Source: Sorangium aterium (GTDB lineage: Bacteria; Myxococcota_A; Polyangia; Polyangiales; Polyangiaceae). Taken from it: DNA of 64,000 nucleotides. Both the position numbers and the translations under genes were made by a program. Under the pieces are notes generated by a model. It searched no databases, was not told the DNA's origin, and was given only the letters and a program-made list of their open reading frames with translations. The stretch's first letter is position 1; each line of letters opens with the position of its first letter. Positions 1 to 64,000 of this stretch are shown piece by piece. The stretch spans positions 682,001 through 746,000 of the forward strand of contig NZ_JAQNDK010000002.1 of assembly GCF_028368935.1 (NCBI RefSeq), written 5' to 3'.

Positions 1-194
1 CTCACGAGCGCGGCGGAACGCGCTTCGTGGACCTGACTGTGCGCCACGCCGGCGTGGGCCGAAAGGACATCGTCCCCTGCTTTCAGGACACGCAGGCGCG
101 GGGCCCCGGCGCGCCTCGTCGCGCGCGGCCGCGCCCGACGCATCCGGCGAGCGTCGACGGCGCCCGGCCGAGCGTCCAGCGTCCGCGCGTCCGC

Positions 195-1283
195 TCACGT
201 TCGACCGAAGCGCCTCCGGTAGTCCTCCGGCGTGACCTGCAGGGTGCGCTGGAACGCGCGCCGCATCCGCTCGTCCGTGCCGAAGCCGCAGTCGCGCGCG
301 AGCTGCTTCATCGACGCTCGACCCCCCTCGAGGCAGGAGCGCGCCTGCTCCAAGCGCGCCGCCTCGACGAACTTCGCGGGGGTCATCCGCATGGCCTGGG
401 TGAACGTCCGCGCGAAGTTGCGCGGGCTCATCCCGGCCCTCTCCGCCAGCACCTCGACGCGCAGATCGGCGTCGAGGTGCCGGAGGATCCAGTCGATCAC
501 GCCCTGCAGCGGGCCCGTGGCGACCGTCTGCGCGAGGAGCGGGCGGCTGAACTGGGACTGTCCACCCGGGCGCTTGAGGAACACCACGAGCCCCCGCGCC
601 ACCTGGAGCGCCATGTCGTATCCGAGATCCTCTTCCACCATCGAGAGCGCGAGGTCGATGCCCGCTGTCATGCCCGCCGACGTGTAGATCTTCCCGGACC
701 GCACGAAGATCGCGTCGGAGTCGACCTCGACGCCGGGAAACTCGCGCGCGAGCGCGGCCGCTGAATGCCAGTGGGTGGCCGCGCGGCGCCCCGTGAGCAG
801 CCCCGCGGCGGCGAGGAGGAAGGCGCCCGTGCAGACGGAGCCCATGCGCCGCACCTCGGGCGTCGTCGCGCGGAGCCAGGCGAGCAGCCGGGCGTCCCGC
901 GTCGCTTCACGGGTCTCACCCCCGGCGACCAGCACCGTATCGATGCCGGGCGCCAGATCCGCGAGCGCCTTGTGGGCGACGATCTGCGCCCCCGACACCG
1001 TCCGGATCACGCCGCCGTTCACGGCGGCGATCTCGACCGCATAGGCGGGTGGAGCGCCGGGCACCTTCCTGCTGGCGATGTCCGAGGCCAACGCGAATAC
1101 GTCGGTGGGCCCCACCACGTCGATGGCGCTCGCGCCGTCGTAGGCCACGGCCACGACCCTGCGCGTCGGTCCATGGCGATGCGCGCGCGGCGTGGCCCAG
1201 GGAGCGGATTTCGATGCAGGGAGCCGCTTCACGCGACGACGGTAGCTATCTGGCCCGTGGCCGTGAAGATAAAGTACCTGCAT
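195..1283 (-). CDS. GlxA-family transcriptional regulator (DJ-1/PfpI domain plus AraC HTH)
   Basis: The protein has an N-terminal DJ-1/PfpI-like domain (roughly residues 40-220) with the nucleophile-elbow stretch SVCTGAFLLAAAGLL, and a C-terminal AraC-type double helix-turn-helix ending EDYRRRFGRT. This two-domain layout is that of GlxA-like regulators, where the PfpI domain is thought to sense a ligand and the HTH binds DNA. The annotated start gives 362 aa, but the first 40 residues are basic and do not look conserved. In-frame GTG codons at 1154 and 1148, just before VAVAYDG, are credible later starts and would leave about 150 bp of shared promoter with the divergent ABC operon. Target genes are unknown; the adjacent exporter is a candidate. 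Confidence 0.85.
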   Translation of the reverse strand: MQVLYLHGHGPDSYRRRVKRLPASKSAPWATPRAHRHGPTRRVVAVAYDGASAIDVVGPTDVFALASDIASRKVPGAPPAYAVEIAAVNGGVIRTVSGAQIVAHKALADLAPGIDTVLVAGGETREATRDARLLAWLRATTPEVRRMGSVCTGAFLLAAAGLLTGRRAATHWHSAAALAREFPGVEVDSDAIFVRSGKIYTSAGMTAGIDLALSMVEEDLGYDMALQVARGLVVFLKRPGGQSQFSRPLLAQTVATGPLQGVIDWILRHLDADLRVEVLAERAGMSPRNFARTFTQAMRMTPAKFVEAARLEQARSCLEGGRASMKQLARDCGFGTDERMRRAFQRTLQVTPEDYRRRFGRT

Positions 1284-1303
1284 TTCCTGCCAAAGGGGCC
1301 GAC

Positions 1304-2025
<722 letters not shown>

Positions 2026-2029
<4 letters not shown>

Positions 2030-3282
2030 TGCTCGGCCACGCGCTCTGGCTGGCCCGGAGGAGCCTCGGGCGGCAGCCGGGCCATACAGCGATCGTGCTG
2101 CTGGCGTTCACGCTCGGCCTCGCGGTGTGGACGGCGGCGCGCGCGGTCCTCCACGAGAGCACGTCCGACCCGCTGGCGTCCGCGCGCGGGGTCTACCTCG
2201 TCTCCGTCCCGCACGAGGGCGGCGCGCCCGTGGCGCCGGGCGCGATCCATCCCCCGAGCCTGCGCGATCGCATCCTCCTCGGGAGCCCCCATCCCTCGCG
2301 CAAGACCGACCTCTTCGCCGCCATGGCCGCCGGCAGCGCCGACGGCGGTCCGCTCGTTCCGGTCGTGGTGGCCTTCTGTGCCCACGATCTGTTCGGGATG
2401 TTCGGGATTCCGGTCCGGAGCGGGGCGCTCTGGTCGCCGGCGGAGGGCGCCGGGGAGGATCGCCCGGTCGTGCTCACCGAGGCGGCCGAGCGCACGCTGT
2501 TCGGCGGAGCGAGCGGCCTCGGGCGCACGCTGCGCCTGTTCGGAGCGTCTTTCCGGGTCGCCGGCGTCGTCGCCATCCCGGCCCCTCCCGGCACGCGCGC
2601 CTCGCTTCATCCGATCGTCTTCGCGCCGAGCGCCGTGGGCATCGCGCTCGGCGTCCGGCCGCCGCTGATCCACGAGCGCGAGGACCCGAGCGGCAGCTTC
2701 GACGCGCTCGCGGCCTCCGACAACGGCTGGCTGGAGCTCCTGGTCGAGCTCCCCGACGAGGCCCGTCGGGCCGCGTTCCAGGCCGAGCTCGACGCCCATG
2801 TGGCCCGCGAGCGCGCGCGGGGCAGGCGCGTCCTCGGGGCCGAGCTCGTGCCGCGCGAGCGCGTGCACGCGCTCCGCGTGGACGACCCGGGCACGACGCT
2901 CTTCGCCCTGCTCGCCGACGTGCTCCTCGGGGCCTGCACCCTCAACGCCGCGCGGCTCCTCGAGGGGAAATTCCGCGCGAAGCGCGCCGAGATCGCCATC
3001 TACCGCGCGTTCGGGGCGAGCTCCCGCGCCGTCTTCCTCGAGCTCCTGCTCGAGGCGATGCTCGTGGCCGCCGGCAGCGCCGCGCTCGCCCTCGGCGTCG
3101 CCGTGGCCGCGCTCGCCCTCGTCAACCGCGTCATCCACCTCCGGCCGATCGACTACCACCTGGACGCGCGGAGCTCGGCCGCGACGGTCGCTGCCGCGCT
3201 CGTCCTGGGCCTCCTCGCCGGCGGGTACCCGGCGTGGCGCGCGGCGAGGCAACCCCCGGCCAAAGGGCTCCGGCGCTCGTGA
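2026..3282 (+). CDS. ABC transporter permease 1 (MacB/FtsX fold)
   Basis: This is a 418-aa membrane protein. It has an N-terminal membrane segment (about residues 20-40), a long periplasmic MacB_PCD-like region, and a C-terminal FtsX block with three hydrophobic stretches, including a run beginning LVAAGSAALALGVAVAALAL. The conserved KRAEIAIYRAFGAS loop before the second transmembrane segment is characteristic of FtsX permeases. The ATG at 2026 overlaps the ATPase stop; a second ATG lies three bases later. Its own stop overlaps the GTG of permease 2 (GTGA), so the three genes are read as one coupled unit. It would pair with the neighbouring permease and ATPase to form the exporter. Confidence 0.88.
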
Positions 3283-4502
3283 TCGGCCCCATCGTCAGGG
3301 CGCTCGCCCGCCAGAAGATCCCCGCGCTCCTGATGGTGCTCGAGACCGCCTTCGGCTTCGCCGTCGCCGTCCACGCCTCGGGGCTCGCCCTCCACTACGC
3401 CCGCGCGGCCGCCGCGCCGCGCGGCATCGACACGCGGTCGCTGCTCCTCGCCATGACGGAGCGCGACGGCCCGAGCTTCGCGTCCCGAGGCGAGCGCGAG
3501 GCCGCGGTCCGCCGCGACACCGAGGCCCTCGCGCGCGTCGTCGGCGTCCGCGGCGCCGCGGAGGCGAGCTCGGCGCCGTTCAACATCACCCACCGGGAGC
3601 TCGTCGAGGCGACCTCCCCGGGCGGTCCGAGCGCGCTCGCGTGGATGCTGGACGACCGCGGCGGCGTCGCGGCCGTCCTCGGCCTGGCCCCGCTCGAAGG
3701 GCGCCTGCTCACCCCCGGGGACGCCGCGGACGCGGCGTCGACGCCCGCCGTGGTCACGCAGGCGCTCGCGGCGCGCCTCTTCCCGGACGGCCGCGCCATC
3801 GGGCAGATCGTGCGCCGGAGCGCCCGGCAGAAGCCGCTCGCCATCGTCGGCGTCGTGCCGCCGTTCCGCGCCGCCCTGGGGCCCGACGCCGACAGCGTGC
3901 TCTTCGCGGCCGAGGGGCCGCCGCTCGGCCGCACGCTCTCCTACCTGATCCGGATCGAACCGGACGGCGACGACGGCGACGACGGTGAGGACCGTGACGG
4001 CGACGACCGCGTCGGCGCACGGGTGCGCGAGGCGCTCGAGCGCGCCGACCCGCGGCGCGTCGTGCTCGTGCGCGCGCTCGACGAGGGCGCCGAGCTCGAC
4101 ACCCACACGAACCGCGGCGCCGGCGCCCTCGCCCTCACGCTGATCGGGATGATGCTCGTCGTCGTCTTCCTGGGGCGCATCGGGATGGCGTCGCTGCTCG
4201 TGGCAGAGCGCCGCCAGGCCCTCGGCATCCGCCGCGCCCTGGGCGCGACCCGCGCCGACGTGGCGCGCCTCATCCTCGTTGAGAACGCGCTGCTCACGAC
4301 CGCCGGCCTCGCCGTGGGCGCCGCCGCCCTCGCCGGGCTCCGGGCCGCGGCGCGCGCGGTCGCCCCCGAGCTCGATCTGCCGCTGGATCCACGCGCGGCC
4401 GCCCTGGTCGCCGTGGCCGTGTGGCTCGCCGGCATGGCGGCGGCGCTCCTGCCCGCGCTCCGCGCGAGCGCCGTCTCGCCCGCCGAGGCGTCGCGATCAT
4501 GA
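3279..4502 (+). CDS. ABC transporter permease 2 (MacB/FtsX fold)
   Basis: This 407-aa protein is a second FtsX-type permease. It has an N-terminal membrane anchor starting IPALLMVLETAFGFAVAVHA, a periplasmic MacB_PCD-like domain with a VVTQALAARLFPDGRAIGQ stretch, and C-terminal membrane segments around the RRQALGIRRALGATRADVARL loop. An acidic Asp/Gly-rich insert (about residues 228-246, repeats of GAC-GGC) is unusual and probably a flexible loop. The GTG start at 3279 overlaps the previous stop by four bases and its own stop overlaps the kinase ATG (ATGA at 4499-4502). Two different half-size permeases served by one ATPase suggests a heterodimeric exporter. Confidence 0.87.
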   Translation: MIGPIVRALARQKIPALLMVLETAFGFAVAVHASGLALHYARAAAAPRGIDTRSLLLAMTERDGPSFASRGEREAAVRRDTEALARVVGVRGAAEASSAPFNITHRELVEATSPGGPSALAWMLDDRGGVAAVLGLAPLEGRLLTPGDAADAASTPAVVTQALAARLFPDGRAIGQIVRRSARQKPLAIVGVVPPFRAALGPDADSVLFAAEGPPLGRTLSYLIRIEPDGDDGDDGEDRDGDDRVGARVREALERADPRRVVLVRALDEGAELDTHTNRGAGALALTLIGMMLVVVFLGRIGMASLLVAERRQALGIRRALGATRADVARLILVENALLTTAGLAVGAAALAGLRAAARAVAPELDLPLDPRAAALVAVAVWLAGMAAALLPALRASAVSPAEASRS

Positions 4503-5833
4503 GGCCGATCCGCGCGCCGCTCCGGGTACGCCACGCCGCGGTGGTGTTCCTGAGCTCCGCCGCCGCCTGCGCCGGGAGCCTGGTCGCTGCGCAGGCGCAG
4601 GTGTCCTTGCCCGGGTGCGCCCTCGCGGGGCTCGGGCTCGCGCTGGTCGCCGGCGCGCTCGCCTCCCGCCTCTTGCTCGGGCGCGCGCTCGGCGTGCTCC
4701 GCGCGGTGATGGACGGCCTCGCGAGCTTCGCCGAAGGCGACTACACGCAGCGCGTCCGGCACCACCGCCGGGACGAGCTCGGGGACCTCGTCGAGCGCCA
4801 CAACCGCCTCGGCGACGCCCTGCGGGCGCAGCGCGACGACCTCTACCAGAAGGAGCTCCTGCTCGAGACGGCGCTCGACGCCACGCCCGTCGCGATGGTG
4901 CTCCACGACGAGGCGGGCCGGATCGTGTACGGCAACGGCGCCGCGTGCGCCCTCTTCGCCGCGGGCGAGCGCATCGGCCAGAGGACGCTCTCCGCGCTGC
5001 TCGCCGGCGAGCCCGAGGAGCTCCGCGCCGCGATGATCGCCGGGCGGGACGCCCTCGTCTCCGTCGAGCGCCGGGGCGAGATCGAGACGCTGTACGTCGC
5101 CCGCCGCGCCTTCCGCCTGAACACCCAGGCGCACGTCCTCGTCTCGGTCCGGTCGCTCACGCGCGAGATCTCGCGCCGGGAGGCGGAGCTCCACAGGAAC
5201 GCGATCCGGTTGATCAGCCACGAGCTCAACAACTCCCTCGCGCCGATCTCCTCGCTCCTCCACTCGGGCCGCCTCCTGCTCGATCGCCCGGAGCAGCGGG
5301 AGCGCCTCGGCGTGGTCTTCGACACCATCGAGGAGCGGAGCGCGCACCTCGCCCGCTTCCTCGCCGCATACGCCGAGCTCGCGCGCCTCCCGCCGCCTGC
5401 CCCCGAGCGGGTCCCGTGGCGCCCCTTCCTCGAGCGGCTGCGCGGGCTCGCGCCCTTCACGCTCGGCGGCGCGCCGGACGAGCCCGGCTTCTTCGACCCA
5501 GCGCAGATCCAGCAGCTCCTCCTGAACCTGCTCAAGAACGCCGTCGAGGCCGGGAGCCCGCCCGACCGGATCGAGGTCTCGGTGCGGCGGCTCTCGACCG
5601 GCGAGCTCGCGCTCACGGTGGCCGACCGCGGCCACGGGCTCCCCGACGGCGCCCCGGGCAAGGCGCTCCTGCCCTTCTACTCGACGAAGCAGCAGGGCCG
5701 CGGGCTCGGCCTCGCGCTCTGCCGCGAGATCGCGACCGCGCACGGCGGCGCGCTCGCGCTGCGGCGCCGCGAGGGGGGCGGGGCGGAGGCGGAGTGCCGC
5801 CTGCCGCCGCCGCCGGACGAGCGCGCTACTTGA
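4499..5833 (+). CDS. Membrane histidine kinase, NtrY-like, with HAMP and PAS
   Basis: This 444-aa sensor has two N-terminal membrane segments (about 15-60), a HAMP linker (about 65-115, containing EGDYTQRV and RRDELGDL) and a PAS-like domain (about 120-215). A histidine phosphotransfer helix with RLISHELNNSLAPISSLL follows near residue 240, then an HATPase with LLNLLKNAVEA, ADRGHGLP and GRGLGLALCREIA. The HELNNSLAPI wording is that of NtrY-type kinases that partner sigma-54 response regulators. The ATG overlaps the permease stop, so kinase and exporter are co-translated. Its 3' end overlaps by 8 bp the convergent response-regulator gene, its probable partner. It may sense the exporter's substrate or envelope state. 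Confidence 0.92.
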   Translation: MRPIRAPLRVRHAAVVFLSSAAACAGSLVAAQAQVSLPGCALAGLGLALVAGALASRLLLGRALGVLRAVMDGLASFAEGDYTQRVRHHRRDELGDLVERHNRLGDALRAQRDDLYQKELLLETALDATPVAMVLHDEAGRIVYGNGAACALFAAGERIGQRTLSALLAGEPEELRAAMIAGRDALVSVERRGEIETLYVARRAFRLNTQAHVLVSVRSLTREISRREAELHRNAIRLISHELNNSLAPISSLLHSGRLLLDRPEQRERLGVVFDTIEERSAHLARFLAAYAELARLPPPAPERVPWRPFLERLRGLAPFTLGGAPDEPGFFDPAQIQQLLLNLLKNAVEAGSPPDRIEVSVRRLSTGELALTVADRGHGLPDGAPGKALLPFYSTKQQGRGLGLALCREIATAHGGALALRRREGGGAEAECRLPPPPDERAT

Positions 5834-7253
5834 GCTTCCGCTCGATATGGATCCCGAGCCGGTCCATGCGCCGGTAGAGCCCCTGCCGGCTCAGGCCGAG
5901 CGACGCCGCGGCCTTGGCGACGACGCCGCGCGCCTCGACGAGCGCGCGCTCGATCTCGAGGCGCTCGGCGGAGGGCGCGGAAGGCGCGGAGGACGCGGCG
6001 TGCGCGCCATGCGCAGCGGGCGCGGCCCCAGGGGCATGCGAGGCGCGCGCGGCCGCGTCGAGCCCCAGATCGTGCGGCTCGATCGTCTCGCCCTTGCGCA
6101 CCAGCGCCGCGCGCGTGAGCCGGTTCTCGAGCTCGCGGACGTTGCCAGGCCAGTCGTGCTCGACGAGCGCGTGGCGCGCGCGCGGGCCGAGCGTCACCCG
6201 CTCGCCGCCCGCCGCGCGCGCGGCGAGGCGATCGAGCAGGTGGCTCGCGATCGACACGATGTCCTCGGGGCGATCGCGCAGCGCAGGGATGGTCAATTCG
6301 ATGACGTTGAGCCTGAAGTACAGGTCCTCGCGGAAGGATCCCTCGGCGATGGCCCGCGGGAGATCGCGGTTGGTCGCGCTCAGCACGCGCACGTCGGCCT
6401 TGCGGGTGACGCTGCTCCCGAGCCGCTGGTACTCGCCGGTCTGGAGGACGCGCAGCAGCTTCTTCTGGCCGTTCAGCGACAGCGTGCCGATCTCGTCGAG
6501 GAAGAGGGTGCCGCCGTCGGCCTCCTCGAAGCGGCCGGCGCGGAGGCGGGTCGCGCCGGTGAACGCCCCTGGCTCGGCGCCGAACAGCTCCGCCTCGACG
6601 AGCTCGTCGGGGAGCGCCCCGGCGTTCACCTTGACGAACGGCCGGTCCCGCCGCCGCGAGTTGGCCTGGACGATGGTGGCGAGGAGCTCCTTCCCGGTCC
6701 CGTTCGGCCCGGTGATGAGGACGGGCACGTCGGCGGGCGCGACCTTGACGGCGAGGCTCACGACCTCGTGCATCGCGTCGCTCGCGTACACGAGCCCGGC
6801 CAGGTCGTGGCGCTCGGCGAGCCTGTGCCGCGCGCGCCCGCGCTGGGCGAGGAGGCGAGCGTTCTCCTGCTCGAGCGCCCGTAGCCGCGCGAGGTTGCCC
6901 ACGGTGGCGACGAGCTTCTGGTCGTCCCACGGCTTGGGCACGTAGTCGCTCGCCCCGGCCTTGATCAGCTCGACAGCGCCCGCGATCGACGTGAACGCCG
7001 TCATGGCCACGACGGGCAGCTCGGGGTCGACGGCCTTGATCCGGCGGAGCAGCTCCATCCCCTCTTCGCCCGAGGTGGCGCTCTGCCGGAAGTTCATGTC
7101 CTGGACCACGGCGCCGAGCTCGTCGCCGAGCACCGCCGCCATCGCCTCGTCGGGCGTGGCGGCGACGCGGACCTCGTGCCCGTGCAGCTCGAACAGCGTC
7201 GTCAGCGCGACGCAGACGGCGGGCTGGTCGTCGATGACGAGGATCTTCGGCAC
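5826..7253 (-). CDS. Sigma-54-dependent response regulator (NtrC family)
   Basis: This 475-aa protein has a receiver domain (1-120) with phospho-acceptor Asp52 in VVQDMNF and the acidic pair DD8-9. A sigma-54 AAA+ domain (about 150-380) carries Walker A GPNGTGKE, the GAFTGA loop needed to contact sigma-54, and Walker B GGTLFLDEIG. A Fis-type HTH at the C-terminus contains AAASLGLSRQGLYRRMDRLG. Walker A has Pro-Asn where GES is usual. It is encoded tail to tail with the histidine kinase (8-bp overlap), an arrangement that makes them a likely two-component pair. I saw no convincing -24/-12 promoter before the ABC operon, so the target is inferred only from proximity. Confidence 0.93.
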   Translation of the reverse strand: MPKILVIDDQPAVCVALTTLFELHGHEVRVAATPDEAMAAVLGDELGAVVQDMNFRQSATSGEEGMELLRRIKAVDPELPVVAMTAFTSIAGAVELIKAGASDYVPKPWDDQKLVATVGNLARLRALEQENARLLAQRGRARHRLAERHDLAGLVYASDAMHEVVSLAVKVAPADVPVLITGPNGTGKELLATIVQANSRRRDRPFVKVNAGALPDELVEAELFGAEPGAFTGATRLRAGRFEEADGGTLFLDEIGTLSLNGQKKLLRVLQTGEYQRLGSSVTRKADVRVLSATNRDLPRAIAEGSFREDLYFRLNVIELTIPALRDRPEDIVSIASHLLDRLAARAAGGERVTLGPRARHALVEHDWPGNVRELENRLTRAALVRKGETIEPHDLGLDAAARASHAPGAAPAAHGAHAASSAPSAPSAERLEIERALVEARGVVAKAAASLGLSRQGLYRRMDRLGIHIERKLK

Positions 7254-7287
7254 CCGGCGAGACTAGCGTGTTCGCCGCCGGCGCTCG

Positions 7288-7899
7288 TCACATCCCGTAG
7301 GGGTATTTGGCCAGATCGACCAGGCCGCTGGCGCGGACGTGCTGCAGGGCTTTGCCGTACTGGAGGAGGATGCCCAGCGCGTAGCGGAGCCGCTCGCGGA
7401 TGCGCTCGTCGTCGGGGGACTGCGGCGCCTCCGGGTCGTTGAGCAGGCTGCGGACGTTGCGCACGATCACGTGGTCCGGGATGTAGCAGAGGTACGTGTT
7501 CTTGTAGCTGCTCATGCGCAGCTCCGCGATCGGGTAGGAGCCGCCCAGGCTCGCGGAGACCCCGACGATGAGCGCGGGCTTGTGCGCGAGCTCGCCCCGG
7601 GAGCAGAGGAGGAAGAAGTTCTTCAGTCCGGCGGGGACCATTCCGCCCCACTCCGGCGCGATGATCACGAAGGCGTCGGACGCTCTGAGCTCGGCGGAGA
7701 TGGGGGACCAGACGCGCTCCCATTTCTCGGACGGCTGCCACACCTCCGGGTCCCAGAGCGGAAGCGGGTTGTCGGCGAGATCGAGCGTGTATGTGGAGGA
7801 GACGTCGGCCGACGACGCCAGCTGTTGCTGCACGTGGCGGGCGATCTTCCCCGATTCGGAGCCGTTGCGGTGACTGCCTGAGATGACAGCGAGCTTCAT
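7288..7899 (-). CDS. NADPH-dependent FMN reductase / NAD(P)H:quinone reductase-like flavoprotein
   Basis: The 203-aa protein starts MKLAVISGSHRNGSESGKIA, the phosphate-binding loop of flavodoxin-fold FMN reductases. It continues with APEWGGMVPAGLKNFF and GVSASLGGSYPI, the second and third FMN-contact loops. The length is usual for the family, which reduces FMN, quinones or azo compounds using NAD(P)H in the cytoplasm. The reading frame stays open far upstream on this strand, but the ATG at 7899 is the only sensible start because the homology begins there. It stands alone, 34 bp downstream of the convergently oriented regulator's start region, with its own upstream space. Confidence 0.88.
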   Translation of the reverse strand: MKLAVISGSHRNGSESGKIARHVQQQLASSADVSSTYTLDLADNPLPLWDPEVWQPSEKWERVWSPISAELRASDAFVIIAPEWGGMVPAGLKNFFLLCSRGELAHKPALIVGVSASLGGSYPIAELRMSSYKNTYLCYIPDHVIVRNVRSLLNDPEAPQSPDDERIRERLRYALGILLQYGKALQHVRASGLVDLAKYPYGM

Positions 7900-8262
7900 A
7901 GGGTCTTGCGTGCGGCCGGCGACGGATCGCGCGGCGCTCCTCGGTGATCGGTGGGTTGCGGCGCGCGATGCTACTCCGCGCTCGCGCGGCGGGTCGAGGA
8001 GTTCGTAGGTGAAGGGGCCCTCGGCCCCGCGCCGCCCGGCGACAGGCGCCGTGGCGACAGGCCCTGTTCCGAGGGGGTGCGAGGGGCGATTCCTTTCGAT
8101 GTGGCGCCGCCGCGCGCCGCGCCGGAGCCGCTGTGAAGGGCCGAGCCGGCTCGATCCGCGAGCTGCCGGGGGGCGCGCCGTTGCACTACGATGCCCGCGA
8201 CGCCGCGTGCCTGGCGGCCGGTACGCAGGCCGGCGATCTCGGGGGGGCGTCGCGGGGGGCGG
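7900..8262. other. Intergenic region between FMN reductase and hybrid kinase
   Basis: This stretch separates divergent genes and should carry both promoters. No conserved gene, clear palindrome or RNA was recognised. An in-frame ATG at 8191 could extend the hybrid kinase by 24 residues, but those residues are Arg/Pro-rich and look non-coding. Confidence 0.4.
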
Positions 8263-10599
8263 GTGACATCGACTCAAGAAGAGCTGGAGGGCGCGGCGAG
8301 CGCAGCGCTCTCCGAGGGGAGGAGCCCCAGGCCGGGGGGGACGCGCCTGGGCGCGAGCGGGATCTGCGCGGACCTCGTGAGCGTGCGCGACCTGCTCCAG
8401 GCGCTCGAGCTCGCCGGCGTGCCCCTCGTCATGGGAGATCCGGTGACGGCGCGGATCGTGGGGTGCAACCGGGCGTTCTGCGAGCTGACGGGCTACTCCG
8501 AGGCGGAGCTCCTCGATCGCCCCTTCGCCGACCTCACGCACCCTGACGATCGCCCGCGGGAGACCGCCACCTGGGTGCAGGCCCTGAACGGCGGGCACCT
8601 CGAGTGGCGCAGCGAGAAGCGCTACGTCCGCAAGGACGGCCGCGTCCGCTGGGCGGTGGTGCGCGGCGCGGTGATCAGGGACGAGCGCGGCAAGCCGGTG
8701 CGGACGATCGGCGTGGTCAAGGACATCACCGAGCACAAGCAGGCCGAGGAGACGCGGCGCTGGAGCGAGGACCGTTACCGCGGCCTCGTCGAGGCCACCG
8801 AGGAGGTCGTCTGGGCGACGACGCCGGAGGGGCTCACGCAGCAGCACTCGCCGCACTGGTGCTCCGTCACCGGCCAGAGGCCCGAGGAGATGCTCGGCCG
8901 CGGGTGGCTGGCCGTCGTTCACCCGGACGATCGGGAGCAGGTGATGCAGAGCTGGACGCGCGCCGTCGAGGCGAAGGCGCGCTACGAGATCGAGTACCGG
9001 ATCCGGGCCGCCGACGGCAGCTACCGGCGCACGCAGGCCCGGGCGGTGCCGCTGCTCGATGCGGAGGGGCGCGTGCGCGAGTGGATCGGGATGAACATCG
9101 ACATCACCGACCGGCGCCAGACCGAGGAGCGCTTCCGCGCGGCCCAGGAGCTCTCGCTCGACGCGTTCGTCGTGCTCCGGGCGGTGCGCGACGCCGGGGG
9201 CGAGATCGTCGATTTCCTGATCGAGTTCGCGAACCCAGCGGCCGGGCGGCTCCATTGCGTGCCCCTGGAGGCGCTCGTCGGCCGGAGGCTCCTCGACGTG
9301 ATGCCCGACCTTCGGGCGGAGATGTTCCCGCGCTACGCGCGCGCCGTCGAGACCGGCGAGCCGCACGACACGGAGGTCGAGCTCACAGCCGGCGGGCGCC
9401 GCGTGTGGGTGCGCAACATGGCCGTGAAGGTCGGCGACGGCGTGGCCGTCTCCTGCCATGACATCACCGCGCGCAAGCAGGCCGAGCAGGCGCTCCTCGA
9501 GGCCGATCGCCGCAAGGACGAGTTCCTCGCGATGCTGGCGCACGAGCTCCGGAACCCGCTCTCGGCCATCCAGTTCTCGCTCAGCGTCTCGCAGATGCCC
9601 TCGGTCCCCGAGCCGCGGCGGGCGTGGGCGCGGTCGGTCATGCAGCGGCAGCTGTGCCAGCTCGGCCGCATGGTCGACGATCTGCTCGACGTCTCGCGGA
9701 TCACGCGCGGCAAGATCACGCTGCAGCAGGCGCCGCTCGATCTCCGCGACGTCGTCCGCCAGGCGGTGGCGGCGGCCGCGCCGCTGATCGACGCCTCGAA
9801 GCACGAGCTCTCGCTCGACGTCGGTGCGCGGCCGCTCCCGGTGTTCGGAGACACCGCGCGCCTGGAGCAGGTGATCGTCAACCTCCTCACGAACGCCGCG
9901 AAGTACACCCCCGAGGGCGGGCGCCTCTGGCTCTCCGCGGGCCAGGAGGAGGCGGAGATCGTGGTCCGGGTGAAGGACACCGGGGTCGGGATCCCGGCGG
10001 AGATGCTGCCGCGGATCTTCGGCCTGTTCGAGCAGGCGCACCCGACGCTCGACCGCGCGCGCGGCGGGCTCGGGCTCGGGCTCACGCTCGTGAAGCGGCT
10101 CGTCGAGATGCACCGGGGCTCGGTGTCGGCCGCGAGCGAGGGCGAGGGCCGCGGCAGCGAGTTCACGGTCCGCCTGCCGGCCGTCGAGGCGGCGGCCGAG
10201 CCCGGGGAGGCCGTCGAGCCCGCTTCGAGCGCGCGCCCGCGGCGGGTCCTCGTCGTCGACGACAACCGCGACCACGCGTTCGCCCTGGCGCTGCTCCTGG
10301 AGCAGGCTGGCCACGCGATCGGGCTGGCGCACGACGGGGCCTCGGCGCTGGAGATGGCGCGCAGCTTCGCGCCCGACGTGGTCCTGCTCGACATCGGCCT
10401 TCCGGAGATGGACGGCTACGAGGTCGCCCGGAGGATGAGGCGCTGGCCGGGCGCGACGGAGCTGAAGATCATCGCGTTCACCGGTTACGGCCAGCAGGAC
10501 GATCTGCGCAGATCGAGGGAGGCCGGGTGCGACGCCCACCTGGTCAAGCCGATCGCTCCCGACGTGCTGCTCGCGCACATCGCGCGCGGCGAGCGGTAG
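8263..10599 (+). CDS. Hybrid sensor histidine kinase with three PAS domains and a receiver
   Basis: The roughly 778-aa cytoplasmic kinase has three PAS/PAC units. The first includes CNRAFCELTGYSEAELLDR, the second is marked by HPDDREQV and ITDRRQTEE, and the third is more divergent. HisKA follows with DEFLAMLAHELRNPLSAIQ, then an HATPase with NLLTNAAKYTPEGG, DTGVGIP and GGLGLGLTLVKRL. A C-terminal receiver carries VLVVDDN, phospho-Asp in DVVLLDIGLPEMDG and KPI. No membrane segment is visible, so it senses an internal signal, perhaps via a bound cofactor. The GTG at 8263 has a G-rich Shine-Dalgarno; ATG 8191 is the alternative. It is an orphan, with no response-regulator gene adjacent on the same strand. 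Confidence 0.92.
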   Translation: MTSTQEELEGAASAALSEGRSPRPGGTRLGASGICADLVSVRDLLQALELAGVPLVMGDPVTARIVGCNRAFCELTGYSEAELLDRPFADLTHPDDRPRETATWVQALNGGHLEWRSEKRYVRKDGRVRWAVVRGAVIRDERGKPVRTIGVVKDITEHKQAEETRRWSEDRYRGLVEATEEVVWATTPEGLTQQHSPHWCSVTGQRPEEMLGRGWLAVVHPDDREQVMQSWTRAVEAKARYEIEYRIRAADGSYRRTQARAVPLLDAEGRVREWIGMNIDITDRRQTEERFRAAQELSLDAFVVLRAVRDAGGEIVDFLIEFANPAAGRLHCVPLEALVGRRLLDVMPDLRAEMFPRYARAVETGEPHDTEVELTAGGRRVWVRNMAVKVGDGVAVSCHDITARKQAEQALLEADRRKDEFLAMLAHELRNPLSAIQFSLSVSQMPSVPEPRRAWARSVMQRQLCQLGRMVDDLLDVSRITRGKITLQQAPLDLRDVVRQAVAAAAPLIDASKHELSLDVGARPLPVFGDTARLEQVIVNLLTNAAKYTPEGGRLWLSAGQEEAEIVVRVKDTGVGIPAEMLPRIFGLFEQAHPTLDRARGGLGLGLTLVKRLVEMHRGSVSAASEGEGRGSEFTVRLPAVEAAAEPGEAVEPASSARPRRVLVVDDNRDHAFALALLLEQAGHAIGLAHDGASALEMARSFAPDVVLLDIGLPEMDGYEVARRMRRWPGATELKIIAFTGYGQQDDLRRSREAGCDAHLVKPIAPDVLLAHIARGER

Positions 10600-10626
10600 C
10601 GGCCGGGGCCGCTTGAGGAGGAGCGT

Positions 10627-11154
10627 TTACGAAGGCCGGAAGGGGACGGGCCGGCCGCGGCGCCAGCCGCGCCCGAGCAGCCGCTCGATGAGCCCGATCG
10701 TCAGCGCGGAGGCGAGCGTCAGGGCGGCCGTCTCCGCGCGCGCGGCGGCCAGCGCGGCGAGGAGCGCGCCCGCGGCGAGGACCCAGGGGCGCACCATGGT
10801 GAACGGGCCCAGGATCGTCACGCTGGCGAGCACGCGCGCCTCGTGGACGGGCAGCGCGTAGGCGAGCAGGGCCGTGCAGACGAGGGCGGCGTAGGCGCCG
10901 TAGACGAGGAGCAGGCGCCGTCCGGCCGCGAGAAGATCGAGCCAGAGGCCCGCGGGGTCGGGCGCGAGCCCGAGCACGGCGAAGGTGAGGGCCGCGAGCG
11001 CGGCGACGGCGATGAGCCCTGCCAGGGCGCCGCGGCGGACGGCGCGGAGGAAATAGGCGCGCTTCTCGATGCGCGGGTTGCGGCCGGCGGCGTCGCGAAA
11101 GCCGCAGAACGCGGCGTCGACCAGGGCGAGCAGCGTGAGCAGCGCGGGGATCAC
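10627..11154 (-). CDS. Small multi-span membrane protein, unknown function
   Basis: The 175-aa product has about four to five hydrophobic segments: IPALLTLLALVDAAF; a long run through ALAGLIAVAALAALTFAVLG; LLLVYGAYAALVCTALLAYA; and Leu/Ala-rich stretches near the C-terminus. It ends in a basic tail. The GTG at 11154 overlaps the stop of the upstream methyltransferase gene (GTGA), so the two are translationally coupled and probably act together. I do not recognise the family. The FRDAAGRNPRIEKRAYFLRAVRRGALAGL segment (split here: FRDAAGRNPRIEKR then AYFLRAVRRGALAGL) is the most distinctive cytosolic part. Confidence 0.75.
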   Translation of the reverse strand: MIPALLTLLALVDAAFCGFRDAAGRNPRIEKRAYFLRAVRRGALAGLIAVAALAALTFAVLGLAPDPAGLWLDLLAAGRRLLLVYGAYAALVCTALLAYALPVHEARVLASVTILGPFTMVRPWVLAAGALLAALAAARAETAALTLASALTIGLIERLLGRGWRRGRPVPFRPS

Positions 11155-12077
11155 GAGAACGCCCCGAGCCGGCGGCCGCCGCGCGGGCCGAGCCGCTCGA
11201 GCTGGTCGACGAAGCGCGCGCGCAGGTCCGGGCGGAGGCCGATCACCGCGTGCATGATGCGCAGGACGGGAAAGGGCCCGACGTGGCCGTCGAACAGCGC
11301 GGAGGAGAGGCCCTCGGCGCCAGCGCGCGCCGCCGCGAGGAGCGCGTCGCCGGCGTGGGCGCGGAGGGCGGAGAGCACGCCGTCGTGGCGGGAGAGCGGC
11401 TCGCGCATGCGGGCCTGGTGGAATATCCAGGCGCCGAGGGGCGACAGGTGGCTCGGCTTGATGTCGAAGTGGATGAACGCGAGGGCGCCGGCCCTGGCCT
11501 GCTCGCGGAAGAACGACACGAGGGCGTCGCCGCGGAAATGGTGGACGACGCCGGTGGACAGGAAGACGGTGGCGGGCTCGCGCAGCGTGAACGCGTTGGC
11601 CACGTGGAAGCGGCACGGGAGGCCCTCGTCGCTGGCCGCGGCGCGCGCGGCCTCGATCAGCGCGCGGTTGTAATCGCAGCCCACGAGCTCGACGTCGGCG
11701 CCCAGCGCCCCACGGGCGGCGAGCCAGCGGACGACGTAGCCGAGCCCGCAGCCCACATCGACGACGCGCAGGGGGCGGGGCGCGCCGGCGGCGCGCAGCG
11801 CGTCGAGCAGCGGCGCGAGCACGAAGCGGACGCGCTCTCCCTGGTCGAACTCCTCGGACAGGCGCTGCAGCTCGGCGTGGACGCGGAGCAGGAGCGCGTC
11901 GACGGCGGCCTCGTCGAGGAGATCGTCCCGCGCCGGGAGCCGCGCGGCGAGCCGGGCTGCGCCGGGGCGGCCCGCGGCGCGGAGGCGCTCGACCACCGCG
12001 CTCCGGCGCACGGGCAGGCGCGCGAGGGTGTCTGGATCGTAGTCGACGAGGAGATCGGAGATCTCCGGAGCATCCAC
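11151..12077 (-). CDS. Class I SAM-dependent methyltransferase
   Basis: This 308-aa protein has a Rossmann methyltransferase core: motif I VVDVGCGLGYVVRWLAARG (about residues 113-131), an acidic-loop ELVGCDYNRALIEAA, then FHVANAF and a TGVVHHF motif IV-like stretch. An all-helical N-terminal extension of about 100 residues (LLVDYDPDTLARLP onward) precedes it. The substrate is unknown. It is followed with a 4-bp stop/start overlap by a small membrane protein, suggesting a lipid- or envelope-linked substrate, but this is inference only. The start ATG at 12077 faces the tam-like gene divergently across about 200 bp. Confidence 0.85.
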   Translation of the reverse strand: MDAPEISDLLVDYDPDTLARLPVRRSAVVERLRAAGRPGAARLAARLPARDDLLDEAAVDALLLRVHAELQRLSEEFDQGERVRFVLAPLLDALRAAGAPRPLRVVDVGCGLGYVVRWLAARGALGADVELVGCDYNRALIEAARAAASDEGLPCRFHVANAFTLREPATVFLSTGVVHHFRGDALVSFFREQARAGALAFIHFDIKPSHLSPLGAWIFHQARMREPLSRHDGVLSALRAHAGDALLAAARAGAEGLSSALFDGHVGPFPVLRIMHAVIGLRPDLRARFVDQLERLGPRGGRRLGAFS

Positions 12078-12274
12078 CGGCGCGAGGGTGCCGGCGCCGC
12101 GCCGAGATGTCCAGCGCGGCGCTCGGCGGCTCGGGCGCTGCCGCGGGCGCGATCGCCGCCGGGGTCGCCCTCGGTTTCTGCGTCGACAGGCGCGCCCGGA
12201 TCTGCTGGAACTAGGGAAAGGAAAGGGCGGCGCGGGAGCTCACGCTCCGCCGCGCTGGATCGGTGGAGGGCGCG

Positions 12275-13045
12275 ATGGCGGACTGGGATCCTGCGCAGTA
12301 CCTGAAGTTCGAGGACCAGAGGGCGCGCCCTGCGATTGACCTGCTCGGCCGGGTCGACCTCACCGCGCCGGGCGAGATCGTCGATCTCGGGTGCGGGGCC
12401 GGGAACATCACCCGCCTCGTGGCGCAGCGCTTTCCGGGCCGGGGGATCCTCGGGGTCGACAGCTCTCCGGACATGCTGGCGCAGGCGCGCGCCGCGCTGC
12501 CCGGGGCGCGGTTCGTCGAGGGCGACATCGCGCGCTTCGCGCCGTCCGCGCCGCCTGCGCTGATCTTCAGCAACGCCGCGCTGCACTGGCTGGACGACCA
12601 CCAGGCGCTGTTTCCGGCGCTGCTCGGGCGGCTCACGGCCGGCGGGGTGCTGGCGGTGCAGATGCCGAGGAACCACGGCGCGCCGTCGCACACGGCGATG
12701 GTGGAGGCGAGCCGGCTGCCTCGCTTCCGCGACAAGCTGGCGGCGGTGGTGAGGGAGAGCCCTGTCGCGGCGCCGGCGGGGTATTACGGGATGCTGGCGC
12801 CGCACGCGGCGCGGCTCGACATCTGGGAGACGGAGTATCTGCACGTCCTCGAGGGCGCGAATCCGGTCGTCGAGTGGACCAAGGGGACGGCGCTGCGGCC
12901 GCTGCTCGCGGCGCTCGATGCGCAGGAGCGGGCCGAGTTCCTGGAGGAGTACGGCGGACGGGTGGCGGCGGCGTATCCGAAGGCGGCGGACGGGAAGACG
13001 CCGTTTCCGTTCCGGAGGTTGTTCCTCGTCGCCACGGCGCGGTGA
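12275..13045 (+). CDS. tam: Trans-aconitate 2-methyltransferase
   Basis: The 256-aa protein begins MADWDPAQYLKFEDQRARPA, nearly the signature N-terminus of Tam enzymes. Motif I is IVDLGCGAGNITRLVAQRFPG, close to the family consensus, then GVDSSPDMLAQARA and FSNAALHWLDDH. Tam methylates trans-aconitate with SAM, which is thought to relieve inhibition of aconitase. The ATG at 12275 follows GGAGGG at 12265-12270, which decides the start over an in-frame ATG four codons upstream. It stands alone; the divergent neighbour is an unrelated methyltransferase. Confidence 0.92.
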   Translation: MADWDPAQYLKFEDQRARPAIDLLGRVDLTAPGEIVDLGCGAGNITRLVAQRFPGRGILGVDSSPDMLAQARAALPGARFVEGDIARFAPSAPPALIFSNAALHWLDDHQALFPALLGRLTAGGVLAVQMPRNHGAPSHTAMVEASRLPRFRDKLAAVVRESPVAAPAGYYGMLAPHAARLDIWETEYLHVLEGANPVVEWTKGTALRPLLAALDAQERAEFLEEYGGRVAAAYPKAADGKTPFPFRRLFLVATAR

Positions 13046-13063
13046 GCGCGGCCGCCGCGCGGA

Positions 13064-13444
13064 TCAGCGCGTGTACTCGATGGCGCCGACGCCTTCGGCC
13101 TCGGGGAGCACGGTCACGAGCGCCTGCGCCCCGACGGAGCCTGACGAGAGCGAGGAGCGGACGGCGACGAGCCATGTCCGGTCGCTCCTGCGCGCAACGA
13201 GGAGGGTGCAGCGCTCGCCCTGCGGCGTGCCCGCGCGCGCCTCGGCCTCCTGGACAACGCGCGCGTCGGAGGCGTCGCAGCCCTGGACGTCGAACTTGCG
13301 GTTCAGCAGCGCGGTGAGCGCCATGCTGGCGGCCTTTTTCGCGGTGACCTCTTCGGCCGTCGGGGCTGCGGGGGGCGGCGCCGGGGCGCACCCGGCGGAG
13401 AGCGCTGCGAGGAGGGGTATCCACCGTGCGATGGTGCGTGTCAC
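13064..13444 (-). CDS. Small lipoprotein of unknown function
   Basis: This 126-aa protein has a type II signal peptide (basic MTRTIAR, hydrophobic WIPLLAAL) and lipobox LSAGC with Cys19, followed by a Pro/Ala linker. The mature part has two further Cys residues and a compact alpha/beta look (TLLVARRSDRTWLVAVRSS). It is presumably anchored in the outer or inner membrane facing the periplasm. No family was recognised. It converges on tam with a 18-bp gap. Confidence 0.75.
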   Translation of the reverse strand: MTRTIARWIPLLAALSAGCAPAPPPAAPTAEEVTAKKAASMALTALLNRKFDVQGCDASDARVVQEAEARAGTPQGERCTLLVARRSDRTWLVAVRSSLSSGSVGAQALVTVLPEAEGVGAIEYTR

Positions 13445-13640
13445 GCTGCAGTCCTATCGCGACGGCGCCGCCAGGGGAAGCCCTCGTCGCGAGCTCGGTT
13501 GAGCGGCTGCGCGTGGAGCGACGCGGCGACTTACGTGGTTGAACCGTGGTCCGTTTCGCTCATCTACGCTCACGGGAGACACGGCAGGACGCGTGCGCGC
13601 AGCTTGCCCACCTCATGTGGCTGGCAGTAGCGTGCCGTCC

Positions 13641-14534
13641 ATGCCGACGCTCGAGCACAACGGTTTCGTCGACATGTTCCGCGAGAATCCGGCGCTCGCG
13701 CCTCATTTTCTCGAGATCCTCTTTCATCTGGATCTCCCGCCTTATGCCACGGTCGCGGTCGTTGAGGCCTCGCTGGACCAGCTCATCCCTGTCGAGTTCT
13801 GCGCTGACCTGGTGCTCGAGCTCCGCGACGGGGCTGGAGATCTGGTGCTCTCCATCGTCCTCGAGGTCCAGCGCGACATCGATCGACGCAAGGGTTACTC
13901 GTGGCCTGTCTACGTTGCGGTCGTGCGGGCCCGGAAGGAGTGTTCGGCTGTCGTCCTCGTTGTCGCGCCCGATGCGGAGGTGGCCGCCTGGGCCGCGCAG
14001 AGGATCGATCTCGGGCTGGGGCTGGGGACGCTCCAGCCGCTGGTGCTGGGGCCGGCGAGCGTGCCGGAGGTGACGGATCAGGCCGAGGCGGAAAAGGAGA
14101 CCGAGCTCGCCATTCTCTCGGCCGTGGCACACGGCAACGGACCGAACGGCCTGGCCGTGGTCCAGATCGCGCTGGCCGCGCTCGGGCGGTTCGATCACGA
14201 GCACGCGGCGGCGTACTTCCAGATCGTCTACAATGCGTTGCGTGAACCCATGCGGAGAGCCCTGGAGGCGCTGATCATGGAACGGCAGACCGAAGGCAAG
14301 GCAACTTTCCCCCCGTTCGCCGAGCAACTCATCGAGCGTGGCCGCATCGAGGGCAAGCTCGAGGGCATGCTCGAGGCCAAGCGCGACGCCTTGCTCCGGC
14401 TGGCAGCGCGCGCGGGGATCGCCCTCACCGCCGACCACCGCGAGCGCATCCAGGCGTGCAAGGACCCTGCGACCCTCGATCGGTGGGTCGATAACGCCCT
14501 CGAAGCAAAGGACGCTTCCGACGTGCTCTCCTGA
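13641..14534 (+). CDS. Rpn-like/PD-(D/E)XK nuclease-fold hypothetical protein
   Basis: The 297-aa protein begins MPTLEHNGFVDMFRENPALA. It then has a predicted nuclease-fold core, with an acidic strand FCADLVLEL and an E-x-Q-type strand LSIVLEVQRDIDRRKGYSWP. This layout resembles transposase-related/Rpn-type PD-(D/E)XK proteins that are very numerous in myxobacteria. The C-terminus is a charged helical tail (GRIEGKLEGMLEAKRDALLRL) that ends in a short domain. Function is unknown: some relatives promote DNA recombination, others are orphan. The ATG at 13641 is chosen because the conserved start begins there. It is flanked by unrelated genes. Confidence 0.8.
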   Translation: MPTLEHNGFVDMFRENPALAPHFLEILFHLDLPPYATVAVVEASLDQLIPVEFCADLVLELRDGAGDLVLSIVLEVQRDIDRRKGYSWPVYVAVVRARKECSAVVLVVAPDAEVAAWAAQRIDLGLGLGTLQPLVLGPASVPEVTDQAEAEKETELAILSAVAHGNGPNGLAVVQIALAALGRFDHEHAAAYFQIVYNALREPMRRALEALIMERQTEGKATFPPFAEQLIERGRIEGKLEGMLEAKRDALLRLAARAGIALTADHRERIQACKDPATLDRWVDNALEAKDASDVLS

Positions 14535-14573
14535 CGCGCCGTGCTCGTCGACGGAGCCCCGCCGCGCCGGCGC

Positions 14574-15080
14574 TCACCGGCCCTCAGGCGGCGTCTCCGG
14601 GGCCTCCGGCGCTTCCAGCGCCGCGAGCAGCGCGGTGAGCCCCTTCTTCAGCGAGGCCATCTGCTTCTGGCCCATGGCTCGCGTGAGCTCCTCCTCCAGC
14701 TCGTGCAGCACCCCGAGCCCGTGGAGCAGCGTCTTCAGGCCGTGCGGCGTGAACCGCACCCGCTTCGCCCGCCGGTCGTCCGGATCGGGCGTCCGCTCCA
14801 CGACGCCCGCCGCCTCGAGCTCCTCCACGACCTGACCCACCGCCTGCTTCGTCACGCCGGCGCGCTCCGCGAGATCCGTCAGCCGCGTGCCCTCGAGATC
14901 GATGTAAGGCATGAGCGCCGTGTGCGCCCGGCGCACCCCGGGTGCGCCGCGCCGGGCGACGCGCGCCACCGCCCGCTCGTCGAGCAGCCGCGCCGAGCGG
15001 AGCAGGAGCTGCCCGAGGCTCGCGCGCTTGCGCCGCGCGAGCTCGGCGACGTCGCAGGGATCGAGGTCGTGTTGGTTCAT
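14574..15080 (-). CDS. MarR-family transcriptional regulator
   Basis: This 168-aa winged-helix protein has the MarR HTH GTRLTDLAERAGVTKQAVGQ and the wing DPDDRRAKRVRFTPHG, followed by a dimerisation helix and an unstructured Ala/Pro tail. The ATG at 15080 is preferred over an in-frame TTG at 15089. It is divergent from a DUF4336 gene across 50 bp that contains a perfect GTCAAG-CTG-CTTGAC palindrome plus a third half-site. It therefore probably represses both itself and the neighbour until an effector binds. Confidence 0.92.
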   Translation of the reverse strand: MNQHDLDPCDVAELARRKRASLGQLLLRSARLLDERAVARVARRGAPGVRRAHTALMPYIDLEGTRLTDLAERAGVTKQAVGQVVEELEAAGVVERTPDPDDRRAKRVRFTPHGLKTLLHGLGVLHELEEELTRAMGQKQMASLKKGLTALLAALEAPEAPETPPEGR

Positions 15081-15084
15081 AATG

Positions 15085-15111
15085 GTCAAGCTGCTTGACT
15101 AAATGGTCAAG
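15085..15111. promoter_or_regulatory. Probable MarR operator (palindrome plus extra half-site)
   Basis: GTCAAG at 15085-15090 and CTTGAC at 15094-15099 form a perfect inverted repeat with a 3-bp spacer, 5 bp from the MarR start codon. ATGGTCAAG is repeated directly at 15082-15090 and 15103-15111, giving a third half-site 21 bp away, that is two helical turns. Its position between the divergent MarR and DUF4336 genes fits an autoregulatory operator. Confidence 0.7.
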
Positions 15112-15130
15112 AAGGTTTACCAATTGGAGC

Positions 15131-15808
15131 ATGCTGCGACGGCTCGATCAATCCCTCTGGGCTGCGGAAGACACGTTGAAGGTGGGGTTTCTCCGTTTTC
15201 CCGTGCGATCTCCGGTCGTGCGTCTCGAGGACGGCGGGCTGCTGCTCTTCTCGCCGCTCCCGAGCGTGGAGCGGGAGGCGGACGAGATCCGCGCGCTCGG
15301 CGAGGTGCGGGCGATCGTGGCGCCGAACCTGCTGCACCACCTCGGCCTTTCGCCGGCGGCGCGGCTGTTCCCGGGGGCGCGGCTGTACGGTGCACGGGGG
15401 CTCCGCGAGAAGCGCCCTGACGTGACGTTCACCGGCGTGCTCGACGGCGCGCCGGACCCGCTCTGGTCCGCGGAACTCGACCAGGCGGCGGTCGGCGGGA
15501 TGCCGAAGCTCGAGGAGGTGGTCTTCTTCCACCGGCCGAGCAGGACCCTCTTCGTCTGGGATCTCTGCTTTCACATCGCGCAGAGCGATCACCTCCCGAC
15601 GCGCCTCTTCATGCGCCTCAACGGCGCCTACGGGAGGTTCGGCCCGTCGCGCATCGCGCGCTCGATGATGCGCGATCGCGCGGCGGTGCGCGCGTCGGTG
15701 GAGCGGATGCTCGCGTGGGAGCCGGAGCGCATCGTGGTGGCGCACGGCGACGTCGTCGAGCGCGGCGGTCGGGCCGCGCTGCAGGGCGCGTTCGAGCGGG
15801 TGCCCTGA
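15131..15808 (+). CDS. DUF4336 (metallo-beta-lactamase-like) domain protein
   Basis: The 225-aa protein has the DUF4336 pattern: a VRLEDGGLLLFSPLPSV strand pair, NLLHHLGL, a LEEVVFFHRPSRTLFVWDL stretch and a C-terminal IVVAHGDVV. This resembles a metallo-hydrolase fold with several metal ligands altered. The enzymatic role of the family is undefined. The ATG at 15131 follows TTGGAGC; the longer frame starts with a TTG inside the operator and is not used. The gene is divergent from the MarR regulator and very likely under its control. Its last five codons lie inside a 39-bp tandem repeat that runs into the downstream spacer. Confidence 0.82.
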   Translation: MLRRLDQSLWAAEDTLKVGFLRFPVRSPVVRLEDGGLLLFSPLPSVEREADEIRALGEVRAIVAPNLLHHLGLSPAARLFPGARLYGARGLREKRPDVTFTGVLDGAPDPLWSAELDQAAVGGMPKLEEVVFFHRPSRTLFVWDLCFHIAQSDHLPTRLFMRLNGAYGRFGPSRIARSMMRDRAAVRASVERMLAWEPERIVVAHGDVVERGGRAALQGAFERVP

Positions 15809-15925
15809 CGTCCCTGACGTCGAGCGGCGCCCGAGCGGGTGCCCTGACGTCCCTGACGTCGAGCAGCGCCCGAGCGGGTGCTCTGACGTCCCCGGCGTGG
15901 AGCGACGCCCGAGCGCCGGTGCGGT
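15793..15925. repeat. 39-bp tandem repeat, about 3.4 copies, with GACGTC palindromes
   Basis: Units begin at 15793, 15832, 15871 and 15910 (partial), each starting CGAGCGGGTG. The first two units are almost identical and each holds two GACGTC palindromes 9 bp apart; the third has drifted. The array starts inside the 3' end of the DUF4336 gene, including its stop codon, and ends about 40 bp before eutA. Confidence 0.85.
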
Positions 15926-15965
15926 AGGACGGTGGCCTGGCCATGAAGATCAGGACCGTCCGGTG

Positions 15966-17378
15966 ATGGGCGCCCAGGTCACCCTGCTCGGCCTGGATTT
16001 CGGCTCCACGACGAGCTGCGCCGTGGCCGCCTCGGCGACGCTCACGCGCGCCGCGGGCAGCGGCCGGGTGGAGCTCGGTGCGCTGGAGGAGCGGTACCGA
16101 TCGGAGATGGCGCTCACGCCCTTCGCCGGCGACGCGCTCGATCTCGACGCCGCGGCGGCGCTCCTCGATCGCTGGCTCGCCGAGGCGGGCGTGGCGCCCG
16201 GGGCCCTCTTCGGCGGCGGGGCGATCATCACCGGCCTCGCCGCGCGCCGGAGCAACGCCGACGCGCTCGCGGCGCTGATCCGCGCGCGCGTCGGCGAGGC
16301 GCTGCTCGCCGTCGCCGAGGACCCTTGCCTCGAGTCCTGGGTGGCTTTCATGGGCAGCGCCGCTCCCCTGTCGCGCGCGCGCCCCGGCGAGCCCCTCGTC
16401 AACCTGGACATCGGCGGCGGCACCACGAACATCGCGCTCGGCCTGGCCGGCGAGGTCCAGCGCACCGGCTGTCTTCTCGTGGGCGCGCGGCACGTCGCGC
16501 TCGACCCGCGCTCGCGCCGCCTCCGCGCGCTCTCGCCCGAGGCCCGCGCCGCCTTCGACCACCTCGGGCTCCGCCGCGGCCCGGGCGAGGTGCTCTCGCA
16601 GGCCGAGGCCGAGGCCGTCGTCGCCTTCTATGTGGATCTGCTCGAGGCGGCGATCACGGGGCGCGCCGGCGCCTTCGACGCGCCCGCGGCAGCGCGCCAC
16701 GTGCAGGTGCCCTTCGCGCTGCCAGAGGGGATCGCGGCGCCCACCCTCACGTTCTCCGGGGGCGTTGGCGAGCTGATCTACGCCGGTCTGGCCGGGCGCC
16801 CCCTGCCCGAGCCGGCTCACCACGGCGATCTCGGCGTGGATCTCGCTCGCGCGATCCTCGCTTCACCTCGGCTGAGCGCGCGGGTGGCGACGCCGGCCAG
16901 CATGGGCCGGGCGACGGCGTATGGCCTGCTGCGCCACGCCACCCAGCTCTCCGGCGCGACGCTGTTCCTCCCGCGCCCCGGGCGCTTGCCCCTGCGCGAC
17001 CTGCCCATCCTGGCGCGCCTCTCGCCGGTCTCTTCCGACGCCGAGCTCGATCACGCCGTGGACCTCTTCCGCCGGAGCACCTGCGGCGGCTCTCTGGAGA
17101 TCGCCCTCGACGACGTCTCGGCGGCCACCCTCAAGCGCCTCGGCGCGCGCATCGCCGGAGCGCTGCGCCGGGCCGGACCGATCCCGGAGCACCCCCTCGT
17201 GCTGCTCACAGCGAAGAACGCGGGCAAGACGCTCGGGGGCTACGTGACCGGCTGGGGCGCGCTGCCGATCGACCTCCTCGTCATCGACGAGGTGCAGGCG
17301 CACGGCGCCCGGTTCGTCCAGGTCGGCCGCCTGTGCGATCAGATCCTGCCGGTCTCGTTCTACGGGATGACGCCATGA
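15966..17378 (+). CDS. eutA: Ethanolamine ammonia-lyase reactivating factor EutA
   Basis: The 470-aa protein has the actin/Hsp70-like ATPase fold of EutA, with GLDFGSTTSCAVA near the N-terminus and the second phosphate loop NLDIGGGTTNIAL around residue 160. Its length matches EutA (about 467 aa). EutA swaps damaged cobalamin out of ethanolamine ammonia-lyase at the expense of ATP. The ATG at 15966 is chosen because the conserved GLDFGST begins about nine residues later; GTG 15963 is an alternative. It is followed after 39 bp by the fused lyase gene, so the two form a minimal ethanolamine-utilisation operon. No microcompartment shell, permease or EutR gene is in the window. Confidence 0.93.
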   Translation: MGAQVTLLGLDFGSTTSCAVAASATLTRAAGSGRVELGALEERYRSEMALTPFAGDALDLDAAAALLDRWLAEAGVAPGALFGGGAIITGLAARRSNADALAALIRARVGEALLAVAEDPCLESWVAFMGSAAPLSRARPGEPLVNLDIGGGTTNIALGLAGEVQRTGCLLVGARHVALDPRSRRLRALSPEARAAFDHLGLRRGPGEVLSQAEAEAVVAFYVDLLEAAITGRAGAFDAPAAARHVQVPFALPEGIAAPTLTFSGGVGELIYAGLAGRPLPEPAHHGDLGVDLARAILASPRLSARVATPASMGRATAYGLLRHATQLSGATLFLPRPGRLPLRDLPILARLSPVSSDAELDHAVDLFRRSTCGGSLEIALDDVSAATLKRLGARIAGALRRAGPIPEHPLVLLTAKNAGKTLGGYVTGWGALPIDLLVIDEVQAHGARFVQVGRLCDQILPVSFYGMTP

Positions 17379-17417
17379 CGTCGCTCGGCGAACCTTCCGT
17401 GAAGGGAGGAGCGCGAC

Positions 17418-19628
17418 GTGAAGGAACCGACCCCGCTCGATCGGATCGAGGTCCCTCGCCCCCGGACCGACGTCGTCTATGCGGCCCGCCTGCCCGGCCC
17501 CGGCGGCTCGTTCCGCGGCCTGAAGCGGCTCCTCGGCGCCGCCGACTGCAGCAAGGCCGGCGATCGACACGCAGGCCTCGCGGCGAGCGACGACGCGGAA
17601 CGGGAAGCCGCGCGGGAGCTGCTCGGCGAGCTGACCCTGGAGCACCTCCACGATCACCCGCTCACCGACGCGCGGGGCGAGATCGACGCGGTGATGCGCG
17701 TCAATTACGACATCGACCGCGACGCCTTCGCCCCGATCGCCTCGCTGCGCCTCGGCGAGCTCAAGGACCACCTGCTCCGCGCGACCGGCCTGGAGGTGGC
17801 GCGCCTCGGCCGCGCCCTCACCGGCGTCATGGCCGCTGCGCTCGCCAAGCTCTGCGACGTGCACGAGCTCGTGTACCTTGCCCGCAAGATCAGCCGTCCG
17901 ACCCGCGCCCGCACGCTCCTCGGCGCCCCCGGCACGCTCGCCTCGCGCCTCCAGCCGAACCACCCCACCGACGATCTCCGGGGCATGACCCTGCTGATCT
18001 ACTGGGGCCTTTCCATCGGCGCCGGCGACGCGCTGCTCGGCGTCAACCCCGCGGCCGGCACGGTGGAGACCACCGCCGCGATCCTCCGCCACCTCGACCG
18101 CATCCGCCGCGCGGCCGGCGTCCCCACGCAGATCTGCTGCCTGTCGCACCTCAAGGTGCAGCTCGCCGCGCTCGACCAGGGCGCGCCCGTGGAGATCCTC
18201 TTTCAGAGCCTGGCAGGCACCGAGTCGTGCTGTGTCACCGAGTTCGACGTCACCGTGGATCTCATCGACGAGGGCTATCGCCGCATGGCCGCGCGCGGCC
18301 CGCTCGCAGGCCAGGCCGAGCAGTTCATGTATTTCGAGACCGGCCAGGGCAGCGAGCTCACGTACGGCAAGCACGAGGGCATCGACATGGCCACGGCCGA
18401 GGCGCTCTGTTATGGCCTCGCCCGCCGCTGGGACCCGTTCATGCTCAACAACGTCACCGGGTTCATCGGCCCGGAGACGCACCTCGACGACCGCGAGATG
18501 ATCCTCGCGAACCTCCAGGACCATTTCATGGGCAAGCTCCTCGGCGTGCCCATGGGCATGGCCCCTTGTTACACCCTCCACGCCCACGTCACGCTGGAGG
18601 GCCAGCAGATGGCGACGCAGCTCCTCACCGCGGCGGGCGCCAATTACTACATGGATGTCTGTCTCAACACCGATCGCATGCTCGCCTATTTCGACACGAG
18701 CGGGCACGATGTGCAGACCTTGCGGGAGCTCCACGGCCGCGCGCCCGGCGGCGAGTTCCTGGAGTGGGCCCTCGCGCGGGGCATCCTGGCGCGCGCGGGG
18801 GAGGGGCAGGGCGAGGCGGGCGCGATCACCCGCGGGCCGCGCTTCGGCGACGTGCGGCAGTTCTGCCCGGACGAGGCCGAGCTCGCCGAGCTGCTCGCGG
18901 CCACGCCCGCCGCCCACGGCTTCGCCACCGCCGGTCCGCGCCCGGCCAACGCGGTGAGCCGCCGCGGTCGCCGCGACGAGGCCATCGCGCGGTCGGCGCT
19001 CGCCACCGAGCTGCGCGAGGGCGAGCTGGCCCGCGTCGCCGCGTTCCGCCTCATCTCCACGACGGCGGCCAGCAAGGGAGAGCACCTCGGCTCCGCGGAC
19101 GCGGGGGCGCGCCTCTCCGCGGAGAGCGCCGCCCGGCTCGCGCCGGAGGAGGCCGAGGTGCAGATCGTTGTGTCGGACGGCCTGAGCGCCGAGGCCGTCC
19201 ACCGCAACCTCCCTGACCTGCTCCCGGTCCTGCTGGACGGCCTGGGGGCGCGCGGCGTGACCGTCGGCCAGCCGCTGCTCGCGCGTTATGGCCGGGTGAA
19301 GCTCGCGGAGGCCGTCGCCGAGCGGCTCGCGGCGCGGCTGGTCGTCGTGCTGCTCGGCGAGCGCCCGGGGAGCGGCGAGCTGGCGTCGAGCAGCCTCTCG
19401 GCCTACCTCGCCTACCGCCTCCCGCCCGGCGCGGACCAGGAGGCGGCCGCCGCCTTCAGCGGCAATCCCGTGATCGGCTTCGAGTACACGGTGATCTCGA
19501 ACATCCACGCTGGCGGGCTGCCCGCCGCGGAGGCCGGGGGCGTGATCGTCGAGAAGGCCGTGGCGGTGCTCGCCCACCGCGCGGCCGGCAACCGGCTGGA
19601 GGCGTCGCTCGCCGGCGGCGCTGCTTGA
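17418..19628 (+). CDS. eutBC: Ethanolamine ammonia-lyase, EutB-EutC fusion
   Basis: This 736-aa protein joins both lyase subunits. Residues 1 to about 465 are the EutB TIM barrel, with RLQPNHPTDD, GVNPAAG, SHLKVQLAALDQGAP and YFETGQGSE, the substrate- and cobalamin-contacting stretches. After a low-complexity linker (about 466-515), the EutC part follows with TTAASKGEHLG, VQIVVSDGLSAEAV, RYGRVKLAEAV, VVLLGERPGSGELASSS and NPVIGFEYTVISNIHAGG. The enzyme cleaves ethanolamine to acetaldehyde and ammonia using adenosylcobalamin. The GTG start at 17418 has a strong GAAGGGAGGA ribosome site. In most bacteria eutB and eutC are separate genes; there is no stop or frameshift between them here. Confidence 0.93.
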   Translation: MKEPTPLDRIEVPRPRTDVVYAARLPGPGGSFRGLKRLLGAADCSKAGDRHAGLAASDDAEREAARELLGELTLEHLHDHPLTDARGEIDAVMRVNYDIDRDAFAPIASLRLGELKDHLLRATGLEVARLGRALTGVMAAALAKLCDVHELVYLARKISRPTRARTLLGAPGTLASRLQPNHPTDDLRGMTLLIYWGLSIGAGDALLGVNPAAGTVETTAAILRHLDRIRRAAGVPTQICCLSHLKVQLAALDQGAPVEILFQSLAGTESCCVTEFDVTVDLIDEGYRRMAARGPLAGQAEQFMYFETGQGSELTYGKHEGIDMATAEALCYGLARRWDPFMLNNVTGFIGPETHLDDREMILANLQDHFMGKLLGVPMGMAPCYTLHAHVTLEGQQMATQLLTAAGANYYMDVCLNTDRMLAYFDTSGHDVQTLRELHGRAPGGEFLEWALARGILARAGEGQGEAGAITRGPRFGDVRQFCPDEAELAELLAATPAAHGFATAGPRPANAVSRRGRRDEAIARSALATELREGELARVAAFRLISTTAASKGEHLGSADAGARLSAESAARLAPEEAEVQIVVSDGLSAEAVHRNLPDLLPVLLDGLGARGVTVGQPLLARYGRVKLAEAVAERLAARLVVVLLGERPGSGELASSSLSAYLAYRLPPGADQEAAAAFSGNPVIGFEYTVISNIHAGGLPAAEAGGVIVEKAVAVLAHRAAGNRLEASLAGGAA

Positions 19629-20218
19629 GCCCAGCGCGCAGGCCGGCTCGCCCTACCGCTGCCTTGGCAATAGCGAGCCAAGTGCTCGAATTCCCATCCT
19701 GGTGGTGCGCCGCAGCTGGAGCAGCTCCTCGACTCGGGCGTCAGGCGCCAGCCTGCCGAGGTGGGCGTCGCGTTCTCGGACAGGCAAACGTCCACTCACC
19801 AATTGTTCCATGATCTTGTGTCAGCGGCGGTCCTCCGAGCAGCGGAGCCTCGTGCGCTGGGCCCGGCGCAGGCGACGGCTACGTTCCTGGTGAACCCTGA
19901 CCTGCCGATTTTGGTGCGTCACGCGCCGCGTGGGCGTGTCCTTCGAACGAACAGAGAGTAAAGAGAGGATCCTGGGATGCAAATCCGATGGATGACTTCG
20001 GTCCCGCTCAGCGTCCCGTCCGGACAAGCGCTTCAAGGACGTCCCGTTCGCCAACCTCGCTCCTGAGCTGGTCATGGGGCGCCGCCTCACCGCGCACACC
20101 CCCGGCAGGATGAGCGAGCCATGGAGGGCGTGACATCCAGACGAACGATCTGCGCGTGCTTTCTTGGACACACGATGCTCGGGACAACATGGCCAACACC
20201 ACGAGAGGAGAGGGGCTC
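19629..20218. other. Non-coding or degenerate stretch at the left edge of the accessory region
   Basis: No recognisable gene is present over about 590 bp. Base composition falls here and the codon pattern typical of the genome disappears. Short open frames on both strands (for example 19761-19961) show no family resemblance. Confidence 0.4.
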
Positions 20219-20692
20219 ATGATGGTATCAACGTTGTCTACTTTCGCAGCGGTGGTCGCGACGCTGCTGTGCGCGCGGAGCGCGAGCGCCGCACAGTCGT
20301 GCGTGTTCTACGCCTCGGGTTCGATTTACTACAACACTTCTTCCGCGAGCGAAGATGTCTACGCCTACGGGCCGATCAGCTTCGTGTGGGAGCCGGCGAC
20401 AGACAGCGTCCTGGGTGGCTACTATACGGAGCAGGTCGTCTATTACGATCCCGTGGAGACGTACTTCAACGACATCACCTCCGGCGTCATTCTCGGCTCG
20501 ATGGACCCGACCCAGGACCCCGCGCTGGACATCTCGATCCCTTCGATGTCGTTCTCGTGCACCGTCCCGGTCAGCGATGACTTCTCGCTCGAGGACGGGA
20601 CCATCACGGGGACAAGCTCTGCGGCGATCTTGCAGGGCTACCTGGACGGCCCTTTTCTGATCGAGGCGACCGGCACTGTCGTCTGCAACTGA
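20219..20692 (+). CDS. Secreted protein of unknown function
   Basis: This 157-aa product has a Sec signal peptide (MMVSTLSTFAAVVATLLCAR, cleavage after SASA) and a mature domain rich in Tyr, Ser, Thr and Asp. It contains two Cys that could pair (QSCVFY and SFSCTV) plus a C-terminal Cys (VVCN). It is probably exported beyond the inner membrane and adopts a beta-rich fold. The ATG at 20219 sits 5-8 bp after a GAGAGGAGAGGGG ribosome site, which decides the start. No family was recognised and no partner gene is adjacent. Confidence 0.75.
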   Translation: MMVSTLSTFAAVVATLLCARSASAAQSCVFYASGSIYYNTSSASEDVYAYGPISFVWEPATDSVLGGYYTEQVVYYDPVETYFNDITSGVILGSMDPTQDPALDISIPSMSFSCTVPVSDDFSLEDGTITGTSSAAILQGYLDGPFLIEATGTVVCN

Positions 20693-21284
20693 GCTGAGCC
20701 AATCAGGTCGTGAGGTCGATCTCGGAAGCTGATGGGACGCGTGCATCGTAGTTCGCGCTGCTCGTGCACGCCCACGACCAGACCCGCCGCGCCGTGGCCT
20801 ACCTGCGCTGGAACGAGAAAGACGCCGACACGATTGCACCGTCGGTCTACAAGGACCGCGGCGACCGCGGCGCGCCGCCCAGCGACACCGCGACCGAGCC
20901 CGAGGACGTCGCCGCGCCGCCCGGCGCGGCCGCGCCGGCCGCACCGGAGGCGGCGCCCGGGGGCGCGCCGCTCAGCGACCAACCCTGCGGGTCAGAAATC
21001 CCGCCAGAAAAACCGGTCGATGACGAGCGGTCGCTGGAAACAGTAGCGATTCTCGTGGCTTCCGCCTGTTTCGCCGCCGAGGGCGGCTCTGGTGTGGCCC
21101 AACGGGGCGCCCTCCGCCGTCGCGTCGCCCGCGGTGAAGGGCCCGCGGCATCACCGATCGGGGTCGGCGCCTGGCCTGGCGGCGCAGCGCCGCGGGATTC
21201 TCCTTCGCTCGCCGCCCTGTTGTCGGGCCCCTCGATGCGCTGCCGCCTGTTTCGGGATCGTGCCTGCGTGCCCGCACTCTGCCA
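20693..21284. other. Degenerate region with small gene remnants
   Basis: No intact gene. The minus strand at 20880-20960 resembles, with indels, a piece of the methyltransferase remnant near 48340-48405 (shared GCCCAGCGACAC and ACGTCGCCGCGCC). Bases 20993-21052 match 33966-34032, a repeat that also interrupts the hydrolase there. The open frame on the plus strand has no protein-like composition. Confidence 0.5.
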
Positions 21285-21343
21285 GCCCAACGTTGAATTG
21301 ACCTGCGGCGCGAAGCGCCGTCAGGTCCAATTCTGTGTTGGGC
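21285..21343 (+). other. attC-like integron recombination site (59-base element)
   Basis: The outer boxes are GCCCAAC (21285-21291, fits RYYYAAC) and GTTGGGC (21337-21343, fits GTTRRRY), exactly complementary. Inside them lie a 3-nt unpaired spacer, GAATTG/CAATTC, ACCTG/CAGGT and CGGCGC/GCGCCG arms, and a GAA tip. The 3' arm carries two extra unpaired bases (C and T), as the extrahelical bases of attC sites do. Total length is 59 bp. No integrase gene lies in the window. Confidence 0.65.
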
Positions 21344-21538
21344 GGTGCCTGGTCGCGCATCATGGGATCAGACATCCCAGAGCCGCCTCTTGCCGGGCTG
21401 AGAGCCGCCGCTCGCCGCAGCAGCGGTCGTGGTCGCGCCGTACCTCTCCGCCATGGCGCCGCCAGGTCCCGCCGGCTTTCGTCCCGCAGAATTCCCCGCG
21501 GAGCACGAGCGGCCCGTGTTTCGCTCGCAGCCGCCGGG

Positions 21539-23182
21539 ATGCTCACCCAAGCGGAGTCTCGGCCGCTGTCGGCGCGTCCAAGGACCTCGCGGCCAGCGCC
21601 GCACGCCTACGCGCCTCGCGAACCGCATCAGACCGTGTTGTATGGCCTTGTTCAGGAGCACCTCGCGACCTACGTCGCGCACGCAGCGCCCACGTACGCG
21701 GCCCCGCTCCCGAAGTACGTTGTCGCCGCCTTCGATGGCTACCTCGCCTGTGGCGATCTCGCGCGAGGTTTCATCCGATGTCACTGCGATGGCTGCGGTC
21801 ACGATGTGCTCGTCGCCTTCTCATGCAAGCTCCGCGGCCCCTGCCCCAGCTGCGCCTCGCGCCGGATGTGCAATGAGGCGGCGACGCTCGTCGATCGTAT
21901 CTTGCCCAACGTGCCCGTCAGGCAGTGGGTCATGTCGCTTCCGTTTGAGCTGCGTGCGCTTGCGGCCAAAAGGTCCGACGTCCTCGCGGCGATGGAGCGC
22001 ATCTTCGCGGAGGAGATCGCCCGCGTGACCACGCGGCTCGCGAGCATCGCCGGCGCACGGACGGGCTCGGTCGGGTTCCCTCAGAGATTCGGCTCGAGCT
22101 TGAACGTTCACGTCCATTTTCACACGCTGGCAATCGACGGCGTTTTCGAGAAGACCGCCATGGGCGTGCGCTTCCGCGATGCGCCGCCGCCTTCAAAGGA
22201 CGATGTCAGCGAGGTGGCGCGACGGGTGCGCGAGCGTGCGCTTCTTTGGCTACGGCGCCGCGGCTACCTTGACGAGCGCGCGGCCGAGGAGCGCAGCAAC
22301 GAGACCATCGAGCCCTCCGCGCTCGATGCGTGTACCCAGCTCGCACTCGCAGGTGGAGCGTATCTTGCGCGGCCTTTCGAGCACAAGGACAGTCCCGACG
22401 CGGCTTTCGAGCGCCGAGAGCGACGCTTCTCCGCGGCGTGCGACGGGTTCGACGTGCATTGCGCGGTGCGCATCGCAGCGGATGACGATCAGGGGCGCGA
22501 GAGGCTCGTGCGGTACTGCTCCCGCCCGACCTTCGCACTCGATCGAATCGAGCTCCTGCCCGATGGGCGTATAGCGTACTTGCTGAAGACACCTCGGCGG
22601 GGACGCACTCACCGCGTCATGAGTCCAATGGAGTTCATGGCCCGGCTCGCGGCTTTGATTCCTCCGCCGAAGATCCCGCTTGTGAGATACCATGGCGTGT
22701 TCGCGCCTCGCTCGTCGTGGCGCTCTCTCGTGACACCCAAACCTCCGGCCCGCGCCGCGAAGTCTGAGCCGTGCGCGGGGCACGCGCCTCTGCCCGCCGC
22801 GCCCGCGCCCGCATCGCCCGCGCCCGCGTCGCCGTGCCCTCCGCCGGCGCTCTCAGCGAGGTCGCTCGCGCATGCCGAGCCCACGGTGCGAGTTGAGCCG
22901 ACCCTGATCTCGGTCTTGCACTGGGGGCGGCTGCTCGAAGGGGAGTTGTTCGCAACGTCGCGCTACGTCGAGTGGGCCGTGCTCATGAAGCGTTCGTTCG
23001 GTTTCGATGCGCTCCGCTGCCCGAGATGCGAACGGAGGATGCGCGTGCTTTCCACGATCACCGACTCAGCGGTGGTGCGCCGCATCCTCGATCATCTGAA
23101 CTTGCCCTCGCAGCCCCGAACGGCAGCACCCGCGCGCGATCCAACGTGGGAACCGATGGCGTTCGGGTTCGACGCGGCGTAG
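21539..23182 (+). CDS. IS91-family transposase (HUH rolling-circle type)
   Basis: The 547-aa protein has an N-terminal zinc-binding domain (RCHCDGCGHDVLVAFSC, CPSCASRRMCNEAA), the HUH motif in NVHVHFHTLAIDGVF, and a central region with Tyr candidates in RYCSRPTFALDRIE. The C-terminal zinc-like domain has FDALRCPRCERRMRV. This is the layout of IS91/IS801 transposases, which nick one strand and move by rolling-circle replication. An in-frame upstream start at 21335 exists but adds a non-conserved Arg-rich leader. The gene looks intact, so the element may be active. A Pro/Ala-rich insert sits before the C-terminal domain (about residues 425-450). Confidence 0.9.
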   Translation: MLTQAESRPLSARPRTSRPAPHAYAPREPHQTVLYGLVQEHLATYVAHAAPTYAAPLPKYVVAAFDGYLACGDLARGFIRCHCDGCGHDVLVAFSCKLRGPCPSCASRRMCNEAATLVDRILPNVPVRQWVMSLPFELRALAAKRSDVLAAMERIFAEEIARVTTRLASIAGARTGSVGFPQRFGSSLNVHVHFHTLAIDGVFEKTAMGVRFRDAPPPSKDDVSEVARRVRERALLWLRRRGYLDERAAEERSNETIEPSALDACTQLALAGGAYLARPFEHKDSPDAAFERRERRFSAACDGFDVHCAVRIAADDDQGRERLVRYCSRPTFALDRIELLPDGRIAYLLKTPRRGRTHRVMSPMEFMARLAALIPPPKIPLVRYHGVFAPRSSWRSLVTPKPPARAAKSEPCAGHAPLPAAPAPASPAPASPCPPPALSARSLAHAEPTVRVEPTLISVLHWGRLLEGELFATSRYVEWAVLMKRSFGFDALRCPRCERRMRVLSTITDSAVVRRILDHLNLPSQPRTAAPARDPTWEPMAFGFDAA

Positions 23183-23369
23183 GTGGGCACCCGGCCCGAG
23201 CCCGTCATGGCGAACGCACGTCGCGGTCGTCGAGCCAGAGCTGCACCCAATGCACGGCGCGCGGGCCCTGCGACGGGGCGAGCGGGTGTTTGATGCGCGA
23301 TAGACGGCTCGCCCGGCGCCGTTCCCGCGGGGCTTGACACAGGCGAGAGCTCTATCGTTTCCTATCCGC
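23142..23369 (+). repeat. IS91 3' terminus, copy 1 (with the intact element)
   Basis: These 228 bp contain the last 13 codons of the transposase and the downstream non-coding end. They match 24628-24855 with one visible difference (A at 23341, G at 24827). The segment includes TTGACA at 23334 pointing outward and a GC-rich palindrome-rich tail. Confidence 0.9.
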
Positions 23370-23752
23370 CGGGCTCCGACAAGGGCGCTCAGCGCTTGGC
23401 CATCGGCTACACGATCTTCGGCTCGTGTCGGATGCACGGAGTCAACCCGCTCGCCTGGGCGACAGACGTCATCGGCAAGTTGCAGGCGGGCTGGCCGCGC
23501 GACCGGTTGGACGAGCTGTTGCCCGACGCCTGGGCGCACTCGTCGCGCGCCGCTCCGAGCACCGGCGACGCCGACGCGATCTGAACAACGCGAGCGTCGG
23601 TCGGCGGCGCAGGCGGAGGCCGCCTCGCCGATCCCCCTTCAGGACCGCCTGTGCCCGTGCCGAGTCGTAGGCCGACACCGCCCCGCGCCCAGCATCGTCG
23701 ACCCCGGCGAGAGCCGCAAGGGGCCGTGCACATGGCGATGGCCGGGTGGTTA
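23370..23752 (+). pseudogene. IS66-family transposase 3' fragment with right inverted repeat
   Basis: The frame from 23369 to 23584 reads PGSDKGAQRLAIGYTIFGSC, then RMHGVNPLAWATDVIGKL and RIDELLP-like DRLDELLPDAW, the C-terminal domain of IS66 transposases (TnpC). The N-terminal four-fifths is gone, replaced by the IS91 end. The fragment ends near 23752 with GGGTGGTTAC, whose complement GTAACCACCC fits IS66 terminal repeats and resembles the sequence at 31070. It is non-functional. Confidence 0.75.
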
Positions 23753-23917
23753 CTCCGAGCACTCCAGCACCCTCGGCTGCCGATGGGCCGACCTCCACGG
23801 TGCTGCGGGCTGTCTTCGCAGGCCCCGCCGCGCGAACGCGTCGAGCAGAGGCTCGGGTCGGTGCGGTCGGCATCATGGGTCCAGGCGCCCCGAGGGCTGC
23901 CTCATTCCATCTAGGGG
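23753..23917. repeat. Dispersed 165-bp repeat, copy A (also at 33734-33901)
   Basis: From CTCCGAGCACTCCAGCA to CATCTAGGGG the sequence matches the outer flank of the IS110 element at 33734-33901, with scattered substitutions and one short indel. It abuts the IS66 end on the left. It is best explained as the end of a lost IS110-type insertion. Confidence 0.7.
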
Positions 23918-24219
23918 GCCGCGTTCACTCTACAGCCTGCGGGCACGACGCCGAGCTGAGGACGCCGAGCTGAGCAGCGGAGTTGACGCCACACGGAAGA
24001 TTGCCCGATTGAACTCAAGATTCCGCTCAGCTTCAACAGCGAACGGGATACCCCCCCTTAGCAATCGACGTCCGCACTTGCGTCTGGGACATTCTCACAA
24101 TCAATGGCGGAATTGACGGTAAATAGTATTTGCAAACGGAATGCGTCGGCATAGAGTCTACTGAGGTCGTCCGGAGACGTCCTAGTGCAGTGGTCGCATC
24201 CGAACAAGAAAGGGAACGT

Positions 24220-24620
24220 ATGTCGATCAAAGCAAAGCAGAGCGACACGGACCTCATCAAGGGCATGATTGGAAATTGGAGCGCCGTCGATGGGAGACCC
24301 AGTGAAACATTTAAACATATCTCGGAGCTTCTTGGCGACGGGACGTTTAGGGCCCATGGGACTCATGAGAAGGACGGAAAGATCAGGTTTTTGTAAACCA
24401 TGGCGTCTGGTCGATCGATAACGGGGCACTCACTTATACCATCCAGGAATCGAACATTCCCGAGTGGCGTGGCCTCATGGTAAACCAGGATGTGGAGGCT
24501 TTGGGCGGGAGCAAATTAAACATTCGGAGCGCCAGCGGAGTCTTAGTCCAGGCCCAGTCCGTCATATGGCGTAGCGACGCCGAACGTATGCACCTTTTGG
24601 CGGGCGTACTGAACGCCTAA
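24220..24620 (+). pseudogene. Frameshifted gene-cassette-like ORF, unknown function
   Basis: The ATG at 24220 has an AAAGGG ribosome site. The frame reads MSIKAKQSDTDLIKGMIGNW and on to KDGKIRF, then a shift near 24390 in a T-run moves it to VNHGVWSIDNGALTYTIQES through LLAGVLNA, ending TAA at 24618-24620. Joined, it would be about 132 aa, resembling a small lipocalin-like or beta-barrel protein; the family was not recognised. Base composition and codon use are clearly more AT-rich than neighbours, a sign of transfer. The stop codon overlaps GCCTAAC, the first box of an attC site, exactly as in integron cassettes. Confidence 0.65.
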
Positions 24621-24627
24621 CACCAAT
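24615..24627 (+). other. Truncated attC site
   Basis: GCCTAAC fits the RYYYAAC outer box and overlaps the stop of the cassette-like gene. After six more bases the sequence is replaced by the second IS91 terminus at 24628, so the rest of the site is lost. Confidence 0.5.
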
Positions 24628-24855
24628 CAACGTGGGAACCGATGGCGTTCGGGTTCGACGCGGCGTAGGTGGGCACCCGGCCCGAGCCCGTCATGGCGAA
24701 CGCACGTCGCGGTCGTCGAGCCAGAGCTGCACCCAATGCACGGCGCGCGGGCCCTGCGACGGGGCGAGCGGGTGTTTGATGCGCGATAGACGGCTCGCCC
24801 GGCGCCGTTCCCGCGGGGCTTGACACGGGCGAGAGCTCTATCGTTTCCTATCCGC
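24628..24855 (+). repeat. IS91 3' terminus, copy 2 (without a transposase)
   Basis: This is a solo copy of the terminus at 23142-23369. Its left junction falls inside the last codons of the transposase gene and cuts an attC-like site. Its right junction abuts the 5' end of the Ser/Thr kinase gene. TTGACA at 24820 points into the kinase gene. Confidence 0.88.
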
Positions 24856-27800
24856 ATCGCCGGCGACCTGTTGGCGCAGCGGTACTTCAGCGAACACGCC
24901 GCGGCACAGGGCGGGATGGCACGGGTCTACCGCGCCCTCGATCGGCACACGGGCAAGCCGGTGGCGGAGAAGGTGCTCAACGCCGATCATGTCGACGCGC
25001 CGCGCTTCCGGCGCGAGGCCGCGCTCTTGGCCGAGCTGCTCGACCCGCGCATCGTCCGCTACGTCGACCACGGCGAGACGGCCGCCGGGGAGCCGTATTT
25101 GGTTATGGAGTGGCTCGACGGCGAGGACCTCGCCTCCCGGCTCAGGCGCGGGCCGGCGCTCGGCGTGGCGGGGAGCGTGCGCCTCGCGTGCCGCGCCGCC
25201 GGGGCGCTGGGCATCGCGCACGCCCGCGGCGTCGTGCACAGGGACGTCAAGCCGGGCAACCTCTTCCTGGTCAGCGGTCGCTCCGAGGAGGTGAAGGTCA
25301 TCGACTTCGGCATCGCGCTCGTCACCACGGACCCGCAGCGGATGACTCGCACCGGCGTCGCGCTGGGCACGCTCGGGTACATGGCGCCCGAGCAGGTGCG
25401 TGGCGAGCGCGCCCTCTGCCCGCGGGTCGACGTCTTCGCGCTCGGCTGCGTCCTCTTCGAGTGCCTCACCGGGCGCCCGCCGTTCCCCGGCGATCTCGGC
25501 CTCTCGATCCTGGCCCGCATCCTGGTCGAGCAGGCGCCCCGCGTGGCGGCCATCGCCCCGGGGATCCCGCCGGCGCTCGATGATCTCGTGGCGCGCATGC
25601 TCGCCAAGGACGCCGCCGAGCGCCCGCGCGACGGACGGGAGGTGGCCGAGGCGCTCGCCGCGCTCGCCGATGTCGAGGCCGCGCCGGCGCGGACGGCGCC
25701 GGGCGCGGCCCTCACCCACGGGGAGCAGCGGGTGGTCTGCGTGCTGCTCGTCGAGCCGCGAACGGCGCCCACCGCCGACGTGAGCGCGCCGACGGTCCCC
25801 ATGTCGAGCGAGCCCCGGGAGGCCGCGCCCCTCGCGGCCCTGGCCGAAGCGCACGGGGTGCGGCTCCACCCGGTCGCGGGCGGCGCGCTGGTCAGCACCC
25901 TCGCGCGGAGCAGCGCGGCCACGGATCAAGCCGCCCGCGCCGCCCGCTTCGCCCTCTCGCTGCGGGCAGCGCTGCCTCTGTCGCGCATCGTCCTGTGCAC
26001 CGGCCAGTGCGCGGTCGGCGACCGGAGCCCGACCGGGGAGGTCATCGATCGGGCCGCGCGCCTCCTCACCCGCGCCCGGACGGGGGAGGCCGGCGCGCTC
26101 CTCCCGGTGCTCCTCGACGATCCCACGGCGGCGCTCCTCGCCGGCCATTTCGATACCCGCCCCGGTCCGCTCGCGATCGAGCTCCATGACGAGCGCGCGC
26201 CGGTCGACACCGCGCGCACGGTGCTCGGCCGGGCCACCCCCTTCGTCGGCCGCGAGCGGGAGCTCGCAATGCTCGAGGCCATCGTCGCCGAGGCGCGTTC
26301 CGAGGAGACGGTGCGCGCCGTGCTCGTGACGGCCCCCCCCCTGGGGCGGGCAAGTCGCGCCTCCGCCGCGAGCTCTCGCGGCGGCTCCACGCCCGCGGCG
26401 AACCGCACGAGATCTGGCTCGGCCGCGGCGATCCCATGCGCGCCGGCGCGCCCTTGGCGATGCTCGCCGACGCCATCCGGAACGTTGCGGAGCTCTCGCG
26501 CGAGGAGCCGCTCGAGGCGCGCCGGCGCCGGCTCCTCGCCCGCGTGTCCCGGAGGATCGCGCCCGGGGACGCGCGCCGCGTCGCGGAGTTCCTCGGCGAG
26601 GTGACGGACGTGCCCTTCCCGCCGAGCGTGGAGCTCGCCGCGGCGCGCGGCGATCCGCAGCTCATGAACGACCAGGTGACGCGCGCCTTCCGGGATCTGC
26701 TCGCGGCCGAGACCGAGGCGGCGCTGGTGCTGCTCGTCCTCGAGGACCTGCACTGGGGCGACCTGCCGAGCGTGAAGCTCGTCGACGCCATCCTCCGCGG
26801 CCTTTCCGATCGCCCGCTCGTGGTCCTCGCGCTCGCCCGGCCCGAGATCGCCGAGCGGTACCCGCGCCTGTGGTCCGAGCGGGCCCTCGTGGAGGTGCGC
26901 CTCGGGGAGCTGCCGCGGCGGGCCGGCGAGCGGCTGGTGCGCGCGGTGGCCGGCGGCGGGATCTCGGACGAGGCCGTCGCCCGTATCGTGGTGCGGGCGG
27001 CGGGCAACGTGCTCTACCTGGAGGAGCTCGTCCGGGCCGAGCTGAGCGGCCGGGGCGACGTCCTGCCGGAGACGGTGCTCGCCATGGTGCAGGCGCGGCT
27101 CTCGGCCTTCGGCGACGAGGCCCGCCGCGCCCTGCGCGCCGCGAGCGTCTTCGGCCTGGAGTTCCGGATCCCGGCGGTGGCCGCGCTGCTCGGCGCGCGC
27201 GTCGAGGACGTCGCCGCCCGCCTCGACGAGCTCTGCGAGCGCGAGGTCGTCCTTCGCCTGGGCCACGGCCAGGGCGAGGCCCACTTCGCCTTCGGCCACG
27301 CGCTCTTCCGCGAGGCCGCCTACGCCTCGCTCACGCCCGCAGATCGCGCGCTCGGCCACCGCCTGGCTGCTCTCGGCCGGGGAGCGCGACGCCCTTGTCC
27401 TGGCGGAGCACTACGAGCGGGGCGAGCTCCTCGCCGAGGCGGCTCGCTGTTATCGCCTCGCGGCCGAGCAGGCCTTCCGCGCGGGCGACCACGCCACGGC
27501 CCTCCTGCGCGCCGAGCGGGGCGTCGCGTGCGGCGCTGCCGGCGAGGATCTCGGGGCGCTGCGCTGCGTGCAGGCCGAGGTCCACGAGGTGCGGGACGAG
27601 CTCGCCGCCGCCGAGGTGCGCGCGCTCGAGGCCGTCGAGCTCCTCGCCGAGGGGACGGTGCTCTGGCTGCACGCCGCCGGGGTGCTGATCCAGGTCCGCA
27701 GCCTCGCTGGCCGCTTCAGCGACCTGATCGCCTGGCTCGATCGGCTCGGGCGCCGCGCGCCCGTGGACCGCGAGGCGGCCGAGGCGCTGGCGCGCGCGCT

Positions 27801-28731
27801 CCTCCGCGGCGCCACCCAGATGCTCAAGGCGGGCCGCCCGGACGTGGTCGACTCCGCGCTCGATCACGCGCACCTGCACATCGTGCCGCTCGCCGGCGGC
27901 GCGCCCCAGCTCGCCGCGCACCTCGAGTACGCGCGCGGCATGCGGCGCATGTACGACGGCGACCTGGCCGAGGCCTACGAAGCCTTCTCCGGTGCGGCTG
28001 GGCACTACGAGGCGATCGGCGACTGGCGCAGCGCCCTCAACAACCGCGCGAACGCGGCGCTCGCGCTGATCGAGCTCGGCGAGGACGCCGAGGCCGAGCT
28101 GCTGCTCCGCGACGCCCTCTCGCGCGCGGCGCGGATGGGGATGGATCTGATCGGGGCTTACGTGCGCCGGTACTTGGGGCGCGTCCTTTGCCAGCGCGGC
28201 GATCTCGCCGAGGCCCGGGCGCTCGCCGAGCGCGCGCTGGCCGAGATGGTAGGCCGGGACGGGCCTGGGATCGAGGGGCCCCTGCGTCAGTTGCTCGCCG
28301 AGACCCTCGCTGCGGCCGGCGATCTCGAACGTGCCCTCGCCGAGCTGAGCACGGCGCTCGGCCTGCTCGGCGACTTCCGAGCGCTGCGGATGGAGGCTCT
28401 CGGCGCCCAGGCCGACGTGCTGCTCCGCGCCGGGAGGGCGGCCGAGGCGGTCGCTGCGGCCCGCGAGGGCGCGCGCCTGCTCGACGCGGAGGGCGGCGGC
28501 ATGGGCGAGCGGGAATCGCGGCTGCGCCTCGTGCTGGTCCTCGCCCTCGACGCTGCCGGCGAGGCGGAGGAAGCGCGCGCGGCGCTGGACGTCGCCGCTC
28601 GCTTCCTGCTCGCGCGCGCCGCCCGCATCCGCGATCCCCGCTTGCGCCGGAGCTTCCGCGAGCGCGTCCCCGAGAACGCTCGCACCCTCGCGCTCGCCCG
28701 CGATCGGCTCGGCTCCACGCCTCCTTCCTGA
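24820..28731 (+). pseudogene. Ser/Thr protein kinase-AAA ATPase-TPR regulator, two frameshifts
   Basis: Segment 1 (to about 26335) is a Hanks-type kinase with a weak Gly loop AAQGGMARVY, Lys in VAEKVL, VVHRDVKPGNLF, VIDFGIAL and GTLGYMAPEQ, then a degenerate cyclase-like domain and FVGREREL. A shift in the C-run near 26335 falls inside Walker A; restored, it reads APPGAGKSRL. Segment 2 carries the AAA domain (LLVLEDLHWGD) up to about 27361. After a second shift, segment 3 (AGERDALVLAEHYERG onward) is a TPR array to 28731. Joined length is about 1,300 aa, usual for this myxobacterial class. The 5' end starts with TTG inside the IS91 terminus, so the native N-terminus is lost. It is either a pseudogene or carries sequencing errors. 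Confidence 0.8.
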
Positions 28732-29103
28732 ATCGGAGCGCGCCGTGTGGTACAGCGCGACCGCGCCGTTCTCCCACGCAGTGCCGGTCAACAGGCCACT
28801 CGGCAAGCGATGCGCCCAGCGCGTAGGCAAATCAAGCCGGAGCGCAGCGCGAGGAAGTGTAGCGCAGCAAACCGGCGTGAGCCGCACGAAGCTGTACCGC
28901 GACATGAAGAGCTCGCGTTGAGCTGGGTCCCGGCCCCCCTCAGTTTCTCGGCTTGTGCAACTCTTGCTCAAGTCGCGCGATACCTACCCGATTGCGACGC
29001 GCGCTGAGGGACTGAACCGAAGAGTACGTGCTTTTTTCGACACGGCATGATGGTTGCCAAGCCGGAACTGCCTGCCGGATCGTTGCGGGCAACTGGAGAA
29101 GTC
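28732..29103. other. Spacer with a short IS91-like end remnant
   Basis: Bases 28819-28874 match the outer end of the repeat at 30617 and 38396. Just after it a frame reads QQTGVSRTKLYRDMKSSR then stop, which looks like a resolvase-type HTH tail but may be chance. The rest shows nothing recognisable. Confidence 0.45.
28819..28874 (-). repeat. Outer 56 bp of an IS91-type end, copy 1 of 3
   Basis: GCGCGTAGGCAAATCAAGCC, then AGCGCAGCGCGAGGAAGTGT and AGCGCAGCAAACC, also occur at 30617-30672 and, with a few changes, at 38396-38450. Only the extreme end of the longer repeat is present here. Confidence 0.8.
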
Positions 29104-30417
29104 ATGTCGAGGAACTTCATTTCTTTTGTTTCACTCACGGTTCTTAGCAGCTTGGCCTTCACCGCCTGCGCTCCGGCCGACTCCGTGGACGACGACGGAC
29201 GGGTCTCGGAGGCCCAGCAGTTTGCCCAGTGCGAGACCTGCGAGCCGCCGCCGCCCCCCGATGATGGTCCGCCGCCGCCCCCGCCGCCGCCCCCGGCGTG
29301 CAGCCAGACCTACTCCAACCCTGCTTCGCCCACGCCCTGGGCCAGCACCCCGTCGACGGCCCACAGCCAGGCGCACGACTATGCGCTGCGGGAGGGTTAC
29401 CCGATGGGCTTCTGGAACTACCACCAGGCGACCTACGATCAGGGGCCCGTCCGCGGCACCTTCCTCATCACGGAAGCGGCATACGCCGGCTGGGAGGACG
29501 TCCCGAGCTCCGCGCTCGGCAATCCGAGCGTCAACGACATCCCCTCGATGATGCGCGCGGCGCACAGCTATGCCATCTCGCACGGCTACGCCGCGGGCAT
29601 GCCGACGTTCCACTACGCCACGTACAACGGCGTGCCCGTCAAGGGCATCGTGTTCTTCCAGGCGGGAGCCGTCGAGTTCCGTGACCTGCCCGCCTGCGAG
29701 CTCGGCTATCCCAACGTGAACGACTACGGGCAGATGTTCCGCGGCGCGAACGACTACGCGGTCCGCAACGGCTACGGCGCCGCGTTCCCGACCTTCCACT
29801 ATGCCAACTACGGCCAGGGCACCGTCTACGGGCTCATCCTCTTCAGGCCGGGTATGACCGCCTGGCGCGACGTGCGCGTCGCGGACTACGACACCAGCTG
29901 CGGTGGGAACAACCAGCACGCTTGCCGCAGGCAGTGCGACGAGGCGATGTCGTACTACGACTTCTGGGCCGACGTGTGCTACACTACGCCGCCTCCGCCG
30001 CCTCCGCCGCCCTGCGGCGACTACAACGAGCAGTGCTGCAACGGCGGATGCAACCACAGCACGCTCTTCTGCGGCGCGAGCAACACCTGCGAGCAGTACC
30101 CGTACTCGTCGAGCAACACCGTCTACGTGTCGCTGGCGCCAGCGAATCCGCAGACGCCGTTTCGCTACGAGAACAACAACGTCCCCAATCCGGCGCTCAA
30201 CGGCACGGAGGCGGCGGTCGCGTGGGTGGAGAACACCAGCGGTTACAACCTCAATCTTCGGCACACGGATCGGTTCGGCAACACTGCCGTCCTCGCGATC
30301 GACGCCGGCAAAACCGCGGCCGTTCCCTTCACGGGCCTGACGGTCTCGGGTGGGTGGGGCGCCGACGTCGGCGGCTCGAGCTTCCCGCTGAGCATCACGT
30401 TCAAGGTCCGATACTGA
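29104..30417 (+). CDS. Lipoprotein with triple repeat and poly-proline linkers
   Basis: The 437-aa protein has a lipoprotein signal (MSRNFISFVSLTVLSSLAF) with Cys22 in FTAC. A Pro-rich linker (about 60-80) is followed by three tandem units of about 60 residues (HDYALREGYPMGFWNYHQA, HSYAISHGYAAGMPTFHYA, NDYAVRNGYGAAFPTFHYA). Each continues into a GxFLI/KGIVFF/YGLILF strand and a WxDV-like end. Then come a Cys-rich segment, a second poly-Pro run and a C-terminal beta domain ending ITFKVRY. A GGAG site precedes the ATG at 29104. It is probably a surface or periplasmic binding protein. The repeat resembles peptidase-associated or CAP-like adhesion repeats, but I do not recognise the family. It appears intact between repeat copies. 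Confidence 0.82.
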   Translation: MSRNFISFVSLTVLSSLAFTACAPADSVDDDGRVSEAQQFAQCETCEPPPPPDDGPPPPPPPPPACSQTYSNPASPTPWASTPSTAHSQAHDYALREGYPMGFWNYHQATYDQGPVRGTFLITEAAYAGWEDVPSSALGNPSVNDIPSMMRAAHSYAISHGYAAGMPTFHYATYNGVPVKGIVFFQAGAVEFRDLPACELGYPNVNDYGQMFRGANDYAVRNGYGAAFPTFHYANYGQGTVYGLILFRPGMTAWRDVRVADYDTSCGGNNQHACRRQCDEAMSYYDFWADVCYTTPPPPPPPPCGDYNEQCCNGGCNHSTLFCGASNTCEQYPYSSSNTVYVSLAPANPQTPFRYENNNVPNPALNGTEAAVAWVENTSGYNLNLRHTDRFGNTAVLAIDAGKTAAVPFTGLTVSGGWGADVGGSSFPLSITFKVRY

Positions 30418-30616
30418 GATCGCAGCGCCGCGGTTGGGCCGCGCCGACGAGGCCTCTGCTCGTATCACCGGCTTCGCCGCGTGCGACCAGCGCGCCGTCG
30501 CGTCACACCGGAAGGGAAGGCGGCCATCGATGCGCACTATCGGGCGCGGGTTGCGGCGATTCCAGAGATGAGAGAGGCATGGCACCAAGCAAACAACCGG
30601 CAGTACGTGTGGTTCG

Positions 30617-30926
30617 GCGCGTAGGCAAATCAAGCCGGATCGCAGCGCGAGGAAGTGTAGCGCAGCAAACCGAAAGGGTGGGACCGCGAGCGTCGTGATG
30701 GCTCGGTCCTGGGTCGAAAGAGCGTGGTCCGGGCGGCGCCGAGCGCGCTACGGGGCGCATCGGCGTGCCGTGGGCACACGTGTCCGTGCGGGCGTTGGTC
30801 TGGCCCGGGAGGCGCGTCGCGAGACGCTATGCGGCGTCACCGAGCGCCTTGCGGCGCAGAACGGTGCTTTTCCAGTACGGTGGCCCCCGGTTGGGACAGC
30901 GTGCTGAAACATCGGTCGGCTCGCCG
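30617..30926 (-). repeat. IS91-type 3' end, copy 2 of 3
   Basis: This 310-bp copy matches 38396-38712. Read on the minus strand it holds the tail of an IS91-type transposase C-terminus (GEPTDV onward) and its downstream non-coding end. Its inner edge at 30926 switches abruptly into an epimerase fragment. The stretch from 30418 to 30616 before it contains nothing recognisable. Confidence 0.82.
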
Positions 30927-31069
30927 CCGTCCATCGACTCGACGCCGCGCGGCTCTTCCGGCTGGCGCTCGAAAAGGGAGAGCCGGGCGCTCGCTCCAGA
31001 GGGACGCGCGAGGGAGCGCTCTACTGCGGCTACAGCTCCCCTGCCGGGCTCCTCAACGCCCGCCGACGC
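30920..31069 (+). pseudogene. NAD-dependent epimerase fragment
   Basis: The frame reads AAVHRLDAARLFRLALEKGE, close to AVHRFDAAKVYRLAAERA of the intact epimerase at 36549-37442 and typical of that SDR family. Only about 25 conserved codons survive between the IS91-type end (30926) and the IS66 end (31070). Confidence 0.6.
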
Positions 31070-31304
31070 GTAACCGTCCAGTTGGCGACGCCTTGGGCGT
31101 CGGCGTGATCCCGGGAACCCTGGCTGGCCGGAGGCGAGCATGGGTCAGCACCGAGAGCAGCAATTCTGGGAGCAGTTGGTGGCGGAGGTAGAGGGCGGCG
31201 CGACGCAGGCCGAGATCGCGCGGCGCTACGGGGTCAGCGTGTCCAATTTGGCGTGGTGGGCGCGGCGACTGCCGTCCCAACGAGCCGCGTTGGCGCGGAG
31301 CTAG
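31070..31304 (+). mobile_element. IS66-family left end with truncated tnpA
   Basis: GTAACCGTCCAGTTGGCGAC at 31070 fits an IS66 left terminal repeat and resembles the complement of the end near 23752. It is followed at the usual distance by a TnpA-like start. The rest of the element is missing. Confidence 0.6.
31140..31304 (+). CDS. IS66 accessory protein TnpA, truncated
   Basis: The 54-aa frame MGQHREQQFWEQLVAEVEGG, then TQAEIARRYGVSVSNLAWWA, is the helix-turn-helix half of IS66 TnpA, with ribosome site CCGGAGGCGAGC before the ATG. The family is normally about 100 aa; this copy stops soon after the HTH, so it is probably inactive. Confidence 0.65.
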   Translation: MGQHREQQFWEQLVAEVEGGATQAEIARRYGVSVSNLAWWARRLPSQRAALARS

Positions 31305-31669
31305 CTACCCGCCTTCCGACGGCGGCGCCGCGGAAGTGTTCCGATACGTTGCGGAAGAGCTCTCCGCACGTCGATTGCGTGAAGGGACCAGGCCGCACGC
31401 AGCGTTGGTTCCTGACGTCGACGGGGCTCGCAAGGCTGAACAACATGCTCGGCGTGGCCACGGGGAGCGCCGGCGCACGCCCTCGCGCTTGCCTCCCCGG
31501 CACAGGCCTGCTGGTTGCCGACAACACTTTGCCGGAGGCCGCCGGGGCGGTTCGGCACGCAACCACTGCGCACGGGCGATCTCAGGAGAGCCCGCGGGCG
31601 CTGGCGAGCGGCAAAGCTCCGGCAACGAGTCGACCCGAGCGGCGGGCTCGACGTTCGGCCCATGCTTGC
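31305..31669. other. Unassigned stretch after truncated tnpA
   Basis: Open frames exist on both strands but none resembles a known protein. IS66 tnpB or tnpC sequence is not visible here. Confidence 0.35.
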
Positions 31670-31870
31670 TCACCCCTCCGGCGCCACCGGCAGCTCGAGC
31701 AGCCGACCGATCGCCTCGTGAACGACCCGGGCCGCCATCTCATCCCCGAGGGCGACGGCGCGGCTCAGGGCGCTGGCGAGCGAGGCGACCACGGCTTCCC
31801 GAGGCGACGGCCCGGTCACGGCGAGCTCCCCAGGCCGGAGGCTTGACGCTTGGGCCCGGGTTGGGCCCAC
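31670..31870 (-). CDS. Small hypothetical protein (66 aa)
   Basis: The frame has a protein-like helical part, REAVVASLASALSRAVALGD, then EMAARVVHEAIGRLLELP, and overlaps the end of another small minus-strand frame. Such pairs of short genes resemble remnants of a partition-type or plasmid-borne operon, but this is speculation. Coding status is uncertain. Confidence 0.35.
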   Translation of the reverse strand: MGPTRAQASSLRPGELAVTGPSPREAVVASLASALSRAVALGDEMAARVVHEAIGRLLELPVAPEG

Positions 31871-31989
31871 GCCTTCCGACGATGAGGCAGCCCTGAGGTC
31901 AAGGGCTTGAGCGCTCTCTTTGCGCGGCTGGCGGGCTTCGGCTCGGCAGCGGCGGCGCTCAGCGTCGTCAGTGCAGGTCGCTTCGGCAT
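31816..31989 (-). CDS. Small hypothetical protein (57 aa), basic
   Basis: From the ATG at 31989 (with GGAGA upstream on this strand) it reads MPKRPALTTLSAAAAEPKPA and a Lys/Arg-rich tail. The N-terminus recalls small ParA-associated DNA-binding proteins of myxobacteria, but the expected ribbon-helix-helix is absent, so it may be a broken copy. Confidence 0.35.
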   Translation of the reverse strand: MPKRPALTTLSAAAAEPKPASRAKRALKPLTSGLPHRRKAWAQPGPKRQASGLGSSP

Positions 31990-32282
31990 GGATGTCTCCC
32001 TTCGCCCTGGTCGGGCGTCGTTCCGCTTATGCTTGAGCGCCTCGTCGCGTCCGCAGGAGCGAGCTGTGGCTCGATCGACGATCCGCATTCACAGGCCGGC
32101 GGTCGCCCTGGTGGCCTGGATGCACACGGGGGTCCGAAACGGGACCGTGGAGGCGCATTCTAGGGGACGGCATGTTCGACCCACAGGCCGATCACCCGGA
32201 AGGCGTCCGCGCTCATCCACGTGGCCCTCTTTCGCGCTCCCAGCGTGACGCGCTCGTGGCGCACGTTCCCGTCGGGGGAAAG
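31990..32282. other. Downstream flank of the IS110 transposase
   Basis: No gene seen. The right boundary of the IS110 element should lie here but cannot be placed, because such elements lack long inverted repeats. Confidence 0.4.
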
Positions 32283-33479
32283 TCAGTGCATCGAGGCCCT
32301 CCTTGAGGTCGAGACCGGCCTCGAGCGAGCCGTTGCCCGAGTGGCGCCGAGTCCCTTGTCGATCGAGCGCTGCCGGCGGCGCGCCTTGACCGAGGCCTCC
32401 TTCATGCTTTGCGCCTGCTGCTCGATTGACTGTGCTTGCTGCCGCAGGCCCTTGGCCGAAGCGACTGCTGCGCTCTGCGCATCGTAGACCGTGCCGTCGC
32501 GCCACATGGCCCACAGCACACCCGACAACCGCCGCGCCAGCGCCACGACCGCGACGTGGCGACCCCGGCGCTCGTCGATGGCGTTTGCCCATTGGCGCAG
32601 CGGGTCGTCGCCGCTCTTGTGCCGCAGGATCGTGTGCGCAGCCTGCGTCAGCAGCACGCGCAGATAGGCGTTGCCTTGCTTGGTGATCGCGCCCAGCCGC
32701 TGCTTGTTGCGTCCCCCGGAGGTGTCCTCCGAGGGGACCAAGCCCAGGTAGGAGGCGAGCTGGTGGGCGTGGTGAAAGCGCTTGGCTTCGTCCACCACCG
32801 AGACGAATGCGGCGGCGATGACCAGCCCCACGCCGGGTGCCGTGGTCAGCCGCACGATCACCGGCTCGTGGGTGCACAGCTGCTCGAGCGCGGCATCGGC
32901 CAGCGCGATCTGAGGGGTGAGCATCTCCAGCGCTGTCACCAGGGGTCCAACGAGCTGGCGAGTCTCGGCCGGCAAGGCTGCCGCGCTCAGCACCGTGAGG
33001 AATCCCTCGGTGGTGCACCTCGCGAGCTTGTGTCCGCAAGCGCGCAGGATGCCGCGCACGGTGGTGACGTACTGGGCCCGCGTCTCGACCAACGCGCGCC
33101 GGACAGCCAGCTGGTGGCGAATGGCCCGCCGGTGAGGCGACAGCACGTGAGCGAGTGGAATACCCCCGCGCTCGACGGCGTGCGCTAACGCCTCGGCATC
33201 AAGGCGGTCATTCTTGCGGCCGTGCTGGCCGATGCCGAGCTGACGAGCTCGCGTGGTGTCGACGACCAGCACGTCGTGACCCCAGTTGCGCAGCGTGTCG
33301 TGCACCGCCCAGGCCTCGCGGCAGGCCTCGATCGCCACCCGGGCCGGCGAGGACGACGGGCCGAGGAGATCCTCGAGCGAATCGAGCGAGCGGACCGTGC
33401 GTCGCAACACCACGGCCCCGCCCGCCACCTCGCAGAAGGAGATCTCATGGACCCCCAGATCCAGCGCTACACTTCGCAT
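32283..33479 (-). CDS. IS110-family transposase (DEDD type)
   Basis: The 398-aa protein starts MRSVALDLGVHEISFCEV, with the first catalytic Asp at residue 7. It has RVAIEACREAWAVHDTLR and ARQLGIGQHGRKNDRLDAEA, which supply the other acidic residues of the RuvC-like domain. The C-terminal Tnp20-like domain reads LTTAPGVGLVIAAAFVSVVD and YLGLVPSEDTSGGRNKQRLG, with the conserved Ser, then ITKQGNAYLRVLL. A Gln/Lys-rich tail ends the protein. The ATG at 33479 is chosen because homology begins there, although the frame is open to 33860. IS110 enzymes are guided by a structured RNA from the element's own non-coding end, and a long such end lies upstream. Confidence 0.92.
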   Translation of the reverse strand: MRSVALDLGVHEISFCEVAGGAVVLRRTVRSLDSLEDLLGPSSSPARVAIEACREAWAVHDTLRNWGHDVLVVDTTRARQLGIGQHGRKNDRLDAEALAHAVERGGIPLAHVLSPHRRAIRHQLAVRRALVETRAQYVTTVRGILRACGHKLARCTTEGFLTVLSAAALPAETRQLVGPLVTALEMLTPQIALADAALEQLCTHEPVIVRLTTAPGVGLVIAAAFVSVVDEAKRFHHAHQLASYLGLVPSEDTSGGRNKQRLGAITKQGNAYLRVLLTQAAHTILRHKSGDDPLRQWANAIDERRGRHVAVVALARRLSGVLWAMWRDGTVYDAQSAAVASAKGLRQQAQSIEQQAQSMKEASVKARRRQRSIDKGLGATRATARSRPVSTSRRASMH

Positions 33480-33733
33480 GGCTGACCTCTCCTGGACCCC
33501 CGTCGTCTGCGTCTTCGAACGCGTGGGGGTGCCCGCAGGCAACCCTGCAGGCGAGAGGTCAGCCACATTGCTCGCTGCTCCGAGCGGCTCTTTCTTGCGC
33601 GCTCCTCTCCGGAGCCTGGAGCCCCCGCCGGAGGCCTCCGTCCGCCCATCGCCCGCAGCTTTGTCCGGCTGGAGCGCGCAGGGGGAGTCAAGGGCGGCGG
33701 AGCCGGCGAGCTCCGCTCGCGAACCCTTGACGC
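33480..33733 (-). other. Structured non-coding end of IS110 element, candidate guide (bridge) RNA
   Basis: This region upstream of the transposase has several inverted repeats: GCCCGCAGGC/GCCTGCAGGG-type arms near 33531-33552, GGAGCC/GGCTCC-type arms near 33610-33640, and GTCAAGGG (33687-33694) pairing with CCCTTGAC (33724-33731). In the IS110 subgroup the RNA that selects donor and target is made from this side. No guide loops were assigned. Confidence 0.35.
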
Positions 33734-33901
33734 CTCCGAGCACTCCAGCACGCTTTGCTGCTGCCGATGGGCCGACCTCCACGGTACTGCGGGCTGTCTT
33801 CGCAGGCCCCGCCGCGCGAACGCGTCGTGCAGAGGCTCGGGTCGGTGCAGTTGGCATCATGGGTCCAGGCGCCCCGTGGGCTGCCTCATCCCATCTAGGG
33901 G
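33734..33901. repeat. Dispersed 165-bp repeat, copy B (outer IS110 flank)
   Basis: It matches 23753-23917 with scattered substitutions. Its outer edge, CTAGGGG at 33895-33901, supplies the stop codon of the neighbouring truncated hydrolase on the minus strand. Confidence 0.75.
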
Positions 33902-34623
33902 CTGCGATCCGTCATCACGCCCTCCCAAAATCCCGGGGCATCCGACGGATCGCGACGGTTCGCCCCCGCGGAATCGTCCCGCCAGAGAAACCGGTGGATG
34001 ACGAGCGGTCGCCGGAAACAGTAGCAATTGGGATAGCTATGCGCCGCCGCCAGCCGCTCCGGATGGACGGCGGCGTAGCGCCAGGTTCCGCAGCCACCCA
34101 TGCTCGGACCGGTGAGATAGACGCGGTCGCGATCGATGTCGTGTGTAGCGAGCAGGTAGTCGAGGAGGGCGTCGATCTTGGCCGCGTCCCATTCGCCGGG
34201 CGATTGCGGCGCCGCGATCAGCACGCCCGCGTCGACGAGCGGAGACGACGAGCCGAGCAGGCGCGCACGCGCCACATAACGCAGCGGCGGCAGGCGGTGG
34301 ATGATGGAGCGCGGGTGACTGCCGTCACCGCGGCTGCTCCCGCCGTGCAGCACGAGCAGGAGCGGGCGCGGGCGCGGCCCCGGGTCCGGCGGCACGTACT
34401 CGACATATCCGTAGGGCGACGCCGTCGACCCGGGGGGATGCGCCTCCATCATCAGGGCAGGGATCACGTAGCGCAGCGCGAGCAGCACGAGCCCCGTCGC
34501 CGCGACGACGGCCTGCGCAGCCCTCCTCGCGCGGCGAGCCCAACGCGGTCCTGACACGCCGCCGAGCCTACCGTGCGCCGAGCATGGCGTCCATGAGGGG
34601 GCCGCGACGTTCGTGGGCAGCAC
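33895..34623 (-). pseudogene. Alpha/beta hydrolase (PHB depolymerase/esterase-like), C-terminus lost
   Basis: The frame has a membrane-anchor-like N-terminus (AVVAATGLVLLALRYVIPAL), the oxyanion strand LLLVLHGGSS, and the nucleophile elbow YLTGPSMGGCGTWRYA in the context DIDRDRVYLTG. This is typical of feruloyl esterase/PHB-depolymerase-like hydrolases. About 20 residues after the elbow, homology stops: the expected catalytic Asp and His are absent. The tail (CYCFRRPLVIHRFLWRDD) is encoded by a repeat also found at 20993-21052. The stop codon comes from the IS110 flank. The GTG at 34623 is the first start; later GTGs are possible. Probably inactive. Confidence 0.65.
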
Positions 34624-34773
34624 AGCGTGGGCCCGCCTGCGCTGGCGCCGAGGCGGGGCTGGGACAACGGGGCTTTAGTACTACAGTTGTACTTACGGCG
34701 GACGAGCGCCACGGCGCGGGTAGTGACAGCGGCACGCCAGCGCCTGATGATGCCGCCGCCACGAGAGCACCGA

Positions 34774-35331
34774 TCACGTTGGAGTCCCGAAGAAATCAAC
34801 AGAAGGGAAGAGAAACCGCAAGGGCGCGAGGGGCGCAAGGGGAAGACAAAGGCTATCTCGCCTCTGGTCCCTTGAGCCCCTCGCGCCCTTGCGGTTTTTC
34901 TCTTTCCCGCATTCCTTGCCCTTGGAGCTTGTTTTCCGGCAGAACGGCCGGGCTTCGCAACTCATTGAATTCAGGCAAATTTCAACCTGTTCGGTGCTCT
35001 CGAGGTAGGCGGCGACGTGGGAAAGCGCCTCGGCGGTCGGGGCCGGGGTCGGCGCGGGCTGGAGGGGAGGCGACGGCGGCGGCTGCGGCGGCGGCGGTGG
35101 CGGGATCTGGCCCTGGGCGTGGCCGCTGGCCTGGCCCTGCGCGCCGGCGCCGGCGTTGCCACCCGCGTTGCCCCCGGCGCTGCCCTGCGCGGGCCTGGGT
35201 GGAGGGCAGTTGGTGCCCCAGCAGAGCTGCGCGCGGGCTTCGGGCGCAGCCGCGAGGAGCGCCGCCACGGCGGCGGCAGAGAAGAGCCTGGCGCGGAGGC
35301 GCCGAAGAGAAGAAGAAGGCGTGGTGTTCAT
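34774..35331 (-). CDS. Secreted Pro/Gly-rich protein, probably truncated
   Basis: The product starts MNTTPSSSLRRLRARLFSAA with a Sec signal cleaved after EARA. It continues LCWGTNCPPP, a Gly/Asn/Ala repeat (GGNAGGNAGAG) and a poly-Pro region, then HVAAYLESTEQ. After about residue 130 the frame runs through the strong inverted repeat at 34805-34908 and becomes Lys/Arg-rich, so the native C-terminus appears replaced. An ATG 11 codons upstream (35364) is also possible. No family was recognised. Confidence 0.5.
   Translation of the reverse strand: MNTTPSSSLRRLRARLFSAAAVAALLAAAPEARAQLCWGTNCPPPRPAQGSAGGNAGGNAGAGAQGQASGHAQGQIPPPPPPQPPPSPPLQPAPTPAPTAEALSHVAAYLESTEQVEICLNSMSCEARPFCRKTSSKGKECGKEKNRKGARGSRDQRRDSLCLPLAPLAPLRFLFPSVDFFGTPT
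34805..34908 (+). terminator. Large stem-loop with T-run
   Basis: The arm GGGAAGAGAAACCGCAAGGG plus CGCGAGGGGC (34805-34834) pairs with 34876-34908 apart from two small indels. The right arm contains GCGGTTTTTCTCTTTCCC, so on the plus strand it looks like a terminator. No plus-strand gene lies just upstream, so it may instead be a mobile palindromic repeat. Confidence 0.5.
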
Positions 35332-35620
35332 GAGGTTCAGCGAGGAAGAACGCGTCTGCTTCATGAATACGCTGCCGACCGCGGAAGCTTACCTCGAAGC
35401 CGCCGCCGCTTCGCCGGCCGCGAGGTCCCGGTCGGCCCGGGCGAGGTGCGAGGCGGTGGTCACGGCAGGATCGCGATGCGCCGAGGTGGGCGTCGGGCGC
35501 AGCTGCGGCCGAGCGCGCTCGCTTCGCCCCACCTCTCCGCCTCGAGCGTGCCAAGGTCTGGACGACGACGTGAGTGAGCGCTCCGTCCCGGAGCTCCTCC
35601 AGCCGACGAGGGCGGCGACC
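35332..35620. other. Spacer before the TetR gene
   Basis: No gene was recognised. A plus-strand frame starting at 35363 (MNTLPTAEAYLEAAAA) shows some protein-like bias but no family resemblance. Confidence 0.3.
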
Positions 35621-36253
35621 TCAGCCAGTCTCGATGCCTCTCAGGTAGGCGCAAAACATGTCGGCCATGGCGTTGGCGTAGGCCTCGATCTCTGCGGGGG
35701 TTCGAGGACTTTCCGAGAAGTGCTTCCCCACCGCGCTCAGCGTCGATGTGATCAGGTCGCCGGCCAAAGCACGCGTCGCTTCGGATACGTTGGGTAGCGC
35801 CTCCTGCATGAAGACCTGGATCGTGCGGTCTCCCGACGCCCTCGCCTCCTGTGCCTCGGGCGCATCGCGATAGAGCGGGGCGGCGTCATTGAGGGCCACG
35901 CGCGCCTCGGCCTCCTCACATTCGGAGCGGATGAAGGCGTGGACCAGGGTGCGCAGTCGTTCAAGCGGAGGTCTCTCGACGTCCTCGAGGATGACGCGCA
36001 GCAGCTCGGTCGTGTCCCGCCATTCGTCGCTCTGGAGCCGGAACAGGAGCGCCGCCTTGTTCGGGAAGTACTGATAGAGCGACCCGACGCTGACGCCAGC
36101 CTTCTCGGCCACCCGCGCCATGGTGAAGCGCTGCGCCCCTTCCTTCGCCAGAACCTGAACTGCGGCCTCCAGAACCGCGGCGACGAGTCCGGTCGAGCGA
36201 GCCTGCTTGGGCTGTTTTCTCGAGGAAATTTGGGGGCTTCGTCGGTCGGGCAT
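35621..36253 (-). CDS. TetR-family transcriptional repressor
   Basis: The 210-aa protein has the TetR HTH: VLAKEGAQRFTMARVAEKAG, then VSVGSLYQYFPNKAALL. A helical ligand-binding domain with a C-terminal MADMFCAYLRGIE stretch follows. The ATG at 36253 is preferred over an upstream in-frame codon because it leaves the GACT-GATT-AGTC palindrome 32 bp upstream. It is divergent from a short ORF and the epimerase and VOC genes, which it probably controls together with itself. Confidence 0.92.
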   Translation of the reverse strand: MPDRRSPQISSRKQPKQARSTGLVAAVLEAAVQVLAKEGAQRFTMARVAEKAGVSVGSLYQYFPNKAALLFRLQSDEWRDTTELLRVILEDVERPPLERLRTLVHAFIRSECEEAEARVALNDAAPLYRDAPEAQEARASGDRTIQVFMQEALPNVSEATRALAGDLITSTLSAVGKHFSESPRTPAEIEAYANAMADMFCAYLRGIETG

Positions 36254-36284
36254 GGCGGGCGGACCCAATGCGAATCGCGAACCT

Positions 36285-36296
36285 GACTGATTAGTC
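36285..36296. promoter_or_regulatory. Probable TetR operator
   Basis: GACT-GATT-AGTC is a perfect 4-bp inverted repeat with a 4-bp centre, flanked by T and G, in the divergent promoter region. Sites of the form TGACTnnnnAGTCA are common TetR targets. Confidence 0.5.
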
Positions 36297-36345
36297 GTAT
36301 TTCTACTCAGGCGCAAGGACGCGCTGACCCCAATCGGAGACCTAC

Positions 36346-36525
36346 ATGACCACCCCGCTCGCGCCCCTGCGATCGATGCTGCGCTCCGGCGTCTTCGCGC
36401 CGACTACATCGAGCGCGATGCCGCCGCCGTACCCGACGTGGCACCAACTGCAATTCGCGTCGCGAAGCCCGCGCCCGGCGTGGACGCGTGGGATGCCGTC
36501 GAACTCGGATGAACCGGGAAACTGA
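36346..36525 (+). CDS. Short ORF (59 aa), unknown
   Basis: The ATG has GGAG seven bases upstream and the frame reads MTTPLAPLRSMLRSGVFAPT to PSNSDEPGN. It is Pro/Ser-rich with no recognised family, just ahead of the epimerase gene with a 23-bp gap. It may be a leader peptide or chance. Confidence 0.35.
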   Translation: MTTPLAPLRSMLRSGVFAPTTSSAMPPPYPTWHQLQFASRSPRPAWTRGMPSNSDEPGN

Positions 36526-36548
36526 AGCACAAACAAGGAGAAGGAATC

Positions 36549-37442
36549 ATGCGCGTCTTCATTACAGGAGCCTCTGGATTCGTCGGGTCCGCGGTCGTTC
36601 GCGAGTTCATTTCGGCTGGCCACGACGTCGTGGGGCTTGCTCGTTCGGACTCCGCGGCGAAGGTCATCGCCGACACCGGCGCCGTCGTGTACCGCGGGGA
36701 CCTCGAGAGGGTTGAGAGCCTGGAGCGCGGCGCCTCCGAGGCCGACGCCATCATCCACACCGGATTCAATCATGACTTCTCGAAGTTCAAGGCGAGCTGC
36801 GAGGCCGATCGGAAGGTGATCGATGCGCTCGGGTCGGCGCTCGCTCGCTCGGAGCGACCGCTGATCGTCACGTCGGCGATCGGCGTGCTTCCCCCTGGAA
36901 GCGTCGTCACTGAACAGACCATGCCACTCTCGCCGAGCCCCAATCCGCGCGCAGCGACCGAAGAGGCGGTGCGCGCGCTGATCGACCGTGGGGTGAACGT
37001 CTCCGTCGTCCGCCTCCCGCCGTCGACGCACGGCGAAGGTGACCACGGCTTCGTTCCGATGTTGATCAAGATCGCCCGCGACCAAGGGGCCTCAGCCTAC
37101 ATCGGCGAGGGGCTCAATCGATGGCCGGCCGTGCATCGGTTCGACGCGGCGAAGGTCTACCGCCTCGCGGCCGAGCGGGCGACGCGGGGGGTCTACTACC
37201 ACGCGGTCGCGGAGGAGGGCGTGCCGTTCCGACAGATCGCGGAGGTTATCGGCCGACGCTTGAAGGTGCCCGTCGTCTCCAGGAGCCAGGACGAGGCCGC
37301 CGCTCACTTCACCTCGTTCTTCGCGCATTTCGTCGCGATGAACGTGACGGCATCGAGCAAGCAGACGCAGGAACAGCTGCAGTGGCGACCGACGCTGCCG
37401 GGCCTGATCGCGGATCTCGACCGGCCTCACTACTTCGCGTGA
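36549..37442 (+). CDS. NAD(P)-dependent epimerase/extended SDR
   Basis: This 297-aa enzyme has the Rossmann loop ITGASGFVGSAVVREF, the strand VVGLARSD, a TSAIG motif in the position of the SDR catalytic Ser, and a C-terminal VHRFDAAKVYRLA region typical of the NAD-dependent epimerase/dehydratase family. The Tyr-x3-Lys pair is not evident, as in several atypical members, so activity may differ. A strong AAGGAGAAGGAATC site precedes the ATG at 36549. It lies downstream of the TetR operator, followed by a VOC protein gene, suggesting detoxification or a small-molecule conversion. Confidence 0.88.
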   Translation: MRVFITGASGFVGSAVVREFISAGHDVVGLARSDSAAKVIADTGAVVYRGDLERVESLERGASEADAIIHTGFNHDFSKFKASCEADRKVIDALGSALARSERPLIVTSAIGVLPPGSVVTEQTMPLSPSPNPRAATEEAVRALIDRGVNVSVVRLPPSTHGEGDHGFVPMLIKIARDQGASAYIGEGLNRWPAVHRFDAAKVYRLAAERATRGVYYHAVAEEGVPFRQIAEVIGRRLKVPVVSRSQDEAAAHFTSFFAHFVAMNVTASSKQTQEQLQWRPTLPGLIADLDRPHYFA

Positions 37443-37570
37443 GGGCTCATGACGAACGTGATGATCGACGACCTCGTTCGATGCAACATGACGAATCAGT
37501 CGCACTCTGATCTTGTGACGCGAAAGGCTCGACTTCAGGCCGAAGACGTTTCGCGCCTGCGGAGGACACG

Positions 37571-37978
37571 ATGAATCTCCAGTTCAGGATGAAATTTAAC
37601 CACATGAGCTTCCCCACCGTGGACGTCACGACGGAGGCGAAGTTCTTCGAGGAGCATTTCGGCGCGACGATCGAGTTCGTCGACACCGCCACCGGAAACG
37701 CTCTCCTGAAGCACGGGGGGACCGACATCGTACTGGAAGCCATGAAGGACGCGGTCCCTTGGCACAGGGACTTCCACTTCGGGTTCGAGCTCGAGACCAA
37801 GCGCGAAGTCGACGCTCTCCACGAGGAATTGAAGCGCGTTGGCGTGAAGCTCGAAACCGAAGTGTTCAACCGAGTGGGACGCGGCTCGCGTTTCTTCGGA
37901 CGGACGCCGGGCGGCGTTCAGTTCGAGATCAACACGCGGGAAGACATGGATTCGAAATGGGACGCTAACAAGAAGTGA
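37571..37978 (+). CDS. VOC-family (glyoxalase-like) protein
   Basis: The 135-aa protein has the paired beta-alpha-beta-beta-beta modules of the vicinal oxygen chelate fold: FNHMSFPTVDVTTEAKFFEE with a potential metal His, FHFGFELETKREVDALHEEL, and GSRFFGRTPGGVQFEI with a C-terminal Glu ligand. VOC proteins include glyoxalases, dioxygenases and resistance proteins; the substrate is unknown. GGAGGACACG precedes the ATG. It follows the epimerase gene by 128 bp and is probably in the same TetR-controlled group. Confidence 0.88.
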   Translation: MNLQFRMKFNHMSFPTVDVTTEAKFFEEHFGATIEFVDTATGNALLKHGGTDIVLEAMKDAVPWHRDFHFGFELETKREVDALHEELKRVGVKLETEVFNRVGRGSRFFGRTPGGVQFEINTREDMDSKWDANKK

Positions 37979-38095
37979 AATGGACCCCCGCGTACTTCAC
38001 GGTGTGGATCCTTCCCGCCCTTGACGTCGCGAACGAGGAGCTCGTGGCGCTCCAGGTCGAGGTCCTTCACGCCGCGCCGGCCCCCCCGCCGGCCC

Positions 38096-38361
38096 TCAGC
38101 CGAAGGCCTCGGTGACGATCCGGCCGACCTCGGCGTGCGCGGCGTTCCGCGCGTCGGCGCTCGCCGACGGCGCCTTGATGAAGCTCGCGATGACGATCGG
38201 CGCGCGCGACGGAGGCCATGCGACGGCGACGTCGTTCGCGGCGCCGTTCTCGCCCGTCCCGGTCTTGTCGCCGACGACCCAGTCTTTCGGCAGGCCCGCC
38301 CGGAGACGGGCGAGGCCGGTGGTCGACCGGACCATCCACCCCACGAGGCGCGCGCGCGAAG
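38096..38361 (-). pseudogene. Class A beta-lactamase, 3' fragment
   Basis: The minus-strand frame reads RLVGWMVRSTTGLARLRAGL, then PKDWVVGDKTGTGENGAAND, VAVAWPPSRAPIVIASFIK and ends EVGRIVTEAFG. This holds the KTG box (motif III) and the last third of a class A beta-lactamase. The SxxK and SDN motifs and the signal peptide are missing: the gene is cut at about 38361 by the IS91-type end repeat. It cannot be functional. Confidence 0.85.
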
Positions 38362-38835
38362 GCGCGTAGGTAAAAGAAGCCGGATCGCAGCGCGAGCGCG
38401 TAGGTAAAAGAAGCCGGATCGCAGCGCGAAGAAGTGTAGCGCAGCAAATTGAAAGGGTGGGACCGCGAGCGTCGTGATGGCTCGGTCCTGGGTCGAAAGA
38501 GCGTGGTCCGGGCGGCGCCGAGCGCGCTACGGGGCGCATCGGCGTGCCGTGGGCACACGAGTCCGCCCGGGCGTTGGTCTGGCCCGGGAGGCGCGTCGCG
38601 AGACGCTATGCGGCGTCACCGGGCGCCTTGCGGCGCAGAACGGTGCTCTTCCAGTACGGCGGTTGCCGCGTCGGCGCTGGGAGAGCGTGCTGGAACATCG
38701 GTCGGCTCGCCGAGCGCGGAGAGAAAGCGGGTGATGTTCCTTGGCTCGGTCACCAGGGCGACGAGCTTCACCCGCCCCTTGCAAGCTGGGCACTTGAGGA
38801 CATCGATCCCACGTCCGTAACCAGCCGGTACCGCC
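38362..38835 (-). mobile_element. IS91-type 3' end with transposase tail, copy 3 of 3
   Basis: This is the longest copy. Its outer 34 bp are duplicated in tandem (38362-38395 and 38396-38429), 38396-38712 matches 30617-30926, and it alone continues into more transposase sequence to about 38835. The outer edge abuts the beta-lactamase fragment. Confidence 0.75.
38616..38835 (-). pseudogene. IS91-type transposase C-terminal fragment
   Basis: On the minus strand the frame reads GIDVLKCPACKGRVKLVALV, then TEPRNITRFLSALGEPTDV and ends APQGAR. This is the zinc-like C-terminal domain of IS91/IS801-type transposases, different from the intact copy at 21539 (FDALRCPRCERRMRV). The rest is missing at this site. 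Confidence 0.75.
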
Positions 38836-38951
38836 GCCGCCTGTTACCCATCCTCGTCCTCCCGAGTCTCCTCCTTGTCCGTCGACGCTCGCCGCGCCCA
38901 TCGTCGCGGTGGCTCGCCTGTTGGAACTGACGCGCGGGTTGAGACTGCGGG

Positions 38952-39119
38952 ATGGGAACAACCCGTCCGAACCCGCCGCTGCCCCCTCCGCCGAGCTGGG
39001 ACAGCCTCTCGCCGACCCGTCGAAGCAGGCTCCTCGCGCTTCTCGACGCGATGGTGGTCCAAGCGCTGCGCGCGCCCCCGCACGCCGCGGAGGTGAAGGA
39101 TGAACGCCGGCAGCGCTGA
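38952..39119 (+). CDS. Small ORF overlapping the serine recombinase start
   Basis: The 55-aa frame reads MGTTRPNPPLPPPSWDSLSP, then TRRSRLLALLDAMVVQALRA and ends KDERRQR, a plausible helical mini-protein. It overlaps the recombinase gene by 20 bp, suggesting translational coupling. Function is unknown. Confidence 0.45.
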   Translation: MGTTRPNPPLPPPPSWDSLSPTRRSRLLALLDAMVVQALRAPPHAAEVKDERRQR

Positions 39120-41214
39120 GCGGCGCGACGGGGGCCCCGTTACCTCGTCCAAGATCACACCGCGCCATCTCGATCGGCTCGCGATTGTGTACGTCCGGCA
39201 GTCGCACGCCATCCAGCTCATCAAGAACCCGGAGTCGACGCGCGTGCAATACAGCCTCACCGAGCACGCGGTGGGTCTTGGCTGGTCGCGCGAGCGCGTG
39301 CTCGTCATCGACGAGGACCAGGCGCATACGGCGACGACCTCCGAGGGGCGTCTCGGCTTTCAGCGCCTGGTCGCCGAAGTCGGTCTGGGTCACGTCGGTA
39401 TCATCGTCGGCTTCCAGATGTCGCGCCTGGCGCGCAGTTGCAGCGATTGGTACCAGCTGATCGATGCCTGCGCGCTCTTCGGGACGCTGCTGGGCGACTT
39501 CGACGGCATCTACGACCCGGCCATCTACAACGACCGGCTCCTACTCGGGCTCAAGGGCACGATCAGCGAGGCCGAACTCTACCTCATCAAGCAGCGAATG
39601 CATTCTGCCAAGCTCGCCAAGGCTCAGCGCGGTGAGCTCGGGATGCTCCGGCCGATCGGCTACGTCACCCGCGCTTCAGGCGAGGTCGTCAAGGATCCCG
39701 ACGAGCAGGCACGCCACGTCATCGAGCTGCTCTTCGAGCAATTCCAGCGCCGCGGCACCATCCAAGGCGTGCTCTGCTACCTGCTCGAGCACGACCTGAA
39801 GCTGCCAGTCCGGATCATGTCGGGTCCGGACAAAGGAGAGCTCCGCTGGTCTCGTCCTAGCCGCAGCACGTTGCAGCAGGTGTTCATCAACCCGGCTTAT
39901 GCGGGTGCCTACGTCTATGGGCGGCGCTCGAAGGAGCCGCGCGCCAAGCTGCCGGGTCACCCCGCAACCCGGCGCAGGGACGCACAGGCGTGGGCCGTAT
40001 GTCTGCGCGACAAGATCCCGGCCTATATCTCGTGGGAGCAATACGAGCAGAACCAGCGCCAGCTGGAGCTCAACGACAACGCCACGCGCGGCGTCCCGCG
40101 CGAGGGGGCGACGCTTCTGGCTGGTCTCGTGCTCTGCGGTCGCTGTGGTCACCGCATGCAGGTGTCCTACAATGGCGGCTACGCGCGGTACGCCTGCGTG
40201 TATGACGCAAGGCACTTTGCAACGCCCCTGTGCCAGTCGCTCGCAGCGCGTCCAGTCGATGAGGTCGTCGAGGCGCTGGTGCTCCGCGCCCTCGCGCCCT
40301 CGGCGCTGGAGCTGAGCTTGGCGGTGGCGTCGGATCTGGAGCAGGAGCGCGCCCGCGAAGAGAAGCTGTGGCAGCAGCGGCTAGAGCGCGCTCACTACGA
40401 CGTCGAACGCGCGCGCCGCCAGTACGACGCAGTCGAGCCCGAGAACCGCCTCGTCGCGCGCACGCTCGAACGAGCGCTCGAGGAGCGACTCGGCGCCGAG
40501 CAGAAGCTGAGGGAACAGTACCATCGCGTCTGCGCGACGCGCCCCGTCACGCTGACCGACGCGGAGCGCTCGGCGATCCGCGCACTGGCGACGGAGCTGC
40601 CGAAGCTCTGGAACAGCCCCACGACGACCAACGAGCAACGCAAGGACGTGGTCCGCCAGCTCCTGGACGAGGCGCGTGTGACCGTCGAAGGCGAAAGTGA
40701 GCGAGTCGAGCTGACCTTGCGCTGGGCGGGTGGCCATGAGACCACAACGACGCTGACGCGACCCGTCGCCAAGTTGTCGCAGCTGAGCTATCATGACGAC
40801 CTGACGCGACGTGCAGCGCAGTTGCAGCGCGATGGGGAGTCGCTACAGCAGATCGCCGACTCGCTCAACGCGGAGGGGTGGCGCCCCGCGAAGCAGTGCG
40901 AGACCTTCAGCAGGAGCATGGTCAGGGGCCTGCTCCCGTCGCACGGCACGACGCCTCCCCAGCGATCGATCATGGAGAGGGTCAAGCTGAAGACGAACGA
41001 GTGGACGATGCAAGCGCTCGCCGCTCGGCTTCACATGCCGCGCGTGACCCTGCACTGCTGGCGCAAGCGCGGCTGGATTCGGGCACGCTGGGTGCCGATT
41101 CCTCGTCCGGTAGGGGCATGGATCATCTGGGCCGACGACGAGGAACTCGAGCGGCTGGCAGCGCGGCGCAGGCCATCGCGCAAGCGCTGGCCGCGGCGGC
41201 CGCAGGCTGCCTGA
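39100..41214 (+). CDS. Large serine recombinase
   Basis: The 704-aa protein has a resolvase catalytic domain (about 25-180) with the nucleophile Ser35 in YVRQSHAIQ and the Arg-rich VGFQMSRLARS. A recombinase domain (about 190-340, with PIGYVTRASGEVVKDPDEQA) follows, then a zinc ribbon with CGRCGHRM (two Cys) and a second pair in YACVYDARHFATPLCQS. A long coiled coil (ERARREEKLWQQRLERAHY-like) and C-terminal HTH regions (QQIADSLNAEGWRPA, MQALAARLHMPRVTLHCWRK) complete it. Such enzymes integrate or excise transposons and phages at specific sites. The start at 39100 has GAGGTGAAGG upstream. It is an intact gene inside IS91-type debris; the element's own att ends were not located. Confidence 0.92.
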   Translation: MNAGSAERRDGGPVTSSKITPRHLDRLAIVYVRQSHAIQLIKNPESTRVQYSLTEHAVGLGWSRERVLVIDEDQAHTATTSEGRLGFQRLVAEVGLGHVGIIVGFQMSRLARSCSDWYQLIDACALFGTLLGDFDGIYDPAIYNDRLLLGLKGTISEAELYLIKQRMHSAKLAKAQRGELGMLRPIGYVTRASGEVVKDPDEQARHVIELLFEQFQRRGTIQGVLCYLLEHDLKLPVRIMSGPDKGELRWSRPSRSTLQQVFINPAYAGAYVYGRRSKEPRAKLPGHPATRRRDAQAWAVCLRDKIPAYISWEQYEQNQRQLELNDNATRGVPREGATLLAGLVLCGRCGHRMQVSYNGGYARYACVYDARHFATPLCQSLAARPVDEVVEALVLRALAPSALELSLAVASDLEQERAREEKLWQQRLERAHYDVERARRQYDAVEPENRLVARTLERALEERLGAEQKLREQYHRVCATRPVTLTDAERSAIRALATELPKLWNSPTTTNEQRKDVVRQLLDEARVTVEGESERVELTLRWAGGHETTTTLTRPVAKLSQLSYHDDLTRRAAQLQRDGESLQQIADSLNAEGWRPAKQCETFSRSMVRGLLPSHGTTPPQRSIMERVKLKTNEWTMQALAARLHMPRVTLHCWRKRGWIRARWVPIPRPVGAWIIWADDEELERLAARRRPSRKRWPRRPQAA

Positions 41215-41287
41215 CCCAGCGAGCCGCGGCGACGGCGGGACGGCGTGCTCTTGCACGAGGAGCGCGCCGTTCTGACGTCAGGCGGTG

Positions 41288-41830
41288 CTAAAGTGCCACC
41301 GTTGCTGCTGGCCCGTCGCGATGGATGCGGCCGGGCTCAACAGCAGGAGTTAACAGGCCCGTCACTTGGGGTGCACCATGGCCAGTAGATCTCGATCGCA
41401 CATGTGCGGCGCAAGAGCTCGGCGCGGTTTGTCGACCGCGAAGGCGTGCTCGAGCGAGAGCGGCACCAGGCCGTCCTGCGTCTTCGTGATGAGCGCCGTC
41501 GAGGAAGACCACATGTAGATGCGGATTGAGCCGCATATCGCCGGACGTGCATTGCACGACCGTCATCGCGCCGCTCTTGACCGCGCCACACGCGCCTCGG
41601 CGCGCGGCGCGCTCTCGACGAAGATGCGGGTCAGCACGCCGGAGCAGCCCGCAGTCGAGGTAGGCTTCGAGCTCCTTCTTCGCGTGCTTGGGTATCCGGA
41701 CGGCGATGGTGCCGTCGTCGATGGCCCCGTACAGCGCCTCCACGTTGGCGTGCTTCGACACCCGAGAACGTCGGGGGCTCACCCCCGAGGCCCTGCATCC
41801 ATGCTTTCCTTCGCGCGCACCATGGATTAA
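41288..41830 (-). pseudogene. IS91-type transposase N-terminal and HUH fragment
   Basis: The minus strand reads KHANVEALYGAIDDGTIAVR and KHAKKELEAYLDCGLL, then, after a deletion and frame disturbance, AMTVVQCTSGDMRLNPHLHV and VFLDGAHHEDAG, which contains the HUH motif. The zinc-binding segment is deleted and the C-terminal half absent. Same orientation as the C-terminal fragment at 38616-38835 on the other side of the serine recombinase. Confidence 0.7.
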
Positions 41831-41882
41831 CGTCACGCCCGGTAATCCTGCGTGAGGACTCCTGAAGGGAAAGGCGATTTCC

Positions 41883-42362
41883 ATGGACTCTGGGCAACTT
41901 GCAGCGAGGTGGTTCTACAAGAGGTACTATGGGTTCAGGACCATACCCCCGCCCGACGGGCAAGCGGCGCATGGACGTGCGCTGCTCTGCTGTGCAAACG
42001 GCGACGGCACGCTGTCCGAAGCAGAGCGCGACTGGGTGTTGGGGTACAGCGCCGCCAAGGGCTATGATGCGAGCCTGGTCGAGGAGCTCAAGCACTATCC
42101 TGCCAACGAGGACATCGTTGCGCTCGTGACGAGCCACCCCGCGCTGAACAGTAATCGCCTGTGCCTGGTGCACGACGCCCTGTGCGCTTGCCTGGCCGAC
42201 GGCGAGCTTACGGACGGCGAGTGGAAGACAGTGCTCAGAATGGCGGCCAAGCTGGATGTCGCGGAAGACCAGGTGATCGCGATCCGCGACGCGATCGCCG
42301 CAGAGACCAACGCAAGAGAGGCCCGGATCAAGCTGATCTACCCCAACCAGATACCCTTCTGA
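41883..42362 (+). CDS. TerB-like domain protein
   Basis: This 159-aa, mostly helical protein has the TerB/DjlA-type pattern: an acidic loop LLCCANGDGTLSEAERDWVL and later a second, HDALCACLADGELTDGEWK, each with Asp/Glu ligands that could bind a divalent metal. Related domains occur in tellurite-resistance and stress proteins and in phage-defence contexts. It is isolated, without other ter genes, just right of the transposase debris. The start ATG at 41883 follows GGGAAAGGCG. It appears intact. Confidence 0.75.
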   Translation: MDSGQLAARWFYKRYYGFRTIPPPDGQAAHGRALLCCANGDGTLSEAERDWVLGYSAAKGYDASLVEELKHYPANEDIVALVTSHPALNSNRLCLVHDALCACLADGELTDGEWKTVLRMAAKLDVAEDQVIAIRDAIAAETNAREARIKLIYPNQIPF

Positions 42363-42371
42363 TCGACGGCC

Positions 42372-42490
42372 CACCCATCAAGCGCGCCGCGCCTTTGGAG
42401 CCGCGCGAGCGTATCGTCGATGTCCTCCACCGTGAACATGACGCGTAGGTAGCCGAGGGCGTTCACTGGGGCCCAGGTGGCGGGAGCCGC
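42372..42490 (-). pseudogene. VOC-family protein fragment
   Basis: The minus-strand frame reads VNALGYLRVMFTVEDIDDTL, then ARLQRRGARLMGG, one beta-alpha unit of a glyoxalase-like protein. Neither the first module nor the metal ligands are present, so it is a remnant. Confidence 0.5.
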
Positions 42491-43119
42491 TCGTCGCCGC
42501 CGCTCGCTCCAGGATCCGCGTCGACGGGATGGAGGTGGCCACCTGCGAGGGCGTCGGTCCGGCGTGTGACCTCGCCGAGGCCTGCTGCGAGCCGTCGTTC
42601 GAGCCGTTCAACCACCGAGGCGCACGGCGCCGCGTCACCAGCGGGGACCGCCGGCGGTGCAGCGCGCCCGCGCTCGTGCCCGGCGAACCTACGAGCCTGC
42701 GGCGCGCCCGCGCCGCGCGCCACTTAAACCTCGGCATTCCCTCTTAAACACGCGCGGCGCTGCTTAAATCAGGAAAGCGTGGAGCCCTCTGGGTTGCCGG
42801 GGCACGTGGCGTCGACTACTTGTTTGTCACCGGTCGGAGCGCCGAACGAGAACGGGCCGGGCCGGCCAGCGTCACGCGAGCATGAGGGCGCGCGGGCGGT
42901 GGCGTGCTGAAGCACGTTACCGCCCGCGCAACGCCGTCGCCTCTCGCCGCGCCCTGGTTGGTGGCTGGAGATCCCGGGAGGCGCTCCTTTGCCTGCTGAA
43001 CGAAAGACCGTGGCAGGGCGAACGTCCGCTCGATGAGGGGACGTGACCTTGTCCCAGGAGGCCCGCCTCACGTCGGCTCTTGGCGAGAGGTCTGGGCACT
43101 TTCCTACGGAGAACGAACC
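42491..43119. other. Spacer with phased CTTAAA repeats
   Basis: No gene is recognised over about 630 bp. It contains three CTTAAA hexamers exactly 20 bp apart (42723, 42743, 42763) and, at its right end, the promoter region of the CHAP lipoprotein. Confidence 0.5.
42723..42768. repeat. Three CTTAAA motifs at exact 20-bp spacing
   Basis: CTTAAA begins at 42723, 42743 and 42763 in otherwise GC-rich DNA. The spacing is about two helical turns, so all three lie on the same face, as phased operator half-sites do. No downstream gene is close (the next start is 43120). Confidence 0.6.
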
Positions 43120-44802
43120 ATGAAGACGACATCGCTGTATCTCGCGGCCATCATGATTCCCGGGCTGGCGATCGCCCTGCAGAGCGTCGGTTGTTCGAGC
43201 GCCGGAGACCGCCCCGCGGAGGCCGATGCGCCGGACGAGGAGCGCACGGGCGCCGCCGTGGGCGCTCTCGAGGACTGCCAGCCCTGCCCGGGCGCCCAGG
43301 CGTGCGGGACGATCATGGCGTGGATCGACGACCAGCCCGCCAAATCCAACGGCAACCAGCAATGTTGCGGGACCCCTTGCGACGGCGTGAAAGGCGACAC
43401 CTACGGCGATCACTGGCAGTGCGTCGAGCTCGCGCAGCGTTATTTCGCCAAGAAATTCGAGACAGCAGACAAATGGCCCGTGGGGGCGGCCCGTGAGATG
43501 TGCGACCACGCCGTCGCGGGCACGCGCGTGCACTGGAAGGGCGACGGTTATACGCCGGTCCATGGGGACCTCATCGTTCTGGACGGCGGCGCTTACGGGC
43601 ATGTCGCCGTCGTCAACACGGTCAGCGGTGGGACGGTGGACGTGGTGGAGCAAAACTCCTCTGTCGACGGGACGAACACCTATTCGATCAGCAAAGCGCG
43701 TTGCTTCATCCACGCCGACAAGAACACCGGTGGCGGTGGCGGTGGCGGTGGCGGTGGCGGCGGGGCGAGCTGCGCGACGCTTCAGAACGGGTATTACTGC
43801 GGCAACGACCGCGTGAACGGAGACCCGAACACGCTCTACCAATGCTCCGGCGGCGCCATCGCGAGCTCGGCGCCGTGCCCGGGCGGCTGCCAGGTGATGC
43901 CGTCCGGCACCAACGACCTGTGCACGCCGGTCCCGCAGCGCTGCCCGTGCCACACGGCCGTCAACAACGCGTGCAATTACGCGAGCATGGCCGAGCGCAC
44001 CGCGTGCGGCGTCCCGAGCGGCGGCTGCACGTCGGACCAGGACTGGATCGACGGCTATTACGCGCAGGCCGCCGTGTGCTCGTCGCGCCCGCCGGCTCCG
44101 GCGCGGGTGGGGGTGTTCCGCGACGGCGTCTGGTTGCTCGACGTGAACGGTGAGGGATACGAGACCTCGGACCGGCAGGTCTGGTGGGGCGCGCCGGGGG
44201 ACATCCCCGTCGTCGGGAGCTGGGAGGGATCGGGGCAAGCGCACCTCGGCGTCGCGCGCGTCGAGTCGAACGGCATGATGTACTGGCACCTCGACGTGAA
44301 CGGCAACGGGCCCGACGGGGCCGACCGCACACTCCAGTTCGGGCTGCGCGGGGACATCCCGGTCGTGGGCGACTGGACCGGCAGCGGGCAGTCGCGCGTG
44401 GGCGTGTTCCGCCGCGGCATGTGGGTCCTCGACACCAACGGCAACGGGTACGACGCCTCGGACAAGGTGACGTGGTGGGGCGCGCCCGGGGACATGCCGG
44501 TCGTCGGGAGCTGGGACGGGAGCGGGCGGTCGTACCTCGGCGTCGCGCGCGTGGAGTCGAACGACATGCTGTTCTGGTACCTGGACATGAACGGCAACGG
44601 CCTCGACGCGGCCGACCGCATGTTCCCGCTCGGGGCGCGCGGCGACATCCCGGTCGTGGGCGACTGGACGGGCACCGGGCGCACCCACGTCGGCGTGTTC
44701 CGCGCCGGGGCCTGGTACCTCGACGTCAACGGCAGCGGCGGCGTCGAGCGGACGGTCTGGTACGGGGGCGCCGGGTACACACCCGTCACCGGCGCCTGGT
44801 GA
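43120..44802 (+). CDS. CHAP-domain lipoprotein with C-terminal repeat domain
   Basis: The 560-aa protein has a lipoprotein signal (MKTTSLYLAAIMIPGLAIAL, Cys25). A CHAP amidase/peptidase domain (about 60-195) has catalytic Cys101 in HWQCVELAQRYF, His161 in GAYGHVAVV and a polar VVEQNSS. It is followed by a Gly-rich linker from a GGTGGC repeat (43731-43765) and a Cys-rich segment resembling carbohydrate-binding modules (about 220-320). About five tandem units of about 50 residues (VGVFRDGVWLLDVNGEGYE, GDIPVVGSWEGSGQAHLGVA) close it, resembling VCBS-like repeats with DxNGNG loops that could bind calcium. It probably cleaves peptidoglycan peptides. ACGGAGAAC precedes the ATG. Its 3' end overlaps the convergent regulator gene by 17 bp. 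Confidence 0.88.
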   Translation: MKTTSLYLAAIMIPGLAIALQSVGCSSAGDRPAEADAPDEERTGAAVGALEDCQPCPGAQACGTIMAWIDDQPAKSNGNQQCCGTPCDGVKGDTYGDHWQCVELAQRYFAKKFETADKWPVGAAREMCDHAVAGTRVHWKGDGYTPVHGDLIVLDGGAYGHVAVVNTVSGGTVDVVEQNSSVDGTNTYSISKARCFIHADKNTGGGGGGGGGGGGASCATLQNGYYCGNDRVNGDPNTLYQCSGGAIASSAPCPGGCQVMPSGTNDLCTPVPQRCPCHTAVNNACNYASMAERTACGVPSGGCTSDQDWIDGYYAQAAVCSSRPPAPARVGVFRDGVWLLDVNGEGYETSDRQVWWGAPGDIPVVGSWEGSGQAHLGVARVESNGMMYWHLDVNGNGPDGADRTLQFGLRGDIPVVGDWTGSGQSRVGVFRRGMWVLDTNGNGYDASDKVTWWGAPGDMPVVGSWDGSGRSYLGVARVESNDMLFWYLDMNGNGLDAADRMFPLGARGDIPVVGDWTGTGRTHVGVFRAGAWYLDVNGSGGVERTVWYGGAGYTPVTGAW

Positions 44803-47680
44803 CGGGAGCACGCGGCGCCCCGGCGCCGCCGCTCGCCGCGACCGGGGAGCGATCCTGGCGCGCGCCGTCGTGTGGATCCGGGTCGGGCGCGCAGACGACG
44901 TTCGCCCCGCGCCGCAGCCGATACCCACCTTGATCGGTGACCACGAGGGCCCTGAGTCCGAGGCTCCGGAGCGTGGCGACGGCGTTGTGCAGCCGGTTCC
45001 TCGCCGCGCTCCCGGAGATCCGCTCCCCCGGCCAGGCGGCCGCGATGAGCGTCTCGACGGTCAGCGCGTCCTCGTGCCCCGCGCGATGGTGCTCGAGCAG
45101 CGCGCCCAGCAGGCGGCGGAACACCTGCCGCGTGGACAGGTCGACTTCCTCCGCCGCCCCCGCCCGGAACCACCGCCCTCCCGGTCCGACCGTCAGGTCC
45201 GCGGCGGGCAGCGGCGTCTCCGGCGGCGCGGGCCCGGCCGGCGGCGCCGGAGGATCCACGTCCCCGCGCGCCCGCGGGTGCCCCGCGTCGGCCTCGGCGA
45301 GCGCGCGGAGCACGATCGGCCCGGTGAGGAGCGCGCCGAGGGCGCCGAGGCGCGGATCGCCACGGAGCCTCGCGGGGCGGCCGGGGCCCGCCCAGGGCTC
45401 CAGCCAGGCTTCGACCCGGCGGGACACCACGCGACGGAGCTCGCCCGCGGACGTCACATCACCGGCCGACGCGCGCTGCCGCGCCCGCGCGAGCGCGATG
45501 AGCCCTTCCAGGACCTCGACGCAGAAGGCCACATTCGGCTCCGGGTACGTCCCGAGCTCGCGGCGCCCGAGCTCGAGCTCGGCCTCGGCCTGCGCGAGAT
45601 CGTCGTCGTCCGCGGCGAGGGTGCCGAGCCCCACCCGCGCGATGATCGCCGGCCCGCCCGCGGGGCCGAGCGACAGCGCCTCCGCGAGGGCGGCGCGCGC
45701 CTCGCCCCGCCGCCCCGGGCCCCAGAGCAGGATGAGCCCCAGGAACGAGAGCGCCATCGGGAGGAAGAAGTGGCGCCCGAGCGTGTGCGCGATGCGCCCG
45801 GCCTCCCTGAGCTCGGCCTCGGCGCGCGGAAGGTCGCCGGCGCACGCGAGGCCGCTGCCGAGGACGATCCGCGCCACGCCCTCGAGCTCGCGGTCGGCGA
45901 CCTCCCGCAGCGTCGGCAGCGCGCGCTCGACGTGGGCGCACGCCTCGGCGACGGCGCCGAATACCCAAGGCATGAGCGCGCGATTGACCGAGACCGTCGC
46001 GGTCATGCGGAGGTCCTTTGCGGCGACGGCGATGGCCAGCGCCTCGGCCGCGCCCGGGTCCTCGACGAGGGTGTCGTACCGGACGGTGGCCCGGTCGGTG
46101 AGCGCGTGCGCGAGGGTGCGGGCGTCGCGCGCCTCGCGCGCCCGGGCGATCGCGGCGGTGAACAGCTCGAGCGCGTCTCCGACCCTCAGCTGGTCGCGCG
46201 CGAGGTTCCCGCGCAGGTGGAAGATGCGCGCTTCCAGCGCGGGCGTGCCGCGCGCGCCGAGCAGGGCCGCGGCGCGCCCGAGGTCCTCCTCGGCGTCGGC
46301 GACGCGGCCCGACACCCGGCGGATGGCGGCCCTCACCACGAGCGTTTGCGCCGCGAGGGCGGGGTCCTTCACGCGGTCGAGCGCGTGGACGACGGTGTCC
46401 AGGAGCCCCAACGATCGCCCGAAGGGGCCTCGCGTGTAGAGCAGCGGCTCGAGCGCAACGGCGATGCGCGCGGCCTCGTCCGGGTGGCCTTCGGCGCGGC
46501 GGACCACGTCGAGCAGGTTCGGGAGCTCGCCGGCGAGCGCCTCGACGCTCGCGCGGGCCCGCTCGCCCCACGCATCCGCGGCGCAGGCGTCGGCGAACCC
46601 CGCGAAGTAGCCGGCGTGGCGGGCCAGGGCGCGCGCGCGCGCCGGCGAGTCGGCGAGCTTCGCGGCCGCGTACTCGCGCATGGTCTCGAACAGGGTGAAG
46701 CGGGCTGGCTCGCCCGGAGCGCTCGCCCGCACCACGAGCGACTTCTCGACCAGCGACTGGAGGACGTCGAGCGGGGCCTGCCCGTCGCCGAGGTCGAGGA
46801 CGGCCTCCGCTGCCTCGAGCGAGAAGCGCGAGGAGAAGACCGAGCACTGGAGGAAGGCGAGCCGCTGGCCCTCGTCGAGCAGGTCCCACGACCAGTCGAG
46901 CGCCGCGTGGAGCGTCGCGTGCCGCCGGGGCACGTCCCGCCGCCCGCAGCGCAGGAGCTCGAAGCGGCGGCGTACGCGGTCCAGGATCTCCGCCGGGCTC
47001 AGGACCGGGAGGCGGGCCGCGGCGAGCTCCAGGGCCAGGGGAATGCCGTCGACCCGCTCGACGAGCTGCGCGACGATCGCGCGGTCGCTGTCGGCGAGCT
47101 CTCCTCCCGCGAGCAGCGCACGCGCGCGCGCGGCGAAGAACGCGACGCCCTCCTCCACGCTCCACGGACCGAGGAGGAGGCGGACCTCCTCGCCGAGCCC
47201 GAGCGGCTCGCGCGACGTGACCAGGAAGCTCACCTCCGGCGCCTCGGCGAGCCAGCGCTCGACCGTGTCCGCGGCGAACCGCACGAGCCGCTCGAAGTTG
47301 TCGAGGATCACGAGGCAGGGGCCGAGCGCACGCAGCGCCGCCGCGAGGCGTCGGCACACCTCGCCCTCGCCGGCGTTCCGCGGGAGCTCGATCCCGAGCC
47401 CATCCGCGACGCAGGCCAGGAGCTCGTCGAGCGAGGCAGCGCTCGACAGGTCGAGGAGCCCGGAGGGAAGGACGCAGGTCGACCTGGCGAACTGCCGGGC
47501 AAGGCAGGTCTTTCCCATCCCACCGGGCCCGAGCACGCTGATGAGCCGCGCTCCTTCCTCGAAGGACCGATGGATCGTCTCGAGCTCGCGGGCGCGCCCG
47601 ACGAAGAGCGCCGGGCCCCGCGGCTCGGGCGAGCGATCGTGGAGCCGGGCGGCGGGCGACGTCACGGTCGTCGTGGCCAT
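44786..47680 (-). CDS. NB-ARC/TPR transcriptional regulator with C-terminal winged helix
   Basis: The 964-aa protein has an NB-ARC-type STAND ATPase (about 20-320), with FVGRARELETIHRSF, Walker A GPGGMGKT at residues 51-58, Walker B CLVILDNFE, the sensor SFLVTSREPLG and GIPLALELAAARL. It is followed by TPR-like helices (about 380-780). A C-terminal OmpR/BTAD-like winged helix (RQVFRRLLGALLEHH, RNRLHNAVATLRSLGL, GGYRLRRG) lies after an unstructured Pro-rich linker. STAND regulators of this type usually form activator oligomers on ligand binding. Its last 17 bp overlap the convergent CHAP gene. The ATG at 47680 is the first conserved start; long ORFs on the opposite strand are shadows. Confidence 0.9.
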   Translation of the reverse strand: MATTTVTSPAARLHDRSPEPRGPALFVGRARELETIHRSFEEGARLISVLGPGGMGKTCLARQFARSTCVLPSGLLDLSSAASLDELLACVADGLGIELPRNAGEGEVCRRLAAALRALGPCLVILDNFERLVRFAADTVERWLAEAPEVSFLVTSREPLGLGEEVRLLLGPWSVEEGVAFFAARARALLAGGELADSDRAIVAQLVERVDGIPLALELAAARLPVLSPAEILDRVRRRFELLRCGRRDVPRRHATLHAALDWSWDLLDEGQRLAFLQCSVFSSRFSLEAAEAVLDLGDGQAPLDVLQSLVEKSLVVRASAPGEPARFTLFETMREYAAAKLADSPARARALARHAGYFAGFADACAADAWGERARASVEALAGELPNLLDVVRRAEGHPDEAARIAVALEPLLYTRGPFGRSLGLLDTVVHALDRVKDPALAAQTLVVRAAIRRVSGRVADAEEDLGRAAALLGARGTPALEARIFHLRGNLARDQLRVGDALELFTAAIARAREARDARTLAHALTDRATVRYDTLVEDPGAAEALAIAVAAKDLRMTATVSVNRALMPWVFGAVAEACAHVERALPTLREVADRELEGVARIVLGSGLACAGDLPRAEAELREAGRIAHTLGRHFFLPMALSFLGLILLWGPGRRGEARAALAEALSLGPAGGPAIIARVGLGTLAADDDDLAQAEAELELGRRELGTYPEPNVAFCVEVLEGLIALARARQRASAGDVTSAGELRRVVSRRVEAWLEPWAGPGRPARLRGDPRLGALGALLTGPIVLRALAEADAGHPRARGDVDPPAPPAGPAPPETPLPAADLTVGPGGRWFRAGAAEEVDLSTRQVFRRLLGALLEHHRAGHEDALTVETLIAAAWPGERISGSAARNRLHNAVATLRSLGLRALVVTDQGGYRLRRGANVVCAPDPDPHDGARQDRSPVAASGGAGAPRAPVTRRR

Positions 47681-48399
47681 GATCGGATCATCCTATGCGG
47701 GCGTGCGCCAGAGCGCACCCCCGGAGCGGGGCAGGGCGCACGGCTACCGCGCGGGGCCGCCGCTAGCGGGTCACGCTTGATCCTTTCACCCCGTCCCTGC
47801 TTCGCGGTGCGCCGCGGCCCAGTCGCTGTGCGTCGGCAGCCGCTCGCGTCCAGCCGGAGCCTGGGTTTGCACGACACGAACCCCTCGAACCGCGGAACGC
47901 GATTCGTCAAAGAACGCACGCATGCAAACGAAGGTTTCCAGGCGTCTTGGCCTCGGCTACTCGACCGCCACGCCTTCGATCACGTTGGTGGTGGGGTGGG
48001 GGAACAGTCGCGCTGGTGCGAACCCGGTAGCGCGCAACAGAGCATGCAGCTCCTCGACGGAGCGCTCTCGACCGTTCGAACGGACCATCATCATGTGCAC
48101 GTCGACGAACGCAGCCACGTTGTCATTGTCGTGACGGGGGGCGAGTATCTCCACCAGCGTAGGTGACCCACTCGCGCATCCGATCGAGCCGCCCTCCCTT
48201 CAGGGCGCGCGAGAGGCGGTTGTTCGCGAAGCGACCGTCCGGCAGACGCTGAAAGATCCCCACGGACACGAGCGCGCGCAGCACCGGAGCTCCGCCGTCG
48301 CCTGGCGAGGGTGGCATCGTGCTCGCGCGTCGCCCAGCGACACAGCGACCGAGCTCGAGCACGTCGCCGCGCCGGAGGTGGCGCCCGAGGGCGCGTCTC
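47681..48399. other. Spacer holding an O-methyltransferase remnant
   Basis: About 720 bp upstream of the regulator without an intact gene. The only recognisable content is the minus-strand methyltransferase pseudogene between 47957 and 48400. Confidence 0.5.
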
Positions 48400-48400
48400 T
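47957..48400 (-). pseudogene. SAM-dependent O-methyltransferase remnant with internal deletion
   Basis: The right part reads APVLRALVSVGIFQRLPDGR, then FANNRLSRALKGGRLDRMRE, a dimerisation-domain wing. The left part reads NVAAFVDVHMMMVRSNGRER, then SVEELHALLRATGFAPARLF and ends IEGVAVE, the family's C-terminus. The SAM-binding core between them is missing, so the gene is dead. Confidence 0.7.
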
Positions 48401-49290
48401 CACCGGCTAGCACCCCGGGGCAGCAATCCTGCCGGGAGGTCGTGCTTCGGCGATACGCCGAACTTGCGCGCGTAATCGCGGCTGAACTGTGCAGCGCTCT
48501 CGTAGCCGACGTCGAACGCCGCCGCGGAGACCGAGATCGTGCCTGCGCGCAACAGACGGCGGGCCTCGAGGAGCTGGAGGCCCTTTCGATACTGGAGCGG
48601 TGACAACGCCGTGATCGCCTTGAAGTGCTTGTGAAACGAAGACGCGCTCATCCCGACGCTGCGCGCGAGCCTGGGGATCTCGACGGGCGAGCGAAAGTCA
48701 CGCCGCAGCTGTGCGATCGCGCGCGCGATCGCGCTGGCGTGGCTGTCATGGCGGATGAGGTCGCGCAACATGCCGCCAAACGACGCCGTCGCGAGCCGGT
48801 AGTGGATCTCGCGCGAGACGAGCGGACCAAGCACCGCTGCATCCGTCCGCGCGCCCGCGAGCGCGAGATAGCGATGGAGCGCGTCGACGAGCTTGGCATC
48901 GCAGGTGTGGACCGCGAGCGAGCGAGGCTGTGCGGCGGAGGGGAGCGAGTCGGCCATTGCCTCGTACAGGTCGCGCAGCGTATCCAGCTCGACATCGAAG
49001 AGCAGCACGAGGTACGGGGCCTTCGTGACGCGCGCGATCACCGGAAGGTCGTGGCTGATGAGCAGACACTCGCCGACGCCCATCGGAAACGAATCGGCTC
49101 CCAGCACCGTTTCTTTTCGCCCCTGGAGGACAAGGCCCATGACCGGCTCGTAGACCGCGGCTTCGAACGAGGTCGGCTGGTGGTGCCGGAGGATACCGAG
49201 GTTCTTCAGCGGTCGCACGTACTGGCTAGCGCGGCCGTTCGGGCGAGGGAGCTGGCGCGCGGCGAGCTCGGCGAGAGCCGCGAGGTTCAT
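48400..49290 (-). CDS. AraC-family transcriptional regulator
   Basis: The 296-aa protein has the AraC_N cupin-like domain (YEPVMGLVLQGRKETVLG, VGECLLISHDLPVIARVTKA, VVLLFDVELDT-like) and the C-terminal double HTH. The latter reads VEIPRLARSVGMSASSFHKH and FDVGYESAAQFSRDYARKFG. This class often controls a divergently transcribed enzyme; here the GST at 49399 lies 108 bp away on the other strand. The start ATG at 49290 gives the standard length. Confidence 0.92.
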   Translation of the reverse strand: MNLAALAELAARQLPRPNGRASQYVRPLKNLGILRHHQPTSFEAAVYEPVMGLVLQGRKETVLGADSFPMGVGECLLISHDLPVIARVTKAPYLVLLFDVELDTLRDLYEAMADSLPSAAQPRSLAVHTCDAKLVDALHRYLALAGARTDAAVLGPLVSREIHYRLATASFGGMLRDLIRHDSHASAIARAIAQLRRDFRSPVEIPRLARSVGMSASSFHKHFKAITALSPLQYRKGLQLLEARRLLRAGTISVSAAAFDVGYESAAQFSRDYARKFGVSPKHDLPAGLLPRGASR

Positions 49291-49398
49291 GCGGCGAGCG
49301 TAGCACCGTCACGCGTTTGTGTCTCCGGCGAGAGGATCGAGCAAGAAGCAGAGAGCTACCGGCAAGCGTCTCGCGACGTGCGGTCGTACATTGGGCTC

Positions 49399-50061
49399 AT
49401 GGCGAACAACATGCTGACCGTGCATCACCTCGGGCGCTCCCAGTCGGAGCGGATTGTCTGGCTTTGCGAGGAGCTCGGGCTCGACTATGAGCTGAAACGG
49501 TACGAGCGCCGGAAGGACAACAGGCTGGCCCCGCCTGAATACAAGGCGCTGCACCCGATGGGGACGGCGCCGATCATCACCGACGGGCAACTGGTGCTCG
49601 GCGAATCCGGGGCGATCGCCGACTATCTGATCGCGACCCATGGGGAGGGACGGCTCGCCGTGCAGCGCGGCCAGCCTGGATTCGCCGACTATCTCTACTG
49701 GTTCCACTTCGCCAACGGGACCTTGCAGCCGGCCGTCTTGCGGGTGTGGTACCTGGAGCGCGTCGATGCGTCCGAGAAGAATCCGGCGCTGCAGGCGGCG
49801 AAGGATCGGTTCAACCTGATCTTCTCCACGGTGGAGAAGCGCCTGGGTGAGGCGCCTTATCTCGCCGGTCCGGAGCTGACGGCAGCGGACATCATGACGG
49901 TGTTCTCGCTGACCACCATGCGGCTGTTCAAGCCGTACGATCTCTCGCCGTGGCCGAACATCCTGGCTTATCTGCAGCGGATCGGCGCGCGCCCCGCGTA
50001 TCGGCGCGCGATGCAGAAGGCGGATCCGGACATGACGCCGTTGCTCGGGGCCACTCCATGA
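49399..50061 (+). CDS. Glutathione S-transferase
   Basis: The 220-aa protein has the thioredoxin-like N-domain: LTVHHLGRSQSERIVWLCEE, where Ser in RSQS is a catalytic candidate, MGTAPIITDGQL with cis-Pro, and GESGAIADYLI for the glutathione gamma-glutamyl contact. The all-helical C-domain includes AAKDRFNLIFSTVEKRLGEA and LTAADIMTVFSL. GSTs conjugate glutathione to electrophiles or reduce peroxides. The ATG at 49399 is where homology starts. It is divergent from the AraC regulator, its likely controller. Confidence 0.92.
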   Translation: MANNMLTVHHLGRSQSERIVWLCEELGLDYELKRYERRKDNRLAPPEYKALHPMGTAPIITDGQLVLGESGAIADYLIATHGEGRLAVQRGQPGFADYLYWFHFANGTLQPAVLRVWYLERVDASEKNPALQAAKDRFNLIFSTVEKRLGEAPYLAGPELTAADIMTVFSLTTMRLFKPYDLSPWPNILAYLQRIGARPAYRRAMQKADPDMTPLLGATP

Positions 50062-50122
50062 CCGAGAGGGCTGTCAGCCACGGACGACCCCTAACCTGGA
50101 TGCGCGCGCCCGAGAGACTCCG

Positions 50123-50881
50123 TCACCACGGGAGCCGTCCGAGGGTTGCGTGCGAGAACGTACCCGTCGGGCCGTCCGGGCCGAGCAGCGCAAGGCGGAC
50201 CGCCTCGCGGGCGCCCTCCTCGACGGTCTCCGTGCCCGTATAGTTGTTGAGGTTCGTCTTGGTGAAGCCCGGAGAGGCGGCGTTGACCTTGATCCCGGTC
50301 GACTCCAGCTCGATCGCCATGGCGAGCGTCATCGCGTTGAGAGCCGTCTTGGACGCGGGGTAGAGGGGACCGAAGATCGAGCGCCAGGGGAAGCTCGGGT
50401 CCGCGTTCATCGTCAGCGAGCCAGCTCCGCTCGACACGTTGACGATGCGGGCTGCCGGCGCTTCGCGCAGGAGCGGCAGCATGGCCTGGAAGACAGCGAC
50501 GACGCCGAACACGTTGGTCTCGAACACCGCGCGCAGCTCATCGAGGGACACGTTGCTCGCGAGGGTCGACCTGGCGTACTCCTCGACGGTCGTGCCCGGC
50601 CGCCGTCCCGAGTGCGAGATGGCCGCGTTGTTGACGAGCACGTCGAGGCGGCCAAGCTCCTCGCGGATGCGCTTCGCCGCAGCGGCGATCGAGGCCCGAT
50701 CCGTCACGTCGAGCTGGAGCGCGCGGGCGTCTCCGTCGATCGTCTTGGCCGACTCCACTCCGCGCGCGAGGTCGCGCGAGCCGACAAGGACGGTGAAGTT
50801 CTTCGCGGCGAGCTCCTTTGCGATCTGCAGGCCGATCCCCTGATTGGCCCCCGTGATCAAGGCGACGCGCTTGTCTTGCAT
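50123..50881 (-). CDS. Short-chain dehydrogenase/reductase
   Basis: The 252-aa protein has the cofactor loop TGANQGIGLQIAKEL, LDVTD, VNNAAISH, the catalytic Ser in IVNVSSGAG and Tyr-x3-Lys in YPASKTALNAM, then SPGFTKTNL. It resembles carbonyl-reductase-like SDRs that use NADP(H). The substrate is unknown. The ATG at 50881 is preferred although the frame is open far upstream. It is divergent from an aldo/keto reductase across 228 bp that contains a 26-bp inverted operator pair. Confidence 0.92.
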   Translation of the reverse strand: MQDKRVALITGANQGIGLQIAKELAAKNFTVLVGSRDLARGVESAKTIDGDARALQLDVTDRASIAAAAKRIREELGRLDVLVNNAAISHSGRRPGTTVEEYARSTLASNVSLDELRAVFETNVFGVVAVFQAMLPLLREAPAARIVNVSSGAGSLTMNADPSFPWRSIFGPLYPASKTALNAMTLAMAIELESTGIKVNAASPGFTKTNLNNYTGTETVEEGAREAVRLALLGPDGPTGTFSHATLGRLPW

Positions 50882-50950
50882 CTTCTCGCTCCTGACGATG
50901 GTTGGCTGGATACAGCGTACGTCCACCGCCTTCGTACCGCTTGCCGCTGC

Positions 50951-51083
50951 CCTCCGATTGGAAGGAGCGGACATTTTGAACGGTCGTCCCGCGCCGTAGG
51001 AGCAACTCGCCGTGCACGAGCCGGTGCACGACATGGTTGTCGTCTGCCGGATCGTCGAAATGTCCGGTTCTTCCAATCGGAGG
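50951..51083. promoter_or_regulatory. Paired 26-bp inverted repeats between divergent oxidoreductase genes
   Basis: The left arm 50951-50976 (CCTCCGATTGGAAG then CGGACATTT) and right arm 51058-51083 are inverted copies with two mismatches, separated by 81 bp. The right arm ends 26 bp before the aldo/keto reductase start and the left arm lies about 70 bp from the SDR start. Such spaced identical sites suit an AraC-type dimer that loops DNA; an AraC gene lies just downstream of the reductase. Confidence 0.75.
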
Positions 51084-51109
51084 CCGCGGGCGCGTGGCAT
51101 GAACACCCC

Positions 51110-52126
51110 ATGACCCACCTCGACGCCACGATGAGCCGCTCCCCGCTCCGATCGACTCCGCTGGGCAAGACCGGGCCCAGCGTCTTTCCCGTCGGCCTCG
51201 GCTGCATGGCGATGTCCGGCGCCTACGGCCCGGCCGAGGACGCCGAGAGCGTGGCGACGATCCGCCACGCCATCGAGCGAGGGATCACCCTGATCGACAC
51301 CGGAGACTTCTACGGCAACGGGCACAACGAGCTCCTCATCCGGCGCGCGATCGAGGGGGTGCGCGACAAGGTCCAGCTGTCGGTGAAGTTCGGCGCGATG
51401 CGCGGCCCGGACGGCGCCGCGCTGGGCATCGACACCCGCCCGGCGGCCGTGAAGAACTTCGCGTCGTACAGCCTGCATCGGCTGGGCGTGGAGGTCATCG
51501 ATGTGTACCGCCCCGCGCGTCTCGACCCGCAGGTGCCCATCGAGGACACCGTCGGGGCCATCGCCGACCTCATCAAGGCCGGCTTCGTCCGGCATATCGG
51601 GCTGTCCGAGGTGGGGGTCGAGACGATCCGGCGCGCGAGCGAGGTGCACCCGATCGTGGACCTGCAGATCGAGTACGCGATCGCGACGCGCGGGCCCGAG
51701 GCGTCCATCTTTCCTGTCCTCGCGGAGCTCGGGATGAGCGCGACGCTCTACGGGGTCTTTTCGCGGGGGCTGCTCACCGGCAGCAAGCCCTCGGGAAAGG
51801 GGGACTTCCGGCAGCACATGCCACGCTTCGCAGGCGAACAGGGCGCAAAGAACGCGAGCGTCGTCGAGAAGCTCCACGCCTTCGCCGGCGAGCGAGGGAT
51901 GACGCCGGCTCAGGTCGCGCTCGCGTGGGTGCTGGCGAAGCAGCCCACGCTGGTGCCGATCGTCGGGGCCCGCACGCGAGCCCAGCTCGACGACGCCCTC
52001 GTGGCCCTCGACAAGCCGCTGTCGGCGGGCGACGTCGCGGCGCTCGAGAGCATCGTGCCAGCGGGCGCGATCGGCGGCACGCGCTACCCCGCCCAGCACA
52101 TGAAGGTTCTCGACAGCGAGCGGTAG
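51110..52126 (+). CDS. Aldo/keto reductase
   Basis: The 338-aa TIM-barrel enzyme has GLGCMAMSGAYG, LIDTGDFYGNGHNE with the catalytic Asp and Tyr, LSVKFGAMRGPDG with the catalytic Lys, and the C-terminal cofactor loop IVGARTRAQLDDAL. It reduces an aldehyde or ketone with NADPH. The expected catalytic His is replaced in YRPARLDP (families usually have QxHxxD), which is unusual. An internal ATG seven codons later is also possible. It shares the operator region with the divergent SDR and precedes an AraC gene by 57 bp. Confidence 0.92.
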   Translation: MTHLDATMSRSPLRSTPLGKTGPSVFPVGLGCMAMSGAYGPAEDAESVATIRHAIERGITLIDTGDFYGNGHNELLIRRAIEGVRDKVQLSVKFGAMRGPDGAALGIDTRPAAVKNFASYSLHRLGVEVIDVYRPARLDPQVPIEDTVGAIADLIKAGFVRHIGLSEVGVETIRRASEVHPIVDLQIEYAIATRGPEASIFPVLAELGMSATLYGVFSRGLLTGSKPSGKGDFRQHMPRFAGEQGAKNASVVEKLHAFAGERGMTPAQVALAWVLAKQPTLVPIVGARTRAQLDDALVALDKPLSAGDVAALESIVPAGAIGGTRYPAQHMKVLDSER

Positions 52127-52183
52127 CCGATCGATGCGGCCACCCGCGTCGGCTTGAACGGCCGCACGAGAGGCGTAAGAGTG

Positions 52184-52990
52184 ATGAACGTGGCCGCAGC
52201 GATGGATCTCCCCACCCTCACGCTCCCGCGCTTCGTCGAGGACGTCCGTGAGGTCGCGGCACCCCCCGGTCAGGTGTTCGACGTCGAGTGGCTTCCCGAC
52301 GGCAGAACGGGCCTCTTTTTTCGAGCGCTCGAGGGGGGGCGCGAGGGGGACGTGTGGGTCGCGGGCCCCCGGACGCGCGCGGTATTCAAGAGCAAGACCG
52401 GCATCGCGCGGACGGTCACCCTTCGGTTCAAGCCTGGCTGGTCGGTTCCGCTGCTCGGCGTGGCAGCGAGCGAGCTCACGGACCAGATCGTTCCGCTGGA
52501 GGACGTGTGGGGCCGCGCGGCGTGCGAGCTCTGCGGTGAGCTGCTCGCCGCGAGGAGCCGCGCGGACCTGATGGACCGCGTCGCCCGGGCGCTCGCCCTC
52601 CGCGCCGGCCGACCCTTCGAAACGGCATCGGGGCAGCTCGCCCGTCGTGCGGTTCGCTTGCTCGAAGGGGGCGAGGTCCGGGTGGAGCGTGTCGCCGATC
52701 GGCTCGGCGTCACGGCGCGGCATCTCCGCCGCGCTTTCATCGAGAACGTCGGCATCGGCCCGAAGGAGTTCGCGCGGACCGTCCGCCTGCAACGCGCGGT
52801 GCGAATGGCAGCGACCTCGTGCGACTGGGCGCGTATCGCCGCAGACGCGGGCTATTATGACCAGGCCCACCTCATCGCCGATTTCCGTCAGCTCGTCGGG
52901 CTCACACCGGGCGCGTTCTCCAAACGCGCGGGCGGCCGGATGACCCAACCGAAGCTCATCATGTGGGATTTCGCTTTGCCTGTCGGGTAG
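52184..52990 (+). CDS. AraC-family transcriptional regulator (DUF6597-like N-terminus)
   Basis: The 268-aa protein has an N-terminal beta-rich domain (LPDGRTGLFFRALEGG, GPRTRAVFKSKTG, VTLRFKPGWSVPLLGVAASE) and a C-terminal AraC HTH (VADRLGVTARHLRRAFIENV, AADAGYYDQAHLIADFRQLV). The fold at the N-terminus is like DUF6597 sensors of this class. It is the best candidate to bind the 26-bp inverted sites upstream of the reductase. The ATG at 52184 is preceded by an in-frame GTG at 52181. Confidence 0.9.
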   Translation: MNVAAAMDLPTLTLPRFVEDVREVAAPPGQVFDVEWLPDGRTGLFFRALEGGREGDVWVAGPRTRAVFKSKTGIARTVTLRFKPGWSVPLLGVAASELTDQIVPLEDVWGRAACELCGELLAARSRADLMDRVARALALRAGRPFETASGQLARRAVRLLEGGEVRVERVADRLGVTARHLRRAFIENVGIGPKEFARTVRLQRAVRMAATSCDWARIAADAGYYDQAHLIADFRQLVGLTPGAFSKRAGGRMTQPKLIMWDFALPVG

Positions 52991-53029
52991 CTCGCCACGA
53001 CGACCTCCCAGCGCGCAGGCCCGATCGCC

Positions 53030-53842
53030 CTACCCCAGGAGATGGAGCCGCAGGAACCCCAGGATGCTCCTGATCGTCTCTCGCGAAGCCTCGCTGTCGT
53101 CGAGCAGATCGAACGCGTGCGGCGCGGCGGCGTGGTTCACGAGCGTCACTGGCAGGTTGCGGGCCAGCGCTCCGGCGACGAAGTCATCGATCGTCTCGTT
53201 CAGGTGAGGCATCCTGTCCTGCCCTGCCCTGGCGATGAACAGGGGCAGTTCCGGAGGGAGGTCGTCGATCGACTTCCCGGCGCACGGGTTGACGAACCGG
53301 AACTGCGCCGCCGCCTCCGCGACGCGGGTGGACGCGCCGAGATCGAGCATGAAGCCGTAGCAGAGGGCGGCGCACCGGAGCGAGCCGCTCGCTCCCCGCA
53401 TCAGCGCCGACAGGGCCATGGGGACGTTGCCGGAGCAGGCCCACAGGCCGATCCGGCGCTCGTCGATCCCGAGCGAGGCGGCGTTTTGCCGCAGGTGCTC
53501 GAGCAGCGCATGGAGATCGGACGGCTCCCGGTTCGTGTAATTGATGCCCACGAGCCCGGAAGCGGCCACCAGCCGTCCCCACGACGTGGACTGCCCTATC
53601 TCCTTGCGTTTGCAGCCGAACACCGACTCGAACCCCGGATCCGGATATCCGGACACGAAGACGACGGCAGGCGCCCGTGCCACGGCTGCCGATGTTGGTG
53701 GAGCGTAGAGGTCGAAGGTCAAGGCGCCTGCATCGGTCGCCTGGTACTCGATATCCCTGCGGAGGATGACGGCATCCATTCCGGGGATCTCGAGGACCGC
53801 CGTCTTCTTCATCATCTGGGCTCGCTCGGATTCTTGGCTCAT
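53030..53842 (-). CDS. Alpha/beta hydrolase (dienelactone hydrolase-like)
   Basis: The 270-aa protein has the strand and oxyanion segment APAVVFVSGYPD, a nucleophile region GLWACSGNVPMAL (Ser after Cys, as in a subgroup of the family), ARAGQDRMPHLNE supplying an acid, and a C-terminal His in NHAAAPHAFD. This fits serine hydrolases acting on small esters or lactones; exact substrate unknown. The ATG at 53842 follows GGAGAAG and is preferred over the longer open frame to 53953. It stands alone downstream of nothing else on its strand. Confidence 0.85.
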   Translation of the reverse strand: MSQESERAQMMKKTAVLEIPGMDAVILRRDIEYQATDAGALTFDLYAPPTSAAVARAPAVVFVSGYPDPGFESVFGCKRKEIGQSTSWGRLVAASGLVGINYTNREPSDLHALLEHLRQNAASLGIDERRIGLWACSGNVPMALSALMRGASGSLRCAALCYGFMLDLGASTRVAEAAAQFRFVNPCAGKSIDDLPPELPLFIARAGQDRMPHLNETIDDFVAGALARNLPVTLVNHAAAPHAFDLLDDSEASRETIRSILGFLRLHLLG

Positions 53843-54263
53843 CTGTGCTTCTCCTCTGCTGTGGTGTCGACCAGCGCCGCTCGATGACAGCGCACCGCGC
53901 AGGGACCCTGGGACGCAAGCGCACGGCCCGCGCGGGCGGCCGATGAGGTACACGCCGCCGAGCGATCTGGAGCCCCCAACAACGACGACGACGAGAGTAC
54001 GACCGCCAATGCGCCAAGGAGAGAAATTCAGGTTTCTCCTGGCGTCCCTGGTGTCTTGGCGGTTTTCTTATGCAGGCGCGGTCGATCACCGCTCTGGAAA
54101 CAGAAACGCCAGCCGGGTCTGGGCTGGCGAGGTGCACCCGAAGCTAGCAGCCCGCGGATCCCATGGCAATCCCGAGGGAGCGGGTGACGACAGACCGTCG
54201 CGCGGGCTGCTCTGGTGACGCAAAAGAGCTCTTCTTTTTCGTCTTTGAATCGAGCGGCTCAGC
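53843..54263. other. Intergenic region with a large palindrome
   Basis: About 420 bp between the hydrolase start and the hisC stop. It holds the stem-loop at 54002-54069; otherwise nothing was recognised. Confidence 0.45.
54002..54069 (+). terminator. Nested stem-loop with T-run
   Basis: ACCGCCAA (54002-54009) pairs with TTGGCGGT (54056-54063), enclosing GCCAAGGAGA and TCTCCTGGC arms. TTTCTT follows on the plus strand. Its tail resembles that of the stem-loop at 34805-34908. No plus-strand gene lies upstream, so a role as terminator is uncertain. Confidence 0.5.
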
Positions 54264-55361
54264 TCATGATGCGCCCGCGGCCCCGGCGGCGCGCGACAGC
54301 TCGTCGATCGCCCCGAGGAGCGCGTCGCTCTGCTCCGGCGTGCCTACCGTGATCCGCAGCTTGTCCTGGATGCGCGGCGCGTCCCAGTAGCGCACGAAGA
54401 TCGCGCGGTCGTAGAGCGCCCGGTACATCGCCTGCGCCGACAGCCCTCCTGCCGGCGGCGCCGCCAGGACGAAGTTGCTCTGGCTCGGCGCCACAGTGAA
54501 CCCCTTCTGCCGGAGCGCCCCCGTGAGCCGGGCGCGCTCGGCGATCACCTTCTCCCAGCTCTTCCTCGCCTCGTCCCGCGCGGACAGCGCCGCGGTGGCC
54601 GCGGCCTGCGAGAGGATATCCGTGTTGTAGCTGTCGCGGGCCTTGTCGAGCGTCTCGATGAGCCGCGGGTGACCGAGCCCGTACCCGAACCTGAGCCCCG
54701 CGAGGGAGTAGCCCTTGCTCAGGGTCCGCAGCAGAAGCACGTTGTCGAGCCCCCGCGCCGGGTCGAGCAGCGGCGTCGCGTCGAACTCCGCGAAGTCGAC
54801 GTACGCCTCGTCGATGAGGAGCACGCCGCGGAACGCCCGCGCGACGCGCTCGAGCTTGTCGAGCGGCTCCTGCCGCCCCGACGGCGCGTGCGGGTTGACG
54901 AGGAGCGCGAGCCGGCAGCCCTGCTCGTTCAGGCGCTGCGCGAAGTCCTCCGGGACCGACCAGTCCTCCGCGAGGGGGACCTGGGTGATCGTCGTGCCGT
55001 GGATCTCCGCGAGCACGTCGTAGAGCGAGTAGGTCGGGTACGTCTCCCCGATGCCGCGGCCGCCGGGCTCGCAGAACACCGTCACGGCCATGCGGAGCAG
55101 CTCGTCGCCGCCGTTCGTGGCGATCACCTGCTCGGGCGACAGGCCGTGGAGCCGCGCCGCGGTCTCGCGGAACTGCTGCGCCCGGGGCGGCGGGTACCGG
55201 CGGAGCTGATCGGCCGAGACGTCCCGGATCGCCTCGAGCACGGCGGCCGGCGGCGGGTACGGGTTCTCGTTCGTGTTGAGCTTGACCACGTCGGCCCGCT
55301 GCGGCTGCTCGCCGGGCGTGTAGGGCGTGAGGCGATGGATGTTGTCGCGTTCGTACAGCAT
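54264..55361 (-). CDS. hisC: Histidinol-phosphate aminotransferase
   Basis: The 365-aa fold-type I PLP enzyme begins IHRLTPYTPGEQP and KLNTNENPYPPP, the class hallmark of HisC. It has ATNGGDELLRMA, TYSLY, LVNPHAPSGRQEP, the acid in LLIDEAYVDFAEF, and Lys in LRTLSKGYSLAGLRFGYG, the Schiff-base residue. It transfers an amino group from glutamate to imidazole acetol phosphate in histidine synthesis. No other his genes are near, so it may serve as a second or general aromatic/histidinol aminotransferase. The start at 55361 gives standard length. Confidence 0.93.
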   Translation of the reverse strand: MLYERDNIHRLTPYTPGEQPQRADVVKLNTNENPYPPPAAVLEAIRDVSADQLRRYPPPRAQQFRETAARLHGLSPEQVIATNGGDELLRMAVTVFCEPGGRGIGETYPTYSLYDVLAEIHGTTITQVPLAEDWSVPEDFAQRLNEQGCRLALLVNPHAPSGRQEPLDKLERVARAFRGVLLIDEAYVDFAEFDATPLLDPARGLDNVLLLRTLSKGYSLAGLRFGYGLGHPRLIETLDKARDSYNTDILSQAAATAALSARDEARKSWEKVIAERARLTGALRQKGFTVAPSQSNFVLAAPPAGGLSAQAMYRALYDRAIFVRYWDAPRIQDKLRITVGTPEQSDALLGAIDELSRAAGAAGAS

Positions 55362-55491
55362 GGGGATGGCCGTCTCTCGCCCACTGGCTCGCCGGAGACA
55401 AGCGCCTCGTTGCCGGCAGGAGGCGCGCGCAGCGCTCGATCCGGCCGCCCTCGGCGGGAGCTCGGCCGGAGGGCACGGACGGCGTTGCCCG

Positions 55492-55563
55492 GGCGCATCT
55501 TAGTCCGATCCGCGCAGCCCGCGGCGAGGTGCGCTGGCTGCGCGGATCGGACTAAGATGCGCC
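55492..55563 (+). promoter_or_regulatory. Perfect 28-bp hairpin abutting the ACT-domain gene start
   Basis: Positions 55492-55519 and 55536-55563 are exact inverted complements around a 16-nt loop. The right arm ends two bases before the ATG at 55566 and contains an earlier in-frame ATG at 55557. In RNA it would bury the ribosome-binding region. Confidence 0.8.
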
Positions 55564-55565
55564 GC

Positions 55566-56123
55566 ATGACGACGACGCCCGAGCCTGAAGTCTTCCTGGT
55601 CCTCTCCTGCCTCGGCCCTGACCGGACGGGCATCGTCGCGGAGGTGACCCACTACCTGACGGAGCGCGGCGCCAACGTGGAGGACAGCCGGATGGCGGTG
55701 CTCGGCGGCGAGTTCGGCATCCTCCTGCTCGCGTCCGGGCCCCCCGGCGCGATCGAGGCGGTCGAGCGCGACACGGAGTCGCTCACCCGGGCGACGGGGC
55801 TCACGGTGCAGAGCCGCAGGACCAAGAGCCCCGAGTCGCACCGGCGCGCGGCGACCATCCCTTGCGTCATCTCCGTCGACGCGCTCGATCACGAGGGCAT
55901 CGTGCGCGCGGTGTCGCGCGCGCTCCACGGCGTCGGCGTCAACATCGTCTCGCTCGAGACCTCGGCTTACGAGGCGCCCGTCACCGGCTCGCAGCTCTTC
56001 CGGATGGAGGCCCGCGTCGACGTCCCCGCCGGGGTGACCGTTACCCAGCTCCGCAAGGCGATGGATGCGGTCGCGGAGTCCGAGAACCTCGACATCGACG
56101 TCCGCTCGCTCATCAAGGGCTGA
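55566..56123 (+). CDS. Double-ACT-domain protein, GcvR-like
   Basis: The 185-aa protein contains two ACT domains, VFLVLSCLGPDRTGIVAEVT and CVISVDALDHEGIVRAVSRA, each about 75 residues, as in the glycine-cleavage repressor GcvR. Such proteins bind amino acids and modulate a partner regulator rather than DNA. Ribosome-binding signals are not visible: a perfect 28-bp hairpin ends just before the ATG (an in-frame ATG at 55557 lies in its arm), so translation may be structure-controlled. It is divergent from hisC. Confidence 0.82.
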   Translation: MTTTPEPEVFLVLSCLGPDRTGIVAEVTHYLTERGANVEDSRMAVLGGEFGILLLASGPPGAIEAVERDTESLTRATGLTVQSRRTKSPESHRRAATIPCVISVDALDHEGIVRAVSRALHGVGVNIVSLETSAYEAPVTGSQLFRMEARVDVPAGVTVTQLRKAMDAVAESENLDIDVRSLIKG

Positions 56124-56157
56124 CCGCGCCGCGCGAGAACCGGTATCCTAGCGGGCC

Positions 56158-57099
56158 ATGCCCTTCAGCAATCTGAGCTCCCCCCGCAAGGTGCACGGCC
56201 TGGACGCGGAGATCCGGGGCGCCGCGGTCCTCGCGAGCCCCGGGCTCGTCGCGATGATCTCGACCGATCCGGTGCGCCTCGGCGTCTGCCCGATCGGCGG
56301 CTCCGGCGCGAAGACGACGAACCTGTCGTTGCCCTCGGCGCACGACGTGGCGCTCCTGTCGAAGGACGTCGCCGTGGTGCGGAGCGGCGACGACGCGGTG
56401 TGGGCGCTGCTCGGCATCACGCACGGCCCGAAGCTCGATCAGGTCGGCCGGGACGCGCGGCAGCTCGCCACGCGGCCGTCGGGCGAGACGGCGCTCGCGC
56501 TCGGCTGGGACGGCAGCGCGACGGAGCTCAAGCTCGACAAGACCGAGGTGAACGGCCGCACGTTCGCGGTGCGCGGCTCCGCGCGGGCGTTCGATCTGAC
56601 CGAGACCGAGGCGCATGTGGTGATGGACGGCGCGGGGGAGGGAGGCGAGCTCCGCGTCCACCCCGGCGCGACGCCCGAGCCGGGTCCGACGCTCCGCGCC
56701 TCGCTGCCGCGCGCGGCCCAGAACCTCGATCGCGTCCGCGGCGGCCCGAAGCTGACGGCTGTGTACAAGCGCGGCGCGAGCGCGGCCTGCGCGGTCGTGA
56801 GGTCGTCGGGCAAGCTCGCGGCCAAGATGCTCGCGTTCGCCGATCCCGTCGCCGACGTCGCCGTCCTCGAGTCGAGCCTCTTCGTGGCCTTCGCGGACGG
56901 CCGCGTCGCGCTGTTCGACGGCGCCGCCATCGAGGCCGCCGTCGGCGCGCCCATCGCGCCGACGGCGATCGTCACGCTCGGCGCCCGCGGCGAGCCGGCC
57001 GTGCTGGCGGTCGCCGGCAAGGGGTCGCCGACCCTGTGGGTCGGGACGAGCGCCGGGGAGATCTGGAGCCTGGCGATCGTCCGCAAGCAGGGCGGCTGA
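56158..57099 (+). CDS. Hypothetical protein, beta-propeller-like
   Basis: The 313-aa protein has repeated beta-strand pairs ending in short acidic turns (AVLASPGLVAMIST, VALLSKDVAVVRSGDDAVWA, VAVLESSLFVAFADGRVALF, TLWVGTSAGEIWSLAIV), suggestive of a six- or seven-bladed propeller of WD-like type. No signal peptide was seen, so it is cytosolic. The family is not recognised. It follows the ACT protein gene by 34 bp and may be cotranscribed. Confidence 0.7.
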   Translation: MPFSNLSSPRKVHGLDAEIRGAAVLASPGLVAMISTDPVRLGVCPIGGSGAKTTNLSLPSAHDVALLSKDVAVVRSGDDAVWALLGITHGPKLDQVGRDARQLATRPSGETALALGWDGSATELKLDKTEVNGRTFAVRGSARAFDLTETEAHVVMDGAGEGGELRVHPGATPEPGPTLRASLPRAAQNLDRVRGGPKLTAVYKRGASAACAVVRSSGKLAAKMLAFADPVADVAVLESSLFVAFADGRVALFDGAAIEAAVGAPIAPTAIVTLGARGEPAVLAVAGKGSPTLWVGTSAGEIWSLAIVRKQGG

Positions 57100-57113
57100 G
57101 GGGGCGCCGCGGC

Positions 57114-57899
57114 TCACGCCGCGCGCGCCGCGATCTGCCCCTCTACCAGCGCGTCCGGATCGAGCTGGTCGAGCGTCGTCACGACGCGATCCGCCCCCGC
57201 CGCGGCCAGCAGCGCCTCGTCGGCGAGCCGCGCCACGCCGATCGAGGTCATCCCGGCCGCCTTCGCGGCCTGCACCCCGGAGGGGGCGTCCTCGATGACG
57301 AGGCAGCGCGGCGGCGGGACGCCGAGCGCGCGCGCGGCGGCCAGGAACAGGTCCGGCGCCGGCTTTCCGCGCGCCACCGCGGCGCCGCAGAGGTCGGCGT
57401 CGAACAGGTCGAGCAGCGTCGCGCCCAGCGCGACCGGCGCGCGGCGGGGGTTCTGGTGCTCGACGAAGGCGTCGACGCGGATCCTGCGGAGGAGCTCGCT
57501 GGCATTCCTGGACGACGACGCAGCCGCGAGGAGCACGCCGCGCGCCTTGAGCTCCAGGATCAGCCGCGTCGCGTCAGAGAACACGACGAACTTACCCGCC
57601 GCGATCTTCCGGAGCAGCACCTCCTGCTTGCGCTCGGCGTAGACCCCGGCGCGCTCCGCCGCGTCGGGCACGCCGAAGTAGTCGAGCGCCGCGCGCGCGC
57701 CGCTCTCGCGCGCCTTGCCGGCGACCTCGCTCTGGTAGACGGCCGTCGTGAACCGCTCCGGCGCGTAGCGCGTCTCGGGCGCGATGGCGCGCCACTCGGT
57801 CGCCATCAGCGCCTCCAGCGCCTCCTGCCAGGCGCGCTCATGCGGCGAGTCGACAACCACCCCATCGACGTCGAAGAGGACTCCCCCGAGAGGACGCAT
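57114..57899 (-). CDS. HAD-family phosphatase/phosphoglucomutase-like
   Basis: The 261-aa HAD protein has motif I GVLFDVDGVVVDSP (Asp nucleophile and acid), motif II AAASSSRNA, Lys in RGKPAPDLF and motif IV VIEDAPSGVQAAKAAG. A helical cap lies between motifs I and II. The sequence VVDS and length resemble beta-phosphoglucomutase/sugar-phosphate phosphatases. It is convergent with the beta-propeller-like protein; the stop codons are 15 bp apart. Substrate not determined. Confidence 0.9.
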   Translation of the reverse strand: MRPLGGVLFDVDGVVVDSPHERAWQEALEALMATEWRAIAPETRYAPERFTTAVYQSEVAGKARESGARAALDYFGVPDAAERAGVYAERKQEVLLRKIAAGKFVVFSDATRLILELKARGVLLAAASSSRNASELLRRIRVDAFVEHQNPRRAPVALGATLLDLFDADLCGAAVARGKPAPDLFLAAARALGVPPPRCLVIEDAPSGVQAAKAAGMTSIGVARLADEALLAAAGADRVVTTLDQLDPDALVEGQIAARAA

Positions 57900-58115
57900 G
57901 CCGCTGACATGGCGCCGGCGCGCCGGATCGGGAGCCCCGCGGCGCCTCGACGACGCCGCGCACAGCGCGCTGGAGCGCGCCGGCGACAGCCGCGCGCGGC
58001 GCCGTATCGCGCCTCCTCCGGCTCCGTCCGGCGGCGCGCCACGGCCGCCCGCCGCGGGCGATCGCGCCCGCCTGTGGCTCCCGCCGCTCCGCTCGGGGTG
58101 CTACCGTGCGGGCTC

Positions 58116-58904
58116 GTGCTGCCTGCCCGTTCCGGAGCCGCTCCCCCTGCGACGCGCCTGCCGCGAGCGCTCGTCGTCCGCGACCCGGATCCCGAGGAGC
58201 TCCGCGCGACCATCGACTGGTCGGACTGGTACCTGGACGACGCGGACGGCATCGGCGCGTGGGGCGAGCACGACGAGATCTCCCGCCTGCTCCTCTCCTC
58301 GATCGCGCAGCTCGCGCGCGAGCGCGGCTGGACCGACCACCACGCCGGCGCCGATCGGTTCTTCGCCTGGGTGCGCGAGGAGCCGCTCGTGCGCGTCTCG
58401 CCGGACGTCTACCTCCTCGATCACCGGCCCGCGCCGCCGCTGCCCAAGCAGTGGCAGACCTGGCTGCCCGGCCACCGGCCGCCGCGCTTCGCCCTGGAGA
58501 TCGTGGCGAGCGACTGGCAGAAGGCCTACGAGGACGTCCCGCTCAAGTACTGCCAGCTCGGCTGCCCAGAGCTCGCGATCTTCGATCCGCTGGCCGCCAC
58601 GCACCGGCCGCCGGCGGGGCGCGTGGCGCTCCAGGCCTACCGGCGCGACCCCGACGGCGCATATGTCCGCGTGTATGCCGGCGCCGGGCGCGTGTGGAGC
58701 CCCGCGCTCGACAGCTGGCTCTGCGTGATCGGCGCCGGGGCCGAGGCCCGGCTCCGCCTCACGCGCCCCGGCGGCAAGGGCGAGCTCGTGCCCACCCAGG
58801 AGGAAGCCGCGGCGATCGAGGCCCGCGCGCGGGAGGCGGCCGAGGCGCGCGTGCGCGAGCTGGAGGCGCGCGTGCGCGAGCTGGAGCAGCTGGAGCACGG
58901 GTAG
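58116..58904 (+). CDS. Uma2-family PD-(D/E)XK nuclease-fold protein
   Basis: The 262-aa protein has the Uma2/DUF820 core: RVSPDVYLLD (PD motif), FALEIVASDW (E-x-V strand) and AYEDVPLKYCQLGCPELAIFDP. A C-terminal coiled coil (EARAREAAEARVRELEARV) is typical of myxobacterial copies. The acidic residues of the nuclease site are present, so it may cut DNA, but biological roles of Uma2 proteins are mostly unknown. The GTG at 58116 is uncertain; GTG at 58098 is an in-frame alternative. It stands alone. Confidence 0.8.
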   Translation: MLPARSGAAPPATRLPRALVVRDPDPEELRATIDWSDWYLDDADGIGAWGEHDEISRLLLSSIAQLARERGWTDHHAGADRFFAWVREEPLVRVSPDVYLLDHRPAPPLPKQWQTWLPGHRPPRFALEIVASDWQKAYEDVPLKYCQLGCPELAIFDPLAATHRPPAGRVALQAYRRDPDGAYVRVYAGAGRVWSPALDSWLCVIGAGAEARLRLTRPGGKGELVPTQEEAAAIEARAREAAEARVRELEARVRELEQLEHG

Positions 58905-58958
58905 CGCGCAGCGCGCGTCACGGCGCCGCGAGCGGTTCCGGTCGCGAGGAGGCGCCGG

Positions 58959-59729
58959 TCACACCTGCTGGGTCGGCATGATGGTGACGTGCGCCAGGTT
59001 GACGTGCCGCGGGAGGCCGGCCGTGAAGGCGATGGTGCTCGCCAGGTCGTCCGCCGTGAGCCACGTGATCTGCTGCCTCGCCTCGGCGATCCACGCTTTT
59101 GCGGCCTCGTCGGTCATGTGGCTCTGGAGCTCCGTGTTGACGAACCCAGGCTCGATGACCGAGACGCGGACGTGCTTCGGTCCGAGCTCGGCGCGCAGGT
59201 TGCGCGAGAGGTGGGTGACAGCGGCCTTGGTGGCGCAATACACGGCGAACGTCGGAAAGACGCCGTGCGCGCCGATCGACGAGATGTTGATGAGGTCCGA
59301 CGGGCCGCCCCGCTTCGCTGCCGCGACCAGCGGATCGACGAACGCGTCGACGACCCGCATCGCGCCGGTGAGGTTGACCTCGATCATCTGCTCGAAATCG
59401 GCGATCCGATGCTCCTCGACGCCGGAGGGCAACATGACGCCGGCGTTGTTGATCACGAGGTCGACGGGTCCGAGCTCGGCCGCGATCGACCGCGCGGCGT
59501 CGGCGACGGCGGCCCTGTCCTTGGCGTCGAAGGCGAGCGCGAGCGCGCGCCCGCCCGCGGCGCGGATGCCCTCGGCCAGCGAATCGAGGCGGTCTTTGCG
59601 ACGCGCGAGGAGCGCGACGGCGGCGCCCTGCGCTGCGAGCTTGCGCGCGGTGGCCTCACCGATGCCGCTGGAGGCCCCGGTGACGACGGCGATGCGACCT
59701 GCGAGAGGAAGATGCTGAGACTGAGACAT
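58959..59729 (-). CDS. Short-chain dehydrogenase/reductase
   Basis: The 256-aa enzyme has TGASSGIGEATARKLA, INNAGVMLPSG, catalytic Ser in LINISSIGAHG, and Tyr-x3-Lys in YCATKAAVTHLS, with EPGFVNTEL. This is classical NADP-type SDR. It is divergent from a MmyB-type XRE regulator gene across 137 bp, a common pairing in which the regulator controls the reductase. The ATG at 59729 follows an acceptable GGAG-like site. Confidence 0.92.
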   Translation of the reverse strand: MSQSQHLPLAGRIAVVTGASSGIGEATARKLAAQGAAVALLARRKDRLDSLAEGIRAAGGRALALAFDAKDRAAVADAARSIAAELGPVDLVINNAGVMLPSGVEEHRIADFEQMIEVNLTGAMRVVDAFVDPLVAAAKRGGPSDLINISSIGAHGVFPTFAVYCATKAAVTHLSRNLRAELGPKHVRVSVIEPGFVNTELQSHMTDEAAKAWIAEARQQITWLTADDLASTIAFTAGLPRHVNLAHVTIMPTQQV

Positions 59730-59866
59730 GGTGCGAGCTCCTGGTTGGGTCCCCGGTCGGGGGTGCCCGCAATCTGGAGCTCCGCGTCGAGGCTAGGCAG
59801 ACGTGCCGCGAACCTAGGATTCGCAATCCCTGGATAGAGGAGCGCGAACAGGGCATCTTTCGGTGC

Positions 59867-60751
59867 GTGCCCGGGGCGCGCGTGATCGTGAGCGACAGGC
59901 GGAGCGAGCTGGCGGATTTCCTCCGAGGGAGGCGGATGCGCGCGGCGCCGATCGCGGGCGGCGCGTTCGCGGGGAAGCGGCGGCGCACGCCGGGCCTCAG
60001 GCGCGAGGAGATCGCGCAGCTCGCCGGGCTCAGCGTCGACTGGTACACGCGGCTCGAGCAAGGGCGTGACGTGAACCCGTCGCGCGAGACGCTCGAGGCG
60101 ATCGCGCGCGTGCTGAAGCTCGACGACGACGAGCGAGGTCACCTGTTCTACCTGGCGCGGCCCGAGCCCGCGCGGGCCGCGGCGCGCCAGGAGAGGGCCG
60201 AGCCGGCGATGGCGCGCGCGCTCGAGGCGATGCGCGTCCCGGCGCTCGTCTTCAGCCCCCGTTTCGACGTGCTCGCGTGGAACGGCGCGGCGCGCCGCCT
60301 GCTCGTGGACCTCGGCGACGTCGCCCCGCGAAGGCGCAACCTGCTCTGGATGACCTTCCACCATGCGGCCTACCGCGCGCGCTACGCGGAGATCGGCGTG
60401 ATCGAGCGAGAGGTCGTGGCCGCCTTCCGCTTCAGCGCGAGCTCGTACGTGGGAGATCCGGAGTTCGACGCGCTCGTTGCCGAGCTGCTCGAGACGAGCG
60501 AGGCGTTCCGGGCGATCTGGGCGCGCCACGAGGTCCGCGCCAAGGTGAGCGGCGCGAAGGCCTTCCGCGTCGAGGCCCAGGGCGCGGGGGGCCGCGACGC
60601 CGACGGCGCCGGGCCGCTCGTGCTCGAGTGGCACACGCTCGCCTCGACGACGTCGAGCCGCCAGCAGCTCGTCTACTACACGGCGCGCGCGGCGGGCGGA
60701 CCCGAGGACGAGCGCCGCCTCGCGGCGCTGTGCGGGGCTGACAGCGGATGA
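59867..60751 (+). CDS. XRE-family regulator with MmyB-like ligand domain
   Basis: The 294-aa protein has an N-terminal Xre HTH (GLRREEIAQLAGLSVDWYTR, LEQGRDVNPSRETLEAIARV) and the MmyB PAS-like ligand-binding domain (FSPRFDVLAWNGAARRLLVD, MTFHHAAYRARYAE). Proteins of this type respond to small ligands and regulate neighbouring oxidoreductases. GTG 59867 is the first start; GTG 59882 is equally possible. Divergent from the SDR gene. Confidence 0.9.
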   Translation: MPGARVIVSDRRSELADFLRGRRMRAAPIAGGAFAGKRRRTPGLRREEIAQLAGLSVDWYTRLEQGRDVNPSRETLEAIARVLKLDDDERGHLFYLARPEPARAAARQERAEPAMARALEAMRVPALVFSPRFDVLAWNGAARRLLVDLGDVAPRRRNLLWMTFHHAAYRARYAEIGVIEREVVAAFRFSASSYVGDPEFDALVAELLETSEAFRAIWARHEVRAKVSGAKAFRVEAQGAGGRDADGAGPLVLEWHTLASTTSSRQQLVYYTARAAGGPEDERRLAALCGADSG

Positions 60752-60968
60752 TGAGGGGCGCGCTGATCCAGCTGCGCGGTAGGAGAGCTGAGCGCGCTCG
60801 ATGCTTGCGTGCCCGAGGAGACCTGTCGCGCCAGCGATGCGTCCTCGAAGGGGGCCCGCCGGGCGGCCGGGGTTGACGGGAACGACGCTCGCGCATAGCG
60901 TCCGCGTGTCTCGTGCCCCTGTCACTGCCGCCCAGGCTCGCCGGTGCCATGGCGCAGGGTGACCTCTG

Positions 60969-62081
60969 ATGCCCGGTGGAAGCCTCAAGCGACCCGAGCC
61001 CCCTTCCGACGGCTGGTCGCCCCGCACCGAGGCCTCGGTGTGGCTCGGGCTCGGGCTGCTCGGCGTCGGGGTCGCGTGGTTCGCGGTGCGCGCCATCGAG
61101 ATCGACAGATCGCTCGACGCCGCGAGCCGGCAGCTCGCGAGCGCCGGGCCTCCGGACGCGCCGCCGCCGCCCGCGCCGGCTCCCGACGCGGGCGCTGAAC
61201 CGCACCTCGCGCTGGCCTGGACCGTGGGAGCCCCGGACCAGCCGGCGGAGCCGCTGGCGAGCGTGCGGCAGGCAGCCGAGGAGCTGCTCGCGCGGCGCCT
61301 CCCTCACGGGCTCCGTCGCGGGGCGGTGATCCGCGCCGTGGCCGAGGCCGCCAGGGCGCCGAAGGAGCCTCGTGTTCTGGCGCTCGACGTGCGGGCGGCC
61401 GGGCAGCCGGAAGCCCGCTTCTACCGGTTCGACGACAACGCCACGGGGCGGCTGGTCGACGAAGACGGACGCGAGCTCGTGCCGAACCCGTGGCAGGCAC
61501 CGCTCGCCACGCTGCGTCGGACGTCGCCGTTCAACCCCAAGCGGATGCACCCCATCTTGCACCGCGTGAGGCCGCACGAGGGCACGGACTACGGCGCGCC
61601 GTCGGGAACCCCGGTCTATGCCGCGCTCGAGGGCAGCGTCTCCTGGGTGGGGCCGCATGGTGGTCACGGCAACTGGGTCGCGATCCAGCACGACAACGGC
61701 GTCGAGACAGGCTACGCGCACCTCTCGAGGTTCGCGGCGGGCCTGAAGCGCGGGGACCACGTGGCGACCCATCAGCTCGTCGGCTACGTGGGGTCGACCG
61801 GGCGCTCGACGGGGCCGCACCTGCACTTCAGCGCGAGCCGCAACGGCGTCTACTTCGACGCGGAGACGCTGCTCGCGATGCGCCTGCAGGAGCTCCCCGC
61901 CGATCAGCGCGACGCGTTCCGCACCGAGAAGGGAGCGCTCGACCGCGAGCTCGACGACATCGGGGATCCCCTCCCTGCCGCGTCGCGGCCCGGAGGCGGG
62001 GACGAGCCGGCATCGCCGGCGAACGATTCGGTGTCGCAGCCGCGCGCGGCCGCGTCGGGCGCCCGGCGCCAGCGGCGGTGA
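60969..62081 (+). CDS. M23-family metallopeptidase
   Basis: The 370-aa protein has one N-terminal membrane segment (SVWLGLGLLGVGVAWFAVRA) and a C-terminal LytM/M23 domain. Zn ligands lie in RPHEGTDYGAPSGTPVYA (His and Asp) and STGPHLHFSASRNG (HxH), with GYAHLSRF between. Members cleave peptidoglycan cross-links or act as cell-division and envelope hydrolases. A Pro-rich linker (PPDAPPPPAPAPDA) separates anchor and domain. It is likely membrane-anchored with the domain in the periplasm. The 217-bp gap before it shows no gene. Confidence 0.92.
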   Translation: MPGGSLKRPEPPSDGWSPRTEASVWLGLGLLGVGVAWFAVRAIEIDRSLDAASRQLASAGPPDAPPPPAPAPDAGAEPHLALAWTVGAPDQPAEPLASVRQAAEELLARRLPHGLRRGAVIRAVAEAARAPKEPRVLALDVRAAGQPEARFYRFDDNATGRLVDEDGRELVPNPWQAPLATLRRTSPFNPKRMHPILHRVRPHEGTDYGAPSGTPVYAALEGSVSWVGPHGGHGNWVAIQHDNGVETGYAHLSRFAAGLKRGDHVATHQLVGYVGSTGRSTGPHLHFSASRNGVYFDAETLLAMRLQELPADQRDAFRTEKGALDRELDDIGDPLPAASRPGGGDEPASPANDSVSQPRAAASGARRQRR

Positions 62082-62123
62082 CCGCCGGCGAGGCCGCCCG
62101 GCGGCCTCGTCTGACACGCGTAG

Positions 62124-62852
62124 CTAGCGATCCCTGGTCGACGTCGCGCCGGCGCGCTCTCGCAGCTCCCTACGCGCGCGCATGTGCGCGCGCCACCGCG
62201 CGCGGAGGGCGCTCGGCTTCTCGGCGTAGCGCTCGTCGAGGAACCTGGCGCTTGTCACGCGGTCCGAGCGGAAGTGGCGGAAGTCCTGGCGGAGCTCGCA
62301 CCACGCCGCGAGGAGCCGCGTCGACTCGAGATAACCCACGATCACGGGCCACACGACGCGCTCGCTCTCGTGCCCCGTCTCGTCGCGGTAGCGAAGCGCG
62401 ATCTTCGTGCCGGCGCGGATCGACGCGCGAACCTGGGCCAGGTCGAGCGCGTCGGGCGCCTGGACCCCCCCGACCGGCGCGCCCGTCGCCGGCTCGAACA
62501 CGAAGGGCCGCAGCCGCTCGGGGACCGCCGCGGCGATCTTCGCGATGAGGTCCTGCGCCGCCCGCTGCAGGGCGACGTCCCCGCGCTGGGCGACCCACTG
62601 CGCGCCGAGGACCGCGACCTCGATCTCGTCGGGCGTCAGCATCAGCGGCGGCATGTCGAAGCCGCGATCGAGCACGTACCCCGTGCCGGCCTCCCCGCGG
62701 ATCGGGACGCGCTGGGCCAGGAGGTCCGCGATGTCGCGGTAGACGGTGCGCTTCGACGTCTCGAGCTCCTCGGCGAGCGCTGCCGCCGTGATCGGCGCCC
62801 GCTGCCGGCGCAGGATCTGCAGGATCTGGAACAGGCGATCGGCGCGTCGCAC
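62124..62852 (-). CDS. YafY-like WYL-domain transcriptional regulator
   Basis: The 242-aa protein has a DeoR-type HTH (LFQILQILRRQRAPITAAAL, ELETSKRTVYRDIADLLAQR) and a WYL domain with ALRYRDETGHESERVV and a VVWPVIVGYLESTRLLAAWC stretch. WYL proteins often bind nucleic-acid or small ligands and repress divergent genes. Its start lies next to a GCTGACA-TGTCAGC palindrome (62859-62878) in the 85-bp gap to the GST gene. Confidence 0.92.
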   Translation of the reverse strand: MRRADRLFQILQILRRQRAPITAAALAEELETSKRTVYRDIADLLAQRVPIRGEAGTGYVLDRGFDMPPLMLTPDEIEVAVLGAQWVAQRGDVALQRAAQDLIAKIAAAVPERLRPFVFEPATGAPVGGVQAPDALDLAQVRASIRAGTKIALRYRDETGHESERVVWPVIVGYLESTRLLAAWCELRQDFRHFRSDRVTSARFLDERYAEKPSALRARWRAHMRARRELRERAGATSTRDR

Positions 62853-62858
62853 GGGGAT

Positions 62859-62878
62859 GCTGACACCAGGTTGTCAGC
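62859..62878. promoter_or_regulatory. Probable WYL/YafY operator
   Basis: GCTGACA (62859-62865) and TGTCAGC (62872-62878) form a perfect inverted repeat around CCAGGT. It lies 6 bp from the regulator's ATG and 59 bp from the divergent GST start. Sites of the TGACA-n-TGTCA form are common for these regulators. Confidence 0.65.
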
Positions 62879-62937
62879 AGGGCAGGGCTACATCAAGCGC
62901 AGTCCACGGCGGACCCACAACAGCTCGGAGATTGCAC

Positions 62938-63666
62938 ATGATCACCCTCCACAGCTTCGGCCCCATGTTCGGCTTGCCGGAAGCCAGCCCCTACGTGACC
63001 AAGACCGAGGTCCAGCTCAAGCTGCTGGGCCTCCCCTACACGAAGGAGCGCGCGCGGCCCGATCAGTCGCCGAAGGGGCAGCTCCCCTTCATCGACGAGG
63101 ATGGCGCGCGTATCGCCGACTCGCACTTCATCCGCGAGCATCTGCAGAAGAAGTACGGCAAGGATCTCGACGCCGGCCTCGACGCCCGGCAGCGCGCCGA
63201 GGCGTGGGCCATCGAGCGCATGATCGAGAACAGCCTCACGCCGACCATGGTGTACTCCCGCTGGCTCATCCCGGAGAACTTCGCGAAGGGCCCGGCGAAT
63301 TTCGTCAACGGCGCGCCGGAGGAGGCGCGCCCGAAGCTGCGCGAGGAGCTCGTCGCGCGCGTCCGCGAGACGCTCCGCGCGGTCGGCGTCGCGCGCCACG
63401 CGAACGACGAGGTCGTCGAGCTCGGCGCGCGCTCGCTGGCGGCGCTCTCCGCGCTGCTCGGGGACAAGCCGTACCTCTTCGGAGCGCGCCCGGCGGGCGT
63501 CGACGCGACGGCCTTCGCGGCGCTGGCGGGCCTCCTCACGCCGTTCTTCGACTCGCCGCTGCGGCGGAGGGCCGAGGGCTTCGCGAACCTCACCGCGTAC
63601 ACCGCGCGGCTCATGAAGGAGTTCTACCCGGATCACCCGTGGGAGGCGCCGCGGCCGGGCGCCTGA
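62938..63666 (+). CDS. Glutathione S-transferase
   Basis: The 242-aa protein has the thioredoxin-like domain (ITLHSFGPMFGLPEASPYVT, LLGLPYTKERA, KGQLPFIDEDG with cis-Pro, IADSHFIREHL) and an extended C-terminal helical domain (ARSLAALSALLGDKPYLFGA, GVDATAFAALAGLLTPFF). It resembles the fungal/FAX-type GST class rather than the 49399 copy. It is divergent from the WYL regulator and shares its operator. CGGAGATTG precedes the ATG. Confidence 0.9.
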   Translation: MITLHSFGPMFGLPEASPYVTKTEVQLKLLGLPYTKERARPDQSPKGQLPFIDEDGARIADSHFIREHLQKKYGKDLDAGLDARQRAEAWAIERMIENSLTPTMVYSRWLIPENFAKGPANFVNGAPEEARPKLREELVARVRETLRAVGVARHANDEVVELGARSLAALSALLGDKPYLFGARPAGVDATAFAALAGLLTPFFDSPLRRRAEGFANLTAYTARLMKEFYPDHPWEAPRPGA

Positions 63667-63730
63667 GCGGCGCAGCGCCGCCGGCCCGGACGGGGCGGCG
63701 GCGCTGCGGCCGAGCGCTGCCTGTTCGGCG

Positions 63731-64000
63731 CTACTCCTCGGGGGTGGGAGCCGGCTCGGGCGCCGGCGCGGGCTCCGTGACGCCGCCACCGACGCACGCG
63801 TATCCGACCGAGTCCGGGGTGGGCAGGGGCAGCGACGCCACCGGCGTCTCGAGGTCGTCGAGCGCGTTCACGAGCACGCCGCCCTGGGAGTACGAGTACA
63901 CGTAGTCCTCGATGAACAGGCCGCGCTGCACGGCGGCCCCGCCGTAGTAGCACCCCGACGGCACGCTGCTGAAGAAGCCGCTGTGGTCGACCGCGCCGAG
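63731..64000 (-). CDS. Beta-propeller domain secreted protein, C-terminal part (cut by window edge)
   Basis: The 90 visible codons read GGAAVQRGLFIEDYVYSYSQ, then GGVLVNALDDLETPVASLPL and a Pro/Glu tail. The IEDYVYS-x-GGVLVN pattern is the C-terminal strand pair of the beta-propeller family PF09826. The frame is open to the right edge of the window, so the start is beyond it. A signal peptide is expected but not visible here. Confidence 0.65.
   Translation of the reverse strand, partial: LGAVDHSGFFSSVPSGCYYGGAAVQRGLFIEDYVYSYSQGGVLVNALDDLETPVASLPLPTPDSVGYACVGGGVTEPAPAPEPAPTPEE

Follow-up and report, generated by a model that had tools for sequence, protein, structure and literature searches.

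The window analysed here is a stretch of 64,000 nucleotides from the Sorangium aterium genome. It contains a 59-bp hairpin that lies inside a 2.4-kb ISCR/IS91-like element (about 20999-23369), between the left end of the element and its transposase gene (Table 1). The hairpin is situated ~290 bp inside the left end and is opposite in direction to the transposase gene, the likely start of which lies ~200 bp further on. The real start of the transposase is probably at about 21540. Pfam matches to Y2_Tnp (PF04986, 2.6e-24) and Zn_Tnp_IS91 (PF14319, 4e-17), both above gathering scores, identify a Y2 HUH transposase with an N-terminal zinc-binding domain, as is expected of ISCR/IS91 elements. On the 3' side of the gene, where the element ends, there is an oriIS motif, GGGGCTTG...TTCCTAT, common to ISCR1 and an ISCR3-like element. 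The closest NCBIfam model was ISCR_clade_Ia (271 bits, under its cut-off of 925), and the IS91 equivalog scored 85.8 bits (cut-off 125). The assignment to ISCR is based on the Pfam domains and the oriIS motif; with NCBIfam scores under the curated cut-offs, the transposase is related to ISCR and is not a named ISCR. The boundaries of the element were fixed by comparison with other copies, and the left boundary of the left-end segment varies with the copy compared, falling at 20987 or 20999. A second copy of the element together with its attC is located at C1:2325339-2327534; it is 98-99% identical, with a rearranged transposase. The two genomic copies have different right flanks, which is consistent with rolling-circle transposition.

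Table 1. Features of the element in the window, and attC sites next to left-end copies elsewhere in Sorangium
Feature	Position	Strand or orientation	Evidence or remark
attC site, 59 nt	21285..21343	minus	fold; R1 55.5 bits, R2 62.2 bits
R box	21285..21291	plus	in minus orientation, TTGGGC is the left-end segment's and G the attC's; left-end homology of other copies ends here
Outer R box, cassette side	21337..21343	plus	GTTGGGC on plus, GCCCAAC on minus
Stretch between the two extrahelical bases T21321 and C21327	21321..21327	plus	bottom strand
Left-end (terIS-side) segment, ~290 bp	20999..21290	plus	copies in Sorangium aterium genome, So0157-2 and So ceGT47
ISCR/IS91-like HUH transposase ORF, 615 codons as listed	21335..23182	plus	Pfam and NCBIfam
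Core-like ATCCAACG in transposase 3' end	23139..23146	plus	left/right-end fusion point in So0157-2; cut point of second right end
Right end, ISCR-type oriIS (GGGGCTTG...TTTCCTATCCGC)	23183..23369	plus	three copies diverge directly after
Second right-end copy, cut at core-like CAACG	24628..24855	plus	sequence comparison
Fragment of another left end	33977..34029	plus	sequence comparison
Left-end attC, Sorangium aterium	C1:2340346-2340407	same orientation	R2 51.6 bits
Left-end attC, So0157-2	locus L080	same orientation	R2 37.0 bits
Left-end attC, So0157-2	locus L081	same orientation	R2 45.6 bits
Left-end attC, So ceGT47	locus L083	same orientation	R2 62.2 bits

Two other loci in the window were also recorded. 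An ORF of 736 codons (17418-19628) matches EutB and EutC and is a natural fusion of both ethanolamine ammonia-lyase subunits; it is adjoined by an EutA-like gene at 15897-17378. A Ser/Thr kinase ORF (24820-26604) has its listed start inside the second ISCR-type right end, which contains a promoter-like sequence, TTGACA...TATCGT, directed into the kinase gene.

The earlier note, made from the sequence alone, described the hairpin as matching an integron attC, with outer boxes that are exactly complementary and one arm that carries two extrahelical bases, and this description holds. The site reads, on the plus strand, GCCCAAC-GTT-GAATTG-ACCTG-CGGCGC-GAA-GCGCCG-T-CAGGT-C-CAATTC-TGT-GTTGGGC. The outer RYYYAAC and GTTRRRY boxes are complementary at 7/7 positions, and the extrahelical T (21321) and C (21327) are both on the same arm of the plus strand, giving the strand polarity of an attC. 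Folding of the site region gave z scores of -5.15 (RNA) and -5.08 (DNA), and none of 200 shuffles was equally stable. When the window was scanned for R boxes that are complementary and enclose a long symmetric stem, this site was the sole match, and the 13.5-Mb genome has 5 occurrences of the pattern GCCCAAC-N30-60-GTTGGGC, compared with 1 for the reversed control. The note had proposed a covariance-model search, which was carried out with two models made for the present analysis and distinct from IntegronFinder's own attC model. R1 was built from 9 class 1 integron attC sites on plasmids and contains nothing from the Sorangium aterium genome, and R2 is the R1 set plus 4 attCs adjoining intI in Sorangium relatives. 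R1 recognised the site on the minus strand with E = 3.2e-12, 39 bits above the score of the plus strand (16.3 bits), and the next-best match anywhere in the window reached 12.8 bits with filters off. The background-level score that the note had named as refuting was thus not seen. No relevant match was found in Rfam, and neither R1 nor R2 detected an attC at the outer boundary of the left end in the window. On its sequence and predicted fold, 21285-21343 is a true attC with a cassette orientation of minus, so that the plus strand would be the recombinogenic bottom strand. The crossover is predicted between 21290 and 21291, and the site could probably fold and be used by an integrase supplied in trans. 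The first extrahelical base on the top strand is G at this site, as in nearly all Sorangium attCs, and mostly C in the class 1 set.

The site is not a remnant of the CALIN type, as had been suggested, because the attC stands alone and no cassette gene can be recognised next to it. By the current IntegronFinder 2.0 default, a CALIN consists of at least 2 clustered attC sites without intI (PMC9024848), and scans with R1 and R2 both found one attC in the window. The only reading frame beside it is a 144-aa ORF that overlaps the transposase in reverse. Genes in the same orientation precede the other left-end attCs, but not the attC in the window. It stands outside any cassette array, and its cassette gene is gone. 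Elsewhere in the window, a low-GC stretch (~52%) at 24120-24626 contains a plus-strand reading frame that is cassette-like but frameshifted. Its stop codon falls within GCCTAAC, an R-box-like 7-mer, with the truncated second right end ~9 bp further on. This stretch is possibly a decayed cassette that has lost its attC hairpin.

No intI was found in the 64-kb window, as the note had stated, but the genome (13.47 Mb) does have an integron integrase homologue on another contig, at C4:1124454-1125395 (376 bits, above the curated cut-off). This resident intI has one in-frame TGA, so the attC in the window is an orphan in its own genome. Three attCs (C4:1127786, 1128881 and 1130692) are neighbours of intI, lying past its 5' end on the other strand, and this layout at C4:1124-1131 kb (L023/L024) is the usual one for integrons. 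Others are scattered at C2:2486696/2488030, C5:1034591/1049242, C1:3198860, C1:2500201 and C4:1465415/1466589; the left-end segment was absent from the loci tested among them. The integrase gene is intact in three relatives (about 407 bits). The view that myxobacterial chromosomes are no usual home for attC sites was not borne out in the family: intI exceeded the NCBIfam cut-off in 28/108 family genomes and attC matches were present in 19/108. The two co-occur, with intI in 12/19 attC-positive and 17/89 attC-negative genomes (Fisher P = 2.6e-4). Integrons are common in the family of Sorangium, and the myxobacteria there are a normal home for them. Presence of attCs in Myxococcota genomes has been mentioned before (PMC9668308). 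A literature text search, of incomplete coverage, found no paper on integrons in Sorangium.

Copies of the left end were sought across the family genomes with 21150-21400 as query. Besides Sorangium aterium, they were found in the relatives Sorangium cellulosum So0157-2 (14,782,125 bp) and So ceGT47 (11,261,481 bp), and in all three genomes homology between copies stops at the R box. The ~290-bp segment abuts five different attCs, in a single orientation: the site in the window and the four others listed in Table 1. At L081, a VOC family gene has its stop codon directly against the attC, and at L083 a 73-aa ORF terminates inside the attC, both as in ordinary cassettes; at C1:2340346 a gene with a RibD_C domain lies 125 bp before the attC. 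L080 is weak under the class-1-only model (21.2 bits) and its outer R boxes have a one-base mismatch. A junction with TTGGGC contributed by the left-end segment and GTCCAAC by the cassette would be expected to show such a mismatch. In 7/8 left-end copies, homology runs out no more than 2 bp from the crossover. The chance estimate for these junctions is rough, since it treats the copies as independent and takes break points to be spread evenly over ~130 bp. The single copy that ends away from the core is at So0157-2 14300668. A copy at C1:2337821 ends at the core with no attC beyond, and the junction at So0157-2 8844246 (L078) resembles a degenerate attC that the covariance model did not detect and was left out of the five. 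Carriage of an attC by the transposon was seen in two copies, the element in the window and C1:2325339-2327534. No right end was detected within about 10 kb of the attC-carrying left ends of So0157-2 and So ceGT47. A second left-end family is alike in just the outer ~160 bp, beyond which its inner sequence (GCATCACCGGTCCCACCGTACGG...) is different and likewise repeated. It was found at L006 (7513), L083 (3575), L086 (5069), L088, L089 and L092; it has no core site and was set aside.

At L082 in So0157-2, present as two copies in tandem, the core of the left-end segment is the point of fusion with the 3' end of the transposase and the right end, and both the attC and the remaining transposase are missing between the ends. 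The second right end in the window is cut at the core-like CAACG, and other partial right ends are cut elsewhere. These two cases are suggestive of possible empty forms.

The earlier note was right about the attC but its account of the context was incomplete, since the ISCR/IS91-like element had gone unnoticed. We consider it likely, taking the parts jointly, that the site is a real attC from the cassette pool of a chromosomal integron, that it is cargo of the ISCR/IS91-like transposon, and that the left-end junctions were made by an integrase. The Sorangium chromosomal integron would be the most likely origin of the attC. The integron integrase would have joined cassettes to the left-end segment at the core site G^TTGGGC, and the cassette gene may afterwards have been lost or replaced by the transposase side. 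ISCR-type rolling-circle copying by the transposase would then have multiplied one junction with its attC. We infer joining by integrase because five different attCs adjoin one and the same segment and homology breaks off at the crossover point; a pattern left by integrase is the simplest reading of such recurrent junctions. The junctions suggest repeated exchange of pieces between the integron and this transposon family.

A more passive history is that the element inserted by an attC in an array, that ordinary recombination or one-ended transposition led to capture of this attC, and that the other junctions reflect shared ancestry of the segment and not repeated action of integrase at a site borne by the ISCR-like element. 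The window copy and C1:2325339 are indeed plain copies of one another. The segment also begins with TTGGGC-yGGCAGAG, which resembles ordinary cassette starts in the genus, so it may itself once have been the start of a cassette into which the element inserted. However, five unrelated attCs are joined at the same base and in the same orientation, whereas shared ancestry alone would have kept the same attC, and we regard this history as unlikely. The hairpin might instead be a working part of the transposon, either terIS or a regulatory structure, that merely looks like an attC; its place is close to the end of an IS91/ISCR-type element, and secondary structures form at such ends (PMC13393415). 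This is very improbable, given that the hairpin, unlike the R box, changes in sequence from one left-end copy to another, that R1, built from unrelated class 1 attCs, detects it on just one strand, and that similar sites in the genome adjoin intI or stand far from the element. The genome is GC-rich and hairpins are many, and a chance or REP-like hairpin or a transcription terminator might be supposed on that ground. The score of the independent model (E = 3e-12, with a runner-up of 12.8 bits in 64 kb) and the restriction of attC matches to few family genomes, where they co-occur with intI (P = 2.6e-4), effectively refute such explanations.

IS1111-attC elements and group IIC-attC introns insert into attC sites and use other enzymes. 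They are likewise mobile elements found at attC sites, but the element in Sorangium has a Y2/HUH-type enzyme and carries an intact attC inside it; an insertion of either kind is ruled out. The site is like the attCs of integrons and CALINs in its R boxes, extrahelical bases, strand polarity and length, but is single, lacks a cassette gene and lies inside a transposon (PMC9024848). ISCR1 is located beyond the 3'-conserved segment (3'-CS) of class 1 integrons (PMC13393415). Common to that arrangement and the one in Sorangium is an ISCR-associated segment that stays constant and is distal (R' side) to cassettes that vary. ISCR1 lies beyond qacEdelta1-sul1, whereas the Sorangium left-end segment begins directly at the attC crossover. 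The first report of sul4 described it with an ISCR element in an integron (PMC5732528). In the ISCR28 modules that carry sul4, attC sites are reported where the ISCR28 gene ends or immediately behind it, with integrases nearby, and the hosts include Myxococcota (PMC12772301). An ISCR-type transposase gene with a directly adjoining attC and integrases nearby is common to both systems. In Sorangium, however, the attC lies between left end and transposase in the opposite orientation, a resistance gene is absent, and several attCs, each different, adjoin the left-end segment. What is new relative to these precedents is the attC on the left-end side, its opposite orientation and the several attCs on one segment.

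The left-end segment might also be a built-in integron capture site, at which the integrase loads cassettes at the core and the transposon scatters them; we put this forward tentatively. If this were true, Sorangium would have a rolling-circle, transposon-borne cassette platform, and the L082 fusion and the cut right end in the window would be empty or differently loaded forms of it.

How ISCR elements such as ISCR1 and ISCR28 became tied to integrons is an old question. Our data indicate that integrons are a regular feature of large-genome myxobacteria, and provide several natural examples of cassette attCs that meet an ISCR-type element at the integrase crossover point. The question of how ISCR elements and integrons came together becomes testable in a non-clinical soil lineage that has several such junctions, integrases that are intact and possible empty forms.
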